A stretch of DNA of 64,000 bases from Arabidopsis thaliana. Its lineage: Eukaryota; Streptophyta; Magnoliopsida; Brassicales; Brassicaceae. The stretch lies in contig NC_003070.9 in NCBI RefSeq assembly GCF_000001735.4, positions 25,405,971-25,469,970 of the forward strand. Reading direction: 5' to 3'. The position numbers and the translations under genes are program-made. The notes beneath the pieces are model-generated. The model had not been told where the DNA came from. It worked only from the letters and a program-made list of their open reading frames with translations, and did not search any database. Below are positions 1 through 64,000 of the stretch, piece after piece (position 1 is the first letter of the stretch; every line of letters begins with the position of its first letter).

Positions 1-302
1 TTTACAGCTGAGAGTGTTTCAATGGGCTGCAATCCACTGTTCAAAGCAAGAGCCATAGGGATAGACCTAAGAGAGATGAGATTCAAAAGGAAGAAACTAA
101 CATATGGTGACATCTCCGTCAGGTCCTTGAAGCATTTTTTTTCCATGCCCTTGGGACCGAGAGAGGATCGGAGAATCCGAGCCACTGCTTTACCAGCGGA
201 AATGTTGGCCTTTTGAGCATCGATGCCCTTAAGACGAGTCTTTTGATCTTGCTCTCTTAGTATAATGAACGGCCGGCCAAACTCATCGAAAGCCAAAGCC
301 AT
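1..302 (-). pseudogene. CCT-epsilon (TCP-1/cpn60) chaperonin, broken partial copy
   Basis: Reading leftward from the ATG at 302, the frame begins [20 protein letters not shown] and continues to SSLGPKGME. This is the start of the epsilon subunit (CCT5) of the cytosolic chaperonin that folds actin and tubulin. An eight-A run (plus-strand T run near 135-142) then shifts the frame by two bases relative to the family, whose next residues (MLQGPDGD-) are found in another frame. A few codons later the sequence jumps to a block matching a much later part of CCT5 ([20 protein letters not shown]), so several hundred residues are missing. A GTTAGT...CTCTTAG pair could act as a ~35 bp intron across the junction, but the apical domain would still be absent. 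The copy runs off the left edge, so its 3' part is unseen. It may be annotated as a gene elsewhere; I read it as a degenerate duplicate of the intact CCT5 gene. Confidence 0.75.
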
Positions 303-424
303 CTCTGATTCTTCACTCTCGGCGGTTCGATCCGATACAGATCTCGGATGGTAAAAGGTGAGAGCTCAAAGAAGAAGAGTGTTAAGATTTGAGATTCAAA
401 ACGGTCGAGACATGGTACTGAGTA

Positions 425-525
425 AAACCCTAAATCGTTAGAAATGGCAGATTCGTAAATCAAATTGTTTGAAGAAAGAGCTAAGAATAATATGCACTAC
501 GTGGGCCTTTGGCTTATGGCCCAAT
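425..525 (-). promoter_or_regulatory. Telo-box and site II-like elements upstream of the CCT copy
   Basis: An AAACCCTAA telo-box lies at 425-433. GGGCCT and GGCCCA motifs follow at about 502-518. This pairing is typical of promoters of plant translation and housekeeping genes, including chaperonins, and sits 120-220 bp upstream of the CCT-like ATG on the minus strand. It is probably inherited from the parent gene. Function is inferred. Confidence 0.45.
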
Positions 526-2072
526 ATGCCTATTTTTCTTTTACTCTCATTAGCCCAACCGGTCTCGTGGTAAGGTCAAGTAACCATGGGATCGAACAAA
601 TAAAAGTTTGATATTTCGTTTCAATCACTAATTGGCTCATTGCATACCAACCATTCTCAATTTTATTTTTTAAAAGTGGAAAATCATATAAACATTCATT
701 TTAAATTTTGAATAAATAACACATAAAAAATCACTAAAATAATTTACTAACCAAAAGTTGATAAAATTTTTGAAGTATAACTTCATGTCTTCATCATTAT
801 GATCACATCATGATGAATCAACAAAGTTTCTTCATAATTTATTCTTAACTTTTGTAGCTGAATTCTGAAATAATATATAGAAGATATTCACGTTTTCACA
901 CTTTTTTTATTATTAGCTAGAGAATGTAGTTTATGTAATAAATGAAGGATATGGTATAAACATGACAAAAACAAATGACAGCCCAAAACAAGGAAGTAGG
1001 TAACAATAACATTCCTTAAAACAAGGAATTGCCCTGGTCCCTATTTGGTCCTACCCTCGAACTATAACTATATTTACATGACATGCGTTTATTATATGTA
1101 CATAGACAGATATTACGTATGTCAAACTCCATAGCTCCAAACCATTACGTATCTGACCTAGAGGGCCTCCCTAATCCTTCTTTTGTGATAGGAGATTGTA
1201 GAAAACTTATAAAAATCTATGAAACAAAAGGCTAGATTAGGCTAATATGGGCTAAATGTAATGTAATGTCTATGTGGGTGAGATTTATTCGTTGTTTTTA
1301 CGTCAAAAGGAATGTTGTCACTATACATTTATGGAACATAAACAATACTACAGATTATTTAGAAATGTATAGGCTTAGATAGTTTACACTTTGCATTGAG
1401 ATGGAGAGAGACACGACAAATCGGCCCATGCACTTTTGCGGTGAAATTGGGGAACACGACATTACGAACTATTGCACCCAAATACAAATTCTATATAGTA
1501 TGATACATGGATAATGGTACCCAACTAATCGAAAATTGTGTTCCTAGGCATAAAATCTAACTATGATATTTGTTTTAAACAAGAAAAATTCTTTCGTAAA
1601 TAATGTTTTAGAGAAAAACATGATTTGATTATCTTAAAAACTAAATCAACATAGAAAAATGAATGAGACTTTGTTATGTAACCTATGTTCTTCTCGTGAT
1701 TATTAACAAAAAAACCTCTACAATTGTTTGAATACTCTGCATTTTCCATCAGTCCATTGCAATGAAACCCTCTCAAAGGACAAAATGGTAAATTGCTCGA
1801 ACGAGTTAGTACACCATTAAATTAAAGAACCTTGACTTGTTTTGTTAGTAAACAAAAATTGGGAAATAATAATAGAAATCTCTGCAGAATAAAAACAAAA
1901 CCAACAAAAATTCCACTTTTGTGCTCTCTCCCTCTCCCTCCCCTTGGCACCAAATAAAGAGGTAGAGAGAGACGAAATAGTACGATCACTGAAGAATATC
2001 AAACGTCCATAGTCATTACCTGTCACCGGAAAAACCAGTTCCCAACTCATCACCTCTCCCTCTAAACCAACA
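526..2072. other. Intergenic, AT-rich; TEL2 5' leader at right end
   Basis: No supportable coding region was seen. Short open frames here lack splice partners and family similarity. The stretch from about 1,900 to 2,072 contains CT-rich leader-like sequence and probably the TEL2 transcription start. Confidence 0.6.
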
Positions 2073-4183
2073 ATGTCTGTCACCGGACCATTCAGTCACC
2101 CAACAAACCTTAACCCAACAGCTCCGGCGTTCTTTCCGGCGATAAACCAACACCAAAACCAAAACCCCTCCTTAATTCCGACAAGATTCTTCCTCCCTCA
2201 TCCCCCTCCTCCTCCTCCTCCTCCGCCGCCGCCGCTATACTTTTCTTATTTCTCTCTCCCTCCTCCTCCTCCTCCTCCTCATCTTCCACCGACTTCAGTA
2301 ACACCAACCAGAGCCGTGATGTTATTACAAGTCCCAGCTACCGTCACTGAGACATCTCTAAGACGAGACATGGAACTATTCGGTGAAGTCCGTGGAGTCC
2401 AAATGGAAAGAGCACATGAAGGAATCGTGATTTTCCATTTCTACAATCTAATAAACTCACAAAGAGCTTTTAACGAGATACGTTACCGTCACATGCAACA
2501 ACAGGAACAACAACAACATTTCCACTTCACGACGGCGCGTGGACTCGTCTCCGGTCATTCTCTTTGGGCCCATTTCGTGTTTCCTCAACTCAATGCTGTT
2601 CCTGAAGGAAACAATCAAGGCTCTCTTGTCATTATGAACTTAGAACCCACCGTCTCTTCCTCAACTCTCCGTCACATTTTCCAAGTTTATGGTAAAGTTT
2701 CAATTTTTAACGAGATAAACAAATAAAGTTGCAAACTTTATGCTAATTAGTGTTACGAAAATCATTGTAGGAGAAGTGAAGCAGGTGAGAGAGACGCCGT
2801 GTAAGAGAGAACAAAGATTTGTGGAGTTTTTTGACGTTAGAGACGCTGCAAAAGCTCTCCGTGTAATGAACGGAAAAGTTATCTCCGGTAAACCAATGGT
2901 TATCCAGTTTAGTCGTCCCGGTGGTTTAACCAAGAAACTCTTCTTCGCTTCACACTTCCATAAAAACTTCATCTTTAACAACGAACACCATTATTATCCA
3001 CCGCCACCACCACCATCACGAATGGTGAAGTCGGATATTCTAATGTACAAGCAACAACAAAAGAAGAAGAAGAAGAAGTATGTAAAGAAGAATCTTGGTG
3101 ATCCTTATTTCATGATAAACGAAAACGCTATCACCGGCGGAGAGTTCAGAGACGGAAGAACCACCGTGATGATCAAGAACATCCCTAACAAGTACACGTA
3201 AGTAAAAAAAAAAGCATGCATCTTTTTCATTATAGCTTAGTGATTGTGATAGGCATGTGCTTCTTGATTCTCTTGTTAGTCCGATATTGTCCTAAAACGA
3301 GGAATTGCTTTTGTTCTGTTTTTTGATTTTTGGGTTTGACAAAAAGTCAACAAGACCTAATGGATAATAGTAATGAGAACAAGCTATTTGTATTCATATG
3401 TTTACTATTTTTGTGTATATTCTGGTCCCATGGAGATTAACAAATATCGACTAGTCAATTTTATAGTATTGTTTCTATTTACAGACAGAAGCTGCTTTTG
3501 AAGATGTTGGACACACATTGTAAAGATTGTAACCAAAGTGTAATCAAAGAAGGGAACAAAACTCCTATGTCTTCTTATGACTTTGTCTACCTCCCCATTG
3601 ATTTCAGGTAATTAATTGATTACCCGTTTTCTATGTGATTAATAGTATATTAGTGATGAGTGTGCTAATTAAATTTGGTGTTTTGTTAGCAACAAAAGCA
3701 ATGTGGGATATGGGTTTGTGAACATGACATCACCAGAAGCAGTGTGGAGACTTTACAAGAGCTTTCACAATCAACATTGGAGAGATTTCACCACCACTAG
3801 AAAGATCTGTGAGGTCACTTATGCTCGTATCCAGGTAAAGAAAAACAAGAAAGATCTTCATGAATCTCTTGTTTAGTCACGCTGGAATAATAAAAAGCTG
3901 TTTTTTTTATAAGGGTCTTGAGTCATTAAGGGAACATTTCAAGAACGTTAGGCTAGCAGGAGTAGAGATAGACGAGTACATGCCGGTTGTTTTCTCGCCG
4001 CCGCGTGATGGACGGTTGTCACCGGAGCCTGTGGCTATTGTTGACCCTTGGGATAAACCAGTGGATGATGAAGACAGATGTTGTAAGTCACGAGACGGGT
4101 TTGTTGTGTCCGACAAGAAGATGGTAGGAAGTGATGGTTGTGGTTTTTGTCTTAGTGAGAGAATCGAAAACGGCGGCGTTTGA
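2073..4183 (+). CDS. TEL2: Terminal EAR1-like 2, Mei2-like RNA-binding protein
   Basis: The five-exon model is 2073-2691, 2771-3197, 3485-3607, 3690-3834 and 3914-4183, all GT-AG and in phase, giving 527 residues. The N-terminus is proline-rich, with two polyproline runs coded by CTC/CCT and CCG triplet repeats. Three RNA-recognition motifs follow. RRM1 starts near [11 protein letters not shown], about residue 80. RRM2 starts near [10 protein letters not shown], about residue 185. The diagnostic C-terminal Mei2-type RRM3 starts at [14 protein letters not shown], about residue 336, and is interrupted by two introns. The TEL group is the plant relative of maize terminal ear1; its members are expressed in meristems and are thought to keep cells undifferentiated by binding RNA. 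The start is the first ATG in a long open exon. Its divergent neighbour CLE8 is also a developmental gene, probably by chance. Identification is strong. Confidence 0.95.
2205..2282 (+). repeat. Polyproline-coding triplet repeats in TEL2 exon 1
   Basis: Two runs of CTC/CCT triplets, the first passing into CCG, encode uninterrupted proline stretches. They are perfect enough to be slippage-prone and so likely to vary in length between accessions. Confidence 0.85.
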
Positions 4184-5465
4184 GATGACGTAAGGAGGAG
4201 AAACAGTAAATGAAAATTAATGATGGTTTCGGCTTTTAGGCGGCGATCTATATAATACGTAGCTGTATCCATCATGTCTTATCATCTTCTGTATAACCAT
4301 CTTCTTCTTCATCTCTCTCTTACTCTGTCTCTCTCTATCTTTTCTTTTTGTGGGTTTTGTTTGGATATGTAAAACGTTGTTCAACTTTTGTATTGAAGTA
4401 TTTGGCAACTTTTTTTAATTAGAAAACAAAACTTTAATGTTGTACAAATGCTATGTAAGAACCTTTTGTCATCAAAACTTGAGGTTGTACAGAAAAAAGA
4501 GAGTCAGTTTTAGGTGGTGTCTTTTGTTTTTTTGTTCTTTCTATTTCTCTATCACTATATTATTAAAATGCTATGGTCTTTAAGTTGTTTAACTGAAAAG
4601 AGTGATTAAACCACTTATTTAGTATAGCTCTTCCTAAATTTATCAATTAAAAAACGTAGTCACCTTAGACTTTAACTTTTCATAAATCTTGTCACATGTC
4701 TTTACTGCTTTGAAAAAAGTATACTACCAAAAGTTCTAAATTCTAATCACTAGTTTTTCGATAATTTTTTGGTGATGTGAGTGTTTTTTTGCTTGTTCAG
4801 GTTAATTTTACAATTCTTGGGAATGATAAATTTTAAACAAAACGAATTAATACATTATTTTGAATATACTTGTTTCCTTCTACATAATTACATAACCATA
4901 TATTTCTAATTAACATAAATTCCTGAAATATGATCTTTACCGACTTTTCTCCACATTTCACAACACTTGTTTCTGAGATTTTCATATTTTAATAAAATTG
5001 AAAAAAAAAACATTTGTATCACTCTTTTAAAAGTTTGCGTAATTTTCCATGATTGCAAATAGTAGTAGTGTTTATGACTTAAACATGCAACCTCGAAACT
5101 ACTAGTGTCTAGAGCATAAATAAAATTCTTTTTAGAATCAAGGCCTTGAAAATTTATAAACTCATATGACTTCGGCTCAATTCAGTCAGCCAGTCACATC
5201 GGCAAAACATAATTAACATTGACGTTTATAAAATGTTAGCATACCAATACATATAAGATTATTATAGCCACTATTAAAAGACGATTTATATATAAATGTT
5301 CCACAATTCGGATTATTAATATTTAATAACCACACTAAAAAATAAAATTAAATCATCATTTTATTATCAAGTAAAAGAAGACATTAGAAGATGAATCAAT
5401 GACGTTCTTATAAAATTTGATAAACATAAATTGATCTAGAACAATGGTTGATGTTTAAAAGTTTC
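4184..5465. other. Intergenic between TEL2 and CLE8
   Basis: The TEL2 3' UTR occupies the left end. The rest is very AT-rich, with no coding evidence. The only structure seen is the first copy of a direct repeat at 5083-5275, listed separately. Confidence 0.6.
5083..5275 (+). repeat. Direct repeat flanking CLE8, copy A
   Basis: This begins with ACATGCAACCTCGAAA and ends near CATACCAATACATATAAGAT. It matches 6157-6375 over nearly its whole length with small indels, in the same orientation. CLE8 lies between the copies, with copy A on its 3' side. Confidence 0.75.
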
Positions 5466-5726
5466 TCAGTTCCTAGCATAGTTTAGACTTCCAGGCTGAG
5501 GAGGAGAAATGTGATGTAATGGATTAGGACCGGTAGGAACTCTTCTCATAGTTCGAAACAAATTAGGAAGATGAGGTTTCGCCTTGTTCTGTTTTAGATC
5601 GGTTCCAGCTGGGACAACGTCTTTCTCGACTCCAACCAGAAAAGGATCTTGACGAGCCATTGATGTTGTCAACAAGAAATAGAGTGTTATGAGTAACAAC
5701 ATCGAATCTCTCTTCAACACTTTCAT
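5466..5726 (-). CDS. CLE8: CLAVATA3/ESR-related peptide precursor CLE8
   Basis: This is a single-exon gene of 86 residues. A basic start and hydrophobic stretch (residues 8-23, LLLITLYFLLT) form a secretory signal. A variable, charged middle follows, then the CLE dodecapeptide RRVPTGPNPLHH at residues 61-72, with the conserved prolines at positions 4 and 7 and the terminal His pair. A 14-residue tail follows the peptide. CLE precursors are processed to 12-13 residue arabinosylated peptides that act on LRR receptor kinases. CLE8 is known from young embryo and endosperm, where it acts with WOX8 in seed growth. The size, single exon and motif position fit the family. The gene is transcribed away from the zinc-finger gene at 6846. 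The repeat pair around it is noted separately. Confidence 0.93.
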   Translation of the reverse strand: MKVLKRDSMLLLITLYFLLTTSMARQDPFLVGVEKDVVPAGTDLKQNKAKPHLPNLFRTMRRVPTGPNPLHHISPPQPGSLNYARN

Positions 5727-6156
5727 TTTCTCTCCTTTTTTTTTTTTTACTTTTAGTTTCTCATGTACTTCTTTTTAGCTATTTGATATTATTTATATAT
5801 TGCATTTCCATAGTGAATTAGCCAAAAAGGAAGTGAATCTATAATTTTAAATGAATAACACATATGATTTTTATGGCCTAATAGGCTAATATTTTTCTAA
5901 GTTTGAATGTTGATCTTTTGGTCCACATCAAAATACTCTTTTTAGTTTTCCATTTTGTATCCATATTTATCAATTTAACATTGTCTTTCTCACACTTTCT
6001 ATATCTTAAAAAAAAGAAAGAAAAATATAAATAAAATAACATTGTCTTTCTCTTTATTTTGGAAACTTTATATGATATTTCCCTATATATTTGTTTTCAG
6101 GCTATTTTGTTCACAAATTTCTGATTGCGCGTTGTACTCTATCACCTACTATATGA

Positions 6157-6375
6157 CATGCAACCTCGAAAACTGCTAGAGCAAAAATAAAATTCAAATG
6201 TGCCTTTGAACCATAAAACCGTTTTAGGCCTTACATAAATTATAAACTCATAGACTACACGCCACAAAACTATTTTAGAATCATATCCCTTCGGTTCAAT
6301 ACAATCATATCGGCCAAACATAATTAACATGAAAGTTTAGAAAATCTTAGCATACCAATATGTAAGATTATATAT
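6157..6375 (+). repeat. Direct repeat flanking CLE8, copy B
   Basis: This shares ACATGCAACCTCGAAA at its left end and CATAATTAACAT and TTAGCATACCAATA near its right end with copy A at 5083. It carries an internal insertion of about 30 bp relative to copy A. It lies in the CLE8 upstream region. Confidence 0.75.
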
Positions 6376-6509
6376 AGGTATACAATTATGCTATTATTCT
6401 TAATTGATAACATTGCTATCTCTATACTATTAATTAAAGAGTACATTAAAATTTACATAAATGTGTTAACTATTACATCAAATACCAATGGAAATATACT
6501 AATTGGCAG

Positions 6510-6577
6510 TAATAGCCCAATCCTTTAAATAATATAATTGAACCCATAATTAATGAAGCCCATTAATAGCCCAATCA
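6510..6577 (+). promoter_or_regulatory. Repeated GCCCA-type elements
   Basis: TAATAGCCCAATC occurs twice (6510-6522 and 6565-6577), with another AGCCCATTA between. Such TGGGC/GCCCA site II elements bind TCP factors in promoters of cycling-cell genes. They lie about 270-340 bp upstream of the zf-4CXXC ATG. The role is inferred. Confidence 0.4.
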
Positions 6578-6845
6578 TTTGTAAAGAGGAAACTAAGAGA
6601 ATTTTTACACAGCGGTCATTTTCATATTTCAGTGTTTTTTTATCCCTCCTTTTGAATTTATTTACCTAGTTAAAGAAGAGGGAAAATAAAATAAATAAAA
6701 ACTTCACAGATTCCGCAAAAATTGCTTCATTGCTCTCTGATTCAGTTTCTGGGTTATTTCTCAAATCCTTCGAATTTCTAAATAGTCCTTCAGCTTCTCT
6801 ATTGTTTCTCAAAGTTCGAATCTTTCACTGTAATTGTCAGTTCTA

Positions 6846-9560
6846 ATGGCTATTGAGGGTGAGAAAGAGAAACCATCGAAGCGTACCACTAATCCCGGCG
6901 TTAGAGTCGTCGGAGGAAGAATCTACGATTCCAGTAATGGCAAAACCTGTCACCAGGTTATTTCAAAATTTCCCCCTCAAATCCATCATCTGTGTGTGTG
7001 TGTGTTTTATGCTAAAGACTTGATTTCGTTATTGGCTAAAGACTTGATTTTGTTTGTAGCTTTAGATTTGAGTTTGTTTGTGGCTTTAGATTTGAGATTG
7101 TTTGTGGATTTAGACTTGATTTTTGTTTGTGGTCTAAAGACTTGATTTTGGTTGGTTAATGATATCAAAGTTTCGATTTTTGGACAAATGCTGTTGATTG
7201 TTTGGTTGCAGTGTCGACAGAAGACTATGGACTTCGTTGCGTCTTGCAAGGCTATGAAGAAGGATAAGCAATGTACCATTAATTTTTGTCATAAGTGTTT
7301 AATAAACAGGTTTGTTTTGTGTCTTTCGTGTTTATTGGTTTTCTTTCATCAAAATTTTCCTGAGCTTATGTGTTTTGGATTTGAATCATAGGTATGGTGA
7401 GAATGCAGAAGAAGTAGCGAAGTTAGATGATTGGATATGTCCTCAGTGTAGAGGCATCTGCAATTGCAGTTTTTGCAGGTAATAATTTAAATTTCTGTTG
7501 AGATTGAGGTTTATCATTTAAAGAGAGATTTTTTAAATGTTTGTGAGGATTTACAGGAAGAAACGAGGACTAAATCCCACCGGGATATTGGCACACAAAG
7601 CTAAAGCTAGTGGATTAGCTTCAGTATCTATGCTTCTTGAAGTTGAGGGGCATGATAACTTTGCTTATCAGAAGAAGCCAAAACTGGTACTCAAAACAAT
7701 TACACAAATCTTGATTTTTGTGAACTTAGCTTTAAATGTTTTACTATGCTTACTTGATCAATATGGTTTCTGCTGCAGAATGATGATTCTATGGAAGGTA
7801 GTAGTGGCAATAGTGATTCTGTTTCGGGGACAGATGTTGAAGTAGCTGGTGAGAATTTAAGAGTTTTTGTTATGTGAAAGTTGTCTTAATAGAAAGGAGA
7901 GGCTAAATGTTTTTGGTTATGAAGATGTTGCCAAGGATAAGAAAAAAGTGGTGGGCAAGAGCAAGAAAGCCAATGCCACTCACAAGCTGAAAGAGGAGAT
8001 TCAGTTTGAGGCTCAACTTCCTCAGGGTATAAGCTTGATTTCTGTGTCAGGCGTTGTTATACCAACTGAAGAAGCTGGAAATGTATTCCAGCTTTTCGAG
8101 TTTTGCTCAGCCTTTGGAAAGGTATGGTAATTGTTCTCTTTAACTCGGTAAGTAACTAAAGATATGTAATTGTTAACTCTTAATCTGATTCATTGTGAAT
8201 TTCCTAATAGGCTCTTGAGTTGAAGGAAGGACAAGCTGAAACTGTTGTCCGTGAGCTCTTCTCATGTGGGCGTAACACAAGGAGACAACAATACTGCTCT
8301 ATTATCCAGCTGATGATCCAATTGTTGGATTTAATATCAAAGGATAGAGAGATGTATGACTGATTTTATTCTGTTCTGAAGTATACATACGATATGTTTC
8401 TTCTTTCTTGCTCCTGTTTATGATGCATTTGAATTGTTTTCAGGTCCTTGTCTCTAAGTGTGTCTGACAATTGGTTCACTGCTCTTGGAGAGATCCTATT
8501 GCAGTCAGAAGTTTTGAGTGATGAGTTCCCACCTGAAACTTTTGAAACAGGTGTTGCTGAGTATGAGAAGATGGATGCATCAAGAAGGCTCAAGCTTCTC
8601 AACTTCGTATGTGATGAATCACTTAGCACTTGGTATGTGTATATTTATATGCCAATATCAACCTTTCTTGTAGTTTATGCTTCTTTATGAGTCAACTTAC
8701 GTGTTAAACTTTTCCAGGGCAATGAGGAATTGCATTAAGAGCCAGAGTACAGAGTGTAAAGCAAATAACAACGAAGCTAAAAGAAAGGCTGCAGCTGCAA
8801 AGGAAAAGGTATGTTCTAAAATCTGTAAGATGGATTTATATATCAACTCTTTGTGCTAAAGCTCGTTTTGTCTTTATAGGAGAAGCAGCTTAAACAGAAG
8901 TTGCAAGGTGATCTTGCCAAAGCCATTATGAAGAAAAACGGAGCTCCATTGTCCATTGAGGAACACAATGAAATTCTGTCTCAAATAAGAGCTGAAGCTA
9001 AAGAAGCTCATGATGGAATGATGGAGGCAAAGGGCATAACATCTGGAAGTAAGTCTAAATCCTTAATTGACTAATAAACGTTGTCTTAGATTTTTGTTTG
9101 TTTAACCTGATGAAATCCATTTGCAGTGACGCGTATATGTGATGCGCGTAGAACTGAACCAATCATGGTGGAAGATAATGGTCTTGTTCTCTGGAAATTG
9201 AACTGCTATGATGAAGAACCAAAGTTTTTGCTCCAAGGTTTAAAATTCACTAAACTCTTTGTTTATGTTTCTTATGCATGTGTTTACTGTTTAGTAACTT
9301 AATCTGAATCTTATTAATGCACAGATCTAGGAACATTTGATGGTTTATGTTCACATGAAAAATGGTTAGCTTTTAAGCCTGAGCAGAAACCAGATATAGA
9401 GAACTATATCTCTTACAAGAGGTAAGTCATTCACATAAAGAGGGACATTAACAGTGTGATATTCCGATTATGTAATGTTATAATTAAACAAAGCTTTCTG
9501 CTTCTGTTTTGTAGGAGGAAGGTGATGCAAACATTGAAGAACACAAATGTGGTAGCATAA
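6846..9560 (+). CDS. Zinc-finger (zf-4CXXC_R1, CDCA7-type) and DDT-like domain nuclear protein
   Basis: Thirteen exons join in phase to 512 residues: 6846-6956, 7212-7309, 7392-7478, 7557-7686, 7779-7848, 7925-8121, 8211-8353, 8444-8632, 8718-8808, 8880-9048, 9127-9237, 9325-9421 and 9515-9560. The N-terminal third has the zf-4CXXC_R1 pattern: CHQCRQ, FCHKCL, then YGENAEEV, WICPQCRGICNCSFCR and a KKRG-PTG tail. This is the domain of the CDCA7 and monoamine-oxidase-A-repressor R1 group. Next comes a DDT-like helical stretch (VFQLFEFCSAFGKALELKEG), then a long lysine-rich coiled segment (AKEKEKQLKQKLQG). Animal CDCA7 works with HELLS/DDM1-type remodellers on DNA methylation; in plants a chromatin role is expected for the family but not shown by this sequence. 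I chose the ATG at 6846; an upstream in-frame TTG is unlikely to be used. Confidence 0.9.
7014..7150 (+). repeat. Minisatellite within intron 1 of the zf-4CXXC gene
   Basis: About five imperfect copies of a ~24 bp unit resembling TTTAGATTTGAGTTTGTTTG lie just after a short TG run (about 6991-7003). The period is a multiple of three, which keeps frames open on both strands and creates false ORFs. Confidence 0.7.
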
Positions 9561-10129
9561 GAATCAGAATTCAGCACCAAGTCCCAACTCAAAGCTCATC
9601 ATTTTCTGAACAACCTTGAAGTTTTTTTGAACAAACTTAAAAAAGTAGAGTACGAGAATAGACCATTATGCAACACCCAGAAGTCTGAAATGTTTTAACT
9701 TATTCTCTTTTGAATTGTTGTCTTCTCTTGTTTAACCCGGTTCAATCATATTACATCGATTGATTGTAAACTTTGGTCTAATGAAAACTAAGTATGATAT
9801 TCTAGTTCTTACTAAGCTCAATCTTGGCTGTTCTGATGAATCAGACATCTGAAATCTGCTTGACTTGTGCATGAACACGAACTCAATGATACATAGTTAA
9901 GAGGAAAACATAACCAGAGCAAGATGCTGAAACTTCTCCACTAGTTGTTTCATTAGTTAAGAAGAACAACAAAAGACACAATTATTCATCATCATCCCAC
10001 ATTCAAAAGCATATATGGTAATGTCACTTTATGCAAACTCAATTTTGGTCCATAACAGTAAAGACAAAATGTGCAGGAGAAGTGAATTGATATGATTAAG
10101 ACACCCAAAAGCATGACTGCAGAAGAAGA
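9561..10129. other. Convergent 3' region
   Basis: This lies between the converging zf-4CXXC gene and the small minus-strand gene. It holds their 3' UTRs and nothing else recognised. Confidence 0.6.
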
Positions 10130-11014
10130 TCAGGCAAGTGGATCCTCCTCTCTAGCTTTCCGTAGCAGCTCTGCTCTAACTCGCCTTACCTCCGCTTCCT
10201 TCTCCATTCTTTCTTGCTACACGTAGTTACAGTTATGTAGTCAGATTACCACTTTAATTTTCATATTCTATAAAACTAAATGAAACAAAACAAACACAAG
10301 TTAGGCTTAGCTTAGCTTCTAATCATCACTTCTTAACAAGAAGTCAAATCATGCTAAAGCTTTTCGAATAACTAGTAATGATGATAAGAGGCTCTATTTG
10401 TGCTTTCATATATCAACATTAAACCAAGCAATCAAACAAAAGTTAAGCTTAAGCCTCTAATCATCTTATCTTCATAATATGACTGTCAAAGTTTGTAATC
10501 AGATAGACCAAAGAAATTGTTTATCTACATAATCCAACATTGCATAATCTAATAGAGTCAAAGGAAGTGCTCTAATCAAGGTAAAGCTTGAAGCTAGGCA
10601 ATAAGAACATTGCAGAGAGTGAAGAACACAAAAGCCACTAAACAAAATCCAGATTCTATGTCGCTCTACCATCAAATTAGCATATGAGAAACGAACCAAA
10701 AAGAATGATTTCTTAAAATCGAGAAATTAGGATCAATTCTGAGGATACAAATTATACAAAATTCTCGATAACCTAGGATTTGACGTCAATCCCAAATCCA
10801 GTGACACATTAACTCGAAATCCATGCAATTCAAACCAAAACCAAGACTAAGAAAGTGTCAGCTTTCAGTATTTCACACTAGGGCAGAGAGAGGAAGAGAG
10901 AATCGAAACCTTCTCGTCTTGATGAAGAGCGATCCAGACATGAACTTTGTCCATGGATTGCCAAAAGGCGAAAGCGGCCAATGTCATCCCAAAGTAAGTC
11001 AAAACCTTCACCAT
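10130..11014 (-). CDS. Small single-pass membrane protein, possibly mitochondrial
   Basis: This gene is too short for simple ORF calling. Exon 1 is 11014-10910 (35 codons) and exon 2 is 10216-10130 (28 codons plus TGA), joined by a GT-AG intron of about 690 bp, giving 63 residues. Residues 3-20 (KVLTYFGMTLAAFAFWQS) can form one membrane span. The rest is a highly charged amphipathic helix with ERMEKEAEVRR and a DPLA end. The codon-level fit across the splice and the compact, non-random protein support a real gene. Small plant proteins of this type are common accessory subunits of mitochondrial respiratory complexes. I have an unverified recollection that this locus has been reported in complex I preparations, but nothing in the sequence proves it. 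Confidence 0.8.
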
Positions 11015-11571
11015 TGTTGTTGTAGTTTTCGTCAGCTAAATCTTCTTCTTCTCGTCGTCGTTTCTCAGAACAGAGAGAGAGAGGAGTCGCAGATCGCGCG
11101 ATGAAGCCCTGGAGGATGTGTTATTGGGGAAGGATCTAGTGCGGAAAGATACACCTTACTACCGTAGATTGGATTGTCTTGTATAAATGCCACGTGTCGC
11201 TTTGACCATATAGATATCTCTTCCTCTACGGTTCCGGATAAATGAAATTTCATATTTTGGAGTCGGATTAGTCTTACGAACTTTTTTTTTTTCTACTTTT
11301 TATATCGAATCTAATTGGTAATTAAAAACTGTACAAATTTTTTAACTGTTAACTAGAGCTGTTAGCTTTATAGGAATAGAGCAAACTGTTATAAAGAATT
11401 ATACAATAAAATATATCACAGAGGATTGTGAAATCAAGCCTGGAATATCCAAAAATCTAACAATTGCCTTTCCATGTTCAGAATTGAATCAATTATTTAA
11501 ACGAAGCAACAACATAAATAAAATACAAACATATTATTATGGAGGTAAGAATAAAGTAACAGGGCTGTGAG
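11015..11571. other. Intergenic between the small protein gene and the SEO gene
   Basis: This holds the 5' leader of the small gene (CT-rich on the minus strand) and the 3' UTR of the SEO gene. No other feature was seen. Confidence 0.55.
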
Positions 11572-14129
11572 TTACTGATATGCAACAAACCTCTTCATTG
11601 GCCACTTACATTTCTCGCACGTGACAACTTTCATCGTCAACGCTTCTTCAAACGGAACAACCGCCGTGTGACTCAGTTCACACGGCTTCTCCGCCGCAAT
11701 CTCAATCGCCTCCGTAAAACCCAACCCCTTCGCATACTCTCCCCACCGCACAATCTTTCTCATCCTCTCCGTCATCTTCTCTCCATCAACCGTCTCCGCA
11801 GTTGATCCATTCCCAATGATTCCCCAACCTCTATGTTTCCCGTAATCGAAGTCGAGAAGGTTCCTAACTTCTTCAAAAACACGATCAGGTTTCGATGGTT
11901 CAATTACAATCCGCTTGAGTTTTGATCTTTCGATGCTTTCTAATCGGAGCCAGAAGAGCTGTTGCAATGTAGGACTGAACAAAATTGAGCTCTCTTCCAT
12001 GGCTCGCTCGTCTCGTCTCTGGTTGCTTAGGTAAATCAGCTCTAACTGGAACCCTAGGTTTTGAATTTTTCTCGCTAGTGACACAAATTCGTCAATCCAA
12101 TCCAAATTCTCGCTTCCGAATATGCAGATCTCTCTTCCTTCAAATGTAGGATGAATTCCATCAAGCAAGAGATTGATAGACCATCCATGTTCTTTCCAAA
12201 GCTCATCTTCTCTAGAAACTGAGAATGGATATGCTTTAACACCCCAAATCAACACCATATCCATGGCATTCATGTTGACGAACCTCCCGTTAGAATCGAT
12301 AACAACCAACATTGCTTCGTTATCTTTATAATGCCATTCTTGTTTGAAAAAGTTGAGTATTGTGGAGCTCATCAACCATGGTTGCCTTACTGAGATCCAT
12401 GGTAAGGAATTGGAGTAGAAATCGAAGATTTCTTTCTCTTCGTCTGTCCATTTTTGGGATGATGGTATTGGAACCCATATGATCTCGTAGTTTTGTTCTG
12501 TGTTGGTGTTAGATGGATGATCGTATAGCTGTTGGAGTAGGAAGAAAAGTGGCTCTACTGGTGGCTTTGATAATAGCAGTAGTGTTACCTTATCTTGTAC
12601 CTCAGTTATAGATATCTGCCATTGGGTGAATAAAGAATATTCAATGCTATTGCAATTTTGCAAAGATAAAAGAATCGGTCTATGTATCGTCATACGGAAT
12701 GTCGGAGCTCATCTTTATGTAAAGTTAAAGACGAGACATGAAAGAAACAATAAGAAGGAACATGGAAAAAGAAAAATAGATAGTTCTTTATACCTGTCTG
12801 GAGTATTGTTGAAGTGGCAAATCATCTTGTAGAGAAAAAAGTAGGTGGAGTACGTCTTGGTTGTCTTGATGAGTCTCTATGTTAATGTTTCTAAGCCTTT
12901 GATTGATTTCTTCCTCTTTAGATATAACAACAGAGGAGCAATATCAGAGATCGAGTTTTGCTTTTAGTAGAAAGTTGTGATTATGGAACTTAACATCAGA
13001 AGATTTGAAAGTTACCTATTTGTGTGCTGCAATCTTCTACCTGCTTGTTGAGGCGGGTGTGTATGTTCAGCAACTGATATCCCAAACTAGACAGTTCTCC
13101 TGCTGCTCTCCTTGATTCAATTGAAAGTTCCGCTGCTGTTTTCCTTGATTTTTTTGCCTACGTATTTCAGAGAATTCCTAGTCATGAGAAAACTCAATGT
13201 TGACTGCTAATATGCTGGAAACAATTTCTGTGTGTCTGGTTCTTCATTTTGCAGAGAAGATATAAGAAGGGTGAAAATTTGCACCTGCTGCGTTTGCTTG
13301 AAATAAGGGATCTGCTGCATGCATGTGAGTGCACTTTTGACAACCCGATAAGTAGTCAGATAGATGTTAGACAAGGTTTCTCCCAAAATGTTGTTGTCTA
13401 GCTTCGCTTGTTTAAATGGAATTTTTTCAAATTTGATGATGCATTTGGTTACATCCACCATGGCTTTAATGAGCAAGTTTAGAGACTCTAACCACGGTCT
13501 GAACTTGGTTCTCTCAATAGGCAACTGGTTGAGTTTTGCAATTGATGCTGCAACGGGATCACAGATGGCCAGATGAACTGGTAGCAATAGTCCTCCATAT
13601 GTTGCGGCAAGGACTCCTAGTACTAACACAGCTTTTGCATCCCATCTGTATTCCTTGAGAAGATCAAACAAAACCATTGTCCTTTTCCGGATCTCATTTT
13701 CCCCAGTACATGGACAAAGCATCTGCAACCTCAAGAGTTTCACAATTTCGGGTCTTTCAGAAAGAGTTTATTTGAGAAGAAAGGATGATCAGTTTACCTG
13801 AACGGAGATTCTGAAGATAGCGTATGGTAGTGTTTCCTTTGAGTCAAAAACTTCAATGGTGGTGATACAATTCTCTGTCAGAAGCGGTCTAGAAACCTGA
13901 AAGTTTAGTGGCATTGTTATTGGCCAGAATCAAGACAACTCTTTGAAGAATTGGACCCCAAGGGATGGATATAGCTCACATCATTTTGCAGAACAAAGCT
14001 TAAGATGGTTTCGACTTCTTGAAGCAGCATTTCGGAATCAAGCCAGCGACCGTCTGGATCATGGCTACGAAGTAGCTGCTCAACTATGATGTCTTCATTC
14101 AGAGCAGAGATGTCGCGTCGGAAATTCAT
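11572..14129 (-). CDS. SEOC: Sieve element occlusion protein, SEOc type
   Basis: Six exons (14129-13980, 13896-13798, 13722-13285, 13157-13016, 12915-12794 and 12615-11572) join in phase to about 664 residues. The N-terminus (MNFRRDISALNEDIIVEQLL...) matches the SEO N domain, including the helical block ATYGGLLLPVHLAICDPVA. The large last exon carries the SEO C domain, with EIIWVPIP, WISVRQPWL, DSNGRFVNMNA and the family's Cys pair near the end (VVTCEKCKWPMKRFV). SEO proteins are the P-proteins of phloem sieve tubes, forming filaments or forisomes that respond to wounding. The Arabidopsis c-type member has been doubted as an expressed gene. In this sequence I see no frameshift or stop, and every intron has canonical ends. 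The start is the first ATG, matching SEO N-termini. Confidence 0.9.
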
Positions 14130-15058
14130 GGTAAATGGTTGTTGTTCTAAAAAGACTCTACTTTGAATATGTATTTACTAAACACAAAACAGCTTTGTCT
14201 CTTTGGTTTGCGTGATAAAAATATTAGTAGGGTCCCTGAAACTAAAGATTGTTGAGCAATATGACTGGAATCTTATTCAAAGACTTGAAACATAGCTTTA
14301 TCTCTTTTTCAGATTTGAAAATCTACACATCTTATCACTGTGGTAATACTTTTCGTGATGAAAGACACACACTAGATTTATTCTGGGTAAGCAAATGAAT
14401 GAATGGAGAGGATCACCGCCCGGACTGCTTAACCGCATATACGTAAAACTAATACAAACTTGTGGAAGAGTAAGAAAGAATAGCAGACTCAGATTGGGAT
14501 CTTGTTCATTACTGAGGGAAGAAGACCAAGAAAAGTATATCGCATATATTCTTACAGTAAAAAGTGATCAGTTTGATAGAAACCTATAATAGCCTTTGTG
14601 TTTTTGCCATCTTTCGTTGACAGTTACATCAATTATGAATCTTTAACGACAGAGAATAGATACGACCCCATAAGATGTCAATTATGGAAGTTAAAGCAGG
14701 ACCATCTGGGCTACTGTGTTGAAGACTAGATGTTTCAAACAAGAAAGGTATATAGTAGTGTGTTGTTTGATACATATGTCATAGGACCATTCAAGATTCA
14801 AATTCTTTTAAGTAAAAATGTGTAACCGCAGAGAAAGGATCCTTTATTCACGAGAGAGTCTGCTGTGGTTTTTTCATGTGCAATGAGAATGCAAAATTGA
14901 CAACAGATTATCTACAAAACCTTTGAGAGGAACCGGTTATTCCCCTCAAAGTAAAAACAAATGTTAGGACACTGGTAAATGAGATCTAAGTTGGGATGGT
15001 GTTGGCTGTGAAAGATCTCAGACCACCTCGGGTTCCTTCAGTTCTTGAGAGACTTATC
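14130..15058. other. Intergenic between SEO gene and RGLG-type gene
   Basis: This is the promoter side of the SEO gene and the 3' UTR of the copine/RING gene. A 64-codon plus-strand frame near 14,395 has no family character. Nothing else was seen. Confidence 0.55.
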
Positions 15059-17267
15059 TTAATAAAGCTTGATACGAACCGAGATTGAGCTCCGGCAAAT
15101 GGGACACACATGGAGGTCTTCCCCACATCCAGCGCAAGTCTGATGAGCAAAATAAGAAAAACAAAGGAAAGTTAACGATTTTGATTCAAGTGCGATGCTT
15201 AGGTAACTCGGGAGTGGAAATGCACCTGATGACCACAATTGAAAGCCATGTTCTTTGCACTCACTAGACATACGGGGCAAAACTGTTGCTGTTTATCCAA
15301 CAAAAAGATGTGACGAGCAGCAAAAGATTATCAATGCATTGTTGTTTCTTTCTTTGTAAATCATACCTGGCTCTCGTTATGAGTAGTTGAAGGTGGTGTA
15401 GAGGAAACACCATTATCATATGGTTTGTTTTGAAAACTGGTTGATCGGGAAGTTCTTGGGCTGTTGCGCATAGATTGAGTAGCATAAGTTGGTGGTGGAA
15501 GCGCAATCCTGTCTGGACAATGTCCGGTTCTTTGTCTGCAAATTCGAAACAAGGAACGAAATTGGCGGTTATTGAGATCAATTCATAAATGCTGCAGTGA
15601 TGAACTCAAATATCTGAATTTACTTACCCAAGTAAGCCTAGTTCGAGGGTGGCTTTATACTGAGACGGGATCTCCATCAAGGCAGAAAGCGCGAATTCTG
15701 CCTCTTTTCTTGCTGGATCAATGTTCTTTGACATTATATCCGTGAAATTCACAAACTGAAAGGATTCAAATAGACAACAAAAACCTTTGAAATTGATACA
15801 TTTGCCAGGAAAAAGACAAGGGATCTATCTACACTATTGTAGAAACATGTTGATATTATTACCTGGAAATTGTCAAAGGCACGAGCGGGGATGTTGTCAT
15901 CAAACTGTCTCATGGTGTCCCAGGGACCATCTCCAACACCAACAAGAACTATAGACAAAGGATATTCACTGCAACAGAATCCACCACAAGTTAGAGAGAC
16001 ACAGTTTGAAATTGGATTTTCGTCAAAGGAAATAGTATTTATTACCTTGCTCTAACAATGGCATCAATAGTCTGCTGCTCTTGTGGACTGAATCCACCGT
16101 TATCTGTATCAACACTTCTTGTCACCTGTCATAGTTAAAAGCTCCAATGGTAACTATACAGTACACAAATGTCTGGGAATGATTATAACTAAACACAAAT
16201 AGATACAAGAAATACTTTCTCTAGTCGAATTAGGTTCCAATCTTTACCTGTCCATCAGCGATAATGAGAAGAACATGGTACTGGCCACCACTTTCTTCCA
16301 CAATTGTCATGGCCCTTTCGATGATAGGTGCAAAAGATGTCGGACCTGTAAGAGAAGCAGCAAACTATAAGGAAAAAGTACAGCAAGATTCAGAAGACAT
16401 GCAGAAGAAAAGGGATTATTCATCTCACTCAACCTGAGAGACGAAGCTGGGGAACAATCTCTCTGTAACACATGAGAACTTCTTCAAACCCGTTACAATA
16501 TGTATCATTGGGATTGAAACTGAAGACATCCTGATCATGAGTTGTAGCTGCATAGTCAAAGAGAAACCAACCTTAAAATCTATTCTAGACAGGAACTTAA
16601 CAGCTACATAAAAACAATCAGGGTTTGTACCATCTCCAAATCCATAACAGGGGATCAAATTATCCTCATCAAAAACCGATAAAGTCTTTCCAATGATGGA
16701 AATAGCTTGTTGATAAGGGTTTGGAGTAGTTCCAATGAAATGCAGACTCTTCCTACCAAATGATCTCGCCCCTAAATCAAATCACCCAAGTCAGCTTCCA
16801 GGTCAAAGAAACATATACTAAAACATTGAGATAAATTCTCTAACCTGTCCACTCGTTGCTCTTGGTGACATCTATACCAACAATGAGATTCGAGGACTCC
16901 AAACCGGCATGTGAAAGAGCAGCGGTAACCTAAAAGAAAAGAAATATCAACAAAACACCAATAGAGAGATTCACAAACCGACACAACGACCTAAGAGACA
17001 AACAAACAAAAACAAGAGTGATCATCAAACCTCATCAATGGAACGGTAGTTATCAGCAATCCGTGAATACTTCCTCTCAAGATTCTTCGGTGTTTGTCTC
17101 CCAGAATTATAGGATGAAACAGGAGACGCAGATGGATGGTTTGGTGTCTGATAATAGCTGCTCTGGTCCCAAGCAGACGAATAAGATGAGCTCCCAGACA
17201 CACTACGTTCATACCTACGACCACTTCCACCTCCTCTAGGTGACTCTTTAGAGCTACTTCCTCCCAT
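15059..17267 (-). CDS. RGLG5: RGLG-type RING E3 ubiquitin ligase with copine/vWA domain
   Basis: Eleven exons join in phase to 433 residues: 17267-17031, 16929-16845, 16771-16631, 16547-16434, 16345-16248, 16125-16046, 15968-15863, 15755-15628, 15535-15367, 15288-15226 and 15139-15059. The start MGGSSSKE is an N-myristoylation signal, and is why I chose the ATG at 17267 over an upstream in-frame ATG. A Ser/Gly/Tyr-rich linker follows, then the copine/vWA domain ([41 protein letters not shown]), a Pro/Ser-rich spacer and a C-terminal RING finger from about residue 390 (FCPVC...[11 protein letters not shown]...CPIC). RGLG proteins are plasma-membrane or endomembrane E3s acting in hormone and drought signalling, partly by turning over PP2C phosphatases. 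A 5' UTR intron is predicted at 17310-17711. Confidence 0.93.
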
Positions 17268-17309
17268 CCAAGACAACCAAACCCAAAACAAGATAAACAA
17301 AACAATCGC

Positions 17310-17711
17310 CTGCAACACTTCAAGCATATGTCAAAAAATCAGATTAAGCCAACAACAAAGTTCCCTTCTTATCAAAATCAAACACGCATATATAAATATG
17401 AGAGAGCTTATTGACTCTGAAACAGATCCAAAGTTTGGATTTTTTCATCAAAGTCTTCACCTTTTACATTGTTTAAACACGTTTGACTCGGTAAATTTCA
17501 CATTCATTGCCTAATAAACTAATATATATCAGTAAGTCGCTTTCAGGAGGATTATAGCATCGCCGTGAAATACAAGGAAATTCTCAAAGTTTTTCCGGCG
17601 AGAAATGATAAATTAAGGGAAGACCCAATTCGGAAAATTACAGGAAACAAGGGCTTTACGAGTTGACTGGTTCAAACTAATTGAGAGAGTCACAGAGAGA
17701 GAGAGACGTTA
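17310..17711 (-). other. Predicted 5' UTR intron of the RGLG gene
   Basis: On the minus strand a CAG|GTAAC donor at 17711 and a TTGCAG acceptor at 17310 fit a leader intron of about 400 bp, ending about 40 bp before the ATG. This would remove the hydrophobic upstream extension from the coding frame. Confidence 0.5.
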
Positions 17712-18739
17712 CCTGTAATCGAATCAGCCCAAGGATCTCTTGTGAAGTTGATTTTTTTAATTCACCAATTGTGACGTTTATATACGTATCCATTTCACAA
17801 AAACAAAACAAAAAATAAGGGAAGTAAACTTATAGTAATTAAAATTTTAGTTTGATAATTAAATTTTTGGGGGATCATATACCATAAGAAAAAAATTAAA
17901 ATAAAATTTTACAATTACAATCTATGCATATTTTTATCCTACCAAAAAAATCTATGCATATTTTTATACTTAATTTATTAATTTTATAAATATATATTTT
18001 TTAAATAAATTAAGATTTCTTGAAGATATGGAAAAACGAAATTGAAATATACAGTAGAAATATTATTTTATTTCTTACATGATTTTCAATAATTTATTTA
18101 TATTTATTATTTTCTTGCAAAAGATAAATTATCACATTTTCCTTTGTTTTTGTTAAAATTTTATCTTCCCCTGCATAAAAGATTTGACTAAATGCTAGAT
18201 ACAGTTCAATATATTACTATTAAGTTATATACTATCATCCAACAAGAAAAGTTGAACAGCAACTCCACAACCAAATAACCCAAGCTATGAACCTTAAGAA
18301 ATTTAGACATGAAAAGTTGATAAACACTTATATCTTTATTTTATTGTTAAACATATAATGATATAAATCAATACAATGTGTTAACTTCTCATTATATGTT
18401 ATTTAACACATTGTATTGTCACCACATATCTCTGTTTTCTTAGTTACGTTTTTTTGAGTTAATGATAACATCATAGATGTAAATGTTAAGTAGAAACAGT
18501 GTGTGACAGAGCATGATACAAAAAGTGTTTTATTTCAATATTTTACTTTTCTTAAAGTTCACATTTTTATTCTATAACACACAATACATAGATAGAGGCA
18601 CAAAGACTTGCAAGCACAAACGAAAGAAGAGGGAGAGATAACAAAGATATAAGAGAAGAAAAACACACCGAACTACAGAAGAAGAATTTTGTTAATCTCG
18701 AACCCATTTCGGTTCTTTGATCACGATAAGTGGATTTAC
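17712..18739. other. Intergenic, very AT-rich
   Basis: This contains the RGLG promoter and leader exon, a short duplicated CTATGCATATTTTTAT segment near 17,921 and 17,951, and the interleaved inverted repeat at 18349-18417. No gene was seen. Confidence 0.55.
18349..18417. repeat. Interleaved inverted repeats
   Basis: AACATATAATG at 18350-18360 pairs with CATTATATGTT at 18390-18400. AATACAATGTGTTAA at 18370-18384 pairs with TTAACACATTGTATT at 18403-18417. The two pairs overlap in the order A-B-A'-B', so they cannot form one nested hairpin. Confidence 0.8.
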
Positions 18740-19215
18740 GCTTTCATCAAAGATGCAGTTAGATTTTTGCCTAAAACCGCGTAAACCGAGCTCCATCCTG
18801 CCTGAGTAGGGTGAAGTACATCCCAGAAGAAAGTAGACTTAGGATCATCGCATAAGGTATAGTTCTTCTGACCTTTCTCGTCCACAACCCCACAAACACC
18901 TCCTCAACATTCTTTCAACGGAGTTTTAAACCGCGTACTCCCTACATTTCCATAACCAATCACACAATATATAAAAGCCTTGAAAATATGGATTTCAAGA
19001 ATGTTGTGTTTTACTTTTTCTTAACTGGAGTCTCTCCATTGTTCTTGAAAACGGTCAAGAAGGCGTTGTAGTAATCAATGAACATGAAAGTCGAATCCTT
19101 GGTCTCTTTGTTGAGCGTGGCCAGTAGTGTCTTCAACTTGTTGTTGTGATAGATCACTAGCCCGTTTACAGCTATAATGCAATCCTTGACTGTGGAGCCT
19201 TTGGAGATGAAGGGG
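18740..19215 (-). pseudogene. GDSL esterase/lipase, 3' fragment with in-frame stop
   Basis: The minus strand reads into two exon-like blocks. The first, about 19215-19020, gives TIPFISKGSTVKDC, LVIYHNNKLKTLLATLNKET and TFMFIDYYNAFLTVFKNNGE. The second, about 18945-18740, gives STRFKTPLKEC, stop, GGVCGVVDEKGQKNYTLCDD, then PKSTFFWDVLHPTQAGWSSV. This is the C-terminal half of a plant GDSL lipase, including the block V D-x-x-H-P-T. A TGA at 18906-18904 stands where the family has a second Cys. The donor between blocks is degenerate (CCAGTTAAG), and the N-terminal half with the GDSL serine is not found upstream. It is a dead fragment, from a different subfamily than FXG1 8 kb away. Confidence 0.75.
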
Positions 19216-20517
19216 ATAGTTAAATAATGTTATTTGGAATTTTCCATATACATAATGGAATCTTCTTAGTTTATTATCTACTATTTTAAGTGATCTAAAT
19301 TCTAAACACATTTCTATAGTGGGAAGTATACGAAACGAATTATTTAAGATATTTAATGGAAAAAAGTTTTAGAAACAAGTAAAAAATTGGTTTTGGTCAG
19401 TACACTCAAGTGTAGCCGTAAGCTATGACGACGAAATGAAAACAACTTTAAATTATTTCCCAAGCCTCTTTCCGACAGTATGGGGCTCTAAAAGTATATC
19501 ACTAATTCAGTAGTCGAATCGAATATGCCTTTGTTCTTTCCCTTTTAAATCCATAATTTATTTCTAAAATAATAAAAAGGAGATTGTCACTGGAGAAGCC
19601 GCCTCAAATGATGTCCATATCGCATCATAACATTTAACGTCACACGATAAAACAAAACATTTCGTATTTTGTTTTGCAATCTATTTAGTAATTGCATTAT
19701 TAGTAGTGGCCTATCTCTTTTGAAGTTGAAAGTCTCTAGTTGACTTGGTCGTATTTGTATCATTGTCACATATAAGTGAAAATTAAGATGGACATTTCCG
19801 ATATTATTAGCTAAATTAAATCATTCTAATTTTTTTTACCAGATATTCAAAATTCCAACTCATTTAGAGTTTCACGTTGGCATCCAAGTACTTGGATTAG
19901 CTTTCGACTAAACAAGAAATTTTACGTTTTTGCATAGATTATAAAATTAGTTTGAAAATTTGGTTCAAAAATTTCCTGATTAAAAGAATATAACGAAGCA
20001 TTTTATAATGATGACAATGATTCATAATTTTTGTAAGTGCTTCAGTTGCTACCTAACTCAAAGTCGCAACTTATATTCTAACAGTTTCATCATTTTAATT
20101 TTCTAAAAAAAAAAAAAAATCAAAGACCAAAAAATTCTAAATTAAACCTATAATAGTTTCCTTTAACCAAAAAAAAAAAACCTATACTAGTTTCAAGGCT
20201 CGTAGAGGAAGTTAGATTACTTACCATTTAAAAATCTACAATTTAAATATATAATTTTTTTAAAGTATTTTATAAAATAACATTACAAGATAGATCTTTT
20301 TTTTTTTGGTAAAAAATAAGATAGATTATATATAGATAGATCAATAAACATAAAAATAGTTTTGGCGCGTTATAGAAAGGCTCTATGCATCTAATCACTA
20401 TCCTCTCTCCGTCGCGTAGTTCAAGGAGTTCTCCTTTGATTATCCTTAAATATCTCTCTTCTCTCGTTTTCTTCTACCTCCTCCTCCCATTTCTTTTCAT
20501 TGCCCTTGTTACGGAAC
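19216..20517. other. Intergenic, AT-rich with homopolymer tracts
   Basis: No coding evidence was seen. A-rich and T-rich runs occur near 20,106, 20,170 and 20,298. The right end is the SUFE2 promoter and CT-rich leader. Confidence 0.55.
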
Positions 20518-21294
20518 ATGAACACTTCATCGTCCTTCAAGGCCCTTGCTTCTCCTCCTTTGATTTCTACCTCTAGACCAACAACAAAATCTTTCCCAAA
20601 CCCAAGATTCACTTCAAGATTCTCTCCTAAACCCATTACATGCATGCGCGATTCTCTTAATCTTGGCTCGAATCCAAAAGCTCCAAGCCCTTTTTCTTTG
20701 GCAACGGTTTCGGTTGATGCTCCTTTGGGAACAAAAACCTCCGACAAGCTTCGCATCCTCGTATCCGAGTTCCGGTCCTTAACCGAACCTATCGACCGTG
20801 TAAAACGTCTCTTAAACTACGCAGCAACTCTAGCCCCGCTCGATGAGTCGGCTCGCATCTCCGAGAACCGAGTCACGGGATGTACGACTCAAGTGTGGTT
20901 AGAGATAAAGATGGATGAGTTTGGGAGGATGAGGTTTAAAGCAGACAGTGATTCGGAGATCTCGAAAGGGTTTTGTTCTTGTCTTATCTGGATCCTAGAC
21001 GGTGCTAAGCCAGAGGAAGTGATGGGCGTGAGAAGCGAGGACTTGTCGGAGATGAACGTTGGGGTTCACGGCAAGGAACAGTCAAGGGTTAACACGTGGC
21101 ACAACGTGTTGATGAGTATGCAGAAACGGACCATGACTCTAGTTGCTACTGACGTGGCGCATCAAAGAGGACAAAGACCACCGCACCAACATGATCTCTT
21201 ATTTAAATACGTTAATGGAAGTTACATGGAATCTTCTAAGGTTCATGATTATTCCATTTCGTTGCTTCCTTTGTATTATGATTTTATTATATGA
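20518..21294 (+). CDS. SUFE2: SufE-like activator of plastid cysteine desulfurase
   Basis: This is an intronless gene of 258 residues. The first ~60 residues are Ser/Pro/Arg-rich with few acidic residues, as expected for a chloroplast transit peptide. The SufE domain follows, with KLRILVSEFRSLTEPIDRVK, LLNYAATLAPLDE and the conserved Cys at about residue 122 in ENRVTGCTTQVWLE. That Cys accepts persulfide sulfur from NFS2. The remainder (FKADSDSEISKGFCSCLIWI...) matches the SufE fold. SUFE2 feeds sulfur into iron-sulfur cluster assembly in plastids and is reported to be pollen-specific. The ATG at 20518 begins the recognised transit peptide; an in-frame TTG 18 bp upstream is not a start. A C-terminal tail after the SufE fold (HQHDLLFKYVNG...) is of unknown use. 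Confidence 0.93.
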   Translation: MNTSSSFKALASPPLISTSRPTTKSFPNPRFTSRFSPKPITCMRDSLNLGSNPKAPSPFSLATVSVDAPLGTKTSDKLRILVSEFRSLTEPIDRVKRLLNYAATLAPLDESARISENRVTGCTTQVWLEIKMDEFGRMRFKADSDSEISKGFCSCLIWILDGAKPEEVMGVRSEDLSEMNVGVHGKEQSRVNTWHNVLMSMQKRTMTLVATDVAHQRGQRPPHQHDLLFKYVNGSYMESSKVHDYSISLLPLYYDFII

Positions 21295-22845
21295 ATGTGT
21301 TTTTGGTGTGCTTTAGAATATTGTAACGCCTAATTTTGAACATAAATTCAAAGTTTGTGTTCTTTTGTATCTTGCAAAATCAAAGTTTTGAGGATAAGTT
21401 AAACACCATGATGTTAGCAAGAATTATTAGGACTGGTCCAATGTTTTCGGATACAGTGCCCCAAATCTAGAAAATTGGGTTCTTTTATACATTATCCAGA
21501 TTTTCTTTCTTATCAAGAATTTTCACTATAATTTTTTTTTAACTTTTTTTTTGTTAAAAAAGTCCACCAATAGTAATTAGTAAATACTAAAATGTCTTCG
21601 GATAGTGTCATACTGTCAAATAACTATAAATATTGACAAAGATCTAATAATCCGATTTTAAATTTGGAGATCTTAATATATAATTTTACTTGTTTTGTTT
21701 TTGTCGTAGGCCGAGTCTAAAACCATATACCATCTAGTAAGTTAAATATACCAAAAAGTCTGTTCAGTTTTGAAATTAGTCGGATGTTTAAGCAAATTCG
21801 AATACTCGATGTTAAATCTAAAAAAAAAAAAATTGTTTAGGTCTTTAAACATAAAATGGAAACGAGCTAATTCTAAATTAAAGCAATATCTTCCTTACGT
21901 GAAGTCTTATGTAAGAAGATTTTTAGTCGTTGGCTGATCATAACCGTCTATATTGCTAAAGTCAAGAACACCAACCCCCCCCCCATCGAATTTCTTAATC
22001 TTCAAGGATATTTGGTATTTCGATTTTCTTTCATTTAAGTATCACTAGCACTATGTGATGAGTTTAGATTATAACAATGAAAATGATTGCGGGACCAGAG
22101 ATGGGCCTCACAAGTCACAACTCACAAAAAGTGATCAATGTGATTTATATATTTATTAATTTATAAAAGTAATATTTGAGTTTAAATATCAATTCAGAAC
22201 TGGAAAATTTTTAATTTAACAAAATGTTAATTTCTGGAGGTTCAAACGTATTTTTAAATAATGTTTGTATTAAGTATTAAAATAACATTAATTTACAGCA
22301 TATCTTTTAATTTGGTATTGGATTTAAGAAAATATACAAATATCAATTACTTATATAATTTTTCATTGGTTAAAAACAAATATGACATCATCTATATATG
22401 GTAATTTTAGTGTTCCAACAAAAAAAAAAAGACTTCCATCTATATATGGTGAGTTGGTGTAACCGCTGAGGCGCTGACCACAAGGTCCACAACAATCAGT
22501 TCTAAAATAGGCTGGGTCCACAAGCAATTATTTTTCAAAAAGGTTATATTTTTTTCATTTTCTTTCTCCTATATCGAATAGGTGAAAGAAGGAATTCCCA
22601 AAAAATTTCTTATATATAGTTAAGTTTCTAAGTAAATATGTCAAGCCAATGTAAGATATTATTGTGTATAATACGAGTTAAATAACTTTCATGAATACTC
22701 AAATTTTGATTATATTATTGTGTAAATAAGAGTTTAGATATTGGTAAATAACTAAATATCAAATAAGGAGGTGAAAGGTTAACATTTAGCACCTAGGCGG
22801 CATTTTTGTTTGGGTTTTTAACAAACTAGAAAAACTAAATTTGTT

Positions 22846-23034
22846 GATTTTTAATGCTGTCACAATGAGGAGATGAGATACAAAAAGTATATGTTTAAGT
22901 TCAATAATAAATTTACAACTTTTATTAATTACAAATTATCGTAATATGTCACAATGATTTTTAATGCTGTCACAATGAGGTAATACATTATTTTCATTAT
23001 ACATATCGACTTTTATTAATTACAAATTATCGTA
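22846..23034 (+). repeat. Imperfect tandem duplication
   Basis: GATTTTTAATGCTGTCACAA recurs at 22846 and 22956. CTTTTATTAATTACAAATTA recurs at about 22919 and 23010. The two copies of a ~100 bp unit differ by small indels. Confidence 0.75.
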
Positions 23035-23089
23035 CACATAAGTACATAACTTAATGTACGCATTACGGATATGCATTCAAAATCTCTTA

Positions 23090-23096
<7 letters not shown>

Positions 23097-23130
<34 letters not shown>

Positions 23131-23400
23131 GGTAAACATGTGAAGATTTCATACCAATTTTCAGTTTTTTACAGAATACAGAGGCTTAAACAAAGAAGAC
23201 AGAAGACCAAAATCTACAAACGTACGACATAACAAAAGAACACTGCAAAACAAGAGTAAAACAAAAGAAGTAGCATAAGTTGGAGTAAGAGGAATCCCAA
23301 TTCAATCAGAAATGCCGCGAGTCTTCCGCACCCGAGAGAACGCCCAAATACTCTGACGATGCGGGCATACAGCTTTTCCAAACGCAAAGATCATCTTTCA
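23097..23400 (-). mobile_element. Probable poly(A)-tailed retroposed sequence
   Basis: A run of about 33 T at 23097-23129 is followed by non-AT-rich sequence with a GC content unlike the flanks (CCGCGAGTCTTCCGCACCCG). Read on the minus strand this is a sequence ending in a long poly(A) tail, the mark of an L1-type insertion (LINE, SINE or processed transcript). I could not identify the parent. A minus-strand frame (DDLCVWKSCMPASSEYLGVL) is short and ends in a stop. No target-site duplication was found by eye. Confidence 0.5.
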
Positions 23401-23548
23401 CTTGCAAGAACAAGTTATTATCAAACACATCTTATATCTGTATTTATTTATATTATATAATAAAGAGTTTAAGGCAATACATTATATTAACTAAATATCA
23501 ATTTTTGTTAAATTACAAATAAACCAAAAAACGGTTACGAAATAGTGT

Positions 23549-23696
23549 GAATCTCTTAATTATAAAAAGACAAAAGAAAATATTTTCGAATTTAAGTTCA
23601 GAATATCTTAATTATAAGAAAACAAAAGGAAATACATTTGGATTTCTGTTCAGAATCTCATAATTATAAAAAGACAAAAACGAAATCCTTTGACTA
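23549..23696 (+). repeat. 52-bp tandem repeat, about 2.9 copies
   Basis: The units start at 23549, 23601 and 23653 with GAATCTCTTAATTATAAAAA, GAATATCTTAATTATAAGAA and GAATCTCATAATTATAAAAA. The array ends about 215 bp upstream of the PP2C ATG. Confidence 0.8.
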
Positions 23697-23911
23697 ATAA
23701 ATAGATAGACCTATTATCCTATATAACGCATTGACTAATAAATACATCGAAATATTCTTTTTTTCTTCCTCCAATTTGAATGTTTGTAACAACTTTCTAT
23801 ATTTTTGACTGCGCCAAAACCCTAGTGCATCTTATCTATTTATACTTTTACCAATTCACTGTTGCCACTCACACTATTTCGTAGTCATTGTAGCTCTCTT
23901 GTGACAACAAT

Positions 23912-25514
23912 ATGACTAATAAACTTCGCTCAGAAGAAACAATCACGTCCCTTTCTTCTTTCATGGCTAGTACACTTAGCATTGCGTCACCCTCTCCTTG
24001 TTCTATTCCATTGTCGGTCACAAAGGTCTCGCCTTTAAAGAGAAAGAGACCTACCCACTTAAATATCCCTGACCTCAATCCTCAACAACCGATTTCAACT
24101 GATTACTTCCGTTTCAGAGAGGGTGACGCAAAGGTCTCGCCTTTAAAGAGAAAGAGACCTGCCCACCTAAATATCCCTGACCTCAATCCTCAACAACCGA
24201 TTCGAACTGATTACTTCAGTTTCACAGACTTTGCTCACCAAAACGGCACCGTAAGCTTCGGTGGCAATGGTTTTGGTGTCGTCTCCAGAAACGGTAAGAA
24301 GAAGTTTATGGAAGATACTCACAGAATTGTTCCTTGTTTGGTTGGTAACTCCAAAAAGGTATCTTTTTTTCTTCCTCTTCATTGAATTAATAGGTTTGAG
24401 ATCTTAAGTGTGTTTTGTGGTTGATGGGTTTGGGATTGATTTTTGTAGAGTTTCTTTGGAGTTTATGATGGTCATGGAGGTGCTAAAGCTGCAGAATTTG
24501 TGGCTGAGAATTTGCACAAATATGTTGTTGAGATGATGGAGAATTGTAAGGGGAAGGAGGAGAAAGTTGAAGCCTTTAAGGCTGCTTTTTTGAGGACTGA
24601 TCGTGATTTCCTAGAAAAGGTAATAAAGGAACAATCTTTGAAGGTTACTTGTAAGAAAGATTACAATCTATTTTGAACTTACTGGTTGCATAAAAATATT
24701 AGGGTGTTGTGAGTGGTGCTTGCTGTGTTACTGCTGTGATACAAGATCAGGAGATGATTGTATCAAATTTGGGAGATTGTAGAGCTGTCCTGTGTAGAGC
24801 AGGTGTTGCTGAGGCTCTTACTGATGATCACAAACCAGGAAGGGATGATGAAAAGGAAAGAATTGAGAGTCAGGTAATGTTGTCAAGTGTCAAGAAGTTT
24901 GTATTTTTGCTGATTGTGTGTTGAGAGAGTAGAGTTTGATACCTTTCATGACATTTGGTTTACAGGGAGGTTATGTCGATAATCATCAAGGGGCTTGGCG
25001 AGTTCAGGGAATACTTGCGGTTTCCAGAAGCATTGGAGATGCACACTTAAAGAAGTGGGTGGTTGCTGAACCTGAGACGAGAGTACTAGAACTGGAACAA
25101 GATATGGAGTTTCTTGTCTTAGCTTCTGATGGACTTTGGGATGTGGTTAGCAATCAAGAAGCTGTTTATACCGTGTTGCATGTTCTAGCTCAGAGAAAGA
25201 CGCCTAAAGAAAGTGAGGAGGAGAACTTGGTTCAGGGCTTTGTCAATATGAGCCCATCTTCGAAACTTCGTCGAGCTTCACTGGTCAAGTCTCCCAGATG
25301 TGCTAAATCCCAAAGTTACTACTACAACTCAGAGAATGAATCACCCTCACTCAACCGTGAAATAGGGAGTTCACCTTCAAAGTCACCGATAACACCGTGG
25401 AAGTCTCTTTGGGCCAAAGCGGCTTGCAAAGAGCTTGCGAACCTGGCTGCAAAAAGAGGCAGTATGGATGATATCACAGTGGTGATAATTGATCTCAACC
25501 ATTACAAAGGCTGA
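23912..25514 (+). CDS. Protein phosphatase 2C with duplicated N-terminal module
   Basis: Four exons (23912-24358, 24449-24619, 24703-24873 and 24966-25514) join in phase to 445 residues. The catalytic PP2C domain starts near residue 118, with all main motifs: [100 protein letters not shown] and [13 protein letters not shown]. The metal-binding aspartates are present, so it should be an active Mn/Mg-dependent Ser/Thr phosphatase. A Ser-rich insert ([14 protein letters not shown]...) lies before the last motif. The N-terminus contains a 36-residue module twice, each with a KRKRP basic cluster and LNIPDLNP. From memory this is the Arabidopsis protein named probable protein phosphatase 2C 14. The start is the ATG giving the Ser-rich N-terminus. 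Confidence 0.93.
24022..24237 (+). repeat. In-frame 108-bp duplication inside the PP2C gene
   Basis: The segment from about 24022 recurs from about 24130 with few differences over 96 bp. Each copy encodes [10 protein letters not shown], then [13 protein letters not shown] and TDYF. The period is 36 codons, so the frame is kept. Confidence 0.9.
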
Positions 25515-25734
25515 AAACTCTTAACAAATATGTTTGTATTCTATATAAGTATCATATCTCTCTGAGACTCTAGTGGTTATGTAGATTCTTGTTCATAATA
25601 TATAATGGACTAATCTCACCATAAATCTTATTGCGTTCTTACTAAATTCATATCAGTGACTTACATTTGTTTCCTGTCTAAGAAATCATAGAAACAAACT
25701 CATAAAAAGAAGAAAAGCTTGTTTCTTCTTGTTG

Positions 25735-27002
25735 TCACTGCCTTTTACAGGCCTTGCTTAACCCTGGAGCAATCTTATCGAAAATGAATTTGTTAGCAGC
25801 CTGCGTGAAGTGTACACCGTCCCACACAACAGCCTTATCAGGCTCATCGCACGGCTTTCCAATGTAAACCTCTTTACCTTTCACAATCTTCTTCATCCCA
25901 CATCCGATACCCTTGTTGTAGTTATACTTCCCTCCATGTCCACAACACGAAACCAACGATCCCTTAAACCCGTGACCCTGAGCGTGAACAAACAACTCAT
26001 GCTTGAGAGAGTAGACATCTACATAAGTGATGGCTGCTTCAGATAGAGAACTTCTTAGCTCGATCACAGCTTGTTTCAAAGCGTGATTGAATTGTTGAGC
26101 TAAGTGGTTCAAAGGAGAAACACATCCATGTGAATCAAAGTCTGATGCTTTATTCGGAAACCGTTCAATCACATAAGCTAAACAACCAATAGGTCCAGTG
26201 TTATGAATCCAGAAGTATCTCCCTCCTTGTCCATAAATATTCTATCACCAAAAGAAAAAACACATTTTTATGATTTCCCTTTAAACAAAATCAGAGTCAG
26301 AAACAGAGAGACCAACCTTGATAGCATTCATGAACTGACTTATGATCTCAGGAACTTCGGTTTCAACTTGTTCTACGGTTTTATTAGCGAAGTAACCTGC
26401 TGTGAGATCGTTCTGACCAATGTCAAAAGTGTACAAAGCTTTTGAGAAGCTGTCGGATTCAGGCAACATTGTCTTGTAGACTCCTCCACGACTACGAACA
26501 GTTTGAGATCTGTTGTGGAAGTTATAGAATTGTACGAACTGTACATCGAGTGAAAATGGGCTGAATCCACTTTGACGTAGAGTAGAGTTAAGAGCTCTTA
26601 TCGGAGATCCCGCGGTAGCGAAGTTAGCGCCGTGGCTGAAGTTTGAACCAACGGAGTCTAGAAACGCGCTTAGATATGGTAATCCAAGACTCTCCGCTAT
26701 GTTCAAAACAGAAGCAAAATCAGCAAAAACAAAAAACGCAAACGTTTTGGATAGGGAAGAGTTAGTGTACCTATGAAGTCAATGACGAGGCGACCATCGC
26801 AGTATCGTCCCGCGGGTGAGCCGAAGAAGGAAGAGCCGTGAGGAGGACCAGCTTGGCCAAAAGCAGCGGAGAGACCGCCGGTATCGGAGTTAGAGTCACC
26901 AAAGTTAAAGATTGCTGGGAAATGGCATTGATGGGCATGTGTTGATGGTGATAGTGAAGAAAGCAAAGAGAGAGCAAACAAAGAAGATAGGATTGGATTC
27001 AT
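25735..27002 (-). CDS. FXG1: GDSL-type alpha-L-fucosidase
   Basis: Three exons (27002-26771, 26696-26317 and 26241-25735) join in phase to 372 residues. Residues 1-24 form a signal peptide ending in THAHQ, so the product enters the apoplast. The GDSL block I is [12 protein letters not shown], with the nucleophile Ser at residue 37. Block III is [12 protein letters not shown], and the C-terminal [12 protein letters not shown] supplies the catalytic Asp345 and His348. Several N-x-S/T sites are present. The protein matches the Arabidopsis enzyme reported to remove alpha-1,2-linked fucose from xyloglucan oligosaccharides, an unusual activity for the GDSL esterase fold. It converges with the PP2C gene, their stop codons being about 220 bp apart. 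The ATG at 27002 is used because it begins the signal peptide; an upstream in-frame start would bury it. Confidence 0.93.
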
Positions 27003-28185
27003 TGGTAAAGCTAAAGATGTAAAGAGACCAAAACTCAATCACGGGACTTTTATCCTCAAAAGAAGAGAAACGTTACCCCTACCAGAAAAAGAAAGAAGGT
27101 TGGCAAAACACAAAAATCAGAGATTTGTGATATGTTTTTATTGAGATAGGGTTAGTTATAAATCAATACATTTTGAATATGTTTACGAAAATACTTGTAA
27201 GTTTACCATCATACAAATATGCTTTCTTTCTTTGGAGGATTCTCTTCTTATTTCTTTCTTTTTAAGTTTATATGGTAGCTTTCCATTTTCATATTTTATT
27301 TTATTTTCGTTGTAGATATCTAGTTTTTTTAATTTGTTGTCTCTATTTTCTATCACGTTTTTTTTCTCAAATCTTCTTTTATCTTTTTTTGCATGAGTTG
27401 TCGTGTATACACTCTCACGATTATCGCAACATTAATGAAACAGGGTTGTGAGATTGTTGTGTGGTTTCGTTCGTAGAGATGATTGTTTGGATTCCAAAAT
27501 GGTTGAAACATGCTTGTTTGGATTTGTTCAACTGGTTGAAAAGGGCTTTGCTTCGTTTGATTGGCTATGGCTACATAAATATGATTAATAGTAAGCTCAC
27601 TGATTGACCATCTAACATTTTCTTGGCCTCTTTTAGCTATGGGGAACAACATAGTGTTTTCTTACTTTAATAGATGTGTTACCATTCTACAAGTTTGGAA
27701 GAACGTGTGTTTAAACATTAGTAGAAACATGAAAATTTAAGAAAAATACCCCTAGTTGTTAATAGAAATGTATTGTTAATGCCCTACTAATATTTTTTTC
27801 CCAGTGAATTCTGTTCACCAGTCATCACAACTTTCGAAGTGATGCTTAACATAAATTATCGAAACTTTGTGAAAATGTTTAAACGTCGTAAAAACTTTAC
27901 AATAATTTAAAAACAACTGAATGTTCTTCTTAGAGGTTAATGTATCAGATGGCAAAACGTCGCCGTTTTACATTCCTCTCATCTGAAACTGTTACAAGTC
28001 TGTTAATACGGTGCCGTTTAATTGTAGTTGTTTTTTGTGTAAACTATAATTACAAGTCTGTTAATACGATGCCGTTTAGTTGTAGTTGTTTTGTGTGTAA
28101 ACTATAATCGTATATCGATCGTCTTCCTCGCGAGAGTTTCAGTCTCAGCCACAAAGTAAAGACTCCACTGTCGTCTTCCGTAGTG
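27003..28185. other. Divergent intergenic region between FXG1 and CSK
   Basis: This holds the FXG1 promoter at the left and the CSK promoter and leader at the right. A 58-bp tandem duplication with CGGTGCCGTTTA lies just upstream of CSK. A 99-codon minus-strand frame near 27,353 has low-complexity, non-family content and is not called. Confidence 0.55.
27994..28109 (+). repeat. 58-bp tandem duplication in the CSK promoter
   Basis: ACAAGTCTGTTAATACG starts at 27994 and again at 28052. Both copies continue through GCCGTTTA and GTGTAAACTATAAT. It ends about 75 bp before the CSK ATG and so duplicates any element it carries. Confidence 0.85.
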
Positions 28186-30869
28186 ATGCTTCTTTCTGCA
28201 ATCGCTTCTCAGACCCTTCTCTCATCAAACCCTAATCTACACTTCTCCAATTCTATTCCAAACCCTAGACCTTCTAATCCCTCCCTTAAGCTCCTCAATG
28301 CCTCTTCTTCTTCCTCCTCCTCGTCGTCGTCTTCTATATTTACACGCGGTCTCCGTTACGTAAACCACACTGTATCTAATGAAGAATCAGAACCCGGAGG
28401 AGGAGAGACCATGGTTGCTTCTGCTTCCGCTATAGCTTCCGCGATTCGTGGAGCTTCAACAACTCCTGTAGAGTTCACACAGATGATTGAGAAAGACCAT
28501 CTCAAGACTAAGATTATCTTGCCAAGTCCTGATTTTCAACGGCTTTGTCTTGAGCAATTAGATCTCTTTCGTCAAATCGTTGATCCAAACGCAGTACTCT
28601 CGGTGCGTCTCTGCTTTTTTACATCATTGTTGCTTGAAAATAGAGTGTTGTTAGATTAAAGGTTGAATTTTTATGTTGGTTTTGGTTTAGATATATGTAA
28701 GACCAGCTGGTAGCTATGTGATGGATCGATTAGAGTTGCGTCGTGTCACTTGTTATCCAAGTGTTAATGCTGGAGACGTTGTGATCTTAGTTGGAAACTT
28801 TGGTATCCCTGCGGGTCTACGAGCAGCTGAAGCATCACTTTCTAGTCAACAAGTATGTGTTCTTCTTCCTCTGCGTTAAACTCAAGTTTACTTATGGTTT
28901 TTTTGTTGACATAATATGTGGATGATAGGTAGAACTTGTGAGTAAACATAGAGCTGCTGTGTTTCCAATGGTGAAACACCCGTTTGTTGTCGGTTTCTTG
29001 GTTGCTGAGTTACCAGTAGAAGCCGAGGAGGAGGAGGAGGAGGAGGAAGAGGAAAAACCGCATGGTGTAAATCAGTTTCTTTCCCCTGAGGAAGCTTATG
29101 CTTTGCCTGCTTCAGCTAATACAAAATCACCTAGAGTTAAACTTCCTTCTGTTAAGGTTTTCACTGAAGAGCAGAGATCGTATGCGATTAATATTTCTCG
29201 GACTCTCGCTATGGCTTATGTCATGGATCAGGTTGTTCTTATATCCTGTCTTTTCCTTTGTTCTTATGTTTTTGCTTGACCGTCTTTGTTGGCTTTAATC
29301 CTTATTGATCTTTTTTTTTATTATTGGGTATGTATAGAAAACAATGTTACTTCAACAGTCATCTTGGCAAAACAATGTGAGGATGAGTAAGCTAGTGGAG
29401 CAGGTACAAGCCACGCACTTGTTAACTTAGTACACATAGATCTTATGTTAATTAATGTCTCCTTTTAGTTTATATTACGCATTTTTCTTTCTTGCGTATT
29501 GGCAGATCCGTGGTCCGCTCTCTACCATGAGGACTTTAAGTAAAATGCTTTCAACTCACACTAAGAGAAATCAGGTCCTTGCAATTAGCATTTGTAGCCG
29601 GAAATGTTATTCTCCCTGAGTCTTGCAGTTATCGGACTGACTTGGGTTTTTGTACATTGTAGATTTCACATGATATTGTGGAAGACTTAATAGTTCAAGG
29701 TGATCAAATAAAGGATACCCTTGAAGAACTTCAGGATGCAGTTCACTTGACAAAGGTTACACCTTCTTTTACTTTGTCCCTTTTGGTTCTTGAGAGAGTC
29801 ATCACTCTATTTTCAGTTGTCTTTATAAATCTGTCTTTAGATGTGTTGCGCATGGGAAATCTGTCAAACCATACTCGAATTTGATTTTTCGGTTTGTATT
29901 TCTTACAAGCATTTCATTTTCAGGCTAATATAGTGCGCCACAACGAAGAAGCCCTAAAGAAGATAAATAAAACACACAATGAAACAAGGAGATCAAAGTA
30001 TGAACATAAGGACCCCATTGATGGCTCACAAATCTCAAGTACACGCCTTTCCTTGGGTTCTGGATTAGATGATTCAGAAATGCCTATGCCACCTCTTGCC
30101 CTGGCACCCCTACAAATGCACAGTATAAGGTACAAGTTTCTGAGCAATTAACTTAACGTCTTGCCACAAAACTCTTCACTTGAAACAAAGTGTTGGGAGG
30201 GCTTATCTCTTTCATTTATGTCAGGAAGACCATGCGACATTTCTAATGTGCTTTTAGATATGGTCGAGACTGTGAGACCACTAGCACTTACTCAGCAAAG
30301 AGTAGTGGAGCTAGGTGAGAACTCAGCTTCCCTGCAAGTTGCTGTTGAAGAACCAGCTTTGAGGCAAGCTCTGAGCAACCTCATCGAAGGTGCATTGTTG
30401 CGCACTCATGTTGGGGGGAAAGTTGAAATTTTGTCGACCAGAGCTCCTGCTGGCGGTAGTCTTGTAGTAATTGATGATGATGGTCCTGATATGCGCTATA
30501 TGGTAATCAAGACCGAACTTATATTCTGCTGCTTTTTACTTCCTGTATTTAAGTCTGAGGGCTTAACCAGTTTAATATGAGAATCATATTGCTTTTTAAC
30601 ATAAATTTGTTACATCAATGCAGACGCAAATGCATTCGCTAACACCATTTGGAGCAGAACTCCTGTCGGAAAACATGGTTGAAGACAATATGACATGGAA
30701 CTTTGTGGCTGGTTTAACCGTAGCCCGAGAGATCCTGGAGAGTTACGGATGCGTGATCAGGGTTATATCACCTCGCAGCTCCGATGCAGCCTTAGGAGCT
30801 GGCGGTACTCGTGTAGAGCTCTGGCTGCCTGCCTTCCCTGCAGCAGTATCTGAAGCCAATGAAGCATAG
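28186..30869 (+). CDS. CSK: Chloroplast sensor kinase
   Basis: Nine exons join in phase to about 610 residues: 28186-28602, 28691-28852, 28929-29231, 29338-29403, 29506-29574, 29663-29755, 29924-30122, 30225-30502 and 30624-30869. The N-terminus is a Ser-rich transit peptide. A GAF-like sensor region follows, including RRVTCYPSVNAGDVV; the Cys is a candidate redox or Fe-S ligand. A glutamate-rich loop comes next. The dimerisation block reads VEQIRGPLSTMRTL, in which the His of the bacterial H-box is Glu. The ATP-binding domain has an N-box-like RQALSNLIEGALLRT, a DDDGP G-box and GGTRVELWLP. CSK is the plastid descendant of a cyanobacterial two-component kinase and links plastoquinone redox state to plastid transcription through SIG1. 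For intron 7 I used the donor at 30123 because the GT at 30130 breaks the frame. Confidence 0.92.
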
Positions 30870-33233
30870 GTTTTCATTTCCATCTCTTTGTGAATCTTTT
30901 TAGTCTCGAGTCCGATTTGTGGTGAAGCCAATGTATAGTCTATTTTGTGATATGTTGATCGATGTGTAATAACACCTTAATATGTACATAAACCCAAAAG
31001 AGTCATGTCTACATATGTGGACTTTGTAACGTAAATATATAGCTCTATTCTTATGTAAGTGATATAGGAAGACTTGAACAAAATTGATTGCAATTGTTTT
31101 TCAATCTTCTTTTACCTTCAAATGCCTTTTTACCGTATCATCTTCTAAACTTCTCACGTGGGGGACCTCTTATTAAAGAAAGTGGACTCTTCAGTTTGGT
31201 ACGAAATCTACATTTTCCTTATTATAGAGTTTGGCAACTCTATTTATCAATGGACATAGTCAAACTTTCATTGGCTTTAAATCACTCAAAATATAGCAAT
31301 GCCATACAATTCTTCCAACCTCTCTATTTTTTTTTATTTTTTTTTTCATCACTTCCAACCTCTCTATTTAATACACAATTTTCCAGAAAATAAAGTTTTT
31401 GGTTAACCAAAAGTCCAAATCTTTTCCATTCATACAATTCTAAGGTAAGAAATAAAATTTCTTTCACTGTTAAAGTAACAAATATGTATCTTGATTATGT
31501 TGCTTTCTTTTAGCACCATCTTATCTTCTTCCGTTATTTTCGGAAAGATCTTGCAAATTCTTGGGTTTATTTATTGTATATTTTTTGCTTGTTTTGTAGC
31601 AAAGAATATGACAAATTAAAACAGTAAAAGACTCTACTACAATTTTGAAAAAAGTGAAATTGATAGATTTTCTTTGATTCTTCGTGACATATTAAAAAAT
31701 ATCAAACAGTATAGTGTAAAAAGGATACAAGAATTTTAATTGGCATCATTATATGTCGACCAAGTACGGTCCACGGATTCAAAGTTGTGTCGGGTCCTAT
31801 GAAATTTTGTTGTTGTGCTTACTTTTACACGCTTATGAATACTTAGCCAATTATATCAAGACACAATTCTAAAACGGTGTCGTTTTGGGGTTAAAATTTT
31901 TAATCTTTGAAATTAATTTGTATGAAGAAGCAGCTTAGCTTTCTGGTTTTTCTTCTTCTGCACCTTAAATATACGCCCAGAAAATTCCTCTGGTCACCAA
32001 ACCAAACCAAAACCGACTCTTTCTTTGAATTTCTGAAAGGAAACGATAAGGGTTTCGAGAAAAATCATTCCTTTTTGACTTAAAAGACGCGTTTCCACAT
32101 TTTTGGCGTTTCTTCTCTGGGTTTGTTTTGTCTCTAGACGAAGACGATCACGGGTTTTAACATATTCGTGTGTACGCGTGTATCTCCAATTTTGCGAATA
32201 GGGTTTGAAGTAATCGTTTTGTTTGTGAGGGTACGAAACGATTATCTCGTGTTCTTCTTCACTGGTTTTAAGGATCTCGTTGTGCTTTCTGATTGATCCC
32301 AGGTTCGTTATTGATTATAAAGGTGATTCCTTTTTTTCTTGTTAGGATAATTCTGTTTTCACTTTTGTTTTATTGAGAAAATTTGGATTATATGAGAGAT
32401 TTTAGCCTATGCATTTGGAGAATTGTCATTTTGGTACCATTTACTTCTCTTTGATATTGAAACATTGGCTCTTTGAGTATTTAGTCTTATGGCTGCTTTT
32501 GATTGATTTCGATATTCGCGTTTGAAAACCTCAACATTCATGGTTAGTGTTCTTTAATCAAAGGTGATAATTTTTTACAGAGTTTAATTGTTTTTTTGTT
32601 TCTGTCTTGCATTCTAAGTAAAGTGTTCTGTTTTTTAGTAGACGACTTTGTGATTTTCATGTTCTGTGATTGATTGATTGTATTGTTTTGCTCCTAGTTT
32701 TGAGGGGTTTGTTTTGCTTTTTCCAAAGGGGAAGCACATGATTTCTTGCTTGTTTGCTAGCATTGCTTGCAATTGTGATCATCTTGTAAGGGAATGATTT
32801 AATGGTTTGTTTTGACTTGTAGATATATATTTCTGGTCAATAGTTTGTTATTGAATGGTTGGTTTAGAAGCACTATATTGTATTCGTCTGTGTAGGTTCT
32901 ACGACAATGACTTGCTTTTGACAAAGAATTTTATTGAAAAGTGTGGATGATGACCAGATTTTCCATTTAAAGAGTGGTCCTATTCTGTTTGTCATGTGTG
33001 TCTTCTTCTTCTTGGTATTGGATCTTATTTAGAAGCCTCATTTTTCTTCTCTAGATAACGACTCGCGGGGTTACGCATAGCAGGTTCCTGGCTTCTCTAC
33101 TGTCAGGAGGGGCCTTGAGTCTTTGGAGTTACCACAGTAGACAGAACCCCAGTGGGTGACTTTTTGAAAAGTCTTCTTGATTTAGTGCTGCACATTTTCG
33201 CTGTGGAGCTACAATCAGAATATTAGAGAAGAT
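30870..33233. other. Intergenic plus long leader of the DUF707 gene
   Basis: The left part is the CSK 3' UTR and AT-rich spacer. An AAAACGGTGTCGTTTT palindrome lies at 31872-31887. From about 31,960 the sequence is leader-like. A 5' UTR intron of roughly 750 bp probably ends at the CAG at 33081-33083. No other gene was seen. Confidence 0.5.
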
Positions 33234-35934
33234 ATGGGAATCTTTTCACGCAGGTCAAGATCTTGTCTCTCTCTTTTTAGCTAATTAGTTTGGTCATTCG
33301 AGAGTTGTTGCAGAGAAACTTAGTCAAATTTTGTTCTTGTTATTTCAGTTCAATTAGTAGGAAATCAAAAGATGGAATGAAGATCATTGCAACGGCATTT
33401 TTTGGAGTAACATTTGGCTTTCTGATTGGAATATCTTTTCCATCATTATCAATCACTAAGGTTGCCGAATCAATCCTTATTGTCCTATTTCTGTGTTTGA
33501 TTAGATTTGTTTCCTTATCATCATTGGAAGATTTTTGTTCTCATATTTCAGGTGAGTCTCCCTACAAACTTTCTTCCTTCAAACGATCTCTCATATATCG
33601 AGGAAAAGGGTTCGAAAATTGCAACTCCAGAAAGTCATAAAGCTTGGTCATCATCAAAGGGTAACGATAGCAGCTCATCTACTCCGATTGACAAATCAAA
33701 GGCATGCTTCTACTCCTTAATTTGTTTATGACTTGGGAATGTTTTGGACCTTTACATTATTTAGACAAGTTACCGATTCCTACTTTAATATGCAACTGGG
33801 ATTCATCTTCAAGGACGGAAGACTAAAAGTCTAAGGTCTCCTTAATAATATGAGACATGTTTGAGGATCCTTACGTCTGATTAGTTTTGTACTCCAAAAC
33901 ATGAGATACGTGCTAATGAAATAAGTGGTATAGCAAATTAACAGAGAATTTCTTTGTGGTCTTACAAAGTTTAGTTAATTAGATTTCACCTTGCCCAACA
34001 TGACAGAAGCTAAGAACATGTGTTTGTTAACCTTTTCTTTCTGTGATTCATAATTAATGGTCTCAAATCTGTCCATGTTTTCATGTTTCATTTCTGATTT
34101 GTCGCAGATCTGGGTACCTTCTAATCCTCGTGGTGCTGAAATGTTGCCACCGGGTATGGTTGCTGCTGAATCAGACTTCTATTTGCGCAGATTATGGGGT
34201 TTACCGCATGAGGTTTGTGCTCATAGCATTCATTTCTGATATACAAAAGTAATGTAAATTTCTTATACATTATTTTCTTCCTCAGGATTTGAAAAGTGAA
34301 CCAAGATACCTCGCAACATTTACAGTGGGTATTAATCAGAAAGCAAATATCGATGCTTGTGTCAAGAAGGTTGGTTCATTCCCTTTGTTTGATGTTTTGA
34401 CTTCACGTCATAAATTGTTTATCATCTTCTCAACAGTTTTCAGAAAACTTCACTATTGTCCTGTTTCACTATGACGGCCGGGTAACTGAGTGGGATGAGT
34501 TTGAATGGTCAAAGACTGCTATACACATTAGCGTACGAAAGCAGACAAAATGGTACCAAACGCTCTTTATTCTTTATGGTAGAAAATAGTTTGGTGTGTT
34601 TATGACTACTGACTCCCTTGGCACCTGGAAATATATTAGGTGGTATGCAAAGAGGTTTTTGCACCCTGATATTGTAGCAAGATATGATTATATCTTCGTC
34701 TGGGATGAAGACCTGGGTGTCGAGCATTTTAACGCAGAAGAGTAAGTTGTAATAAACCTTTGCATGGATTCTTTCCATTTTTCTTGTTTTCATTTGATCT
34801 GTTGTAATCATCTTGGTTATCTGTTTCCAGGTACGTAAAGATGGTGAAGAAGCACGGCCTGGAGATTTCCCAACCTGGCTTGGAACCAAACCAGGGACTA
34901 ACGTGGCAAATGACAAAGAGACGAGGAGATATGGAAGTTCACAAGTATGTTGGATAAAATCCCTCAGATTATGGCCATGTTTAGTTTTCTGTATAATGAT
35001 CTTTATGAAGTAATGGGCTTTGAATCTTATCAGGATAACAGAAGAAAGACCTGGATGGTGCTCAGATCCTCATCTCCCTCCATGTGCTGCGTATGTAGAA
35101 GCCTTTCTTTTTACCCGTTTTGAGTTGGTTTTTCCCTATAACAGGAACTAACCAGTATCGAACTTTTGTGTCATTCAAAAATGCAGATTCGTAGAGATCA
35201 TGGCTCCTGTATTTTCAAGAAATGCCTGGCGATGCGTGTGGCATGTGATCCAGGTTCCTTGCTTCATCATCTGTTTCATTCTTCATTCATCTTCCCTAAC
35301 TCTCTCTTCTTGCCTGCCTTACTTATACGCTTTACCTTAAACTGTTAACAGAATGATTTGGTACACGGTTGGGGTCTTGACTTTGCACTCAGAAGATGTG
35401 TTGAGGTAAGAAAAGAGACACTTGAAGTTCGTTGTTTGTCACGCAAAAGACAGAGTTTCTAATTATATCGTCTGTTATATGACGAATCTGAATATATTTT
35501 ACACCGAAATGCAGCCTGCACATGAGAAGATAGGAGTAGTTGATTCTCAATGGGTCGTTCATCAATCTTTTCCTTCCCTTGGCAACCAAGTAAATCCCAT
35601 AGAACTCTCTCTATGTCCATTTTAACTTCTTCTCTCAGAAATCTGATTCTTTTTCGCTTGATGTAGGGTGAGGCGACAGACGGGAAAGCACCATGGCAAG
35701 GGGTAACAAAGCTTTTTATCTCTCTCTCGTGCTGAGAATTATGTGTTGTGAGGAAGACGCATAACTTGTGCAACAAGCGACGTCAATTTGTTTTGTTATG
35801 TGGTTTTGCAGGTGAGGGATAGATGCAAAAAGGAATGGACAATGTTCCAGAGTAGAATGGCTAACGCAGAGAAGGATTATTTCAAATCCTTACAAGTAGA
35901 AGGCTCCTCAAATTCAACAGCCACAACCATTTAA
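33234..35934 (+). CDS. DUF707 family membrane protein (lysine ketoglutarate reductase trans-splicing-like)
   Basis: Fourteen exons were needed to carry the frame (first 33234-33253, 33349-33460 and 33552-33701; last 35812-35934), giving 404 residues. A hydrophobic segment at about residues 17-43 (GMKIIATAFFGVTFGFLIGI) makes it a likely type II membrane protein of the secretory pathway. The conserved DUF707 region starts at IWVPSNPRGAEMLPPGMV, then has ESDFYLRRLWGLP, FSENFTIVLFHYDG, RYDYIFVWDEDLGV, GLTWQMTKRR, APVFSRNAWRCVWH, WGLDFALRRC and KIGVVDSQWVVHQ. The acidic D-E-D-L motif suggests a glycosyltransferase-like fold. The 'trans-splicing related' name comes from old database descriptions and says little. 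The third intron (33702-34107) appears to start with GC instead of GT. Biochemical function is unknown to me. Confidence 0.88.
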
Positions 35935-36515
35935 TAGGAGAGTTCTTAAAGTAGCTAGACGCTGACAGATTCAGTTTTACTAGTGCGTTCTTGCATTTAC
36001 ATATAGAGTCTGTATATGTTAATGTAGTAGATATTACCCATCACTACAAAATCATCACCAACCTTCCATCGAATAAACAAAAAAAGATGAATGTTTTGAA
36101 CCGCACTTGTGTATATCAAACCTGTGCATCTAGTGGTATGTGAAGTATCAATGTTAAAGATTGTTGTCGGTCTACTTAATCTACAAGTAAATTCTGAAAT
36201 GGTGTGGCGTGTTGTGTTTTATGGATCAGTGGAGTCACACGTGTCAGTTTCTTGGCGAACAGGAACTTGAGAAGCTTTCCACAAAGCACTTGCTTAGAAC
36301 CACGTGTCAGAGACTTTCGTGACACAGTCACAATCATGTGTTGGTCTAGTACCTTACGCGTGATACCACGCGTTTTGACCTATAGTTAAAAGACAGAGGA
36401 TTAGACATTAGTGGCTGGATCAACAACGTTAAGAAACTTCCTCTGTTTTATTAAAGCTTCCTCCTGAAGAGGGCGAAAGACTCTAGAAACAGAAACAGTA
36501 TCTATAGGAAGAAGA
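35935..36515. other. Intergenic between DUF707 and RING-H2 genes
   Basis: This holds the DUF707 3' UTR and the RING gene promoter. CACGTGT (36239-36245 and about 36301) and CACGCGTTTT are G-box-like elements near the RING gene. Confidence 0.5.
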
Positions 36516-36917
36516 ATGGGTATTTCTCATTACCCGACAGCGTCTGAAGGAGTGATGCCAATGCTAGTAATGAACACAGTTGTTTCAGTGTCTCTAGTAA
36601 AGAACATGGTAAGATCTGTTGTCAACATGGTGAGCTCTGAGACCAATGAGGCAAGGAACAAAGAGGACGACCAAGATCATGAGGATTCAAAAAGAAGAAG
36701 AAGAATCTCAATCACACACTTTGAATCTCTGTGTGAGAACAGAGGAAGCAGGAACGAGAGAGAAGCTATGGACTGTTGTGTGTGTCTTTGTGGGTTTAAA
36801 GAGGAGGAAGAGGTGAGTGAGTTAGTGTCCTGCAAGCATTACTTTCACTCAGCTTGTTTGGATAAATGGTTTGGTAATAACCACACAACTTGTCCTCTCT
36901 GCAGATCCATCCTTTAG
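36516..36917 (+). CDS. Small RING-H2 zinc-finger protein
   Basis: This is an intronless gene of 133 residues. The N-terminal half has a moderately hydrophobic stretch (VMPMLVMNTVVSVSLVKNMV) that could anchor it in a membrane. An acidic patch and an RRRR cluster follow. The C-terminus is a RING-H2 finger: CCVCLCGF, then SCKHYFHSACLDKWF and TTCPLCRS, ending three residues after it. The spacing fits the RHA/ATL-like E3 ligases that receive ubiquitin from an E2 through this finger. The target is unknown. Paired G-box-like motifs upstream suggest light or ABA-type regulation, which is an inference. Confidence 0.9.
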   Translation: MGISHYPTASEGVMPMLVMNTVVSVSLVKNMVRSVVNMVSSETNEARNKEDDQDHEDSKRRRRISITHFESLCENRGSRNEREAMDCCVCLCGFKEEEEVSELVSCKHYFHSACLDKWFGNNHTTCPLCRSIL

Positions 36918-37200
36918 ACTTTCCTTTTATGGCTTTTCACAATTTTTTTTTAAATGTTTTCTAGTTTCTATTTTGGGAAACTCAGATTCTGTTGTGTCCA
37001 CTTTGTGGGTTTTGTAAGGTTTTTTATAACGAATAAATGTGCTTTTGATAGCTGTGCTCTGATAGTATGTGGTTCATGTTAACAACTGGATTATACACCA
37101 GTTTTCTTGTAATTCACAACCAAAATAAAAGTAGATGTGACAATTAGAAGAACAGTGTTACATCTTTTGCATATATAACAGAATCTCTACTAACTGAAAC

Positions 37201-37461
37201 TTAGATAATACAGTTGTTAAATTTTCTGTGCTTTAGATTGATGAAATTCTCTGCTTCTTTATCAACATCTTCATCTTTTGCTTTCTTCTCACTCTTCACC
37301 TTCCTCATATGATGTGATGACGTCTTCATCACGTCATGACTCAAGTCTTCGTACTCCATAACTTGATGATTAGGTTTCTCTGCCATCGAATTCATGTGAT
37401 GATGATGGGTATGGTGACGATGATGATGAGTTTTATGCTGAAGGAAGGTCTCAGGCACCAT
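37201..37461 (-). CDS. Small His-rich protein with DUF761-like C-terminus
   Basis: This is a single open frame of 86 residues. The N-terminus is histidine-rich (HKTHHHRHHTHHHH), the centre is mixed and charged, and the C-terminus reads EDVDKEAENFINLKHRKF. That end resembles the DUF761 motif of plant proteins (acidic, then V-D-x-x-A-E-x-F-I). DUF761 proteins are small, poorly understood and often stress-induced. The coherent motif at the very C-terminus supports a real gene. The His cluster could bind metal. No signal peptide was seen. It lies at the left edge of the repeated 37-45 kb cluster but is not obviously one of its paralogues. Confidence 0.65.
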   Translation of the reverse strand: MVPETFLQHKTHHHRHHTHHHHMNSMAEKPNHQVMEYEDLSHDVMKTSSHHMRKVKSEKKAKDEDVDKEAENFINLKHRKFNNCII

Positions 37462-38969
37462 TGTTTCTATTGAAATTCTTGTTTGATATCTTCTTATTAC
37501 TCAGTACGCATTTAAATTAATCATCAGAGGGATTATATCTACGCATGTTTAGTATTGGAGTCTTAAGGATTACGTTGAATCCGATACCTTTTATTCCTTT
37601 AGATTATTCCAGGTTTGGCCAATGTTCATTGGACCATTAAATATATTGACGCATATGTGACATGTCTATTGTTGTATTTAGAGGATAGTTGGCTAAAGGT
37701 ATATATGCCCATGAACAAACAGAAAACGGTAAACGAGAGTCACTGATGGTTATTCGATCGAACTAGATACCTTTAACAATGGATGATATGGCGTGTTTTG
37801 ACTACAACTTTAGTAAAGAAAGTAGGAAAATATGTGTGTATAAGTTCAATGTAAGGCTAATTATCTCCGTTGTGGAATGGTCTCTTCAATCGTTATGATA
37901 GAAATTGCATCTTGCTTGGAGAGATAACTTGTGGTTTTGCCTTGATGAGGATTCGTCATGTTGACCTAGGACCACTAAAAAATATCGAAGATATTCTCCT
38001 TCATATGATAAGAAGGATTCAAGAGATTATGATATATAGTAAAACTTTTATAAACTAATACTGGACAAATAAAAAAAAAATGTTATAAATTATTTATATT
38101 TTCTAGTTTCGAGTAGGAGTAATATAAAAACTAATACAATTCGATAAGATAGAAAAATAATTATTTTTTGAAAATTTTAATGTAAATCTAAGTTTCTAAT
38201 AATATAATAATAATTTTATAAACTGCACATATATAACAAAAATAAATACATGATTTTAGTGTTATTTGTATTTTTTTAAAAAAATTACTGATATTACATA
38301 CTTTTTGGTGTTATGTTTTCGAATTTTAACATATATTAATTTTATTGAGCAATGTGAGAGATAATATATTTAGTGTATATAAGAGGAAGACAACTAAATA
38401 ACCAGTTGTTGTGAAAACCTATATAGTTGTGATCCACATGAAAATTCCAATACAAGTCTACGCACAAACCCATCTTTTCTAGTTAACGTAATTAGTTTTC
38501 TTTGTTCCTTAACTCACTTGTACTTATGTTATTTTAACAAGTAGATTCATGTAATGAACATTAAAGCATGTAACTTGAGGGTTTTTTTCCCTTGTCTTCA
38601 TCGTGAAACAACATATCTTAATCCAATCATTTTCGTAAATAGTCTTTTCGTTTTCTCTTTCTATATATATAGTTCAATGAGATATAATATACTTCCTAAA
38701 TATTCATTTCAAATTTTGTCGATAAATATATATTAAAGTCAATTTATATACCGATCTAATATATATTTCTTATGTAATATGATAAATGATTTATTAACTT
38801 AAACAAGAACGCTGACAAAAAAAAAAAAAAACTTAAACAAGAACATTTATTTTCATTAAAAGTCCGTCACACAAATACATGATACATCTTACACATTTAT
38901 TATATGGGGAGTACATAATCGTTACTTTCTTATTTGAACCGTCAGAATATTTGGGTAGTCTAGAGTCCT
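37462..38969. other. Cluster spacer with duplicated block
   Basis: 37,500-37,960 resembles 42,500-42,960 in order and content (GGCCAA..GTTC, GAACTAGAT.CCTTTAA, GGCGTGTTTTGAC and TCTCTTCAATCGTTATGAT). The remainder to 38,830 is extremely AT-rich. 38,840-38,969 is the 3' flank repeated downstream of each small gene. Confidence 0.6.
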
Positions 38970-39206
38970 CTACTCCCTGTCTTTCTGGCGGCGACGGCGG
39001 CCGTTCTCCTTAGCCTTCACTGCTGCTGCACCGCCGTTACGGCTAAGGTTGGTCGGGAGCTTCTTTTTGTGCTCCTCGCAGTCGGTACGAGTGCAGCTCT
39101 GGTAACTATCGGGGCATATTCCGATCCCTCTGGCGAACCCATCCACCGTTCCAATAATCGCTCCGGCAATCCCTCCGACAATCCCTCCAATAAGCGTATC
39201 AAGCAT
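38970..39206 (-). CDS. Small Gly-rich protein of the MLD cluster, paralogue 1
   Basis: This is a 78-residue single-exon frame. It starts MLDTLIGGIVGGIAGAIIGT, a glycine-zipper-like hydrophobic segment of about 20 residues, then VDGFARGIGICPDSYQS, a Cys-containing middle and a very basic C-terminus (KENGRRRRQKDRE). It is clearly homologous to the gene at 40490 along its whole length, and its start and end resemble those of the gene at 43623-44973. The conservation of frame between copies despite many base differences supports coding. It could insert into or act at membranes. No known domain or function is recognised. The family appears to be restricted to this cluster, as far as this window shows. 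Confidence 0.75.
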   Translation of the reverse strand: MLDTLIGGIVGGIAGAIIGTVDGFARGIGICPDSYQSCTRTDCEEHKKKLPTNLSRNGGAAAVKAKENGRRRRQKDRE

Positions 39207-40489
39207 TTTTATATATTAATTCTGTTGTTTTTCTTTGATATGAATAAGAGCTTACAATCTTTCAGATGTTTGTATATATTTATACAATTCTCGTAGTGTT
39301 CACTTAAGTTTGTTTGTTATGGCAATTATTCGTCATATGATATCCATGATATGATAAGAATCTTATTCTTTTTTTTTTACCACCACCATACGTAAAATTG
39401 AATAGACATGTTTGTTCTTATTCCGTTCGTCTTAAAAAATTCAACGATCACAAAAATTCGTGAAGTAGATGGAAAGAAAGTGGAAAACAAGATAACTATG
39501 GACATACACGACCCGTCTTACTTGTCACTCAAATGGTCCTTCAATCGCTATGATGGAAATTGCATCTAATGCTTGCAAAGTTTGAAGACTCTCCAAGTGG
39601 AAGTGGACTTAAAGTTTCCCCTTGTTGAAGATTCAGGTCGTTGTTCTAGGCCAGAAAATAAAGCCTTATAAAAGTGTAATAATCTAACTATTCAACTTAG
39701 ACTCCATAACGCTGTAAATTGCAAGAAAACATTTCTATTAGTATTAAGTTCAAGAATTAGTCTAGACTTTGGATTTAGGAAGACTCTGATTATTGGAAAA
39801 AAAAAAAACATTGCTTGTGTAAGGTTCGTTTGATTTTTGAGATAAAAGTGTAGACAACTCTATCAATGACATTCATGGAATTCTTCAAGAAATTCGACAG
39901 CTTCAAGGTTGTTTCCGTTCTATCTCCTTTAGTTATATTTCTCGTCTTTCCAATTCAAAAGGCAGACGCTGTCGCCAAATATGCTATCTGTGTTTGTGTT
40001 TCCCTCAAGAACATTGCATAACTGAAAAGGCTAATCGAATCAACAAAAAATCCTATGATCCGTCTAATTTAGTAAATGAATTACTTGTTTGAATCAAATC
40101 TATGAGCTTAAAGTTTTGGTCGATAAATGCAAAATAAATTATCTAATTATTTAGATGAACCAGAAACATTAAAACGACATATCCTACTGCACTACGTAAC
40201 TTATAAATTCATTAGGGTTTTCGTTACACCATAACGTTACTTTTCAAACTTAATTGTGTGCAAATAAATTCAATCTTTTCACGTGTGGAAATAACTGTTA
40301 ATATACATCACTTTTATTAAACACACTCCTTTTATTAATCATAAAGTTCATAAAATTAAACAAGAAGACTTTTCATTAAAAGTCTCCTATATTTTTGGTA
40401 AGATACTGAAACATGTCCATCTTATACATACATCGTATACATTTATTATTTTGGATACATAATCATTACTGGGTGTGGTCAGGAGTCCT
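39207..40489. other. Cluster spacer with promoter-like and flank repeats
   Basis: This contains a promoter-like copy (39358-39432, TTCTTATTCCGTTCGTC), the TTCAATCGCTATGATGGAAA copy near 39540, and the 3' flank copy of the next gene (about 40,200-40,480). A frame near 39,873-40,020 shows no stable similarity. Confidence 0.6.
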
Positions 40490-40717
40490 TTACTCCCTGT
40501 CTTTCTGGCGGCGGCCGCCGGAGTTCTCGGATGCCTTCACTGCACCGCCATTACCATTGCCGTAGTTTCCCGGACTCGTCATATTGTTGTTCTCGAAGCG
40601 ACCGGTGCTCTGATAATTATTGGGCCATATCCCGACCCCTTTGGCAAACCCATCGACCGTTCCAAGAATCCCTCCGGTAATCCCTCCGGCAACCCCAATA
40701 ATAAGCTTATCAAGCAT
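40490..40717 (-). CDS. Small Gly-rich protein of the MLD cluster, paralogue 2
   Basis: This is a 75-residue frame homologous to the 38970 gene. The start MLDKLIIGVAGGITGGILGT has the same glycine-zipper segment, then VDGFAKGVGIWPNNYQS, an Asn/Gly-rich middle without the cysteines of paralogue 1, and the shared tail SENSGGRRQKDRE. Promoter-like sequence (40,844-40,910) and 3' flank are also shared with the neighbours. The function is unknown; small membrane-active or membrane-anchored proteins are plausible. The middle is the fast-changing part, while both ends are conserved. Confidence 0.75.
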   Translation of the reverse strand: MLDKLIIGVAGGITGGILGTVDGFAKGVGIWPNNYQSTGRFENNNMTSPGNYGNGNGGAVKASENSGGRRQKDRE

Positions 40718-43622
40718 TTTTCTTTATATTTATCTACTTGTGTTAGTTTTCTTTGATATGGATAAGTGTTTTAATCTTTCAGATGTTTTCTATATATAGA
40801 AAAAATTTCTTGTATATAGTTCCCTTTTTTATGATCTGAATCTTATTCTCTTAGTACCATCACTACCGAAAGTTGAATAGATATGTTTGTTCTAATTCCG
40901 TTCGTCGTTTTTAATAATGATCACATGGGAAAGATCCAAACTAAGGAGGTTTCTGTCTACGGACACGTTTTCTTTAAAAAATCAGACCCTATAGACCCTC
41001 AAAAATAGATGTTGTATGTGTATCAACTAATGTTTAGTCCAAAAAGGCATGTTTTGACAGCAATACTAGTAACGAACATTAGAAAAGATGTGTGGATAAG
41101 TTTAGTGTAAGGCCCATCTCCTTCGTGGAATGGTCTCTTCAATCGTTATGATGGAAATTGCATCTAATGCTTGCAAAGTTTGAAGAGTCTCTCTTAACCA
41201 AGTGATAGCGGATTCTCATTGTTGGTCTAGTCCATGAAAAGAATTTCCTTAAACGTGGAATTATCTAACTATCCCGCTTAGCCACTCGTCGACGCTTTCA
41301 GTGGCAATAAAACTCATATTAATACTTGGCTCAGGAATTAGTTTGGACTTCGGTCGACAAAGACCTAGTCCCGATTATTAAAAAAAAAACGTTAATGACA
41401 GTGTAAAGTTTATTTTAAAAAACAGATTTCTATGAGGTAAAAGAAGAAAATGTTATTCCCTTTGGAGATTATTCGAAATATCATCGTACGATCATATGAA
41501 TCTTATTCTCTTTTCTACCACGAAAGTTGAATAGTCATGTTTGTTCTAATTCCGTTCGTCTTTTAAATTAAAGATCAGTCCTATTCATATGGGAACATTT
41601 CGGAATTGGCTGAGTATTAATGGAAGCATAATAATGAAACTGGAAATTAAACCTAGTCTAGTTCTATTTATTACGGATTTTATTTGATTTTATATTAAAT
41701 TTGTTTGAGTTAAAATTTTCATTCATTTTTGGATTTCGACGAAGCGTTGTGTAACTTTTTTTTTTTTTTTTTTGTTCTTTGCTAATAGCCACGTAACGTG
41801 CATGACATGAGTAAGCCGGCCACGTTAGCGAAAAGTGGGAAGTAACACAAGAAGTCTAAAGACCATGGGATATTCAATGGTGAGGGTTAAAAAATACCGA
41901 GATTAAGTAGGAAGAAGATGAGGAAAGAAGACTTGTGTTAGAATATTGGAGACAAACCAATGATCCTTAGACGAAGCAAAGAAGAGAACCTCCAAGAGAA
42001 GTAACGGTGATTGTGGTGACCGTAGGGATTACTTTCAGCTTTGGTAACCATAAGTAAAATGATGATAAATTCAATTTGGATAGAAAAATACACCACTTAA
42101 GTAGCATCCCACATCAATCCACGAAACTGAAAAGATCAAAACATTTGCTATTAAAGGAACTATTCCAAAAATTTAGTGAAACGTGCCTAACATAACACAT
42201 ATACAACCGATAATCCGATATGTACTTTGAAAATCGGAGGAAGCCCACCAAATATACCAGAAAGTTGGCTAGATCTCATCAAGTAAATGCAAGATGGTTG
42301 TCACCATGATGATGGTGTTAGAAATCATAAAATATGTAAATATTTTTAACATGTTCATCCATCAGTTGAGCCACGGTCAATCTGGGTCGATCCTGACAGC
42401 CCTATAACTCGGAAGATAGCTTGGTTCGCTGTCCATGTCAGGTGTCAGGTTAATAATCATTGGATCAGGCTGAATTGGATATCTTTCTATTATTTCTTCT
42501 TTCTTATTCCAGGTTTGGGCCAAATGTTCTTGGAAGATTAAAACTAGAGACGCACGGTTCAATATATATTCAACAAGTAGAAGGAAAAATAACTTTGTAA
42601 AATATAAAGAGGTGGGCCAATGGGTTTAGAGGAGAGTTGCCAACGTATATATTCCCATATAAAGAAAGAGAGAACGGTAAACGATAACTACTATTGGTTA
42701 TTCAGTCGAACTAGATGCCTTTAATAATTGATCAAATTGGCGTGTTTTGACCGCAACATTATCAAAGAACATACGAAAATATGCGTGGATATGGTCAATG
42801 TTAGGTTCATCTCCGTTGTGCAATGGCCTCCCTCTTCAATCGTTACGATGGAAATTGCTTCTAATGCGCAAATTTTAGAGTCTCTCTTAACCAAGTGGCG
42901 GTTTTGTGTTGTTGAGGATTCATTTTATGGGTCTAAAAAAATAATAAAAATCGCCTCAAACGTGAACTTATCTAACTTTCTTGCTTAGCCATCCGTCATC
43001 TCGAAACTCATATTTTTATTGGACTCAGGAATAGACTTGGTCTAAAAAGACCAGATTATAAAATGTAATTAAAAATCATTATTGACAATGTAGAAGTTCA
43101 TTTTTTTAATCAACAGTTTTTTTTTTTTGATTAAACGATGTAAAGTTTTTTTTCTTCACAGTGTAAAACATTAGTTATTACAAACGGAATCCAAGAATGT
43201 GAAGTTTATTTTAAAACAGATGTTTTTTTTCTTTTTTTTTTGGAGGTGAAAGAAGTTATAAATTACTTATAAGTTATAAATTCACTACTGCACCACTTAC
43301 TTATAGGTTATAAATTCACTAGGGTTTTTATTACACCACAATGTTACTTTTAACTTAATTTTGTGCAATATAATCACCCCTTCCACGTGGGGAAATCAAC
43401 TGATAATATACATCACTTTTATTAAACATAAGCAGCAACAACAACACTCTTTAGAAATCATAAGGTCATCAAACGAAAGCACTTTTTTGGGATAAAAGCC
43501 ACCTATTTAGTTTTGGTACGATACAGAAACATGTCCATCACACACATACATCTTATAAATGTATTATTTGGGTACATAATCATTACTTTCTTATTTGAAC
43601 CGGCATAGTATTTAGGTGGAGT
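40718..43622. other. Cluster spacer with rearranged copies and an orphan promoter copy
   Basis: This holds the promoter-like copy of the 40490 gene (40844-40910), a TCTCTTCAATCGTTATGATG copy (about 41,134), an orphan promoter-like copy (41501-41563), a 20-odd base T tract (about 41,757), a USE-like element (42105-42155), a fourth TCTTCAATCGTTACGATGG copy (about 42,832) and the 3' flank of the next gene (43,260-43,620). No intact gene was seen. Confidence 0.55.
42105..42155 (+). promoter_or_regulatory. snRNA-promoter-like USE and TATA pair (weak)
   Basis: ATCCCACATCA at 42105-42115 differs by one base from the plant snRNA upstream sequence element RTCCCACATCG. TATTAAA starts 33 bp further on, the spacing of Pol II snRNA genes. 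No known snRNA follows, so this may be chance or a dead promoter. Confidence 0.25.
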
Positions 43623-44973
43623 CTAGAGTCCCTTACCTCCCCACCCGAGTTTCTGGCCGGTGATTTTGCTGACCCGCCAATTCTCAGTAGCGTTTACCAC
43701 TACTCCACCCGGGTGCTGCATCCCATGCATGCCCTGATGCTGTATTCTGTGCCCGCCCTGGTGCTGCATCCCATGCATGCCCTGATGCTGCATTTCGTGC
43801 CCGCCCTGGTGCTGCATTCCGTGCCTGCCCTGGTGCTGCATCCCATGCATGTCCTGGTGCTGCATTCCGTGCCCGCCCTGGTGCTCCATTCCGTGCCCCC
43901 CCTGGTGCTGCATCCCATGCATGCCCTGGTGCTGCATTCCGTGCCCGCCCTGGTGCTGCATTCCGTGCCCCCCCTGGTGCTGCATCCCGTGCATGCCCTG
44001 GTGCTGCATCCCGTGCCCGCCCTGGTGCTGCATCCCGTGTATGTCGTGGTGCTGGATCCCATGTCCGCCCTGGTGCTTCATCCCATGTATCTCGTGTCCC
44101 TGCTGCAATCCATTACCTATCTTTCCCATTTTTCCCTGAAAAATGATCATTAGGCAAATTAAAAAACAAAATATATGTTTAAGCAGATAGGATGACAGAA
44201 GGTTCTATATAAGATTAAAAAATTGGTGCTTCTTTTATAATAGTTTGTTAATATAAATAAAAACCACAAACCGTTGCCTAAAATTTATCTTCAAAACTCT
44301 TGTGGCGTGAAGGTCAAAGCTATGGACTTTTGATTTTATATAATACTATGTTTTTATACCGGATGAATTCAGGACTTGCCCTCTCTCTACGAAAGAGTGT
44401 TTGAACTTAGGGCACAAAATACCAACTCCATTTTATCACTAGACCACCACCTCAATCTGTTTATATAACTTTGTTTTTGATGTTTATATATACAAATCAG
44501 AATTAATTGTTTTATTTGGCAAAATTTTAGCACCAATTTTCAGGACTTCAAAATTTTAAAAGATACCTTACATATAAATAAATATATTAAGTAACATAAC
44601 ATAACATGATTAGTATAAGGTAACGACACCAAAAGAGATAACTTACGTTGTGGTGAGGCTGAGTCACTGGAGGTGGAGGCCTGAAGTTCATATGAAGTGG
44701 TTGCGGCAACGCAGTAGTGTGTTGGGTCCGGCTGCTCTCAAAGAACTCCTCCACGTCTGAGTCTGAGTCTTCTTCATCCCAGACATGCATGGGTGGACGG
44801 CCATGGTTGCCCGTACGGTGGTTGTAGCGGGCTTGACGGTCAACGAAGCCTCCTGATGACTCCACACGACTCGAAAACTCCTTGTGCTCCTCGAACCCGA
44901 AGCCTGCGCTTGCCTGGAAATGCCCATGTCCGCGCCGGAGACCTCCGATCCCTCTGGTAAGCTTATCAAGCAT
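43623..44973 (-). CDS. Gly/His/Met/Gln-rich repeat protein of the MLD cluster
   Basis: Two exons (44973-44647 and 44135-43623) join at a GTAAGT donor and TTTTCAG acceptor to 279 residues. Exon 1 begins MLDKLTRGIGGLRRGHGHFQ like the two small paralogues, then has an acidic patch (DEEDSDSDVEEFFESS) and a Pro-rich end. Exon 2 encodes sixteen 8-residue units of consensus HGMQHQGG or HGMQHQGM, then VVVNATENWRVSKITGQKLG, which aligns with the paralogues' VKASEN..RRQKD tail. The protein is therefore a small-family member expanded by a repeat exon. The dense His and Met suggest possible copper or other metal binding. There is no signal peptide or known domain. Expression and function are unknown to me. 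Confidence 0.8.
43704..44087 (-). repeat. 24-bp coding minisatellite, 16 units
   Basis: Sixteen 24-bp units alternate between forms ending GG and GM, giving a 48-bp higher-order period. The GC content is far above the flanks. As 24 is a multiple of three, several frames on both strands are open, which produces spurious ORFs here. Confidence 0.92.
44360..44460 (-). mobile_element. tRNA-derived SINE-like sequence in an intron
   Basis: On the minus strand the sequence contains GGTGGTCTAGTGATAAAATG, similar to a Pol III A box, and AAGTTCAAACACTC about 45 bp later, similar to a B box. This is the layout of tRNA-derived SINEs. It sits wholly within the intron (44136-44646) of the repeat-protein gene. 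Ends and target duplications were not resolved. Confidence 0.4.
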
Positions 44974-46750
44974 TTTTCTGTAAATTTATACTTGTGTTAG
45001 TTTCTTTGATAGGGATAAGTAATTAAAATCTTTCAGGTGTTTATATATATACAATTTTGTACTGTAGTAGTAGAGTGTTCTTTTAAATTTGTGTTAGATA
45101 TGATCCCATATGGCAATAATTCGTAATATGCTTTGAATCTTATTCTCTTTTCTACCACCACCATACCGAAAGTTGAGTAGACATATTTATTCTGATTCCG
45201 TTCTTCCTAATTAATGATTAGTCCAATTCACGTGGAAAATCCGAGTATTTATGGAGGCATATTATATAATCTAGTTTAGTTCCACTACGGTTTTGATTTT
45301 GGTTATACTGTGTTTTGATATCAAATTTGTTTGGGTTAATATTGTTATTCATCATTGAGTGTATCACTTAATTTTTTTATGTAAACCATGTAGCGTAAAA
45401 AACTTGTTTTGATAGTTTTTGACCTTTGGTCTAGTTCTAAAGGTGTTTAGGCATAATCCTATTTGTTCTACTTGTGCTCCACGAACTCTAGGTAAAGTCA
45501 CATGCTACGTGGTAAGAAGAATACTTTCTTTTGAATGGTCGGATGGACTCAAGACGTCAAAATTCACCCGCACTGACGATCGATTGCCTAGTCCCTTCAT
45601 CAAGTCCATTCATCATATGAGTCGAGACATGGATACTTATAAGCTGAAATGCCTCGGAGCTATGCAACATGACTCTTCACCTATATAAAGGCATGCAAAG
45701 TATTCCCCAAAAAAACTTAACCTTCTCAGTTTCATGAGAATATCCATTCTATTCGACTCTTTAATGAAACTGTCTTCTCTTAGCTTACTGAACAATGGAA
45801 AAATCCTCATATCTTTCTCTTTTTTCACTGGCTAAAATGTTAGATGATATACCCGATTGCCGAATACATTGCACATCTCTCTTCTTAGAACTGACATAAC
45901 TTGTTTCTAGTTTTTCTGGTTTCTGACCGACTCTTGTGGTTTAAATACTGACTTGACTATTAAAGAGTCCTACAAAATTATAAAAAATTACATTGGTGTT
46001 GAATTCCTAGGTTTGCACTTGTTTGTTTATTACTCAGCGGAAACTTAATTCCCTCCCATAGACGAACTTACATATCAATTTTGCCCCAACAATTTAACAT
46101 TAGAAAGAGGAGGGAGGTGGGAGGATGGGGTGAAATCCACATTTTACCAATTTAAGGGATTATTATTTGGGTTAATTATATGCAGGATCCTGCCGTATAA
46201 GTTATATGGTCATTGAGTTCATTATTGTTTTTTTTTGGGTCATTTTTCTCAAATTTCCTAAGAACATAAAGCTTAAAGTTAGCATAGCATATGTTTATTA
46301 CTAATACGTGAATAATCTTATTAGTCAACTTCTGATGTGTTTATTACTAATACGTGAATAATCTTATTCACATTAGAACTGCAATGCAATTCATCTAGTC
46401 TTGATGACATCACTGGAACGTTGTTTTCTCCATTCTTGCTTATGTCCTTCAAGTCTTAGCTTCATCAATTTCGAGTTGAGATCCTTACTCATTGTATCTT
46501 CGATTCAATCCTTATGATCTTGTGTACTAGATTTGTCCCCATGACTTCTTGCTTGATGTTCATATATCAGTCTTAGACATATGTTTTTGAACATGTAATC
46601 ACTTGAATGAGTCCTTTAAGACTAGACTAAAACACTAAGACCACTTTTCTATCGGAGATTTTTAATTTGAGGCATTGAAATTAGAACTGAACAACTTACT
46701 TTGTTAATCTTTGCTCTGAACTTAGTAAATGTCACAAAATTTGTTTTTTT
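44974..46750. other. Intergenic right of the MLD cluster
   Basis: A promoter-like copy shared with the paralogues lies at 45147-45210. A 46-bp-period duplication lies at 46292-46368. An 89-codon plus-strand frame at 45,419 has no recognisable content and begins at a non-ATG codon. Confidence 0.55.
46292..46368 (+). repeat. Short tandem duplication
   Basis: TGTTTATTACTAATACGTGA and the following 11 bases occur at 46292-46322 and again at 46338-46368, with a period of 46 bp. Confidence 0.85.
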
Positions 46751-47278
46751 TACAGATAAATAGTGCCGATGTTGTCGACGAGTACTGCATGCACACTCCA
46801 ATCTATGCGAGAGCTTGGACCTTGACAATGTTGTACATAGAATTTTGTGGGGTTCCACATGATAGTGATCCCACCACTTTTGGTCCTACGGTTAAAGCTG
46901 TGTTGAGGGATAAGGATACATAAGACCTATAAAGATTGTTCCAGTTGCGGCAAATTATAAACGTGTTCTTCCCCTGAAATTCAACGAACATAGGAAGACA
47001 ATGGGGTCGAGTACCATTATCTTGAGAATAAAGAAAAACAAGCCAGTGACAAAGAAATTCAAAGGAGGATTGTGTTTTGGACTTGCACCAGTCGCACATT
47101 GGCGAATGTGATGCTTATCAGTGGCGATCGTGGTTTTACTTGGAGACTTCAAAACCTGAAAGAAAGGAACTACAACATATTGCATGTCTACAATCCTTGG
47201 TCAATTGTAGATAACCTCGCCAACATTGGCTACACGCATTTTAATTGGAGGGATTTCTTGCGATTGGATAATAATTGA
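46751..47278 (+). pseudogene. NYN-domain (limkain-b1-type) ribonuclease, decayed copy
   Basis: Two blocks in different frames match the plant NYN family. The first, after a CAG acceptor-like site, is EFCGVPHDSDPTTFGPTVKA and ends at a TAA at 46921. The second, about 47045-47278, reads ASDKEIQRRIVFWT, then NVMLISGDRGFTWRLQNLKE, RNYNILHVYNPWSIVDNLAN and IGYTHFNWRDFL. The family signature is A-S-D-K-x-I followed by L-I-S-G-D-x-D-F. Here the second catalytic Asp of that motif is Gly. Stop, frame change and active-site loss indicate a pseudogene. Active relatives are PIN-like nucleases, often in large tandem families in Arabidopsis. Confidence 0.65.
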
Positions 47279-47280
47279 CT

Positions 47281-48110
47281 AAGTATGATCTAGTTTTTAC
47301 TTTAAATTAATATAATATTAGGGTTAATAATATCTCACAGTAGAAATTGAGTAAAACTTTAAATGACATATATAAATATAAACTTTTTCACTTATTACTA
47401 ATTAGTTTTGAGTTAGAAATTCATATTCTAATAATGGTATACATAAAACATCCATAAAACGATTGAAGTGATTATTAAGGATTCGTTTTTTTTATATCGT
47501 AAATTATGTTGTGTACACATATATATTTATAATTAACATGTACACATTTTTCGTCGACAAAAAGAAAACATGCATGTATACATGTTTCTGAGAGGTATCA
47601 ATCATTTGCAGCCTAACACTAAAAGTCGGTTTGATAGATCAACAACCTATACTCTTTTCTTTTTTTTCCCCAATAAAGAATCAATCAATACTTCGTTAAA
47701 TATTTCTATCATCTTCTCTTATATACTTTAATTTATTTTCCGCATACTCTTTCCCCAGTAACATAGCCATGTGACACTGGCCGGTCTGGTTAGTGTCCAT
47801 TTTTGTATAGTTTCAGCAATAGAAAATACATTGACATGACATATTTTGTTCACTGGCTTGCTCGTCGTGCAAGCATATGCCATAACGTGGACTATACCAC
47901 ACTCACCATCTTCGATTTGTGCCGAATAACAAAAACTTGTCTTAGAAAAAATCCCAAAGAGATAAAAATATAAATTAAATTGTATATGTACACGAAAGTG
48001 ACCAATAAAATCGCCATAAACTCTTTCAAAAAATAACTCACCAAAGAATTAATAATCTTGAGTTAGTAGTAGTAGTAGTGTTCCATATCATATTAGTTAC
48101 AATAACCAAT
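47281..48110. other. Intergenic, AT-rich
   Basis: No gene was seen. The right end is the 3' UTR of the GT17 gene. Confidence 0.55.
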
Positions 48111-49483
48111 TCATTCCTCATCTCTCAAACAGTTCCCCGGAAGAAGAAACTTGTACCTCTCCGCGTTCTCTAAAAGGTACGCCGGAAGATGAACCGCGGA
48201 GTAAGAATGCGGGATCGGTCCCATTTTACCAATGATGTCTTTAAACGTGTATTCCTCGGGAATCATATCGAACAAATCCGATCCGCTGCATATAACTCTT
48301 TGAACCCTTTTCGGGTTCAAGTAATGCGCGAATCTCACTCGATCATAATGACTATAAGCTTTCATCTTAAACACAAACTCGCTTATACGTCTAAAACAGA
48401 AACTGCAATGCCACCCTGAATCCGCCAAGATAACATCAGACTGTCGATAATGCGCATACCTTGTTTTACCCGTCTGGTATCTATGCACCGATGCTCTCCA
48501 GCTCTTATCATCAACAGGGAACTCAAAAGAGTACAAGTAATTCTTCAGTCTAAGATGAAGAATTTGTGGTATGTCATCGCACCAACGGAGAAGATTTATC
48601 GTATGTCTACTCGGAATCTCATCAACATCAGACATAATCAACAAGTCATCATCAGTGATACCAGCTATTCTCAATAGCTGATCCAATGCGATTCTTTGAT
48701 AAGCCTCTTCGTAAAAAGGATTCTTCTCACCTTTCTTAAACCTTCCTCCTATCGACCCGTAAGTCAACCGTGGCTCGATAAACTTAAACTCATCCCTATG
48801 CCCCGCGAAAACAAGCGGTTTTGGTAATCCGGTGAAAGTCGAGTTAGATTCAAGTAGAACAAACTGAGTAACATATGGGTACAGTTCTTTCCACCGTATC
48901 GTGAGGAGTTCAACTTCAGTACTGAACAAAACAGCGTCGTAGACACGACGAGGGTACTCACGGGTTCTCCAACCGTGGAGTTTACAGAGAGATTCCATAG
49001 AAGCGTTCTCGTGGTGATAATGCGGTATCTCATGGAATGGTTTTGGTGGTGATTCCCATAAAGGTCTCAAGAAATATGAAATCTTGAGAGCGTTAATGTA
49101 TACACCAAGAACACACATTGGCATGATTACTAACAGAAACAGAACCGATTTTAAATCCACACCACGCAAGATACAACAGAGTCTTGAAATACCAAAGCCT
49201 CGATCTGATTCCTGATTCCAAACCAAAGAGAAAAATTGTCGATTCGCTGACTAAAACCAAACAAGAGATGTTGACCAATCTAAGCAAGTGCAGAGAGATC
49301 AATCTAATTCAAGAGAATAAGATTCCGCAAGATCTATGATATAGATCCAAAAGGGTTCTTTGAGCATTGACTAAAGATCTTGTTTTTATCAAGAAGAAGA
49401 AAATCACAAACCTGAGTTCCGCATAAATCATCGGACTTTTTAGAACAGTAGTGACCACCGTTTTCTCCCATCATCCACCACAT
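48111..49483 (-). CDS. GT17 family beta-1,4-N-acetylglucosaminyltransferase-like protein
   Basis: Two exons, 49483-49412 ([20 protein letters not shown]...) and 49211-48111, give 390 residues. The acceptor at 49211 was preferred over an earlier AG at 49251 because it gives the family's usual spacing to [14 protein letters not shown] transmembrane anchor at about residues 45-65 makes it a type II Golgi-like protein. The catalytic region has the cluster [57 protein letters not shown], the acidic DVDEIPS (residues 219-221) that is a likely metal/nucleotide-sugar site, [20 protein letters not shown], and YLLPGNC-like [12 protein letters not shown] at the end. Animal GT17 (MGAT3) adds bisecting GlcNAc; plant N-glycans lack this, so the plant substrate is uncertain. 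Confidence 0.92.
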
Positions 49484-51374
49484 CTTTCTTCGAACAAGAA
49501 CTCGATTTGAGATATAAAGAACCAAACTTTACCACAAATAAACAGAATCTTAGAGATTGGTTTCAACAAGAGATAGAAAAAACACACGAATTAAAGAATC
49601 CAAGCCTAAAAAGGGGAGATTTTGAAAGAATTAAAGAATAAACAGAGCAAAAACAGAGGTTTTTTTTTTTATGTGATTGTGTCTATGATGATAAATGGAT
49701 ATTGTCTCGAGGAACTAACAAGAGAGAAAAGGGGTAATTAGGTCAATGAGGAAAGTTTCAACGTTAGTTCCGTTGCTTGGCTTTGATTGATGAAGTATTA
49801 TCATTTATCATTCTCTCCACACCACGCGTTGTGTGACTCAGTCCCCCACTTCCAGCTTTTGTCGTGTCTTTTTAGTTGAAAAAGCTCAGAATCACTTATG
49901 TACTCTTTCTTTTCTCTTCAACCACCACGTGGCTTCCACTCTAAAATATACACAAATAATACTATCTAATTTAATCATAAACTTAGACAATCTGTATATA
50001 ATATACTCTGATGTCAACAGTTTTTTAGTATAAGCTAAGTATTCATATTAGGGAGAGTTTTGGAAAGTACTAAGTAATTGCATAAAGTTCTGAAAAAAAG
50101 CACTCACCAAGTTTGAGACCTAGAAAAATGCATATCTGACACTGTTGGTTTCCTGGGTCTATTTGTTGCTTTTATCTATTGATTTTTCTTTAAAAAAAAA
50201 TAAAAATGATACAAGCCGAAAAGAGAAATTAAAAGCCCAAAAGGCCCAATACCGAATGGTGAAACATAGGTTTGCTGCTGGAGTAATAAAACCTATCCGG
50301 AGGAGGAGAAATTCCGGCATAGTTGCTCCCTCTTCTGTGTTATTTGTGTTGATCTATGCCCATGCATTTTCTCATGCGAGGGACCAAAACATTTTATGTG
50401 GCACCTCCCAAAGTATTTGAAAATTGTTGTCAATACTTCATTTACTTTGATGGTTAATCTTTTTTTTTTTCCTCTGATGGTTGAGAGTCTTGAGACTTAC
50501 GAGTAGACAATTCGTTTTATGTGTGTTTTTGTTTAATTATGTGTCATAAACTCATACTAAAATAGAATCTCATACTAACAATAACAACAAATTCGGGAAG
50601 AGTAATCAAAATTTTCATCGCTTCATATAACTCCTTTAATTTCACCGCTATGGTTGAGTCGATAGACCAAAATTCTATTTATGATTTACTTCGATTTTTT
50701 TTTTTTTAACTCTAATCATTGATTATAAACCTAAACCGTTTTCATTTTTATAAAATACATATATATTTTTAGTCAAAAAAATCCATTCTTTACCATTTAT
50801 TTTTATTTTTTTGAATAGAATATAAATTTTATTTAAAAACTCATTTTACATTAAATGTAACGGTAACTTAAACATTTTGACTAAACATTACTAAATGGTT
50901 GAATTTTTTTTTTAAGATCTTTCTTATCTCATAGCAAACTAAATCGCCATATATCCTCCCTCGTATCTTCCGTCTCCTTCTTCTCTACCACTTGTATTTC
51001 TCCATATATCTATATTCTTTTTACTTGGTCAAATCCATAAATTTGTATCACTCAGGTGTTATTGAACACAAGTTGAAGAAGGAAAAAAAAACAAGTTGAA
51101 AGAAAAGTAGCAAAACCGAAACTAAAAAAAAGAAAGAAAATAGTAAGAACAAAATGAAAACGCTAAAATCAGAAATAAAAGAATCAAAGAAGCAAAGATA
51201 AGCAAAACAAGTTTTCCAAAATTGTTGACTCTCTTTTACAACTACACAAAAACCTTTCTTCAAAATATTCTCAGATTCTCTTCTTCTTCCTTCGAGCTTT
51301 CACAGTTGATTCAATTCCCGATTTCAAACTCAATCACCTTCAGATTCCGATCTCCATTCTCTACATCAATCACA
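49484..51374. other. Divergent intergenic region between GT17 and kinase genes
   Basis: The left part is the GT17 leader and promoter. GCCCAAAAGGCCCAAT at 50235-50250 is a double site II-like element. From about 51,200 the sequence is the CT-rich kinase leader. A 91-codon frame at 50,145 shows no family character. Confidence 0.5.
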
Positions 51375-54300
51375 ATGGAGAATCCGAATCCACCAGCAGA
51401 GAAGCTATTGAAGAAGATACGAGAGCTAGAAGAAAGCCAAGAAGATCTAAAGCGAGAGATGTCAAAACTCAAAGTATCAGCAGAGATTAAAAGGCGTTCG
51501 CATTCTTCATCACCTAAACGACCTTCAAGGAGAAACAGTGGAGAAGGAACTCCGTTATGGAGAAAAACCGGCGCCGCATCGTTCCGTCACGCTTCTCCGT
51601 TACGGAAAGAGAGTCATTCTAAAGACGGAGTAGCTGGTGGTGGTGATGGACCATCGGCAGGCAAGTTCACCGATAAACAGTATTTGAATATTTTGCAGTC
51701 TATGGCTCAAGCTGTTCATGTCTTCGATCTTAATGGCCAAATTATCTTTTGGTGAGTAGGTAGAACTTTTTTGGTTCCCATTGTTTCTTCATAATTAGTA
51801 GTCAAATGCTAGGATTGTGATTTGGATTCATATAGGAGCTCTTGGAATCGATTGATTAGAGAGTGTTGGTATCGTTTGTAGTATAGGATTTAGTATCTGA
51901 TATGTTAGCTAAGTTATGTTCACAGTTCAAATTTTGTTGGAATGGTTGTTTTAGGAACTCGATGGCGGAGAAGCTTTATGGATTCTCAGCTGCAGAAGCG
52001 TTAGGGAAGGACTCGATTAATATACTCGTAGATGGTCAAGATGCTGCTGTTGCAAAAAATATCTTTCAGCGTTGCAGCAGTGGAGAGAGTTGGACTGGAG
52101 AGTTTCCTGTTAAGAATAAAATGGGAGAGAGGTTTTCGGTTGTGACTACGATTTCTCCTTTTTATGATGATGATGGTTTGCTTATTGGGATTATATGTAT
52201 CACGAATGATTCGGCACTTTTTCAACGGCCGAGAGTTCCTCCCGCTAAAAACAGGTGGCAAGAAGGGGATTCAAGCTTTTGCCGGGGGACTAATGGTGTT
52301 GCTTCTAGGCTTGGTTTTGATTCCAAAGAAGCTGTTGTGTCGAAACTTGGCCTTGATTCTCAGCAGCCTATTCAAGCTGCTATAGCATCTAAGATCTCAG
52401 ATTTGGTTAGTCTAACTGTAGGTTACATATTCTGACCTTTTGGTATATTGTTGCATCTTTTGACAAGTGTAGTCTAAATTTTAGGCATCCAAGGTGGGCA
52501 ACAAGGTCAGGTCGAAAATGCGAGCAGGTGATAATAACGCCTCACACCCTGAGGGTGGAAATGGGGGCAGTCATCAGTCTGATCAGGGTTTCTTCGATGC
52601 TGCTTTCTCTGACCAGAGGGAAGATGCAGAAACAAATGATGCTAGCACACCTAGGGGGAATTTGATCCAGTCTCCTTTTGGTGTGTTCTTATGTAACGAT
52701 GATAAGTCTTCTTCAAAAGCCTCCGGAGAATCCAATGATGAAAATGATAGAAACTCTGTTGTCCCTAAGAAACTTACCTCAAAGACTGAAGAGTGGATGG
52801 TAAAGAAAGGACTGTCATGGCCATGGAAAGGAAATGAGCGGGAAGGTTTGGAAAGAAGAAATGCTCATTCTGTGTGGCCTTGGGTGCATAATGAACAACA
52901 AAAAGAAGAGGCTCATCATAGTAATTCCTATAACAGTGTTAAGTCTGAAAGCCTGGCAAGTGAAAGTAATAAACCTGCCAATAATGAGAATATGGGTTCT
53001 GTTAATGTGAATAGCGCAAGCAGTGCTAGCAGCTGTGGAAGTACCAGCAGCAGTGTTATGAACAAGGTTGACATGGATAGCGACTGCTTAGACTATGAAA
53101 TCTTATGGGAGGATTTGACAATTGGAGAACAAATCGGGCAAGGTGATGTACTCCTTTGAGAAAGATATCTCTTTTGTGAAAGACATATCTATCCTTCAAG
53201 ACATCATACCATTTTTGTTTTTTTTTATCTATTCTGCTAACATGCTTGTTGTAATTTCCCTCTTTATGCATACAGGTTCATGTGGAACTGTCTATCATGG
53301 TCTATGGTTTGGATCTGTACGTTCTTGCCACCTGTTGACATTACAGAATATGCATCATGGATTGTACAAGCCTCCATGAAAATCACGAACTTAAAAAATC
53401 TATTACTGAGAGTTGCTAATGTGACTGCAGGATGTGGCTGTAAAGGTGTTTTCCAAACAAGAATATTCAGAAGAGATCATAACATCTTTCAAACAAGAGG
53501 TATTATTGTTTTCTGTCGCTTCTCTAAGCATGTTTGGTAAAAGACTGTTAGAACTTGTCTTTGTTTTAAGCGAATAATACCTGCCTTCTGTCTTCCATAA
53601 TTTCGTATGAAAAAATGATTCTGAAACTACCACAAATTTTCTGTACGAATCTTTTTCCAAACTGCATCTACCCCGAAAAATTACTCATTACAGAGATTAG
53701 CCTAGCTACTCATTCTAGTTTCGAAGTACCTATGCTGAAATTGTTTTATCTTGAAGGTATCATTGATGAAAAGGCTTAGACATCCAAACGTTCTGCTGTT
53801 TATGGGAGCTGTGGCATCACCTCAGCGTCTTTGTATAGTGACAGAGTTTCTACCACGGTTCGGCCTCTTCTCTTTTGCTAATCCTACATTTCGAGATTTT
53901 TGTTCTCTGGGGTAAAAACTCTGACTCACATCTTAAGTCTAAATGTTTCGAAATAACATTTGCAGTGGAAGTCTCTTTCGTTTGCTGCAGAGGAACAAGT
54001 CAAAACTAGATTTGAGGCGACGTATCCATATGGCATCAGACATTGTGAGTATTAAACGTGATTTTCCAGTTGTTGTCCAAGTTTTTCTAAAGTATAAGCT
54101 GCTCTATTTTGGTTCTTTGTTGCATTTTTTTGCATATCCTTCTTTTCCGCTCTTTGATTCAGTCTTTCATACAGGCTCGTGGCATGAATTATCTTCACCA
54201 CTGTAGTCCTCCCATCATTCACCGTGATCTGAAGTCGTCAAATCTACTGGTTGATCGGAACTGGACTGTGAAGGTATTGTTTTCATTGTTGAAATAGTTT

Positions 54301-56466
54301 CCACTTTCTGGACTACCAATAACCTTATGACGTTGGTAATTCTGATGGAGCTAAGAAGAAAATAATTATTTACCTACAAAATACCGTCCACTTTCATCAG
54401 ATTTCGCAGATGACATGAGTTTGGTGGGTGAACTAGAAATGGATGTCCCCAGTTTAAAAAATATTGCTTGATTGATTTCTTTGTGACACAAATGGAAAAA
54501 TATTATTCTAGGTCAACAAAATAATGTTATTAGGTCTAGTATTTCCCCTGTGTCAGGACTCAAGAGTTGTATCTTGTATGAGAAAAAAATCGTTTGATAA
54601 TTAAGTTACTACGACTTAGACTCTAAAGCAAAAGGGGAAATCATATACACTATATTAATGAAGCTTTAGATAACGATTCGTCTTTTGTGTCTATATCAGA
54701 AAAGAATCATAGATTTTAATTTCAGGACAAACTATTATTGAAGTAAAAAGGGTGTTTGTCATGGTTAACTTACTTTGTCAGCTCACAGGTTGCTGATTTT
54801 GGTCTTTCTCGCATCAAGCATGAGACGTACCTCACTACAAACGGAAGGGGAACGGTACTTTACATAGACTCTTACTGAATTGATTCCTCCTTTTTTTTTC
54901 TTTTTTTTAATGAAATCAGATATCTCAGGATGAATTTCATTGCTTTTTTATGTTCTGTAGCCTCAATGGATGGCACCAGAAGTTCTTCGAAATGAGGCTG
55001 CTGATGAAAAGTATTTTCTCACTCTCTACTTATTGGTTATTGTTTGTTGTAGCTTTCATCTATAACGATGCTCTTCCTACTCTTTAAATGGCAGGTCTGA
55101 CGTTTACAGTTTTGGAGTAGTACTATGGGAGCTTGTGACAGAGAAGATCCCATGGGAAAATCTAAATGCTATGCAGGTATAGTTTCCGCTTTAATGGAAA
55201 AAATGCAATTGGTCTCCAAATGAAAAATAGACTAGGGAATATGAAAGTGACCATATCTTACTTAAAGATATACAAGGCCATATTAGTCCTAGTAAGAATC
55301 TCAACGTTACTAACTACTGTAGCTAATTGGTCGCTACTCGCTATTAATATGCATCTAGTTTCCATCTATCCTATAAAGTAGATGTAATCAGTTTAGTATG
55401 TTGGAAACTATACTACCCATTTGGCTATTTTGGGTCAAATTAAAAAGTTATGTTTTGCGACATTTATACCAATTAGAGGACTTGTTTCCATTGCAAAACA
55501 TCTGTTCTGTTTAAGAAAGTTTGCCTTTTCTGTCTCCTCTTAATTCCTGTATGTAAATTATATGCCCACACAGTAAAACAAATATGAAGAGAAGTCTATT
55601 TATAAACTTGCAGGTGATTGGAGCCGTGGGGTTCATGAACCAGAGGCTGGAAGTCCCAAAAGACGTTGACCCTCAGTGGATTGCTTTAATGGAAAGCTGC
55701 TGGCACAGGTACATAAATCATATTAAACATTACATATACCTTGCTAGAGGAAAATAGCCTCACTAATGATTCGGTACAAAATTGGTTGCATATAGGAGGG
55801 ACCAAAACTTGGTCTCCTAAACATCTCGTCATATGCCATGCTCTGATTTTCTGCTGTAGCTGAACTAAACCTGATGTTTTGTGTCATCAATGAACATAGT
55901 AAAATAACCATAAATGTAGAAATGTTGCAAACCCTAGAATTTGGAATTTGTAAGATTACTGTTTAGGAAACCTTGAGTAAACAAAAGTTCGAGAAAACAT
56001 TTACTTTGCACTCCAATCCTTTAATTTCCATGGGTCCCAAACACATACTATTGAAGGCTTCAATTACTAGTGTAAAGACTTTCAAGGTCTATGCTTTGTT
56101 GAGTTGAAAATTTTCCACAGATTCAGGGCCCATAAAAAGGCTCATGTTTGATACAATTATTGTAAGTTTGGTGTCAGATCTTGTATACTTTTCTTTCAAC
56201 CGACACCACTGTATTGATATATACTGATTTGCCTTCACAGTTTACTTAAGTAGTAAGTGACTTAGTCTCGTAAACTTTCTCTACTTTCGTTTAGTAAATG
56301 TCGCAGCAGCTAATGTGGGTTAAGTAATTTCTGCAGCGAACCGCAATGTAGACCATCGTTCCAAGAATTGATGGACAAATTAAGAGAGCTTCAAAGAAAG
56401 TATACTATACAGTTCCAAGCAGCTCGTGCTGCATCGATAGACAACTCTTCTCTCAAGGAAAAATAA
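51375..56466 (+). CDS. PAS-domain Raf-like (MAPKKK-type) protein kinase
   Basis: Thirteen exons join in phase to 765 residues: 51375-51751, 51955-52405, 52485-53142, 53276-53316, 53431-53499, 53757-53857, 53966-54044, 54175-54273, 54789-54854, 54961-55010, 55095-55176, 55614-55708 and 56337-56466. The N-terminus is a coiled coil ([20 protein letters not shown]). A PAS domain follows at about residues 108-215, with [20 protein letters not shown] and [21 protein letters not shown] long Ser/Asn-rich linker comes next. The kinase domain starts near residue 487 ([20 protein letters not shown]). It has the VAVKVF Lys, [16 protein letters not shown] and [12 protein letters not shown], so it should be active. 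This is the group C Raf-like family; a hypoxia- or ligand-sensing role for the PAS domain is inferred. Introns 8 and 11 are the longest internal ones and hold nothing recognised. Confidence 0.94.
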
Positions 56467-59400
56467 ACCCAACGAGCAGAGAATCTGAATATGCATTTCG
56501 CGATCAACACAACAAAAGAAGAAAGCTCAATGAAGAAATGCAATAAAGAAAAGCAGCTAAAGCAGACTTTGATATGCTCTCTCATTGCGTGAGAGAGGCA
56601 TTCTTTATATGGAGTTCAATTCGAAATCGTCATGTGATGCGATGCGAGCTACAGAGGTTATACATATGTAATTGTTGTGCCAATCTATTTATGTAATTCT
56701 TAACAGAGAGAGAGAGAGAGACAGACCCAGTTTTTAAGAATAGTCTGTACATGTAACAAACGAGTAAAAACCAAGATTTGTAACCCTGATTTTTAGTAAA
56801 TATTGTCACATTTATTTGGATCATACATTGTTATTGTTCGTGAGTTTTGATTTGGGTTATTTATTTCTTATCCAAACACGTCGTGGCGTAACTCAATATA
56901 AAACCTTAACATAAATCTGTGACAATCTGCAAGTCATGAAGATTTTTATGTTGACTACAGAGACATTTTTTGTTCCTTGTTGGTGTAAGATTGGATAAGA
57001 TGTGTGTATTCAGCAACACATGAGACATTATTGCTTAGAATCTTATTTTTGAAAAAGAAAAAAAAGAAGCTATGAATCTTCACCGCTGTCGGTGTTAAAA
57101 TGTGTGGGAACCAATCCGACCCGACCAATTACGCAAATGGCACGACTATTTTCAACTCCTTTAAATGGTTTTTATTTACAAATTATGCTAATATATAACA
57201 TGTGTGGCTTTTGAGGTGGTGTGACAACTAGCGCATACCAAAATAGAACAACCAACAAAGTACAAAGTTATAACTTTTAAGATAGGTTCTAGCTAGACGA
57301 GTCAAGTGGTCGGCCTTATGAGTTGCTACAAAATTGTTTGGACTAGGCATCTGTAATACCTTATCTATCCAGTTGTTCGGACCATTGTAATATTGGGCCA
57401 AATACCTATAGAGACTAGTCGGAAGAACCATAAATATTAAACAAGTACTGTTTGAAGTTCTATGGTTCTCCTAAACTTAGTTACATGTGGTGTTAACGGG
57501 TTTCCTATAAACCACGATATATATGACGCTAAGTGATTCGTCCAATCATGAGTGACAATTTTTAGCTAAAACTATTTGCATGTTGGGTGGAGCATGATGA
57601 TGTATGCGCTATTCTTCACTCACTTGCTATTCTTAGGGAGACTAATGTTGGTTAACCGGATTATCATAAGCAATAATCGGATCTGTCATGCGCAAACAAT
57701 GGTAGAATTTGCTTCGTAGTGGACAACCATTGCAGATGATGTTTGTGAATAGTCATCTTTAGAATTGTCTTTGCCACTACCACGAGTTTAATTTTCATTT
57801 CGTCGCACCCCATTTTGTACGCTTGTTCGGATGGTTGCTTTAGTCAAGTAGACTCCAGCCCTAAGTGGATAGGGGCATGGGTTTGCTCCTGAGGGGTGAA
57901 CAATGTTGGAACAGACTTGGAGGCAATTTGTGATACTATTGGAGCCTTTTTCTGCTCATGTTATTAAAGCTAAAAATTGTAAAACTAAATATTAGTTTTT
58001 GTCCAATATTATAATTTTCTCAGATTAAATTCTTTTTTTTTTAGAATTACATAAAACTAAACCATATATACATGATTATTAAATATTTTTCAAATAGTAA
58101 TTTTTTTGAAGATATGATAAATTTTCATACTCTACATGCTTCCAAACAACTTAAAATCATCCACATATCCATTTATCTCCTTCACAAGGAAGACAGCAAA
58201 TTTGGCGAAAACTAAATAAAGAAAATACAAGATCTATCTATCTTATAAGACAGTACCAAAATCCAGCTCAGCTCCAATCGTGGAGGATCTCTAATCGGGA
58301 CAAATGGATCCCACAGCCACAAAGGGACCATCCAAAGCAGGCATTGTCGGCCAGACACCCACTCGGGTTACATTAACATTTAAAATCAAATAAAATCACA
58401 AATCTCTTCTTCTTTCACACGTAGAGTTGACATCACGACAGGAACCTATCATGCAATCCCCAAAACACCCTTGGTCTAACCACGTTTATATCCATAATGC
58501 CATTGGCCCCTCTAGCCCTCGTCGTTCGTGGTCACTGATTGATCCAAGACAGTCTCTCGTCACACTCATTTGTCGACAATACCGGACCGGAGCCGTGACG
58601 GGTTTTATATTTGTGTTCCCTCAACCACTGGTGCTAGTTTGGGAGTTTAAACGAACCGACTCTGACAAGTCATGGGACATTGTTGTTTGTATCATAAGTC
58701 TTATGTTTTTTAACTTGAGCCATATATATCTTTGGCTCTATCAAAAGACAAACAATTTATATATATTTATTCTTTGTTCACCTTCATTTCAACTCATATT
58801 TCTCCTCATTTGGTAATAAAAACAAATATCAGCTTTCGTCTTTCTTCTACATCTTTCTCTTTGTAACTTCGTTTTTGGATAATTGAGGAATTTCGGGCCG
58901 ATACATCTTTTCATCGGACGAATTCCTTCTCAAGAAAGTTTTGAACCATAGTTTATGGAAGATAAGCTTTTTTCGGAAGAAAACAACTACCAATAGAGCT
59001 ACATACGCTTGATCATTGTAAGTTTTTTTCAAAAAAATCCTTAACATTCAAACAAAATGATTTTTATTGGATTTTTTTGGTTCATGATGATATTTATCGA
59101 CTGAAGCATTGCACCCAAATTGGAATGCTTTTGATCTTAAATCATCCAATAAATGTTGTGTTGGGGAAGCTTAATTAAGAAAAGTGATAGTTAGATATCT
59201 TTCTTTAAACCCAAGACTTGTACTACGATTGAGACATATATTATTACTCTGTTTATTTTCTTTTCAATATAGACTTGTGATAAAATTGGAAACCTCGATG
59301 ACATGAATCAAAGGAAACGGAAAGGTTATATATTATTATATATAAGTTTGATGGCTCATATTTTTAATTAAGATGGAGCACATAGATAAGATAACTCCAC

Positions 59401-61766
59401 TTCAACTGTTAAAAGCGATCCAACCATCAAATATAGGACCTATTTCTCTAGACGACTATATAGTTAATGTTAGGCTCCCTAACTTTTTAGTCTTGACCAG
59501 AGTCACATAAATCTATCTTATATCATGCAGATATATTTGTTTCTTTTATCAAGAAAGGGTAAAATGCAATCTGCATTATTTCAGTCAAAAGTAATTATTT
59601 GTATAGAGATATGATCAAGTTTAACATTGTGTCTTTCTTTGAAAAGTAATCCACTCTCAATGATTTGCTGTGAGCATGCCTCCACTTTTCTCAAACAATA
59701 CTAAGCATAGATGGGTAATTCGGTATTTTCCTCTATATTTTATATCTTCAAACTAAAATGTGAGAAAGATTTATCCTTCGCATTTCCTTAGTGATGAATA
59801 TATATGCATACAACTCTATTTGCTTATAACATTTATAAATGCATATTTTTCCCCCTACTTTCTTCATAAATGTGTACACTCATTAAAGACTATACGAAAA
59901 AGAGGTTATTGTCGATTTCATTGTCGCACTTTGATATTATAACCCCTTTTGATAAGATGAGGTTGAGGTGTATGGACTATATGGCTGCTTAAAATTCAAT
60001 CTTCCCTTTTTAATGATTTAGTTATATTTTATTGGTTTATCTAAGAAAATAAAAAGTAATTACATGAAATGTCAAATGTATTTAAGAGGTAAGAACGATG
60101 ACAAAATAGTAAATTAGGAAGAAAACGGAAATGGCAAATTAGTCTCCCTTCTATGACTTGGACGTAAACCGATGTGGACCATGCAATTTCATTATAGAAC
60201 AATAATATTATTATAGAACAATTTACACTCTCGCTCATGTCATGTCATTTTCATAAATATATACATGTAATATATCACCACTCAAATAAATATATATCAC
60301 GTTTTTCTGTTTAGTTGGTTATATATTTACATAATGAATTGTATATTTATACATTGTTCACAATAATATCACTTGCTATGATTATTATGAATAGCATTGC
60401 AGTAAATATCAGGTTGAATTTTGAAAATGAAGTCATAAAAGAACAATAAATTCAGTGAACCCAATAGATGTAAGAAACCTGTATTAAATGCCAAATTCAA
60501 CTTTATCAAATCATATATTTTAACCATACATTACTCCACGTTATAAATCTATCAATAATCATAAGTCTTTTTACAATTTTTCTAGGTATGCAAACCATTA
60601 CTTATCATGTCTTACCATGCAAATTATATATTACGTTAAACCTAAAAGCCAATGATTATTCTTTAACAAAAAGTAAGAATTTGAATTTATGAGTTACCTT
60701 GTAGTTATTTTGCAAAATCGACACATAAAAATAACACCAAATAGGAAGAAGTGTGAAAAAATATGGAGAGGCAATGATGAGGAAGATAGAAGGTGGGGAA
60801 TGAGCAGAAGCACGTGGGATTGGTGATTCTCTTTGCACGCTGGTGAATAGCCTAAGCACCATTTCTTTACCCCCAAAAATACAAAACAAAATAAAACACC
60901 AGCAAAATTAATAATAATATTATTATTATTTTTATATCAACAAAATCCCTACCTAGAATTTAATAAAATATAAAAATAAAAACTTACATAAAACAAGAAA
61001 AACAAAGAAAAGTTGTAAAGTAGATCGCTCTGTTTTCTTTTGTTTTCTGATCTCTCTTTAGTCTTTGAATGATTGGTGAAGAGTGTTTTCTGGGAACTTG
61101 CCTTAAGCTATAGCTAGAAAGATACACAAAGATATATCCATCTCAAAGCTCCTGATGTGAAGAGTGTTTGTTCTGTTTTTCTAATCCAAGTGAGTTTTTT
61201 TTCTTCTTCATTTTCTGGTTTTTGCATGGGAATTGAACAACATACTTTGTTATATTTTGTTTTCTTTTGTGACTGATGGAACTTTGGGTGGGTTGTGATG
61301 TGTAATGTATGCTGATGATAGTATTATCTAAAATTTCAATCTTCTTTATCTTTTTTTCTTTTGTTGCATTGATTTTGATTCTTTTTGTTTGTATGTCCAT
61401 ATCAGATTGGGTATAAGGAATTTGATTGAATGGACATGAACTTTTCTTCTGGTGGCCTCTGTTTTTCTGGGTTTCTTTCTTTTTTTTTTTTCCCATATAT
61501 CTATATATCTAACTAAATCACTCACCAGTCACCACAATGACAAATCCTCTATAGAAAAGAAAAAAAAAAATCTGATTTTTTTCTCCTAAGAAAAAAAAAA
61601 AACTCTCAGACAACATTTTGATTTGTTTTTGTCTCAACTTGGAAACAGGAGATATTGTCCGGAACTGTTCTTCAGTGTTTGGTGTCTTAGAAGAAAGAAA
61701 CACTTTTGGAGCATTATGCATAGGAGTTTCTGAAGATTTCAAGCTAATTACTATCATTAATCAGCT
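56467..61766. other. Large intergenic region plus NPH3-gene leader
   Basis: This is the 3' UTR of the kinase gene with a GA run (about 56,704), then 4 kb without a supportable gene. 57,200-57,960 is less AT-rich and may be a worn retroelement remnant. A 129-codon frame at 58,427 begins at a non-ATG codon and has no recognised domain. From about 61,000 the sequence is leader-like, with a probable 5' UTR intron at 61191-61648 (GTGAGT to ACAG). Confidence 0.5.
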
Positions 61767-63918
61767 ATGAAGTTTATGAAACTTGGATCTCGTCCTGACA
61801 CTTTCTACACTTCTGAAGATTTAAGGTAAAATAGTAATTTCTTAAAAGTAGTAAAATCTTTGGCCATAAATGTTGAGTTAAAAAAAGGCTAAAAATTGTT
61901 TGCTTGTTGCAGATGTGTGTCCTCTGAAGTTTCCAGTGATTTTACTATTGAAGTGTCAGGAAGCAGATATCTTCTTCACAAGGTACTAAACCCTTTCTTG
62001 TACTTGGAAATGATTTTTTTTTCTTCAGTTTTAGAGTTTATTTGAATGGTCATCTTCTTGTTCTGTAGTTTCCACTGCTCTCAAAATGCTTGAGGCTTCA
62101 AAGAATGTGCTCTGAATCTCCAGAATCCATCATCCAACTTCCAGAGTTTCCAGGAGGAGTGGAGGCCTTTGAGCTCTGTGCCAAATTCTGCTACGGAATA
62201 ACGATAACTATCAGCGCGTATAACATCGTAGCAGCGAGATGTGCAGCAGAGTATCTTCAGATGTCAGAGGAGGTTGAGAAAGGTAACTTGGTGTACAAGC
62301 TTGAAGTTTTCTTCAATTCTTGCATCCTTAATGGATGGAGAGACTCCATAGTCACACTTCAGACCACGAAAGCGTTTCCTTTGTGGTCTGAAGATCTCGC
62401 TATCACTAGTAGGTGCATTGAGGCCATAGCCTCTAAGGTTTTATCTCATCCATCCAAAGTGTCTCTCTCACATAGTCATTCTAGGAGGGTTAGGGATGAT
62501 GACATGTCTTCTAACAGAGCTGCTGCTTCGAGTAGAGGATGGTGGGCTGAAGATATCGCGGAGTTGGGGATAGATCTTTATTGGAGGACTATGATTGCTA
62601 TTAAATCCGGTGGCAAAGTACCCGCTAGTCTTATCGGTGATGCTCTTAGAGTTTACGCCTCTAAATGGCTTCCTACTTTACAAAGAAACCGGAAAGTAGT
62701 CAAAAAGAAAGAGGATTCTGACTCAGATTCGGATACCGATACTTCATCGAAGCATAGATTGTTGTTGGAGTCCATTATAAGCTTGCTTCCAGCTGAGAAA
62801 GGCGCGGTTTCTTGCAGTTTCTTGCTTAAACTCTTGAAAGCAGCCAATATCTTAAACGCATCAACGTCTTCTAAGATGGAATTAGCAAGAAGGGTAGCTC
62901 TTCAACTAGAAGAAGCAACGGTTAGCGACTTGTTAATACCTCCAATGTCATACAAATCCGAATTGTTATACGATGTGGACATTGTCGCGACTATCTTGGA
63001 ACAGTTTATGGTCCAAGGACAGACTAGTCCACCAACAAGTCCTTTAAGAGGTAAAAAGGGAATGATGGATAGAAGAAGAAGATCTCGTTCGGCGGAGAAT
63101 ATTGATCTTGAGTTTCAAGAAAGTAGAAGATCATCCTCTGCTTCTCATAGCTCAAAGCTTAAGGTAGCTAAGCTTGTGGATGGATATCTTCAACAGATTG
63201 CTAGAGATGTGAATTTACCGCTCTCAAAGTTTGTTACTTTAGCTGAAAGTGTCCCTGAATTTTCAAGACTTGATCATGATGATCTCTATAGAGCCATTGA
63301 CATATATCTCAAGGTTCAATTCTCATCCTTGTTTAGACTAAATGAATATTAATCTTTGCGACTTATCTAATTTATGTTTTGACATTGTTGTTGTAGGCTC
63401 ATAAGAATTTGAATAAATCAGAAAGGAAGAGAGTTTGTAGAGTATTGGACTGCAAGAAACTATCAATGGAAGCATGTATGCACGCAGCGCAAAACGAGAT
63501 GCTTCCGCTTAGAGTAGTGGTCCAAGTCCTCTTTTACGAGCAAGCACGAGCCGCTGCAGCTACGAACAACGGTGAAAAGAACACGACTGAACTTCCTAGC
63601 AACATCAAAGCACTCCTAGCAGCACACAACATCGACCCTTCTAATCCAAATGCAGCCGCTTTCAGCACGACAACAAGTATCGCTGCACCAGAAGATCGAT
63701 GGAGCGTCTCGGGTCTCAAATCACCTAAATCAAAGCTATCAGGTACACTGAGAAGCAAGCTAGCTGAAGATGAAGAGGTAGACGAAAGGTTCATGAATGG
63801 GGACGGAGGAAGAACTCCGTCTCGGTTTAAGGCTTTTTGTGCAATCCCTGGCCGTCCTAAGAAGATGTTTAGCAAGCTCTTGTCCATCAACAGAAACTCA
63901 AGCGACAAAAACTGTTAA
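61767..63918 (+). CDS. NPH3/RPT2-like (BTB plus NPH3 domain) protein
   Basis: Four exons (61767-61825, 61913-61982, 62069-63313 and 63397-63918) join in phase to 631 residues. The N-terminal BTB domain includes [30 protein letters not shown] and [14 protein letters not shown]. The NPH3 domain starts at [20 protein letters not shown] and continues through [29 protein letters not shown] and [20 protein letters not shown]. It includes the conserved [17 protein letters not shown] near the end, whose Tyr is the hallmark of the family. The C-terminal tail is basic and Ser-rich. NPH3-like proteins act at the plasma membrane as adaptors for phototropins and AGC kinases, and as substrate receptors for CUL3 ubiquitin ligases. 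The start is the first ATG of a small first exon. Confidence 0.94.
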
Positions 63919-64000
63919 AACAAAATTGTTATTTAGGTATCGTAGAGTAAAAGAAAGAAAAATGTTTAAACCTATTTACTCTCTGTATAACTTCATCTAA

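Follow-up and report, generated by a model that had tools for sequence, protein, structure and literature searches.

The stretch of Arabidopsis thaliana chromosome 1 analysed here (64,000 nucleotides, hereafter the window) contains a minus-strand cluster of four cassettes (A-D), arranged head to tail, of which cassettes A, C and D carry the small genes AT1G67870, AT1G67865 and AT1G67860. From its sequence, the cluster expanded as a cassette including part of a neighbouring gene's promoter was copied in tandem; this is a fairly ordinary lineage-specific duplication. The explanation we prefer, to which we would give an even chance, is that tandem-copied companion-cell promoter cassettes drive small, lineage-restricted proteins and that two of these proteins probably have a glycine-zipper membrane helix.

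Self-comparison of the chromosome 1 region at window positions 37201-45360 revealed 17 repeat pairs in forward orientation (E<=1e-5), not counting pairs inside a 24-bp array. No such pair appeared in any of ten dinucleotide-shuffled versions of the region, and the numbers for five further 8.16-kb stretches from the window were 4, 0, 3, 2 and 0. Diagonals were present at offsets of 1520, 1597, 1656, 1693, 3107, 3256 and 4948, among others, including those at about 1.6 kb (1597, 1656, 1693) expected from the repeated unit that an earlier note on this DNA had proposed. In each cassette the MLD promoter is followed by the 5'UTR and start, the 3' flank and a TTCAATCG block, with the exception of cassette B, which lacks the 5'UTR, the gene and the 3' flank between promoter and block. 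The copies are similar in coding and flanking DNA, as in a tandem duplicate cluster, and between them lie unalignable filler and one dispersed repeat, which receives 27 of the 35 genome matches of positions 37500-41800; these features, together with the geneless cassette, support the proposed repeated tandem duplication with later losses. The 3' flank copies reported near 38.84, 40.36 and 43.47 kb were found at about these positions. The three genes do have promoter, 5'UTR, first codons and 3' flank in common, but the shared protein tail that had been described is clear only for the genes at 38970 and 40490. A search of the filler at 41.75-42.46 kb for AT1G24575-like coding remnants gave no match at E<=0.001.

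Table 1. Features of the cassette cluster, in window coordinates.
Feature	Position	Strand	Remarks
AT1G24575-like gene	37201..37461	-	86 aa; ohnologue of C1:8711232-8711459
Block, cassette D	37567..37918	-	directly upstream of AT1G24575-like ORF
Dispersed repeat copy, A+T-rich	38026..38287		in cassette D filler; no class assigned
3' flank, cassette D	38860..38969	-	short
AT1G67860	38970..39206	-	78 aa; paralogue of AT1G67865 (59% identical)
Promoter, cassette D	39350..39450	-	
Block, cassette C	39470..39806	-	32.2 bits with model built without copy C
3' flank, cassette C	40201..40489	-	
AT1G67865	40490..40717	-	75 aa; putative N-terminal glycine-zipper helix; published primers match exactly
Promoter, cassette C	40830..40925	-	
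Block, cassette B	41028..41416	-	67 bases from cassette B promoter
Promoter, cassette B	41484..41726	-	no gene after; 68% match to 45121-45352
Block, cassette A	42462..43104	-	longest copy; distal half homologous to AT1G24575 upstream region
Cassette A	43308..45352	-	promoter 45352-45121, 5'UTR/start, AT1G67870, 3' flank 43622-43308; from self-BLAST, repeat families and pairwise distances
AT1G67870	43623..44973	-	279 aa; exon 1 44973-44647, intron 44646-44136, exon 2 44135-43623
24-bp tandem array, AT1G67870 exon 2	43708..44084	-	15.7 copies; also 72-bp higher-order unit

The genes at 38970..39206 and 43623..44973 are presumably AT1G67860 and AT1G67870, names that we assigned by gene order, and the exon boundaries of the latter were placed by reading GT..AG sites; the identity of AT1G67865 is anchored by the published primers. 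All three loci are annotated and expressed, with no function described in the available extracts of the literature. Among the matches listed, the extracts naming these loci hold no functional description of the three genes, and those on glycine zippers and phloem name these genes only in PMC12575000. The family, previously termed undescribed, has AGI numbers and appears in expression papers, but the term holds as regards function.

Ohnology with the AT1G24575 locus is shown by the RING gene (71%), the AT1G24575-like gene and DNA at 34.1-35.9 kb. The AT1G24575-like ORF (37461-37201) is 44% identical to its ohnologue (E=3.6e-6), with a dN of 0.27 and saturated synonymous sites, and the two score 13.9 and 12.9 bits against Pfam DUF761, below the 22-bit cut-off. 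Most aligned cassette flanks differ by K2P 0.18-0.35 substitutions per site, and block copies by 0.38-0.69 in their upstream half, as against a dS of 1.29 for the neighbouring RING duplicate pair, which supports the description of the cluster as young weakly. In genome searches, AT1G67865 matched itself and AT1G67860 only, and AT1G67870 exon 1 matched itself and one further sequence at E=3.8; neither the ohnologous locus nor the rest of this genome yielded a homologue of the cluster genes (for AT1G67870 with exon 1 as protein query), so that within A. thaliana they behave as lineage-specific genes. No second MLD locus was found in the genome, and tblastx of the MLD stretch against the ohnologous 30 kb gave short segments only (~21-26 bits), taken for noise. 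AT1G67860 is called Arabidopsis specific in PMC7039010.

The recurrence of the TTCAATCG block was confirmed, with copies at 37863, 39518, 41116 and 42813 (spacings of 1655, 1598 and 1697), although the regular spacing of 1.6-1.7 kb is partly coincidence because the three intervals contain different lost or added pieces. At <=3 mismatches its 28-nt core occurs four times in the 119.7-Mb genome, always within the cluster, and the reversed-pattern control gave 0 occurrences. When a model was built with only block copies A, B and D, one match stood out across 30 kb of the ohnologous region (E=1e-6, 23.1 bits; next-best match 8.1 bits), at 367-522 bp upstream of the start of AT1G24575; in the window, the four copies aside, the top score was 10.4 bits. 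The 28-nt core is absent from this upstream match, and plain genome DNA searches detected no connection between the block and AT1G24575 promoters. Similarity to the AT1G24575 upstream region was reached by 0/300 shuffles for copies A and D, 3/300 for C and 224/300 for B; copies B and C, which lie just upstream of AT1G67865 and AT1G67860, retain little of the shared half. The upstream similarity thus exceeds chance, and by these sequence comparisons one half of the block belongs to the promoter of the AT1G24575-like neighbour. The block therefore does not mark the MLD unit exclusively, and it was also rejected as a decayed MLD gene because its distal half is AT1G24575-like upstream sequence.

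Regarding expression, one study names eight cluster-7 genes, including AT1G67865 and AT1G24575, whose reporters overlapped FT, places these two in FT-rich phloem companion cells, reports NIGT1 motif enrichment in the promoters of this expression cluster and describes flowering as not noticeably changed by AT1G67865 under the SUC2 promoter (PMC12575000). Signal of AT1G67870 in stem phloem is likewise published. The conserved MLD promoter stretch holds a GATTC-type word of the NIGT1 kind, although such words are frequent. On this co-expression, the block may drive companion-cell expression together with the MLD promoter.

An alternative, which we hold as tentative and rather doubtful, is that phloem expression is due to the MLD promoter alone, the block being a passenger of duplication whose copies have stayed similar through common descent or gene conversion. 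No block was seen upstream of the phloem-expressed AT1G67870, and therefore the MLD promoter may suffice; its stretches are also conserved as well as the block (identity 0.72-0.82). A mere passenger would, however, sit uneasily with the 28-nt core, which is far more conserved than its surroundings (25/28 columns invariant in copies A, B and C versus 36% overall; 0/2000 column shuffles), and with the AT1G24575-shared half, which has persisted since the genome duplication. A further and unlikely possibility is that AT1G67860 and AT1G67865 are transcribed but do not make functional proteins, selection acting on the regulatory shell only. Their dN/dS of 0.8 overall, and about 1 over the N-terminal 32 codons, does not show protein constraint, in a test that has little power because there are only 75 codons, and their coding K2P of 0.305 is not below that of the flanks; yet both frames are intact, the protein alignment has gaps of two and one residues only, and glycine spacing and ends are kept. 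The two proteins probably carry an N-terminal glycine-zipper membrane helix, as suggested by the hydropathy of this stretch (1.75 and 1.48) and by the AlphaFold model of AT1G67865, with a helix at 2-27 (mean pLDDT 54, from two sequences), although this model was too poor to support a fold search. AT1G67860 scored under the Pfam cut-offs for Romo1 (18/27.6 bits) and glycine-zipper (13.7/24.2 bits), and AT1G67865 had no match in Pfam or among solved structures (phmmer, E<=1); at curated cut-offs neither belongs to Romo1 or glycine zipper 2TM.

The three genes had also been regarded as one family, which holds for AT1G67860 and AT1G67865 with their homologous bodies but not for AT1G67870 past codon 12. 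In common with the others AT1G67870 has about 12 start codons, the flanks and a weak tail; its His/Met/Gly-rich repeat body differs, the 24-bp array encoding 16 consecutive octapeptides of the HGMQHQGG type, and it is probably a soluble His/Met-rich repeat protein, perhaps metal-binding. It could still be a fast-changing member of one ordinary family, with the helix deleted and repeats gained, a reading that falls somewhat short of an even chance: its first 36 nt are strongly similar to the other two genes (0/300 shuffles), its coding tail weakly so (reached by 2/300 shuffles against AT1G67860 and 9/300 against AT1G67865), and RGIG and EEHK stretches can be aligned by eye. Against this, exon 1 past codon 12 is without similarity (reached by 191/300 and 28/300 shuffles), and AT1G67860 and AT1G67865 show neither intron nor repeat array.

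Under the preferred explanation of tandem-copied promoter cassettes, the original cassette would have held a gene for a small protein, together with that gene's promoter and 3' flank, and after it the upstream region of the AT1G24575-like neighbour. Tandem copying to four units would have taken place well after the whole-genome duplication that gave the AT1G24575 locus, with the gene lost from cassette B and, in the AT1G67870 unit, a different coding body within a retained shell (promoter, 5'UTR, first 12 codons and 3' flank). Copies of the neighbour's upstream region are now found immediately 5' of the promoters of AT1G67865 and AT1G67860, and block region and shared MLD promoter together would most likely confer companion-cell expression on the small genes. 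The N-terminal glycine-zipper helix of AT1G67860 and AT1G67865 would probably lie in the membrane, the disordered basic tail outside. It is conceivable, if improbable, that the cluster is a gene-birth nursery, in which a companion-cell promoter module that predates the whole-genome duplication became the neighbour of a newly formed small reading frame. The shell (here promoter, start codons, 3' flank and block) would then have been multiplied and coding bodies exchanged, to give unrelated new proteins, namely glycine-zipper peptides and a His/Met octapeptide-repeat protein, in phloem, including florigen-producing cells.

Regarding known systems, the cluster genes resemble QQS, a lineage-restricted small Arabidopsis gene, in being small and without a recognised domain, whereas tandem cassettes with a copied neighbour promoter set them apart from genes of this type. 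The locus of AT1G24575 and its promoter (C1:8711232-8712000) resembles the cluster in having the distal half of the block, and AT1G24575 is reported from the FT-rich companion cells in which AT1G67865 is also reported; it is, however, single copy, and neither an MLD gene nor the 28-nt core was found there. AT1G67860 and AT1G67865 have the GxxxG-type hydrophobic N-terminal stretch of glycine-zipper proteins (Pfam Romo1, Rick_17kDa_Anti), at most a convergent feature given their Pfam results. Extracts of the literature naming the cluster genes report no phenotype beyond the unchanged flowering. If the block carries companion-cell activity, its four natural copies and distant relative would offer a short region with a 28-nt core in which the features that mark FT-producing companion cells could be dissected, and would provide a concrete case of new small genes acquiring a neighbour's expression via duplication. 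Caution is also due with the published 2488-bp AT1G67865 reporter fragment (43205-40718), which includes two block copies along with the cassette B and C promoters.

Regarding the organization of the cluster of minus-strand, MLD-type glycine-rich genes, self-comparison of 37201-45360 revealed 17 forward repeat pairs at E<=1e-5, not counting a 24-bp array. This is far above chance: none of 10 shuffles yielded a pair, and five further stretches from elsewhere in the window yielded 4, 0, 3, 2, and 0. Reading the minus strand, four head-to-tail cassettes are visible, and the repeated duplication with later losses proposed in the earlier note is thus borne out, cassette B having lost its gene. The ~0.7 kb between cassettes A and B (42.46-41.73 kb) had no match at E<=0.001. 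The filler of cassette D contains a dispersed A+T-rich repeat (38026-38287), which accounts for 27 of the 35 genome matches of 37500-41800; these 27 are ~70-82% identical, and the members have up to ~500 bp in common. A 23-bp promoter word of the GAATCTTATTC type is retained in all four cassette promoters (39350, 40830, 41490, and 45127).

Cassettes of the cluster and the adjoining neighbour gene (window positions)
Feature	Promoter or extent	Gene	3' flank	Block	Strand	Remark
Cassette A	45352-45121	AT1G67870	to 43308	43104-42462	-	
Cassette B	41726-41484	none, lost		41416-41028	-	67-base gap between promoter and block
Cassette C	40925-40830	AT1G67865	to 40201	39806-39470	-	
Cassette D	39450-39350	AT1G67860	short	37918-37567	-	~0.9 kb A+T-rich filler before block
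AT1G24575-like ORF	37461-37201				-	86 codons; adjoins cassette D

Two published AT1G67865 primers match the window, which is on contig 1 of the Arabidopsis thaliana genome, exactly, once each, the forward primer starting at 43205, so that the published fragment "2488 bp upstream of AT1G67865" corresponds to 43205-40718 and the minus-strand gene 40717-40490 is AT1G67865. On the basis of gene order, we take the gene at 39206-38970 to be AT1G67860 and that at 44973-43623, which has two exons, to be AT1G67870. Upstream of the cluster, a Glycosyltransferase family 17 gene (48111-49124; Pfam E=1.2e-182) is the next long ORF, likewise on the minus strand.

The AT1G67860 and AT1G67865 proteins show 59% identity, and both end in RRQKDRE. 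Close to its N-terminus, each has a hydrophobic stretch of the glycine-zipper kind (means over 19 residues, 1.75 and 1.48); in Pfam, AT1G67860 had two zipper matches, both below threshold, and AT1G67865 had none. The predicted structure of AT1G67865 (two-sequence model) shows one helix at residues 2-27 (mean pLDDT 54). Protein constraint on this pair is not evident, since dN/dS is 0.8 and ~1 across the first 32 codons. In searches of 119.66 Mb on seven contigs, AT1G67865 matched only itself and AT1G67860 at E<=10, and AT1G67870 exon 1 matched itself and one sequence at E=3.8. AT1G67870 (279 aa, with exon limits read from GT..AG sites) has an uninterrupted run of 16 HGMQHQGG-type octapeptides, no hydrophobic stretch by hydropathy, and no Pfam family match. 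A start and tail common to all three genes had been claimed earlier; the start holds (first 12 codons, 0/300 shuffles), but the AT1G67870 coding tail is only weakly similar (2/300 and 9/300), and its body is not shared with the other two (its similarity to them was reached by 191/300 and 28/300 shuffles).

The ORF adjoining cassette D is 44% identical (E=3.6e-6) to the gene at C1:8711232-8711459; the cloning primer that PMC12575000 gives for AT1G24575 fits the start of the latter gene. The RING gene beyond this ORF has its best partner (71% identical) adjoining the same locus, and DNA at 34.1-35.9 kb aligns there in the same order; the two places are therefore ohnologous. The RING pair has a dS of 1.29 and dN/dS of 0.17. 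For the AT1G24575-like pair, dN is 0.27 against saturated synonymous sites (pS 0.82 on 36 sites), and the ORF is thus very probably a gene under constraint. Against the ohnologous 30 kb, the MLD stretch had no blastn match at E<=0.01; tblastx hits there were confined to short segments of ~21-26 bits. A further duplicate pair near the ohnologous block, outside the described gene order, is 16271-16781 (~71% DNA identity to C1:8701574-8702124). At the ohnologous locus, upstream of AT1G24575, lies a 75-aa ORF (L046 6758-6985, minus strand) without a Pfam match, presumably AT1G24577.

When a sequence model of block copies A, D, and B was applied without filtering to 30 kb at the ohnologous place, a single match stood out, located 367-522 bp upstream of the AT1G24575 start (23.1 bits, E=1e-6; the second-best reached 8.1 bits). 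Apart from the four block copies, nothing in the window scored above 10.4 bits with this model. In pairwise comparisons with the AT1G24575 upstream region, copies A and D were reached by none of 300 shuffles, and C and B by 3 and 224, because the homologous half is largely or wholly missing from these two copies. This link was not recovered by plain DNA searches of the genome. From these sequence comparisons we conclude that the block's distal half is promoter sequence of the AT1G24575-like neighbour, older than the genome duplication. A 28-nt core in the other part of the block, outside the AT1G24575 match, is invariant at 25 of 28 columns in copies A, B, and C (36% overall; 0/2000 column shuffles) and, with up to 3 mismatches allowed, has four occurrences in the genome.

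The cluster is best accounted for by a cassette that included the neighbour's upstream region and was duplicated in tandem; one gene would have been lost and one coding body replaced or strongly remodelled. In promoter, 5'UTR and start, 3' flank, and distal block, the cassettes differ by K2P 0.18-0.35; the block's upstream part is more divergent (0.38-0.69), and the coding sequences of AT1G67860 and AT1G67865 differ by 0.305. Measured against the RING-pair dS, the copies would be roughly one-fifth to one-quarter as old as the genome duplication, and on background split times the duplications would be expected to be older than the separation of A. thaliana and A. lyrata. The cluster is a further case of lineage-restricted tandem duplicates, already known as a class, with an unusually readable promoter history.

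Regarding expression, AT1G67865 and AT1G24575 are reported among genes enriched in an FT-high nuclei cluster and among eight reporters overlapping incompletely with FT in leaf veins (PMC12575000), and we infer that the copied neighbour region contributes companion-cell expression. Alternatively, the MLD promoter may suffice for phloem expression, since AT1G67870, whose transcripts are reported in stem phloem (PMC12416547), has no block visible upstream. SUC2-driven AT1G67865 is described as not noticeably altering flowering, and SUC2-driven AT1G24575 as slightly lowering leaf number (PMC12575000); an AT1G24575 reporter was employed in stem (PMC8136906). AT1G67860 is described as "Arabidopsis specific", leaf-enriched, and co-expressed with defence and stress genes (PMC7039010). 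In lists or tables, AT1G67870 appears as a PHS1 yeast two-hybrid hit, and cluster genes appear in an accession list and among salt-response, geomagnetic field, virus-responsive, pea ABR17 plant, and stem stage entries.
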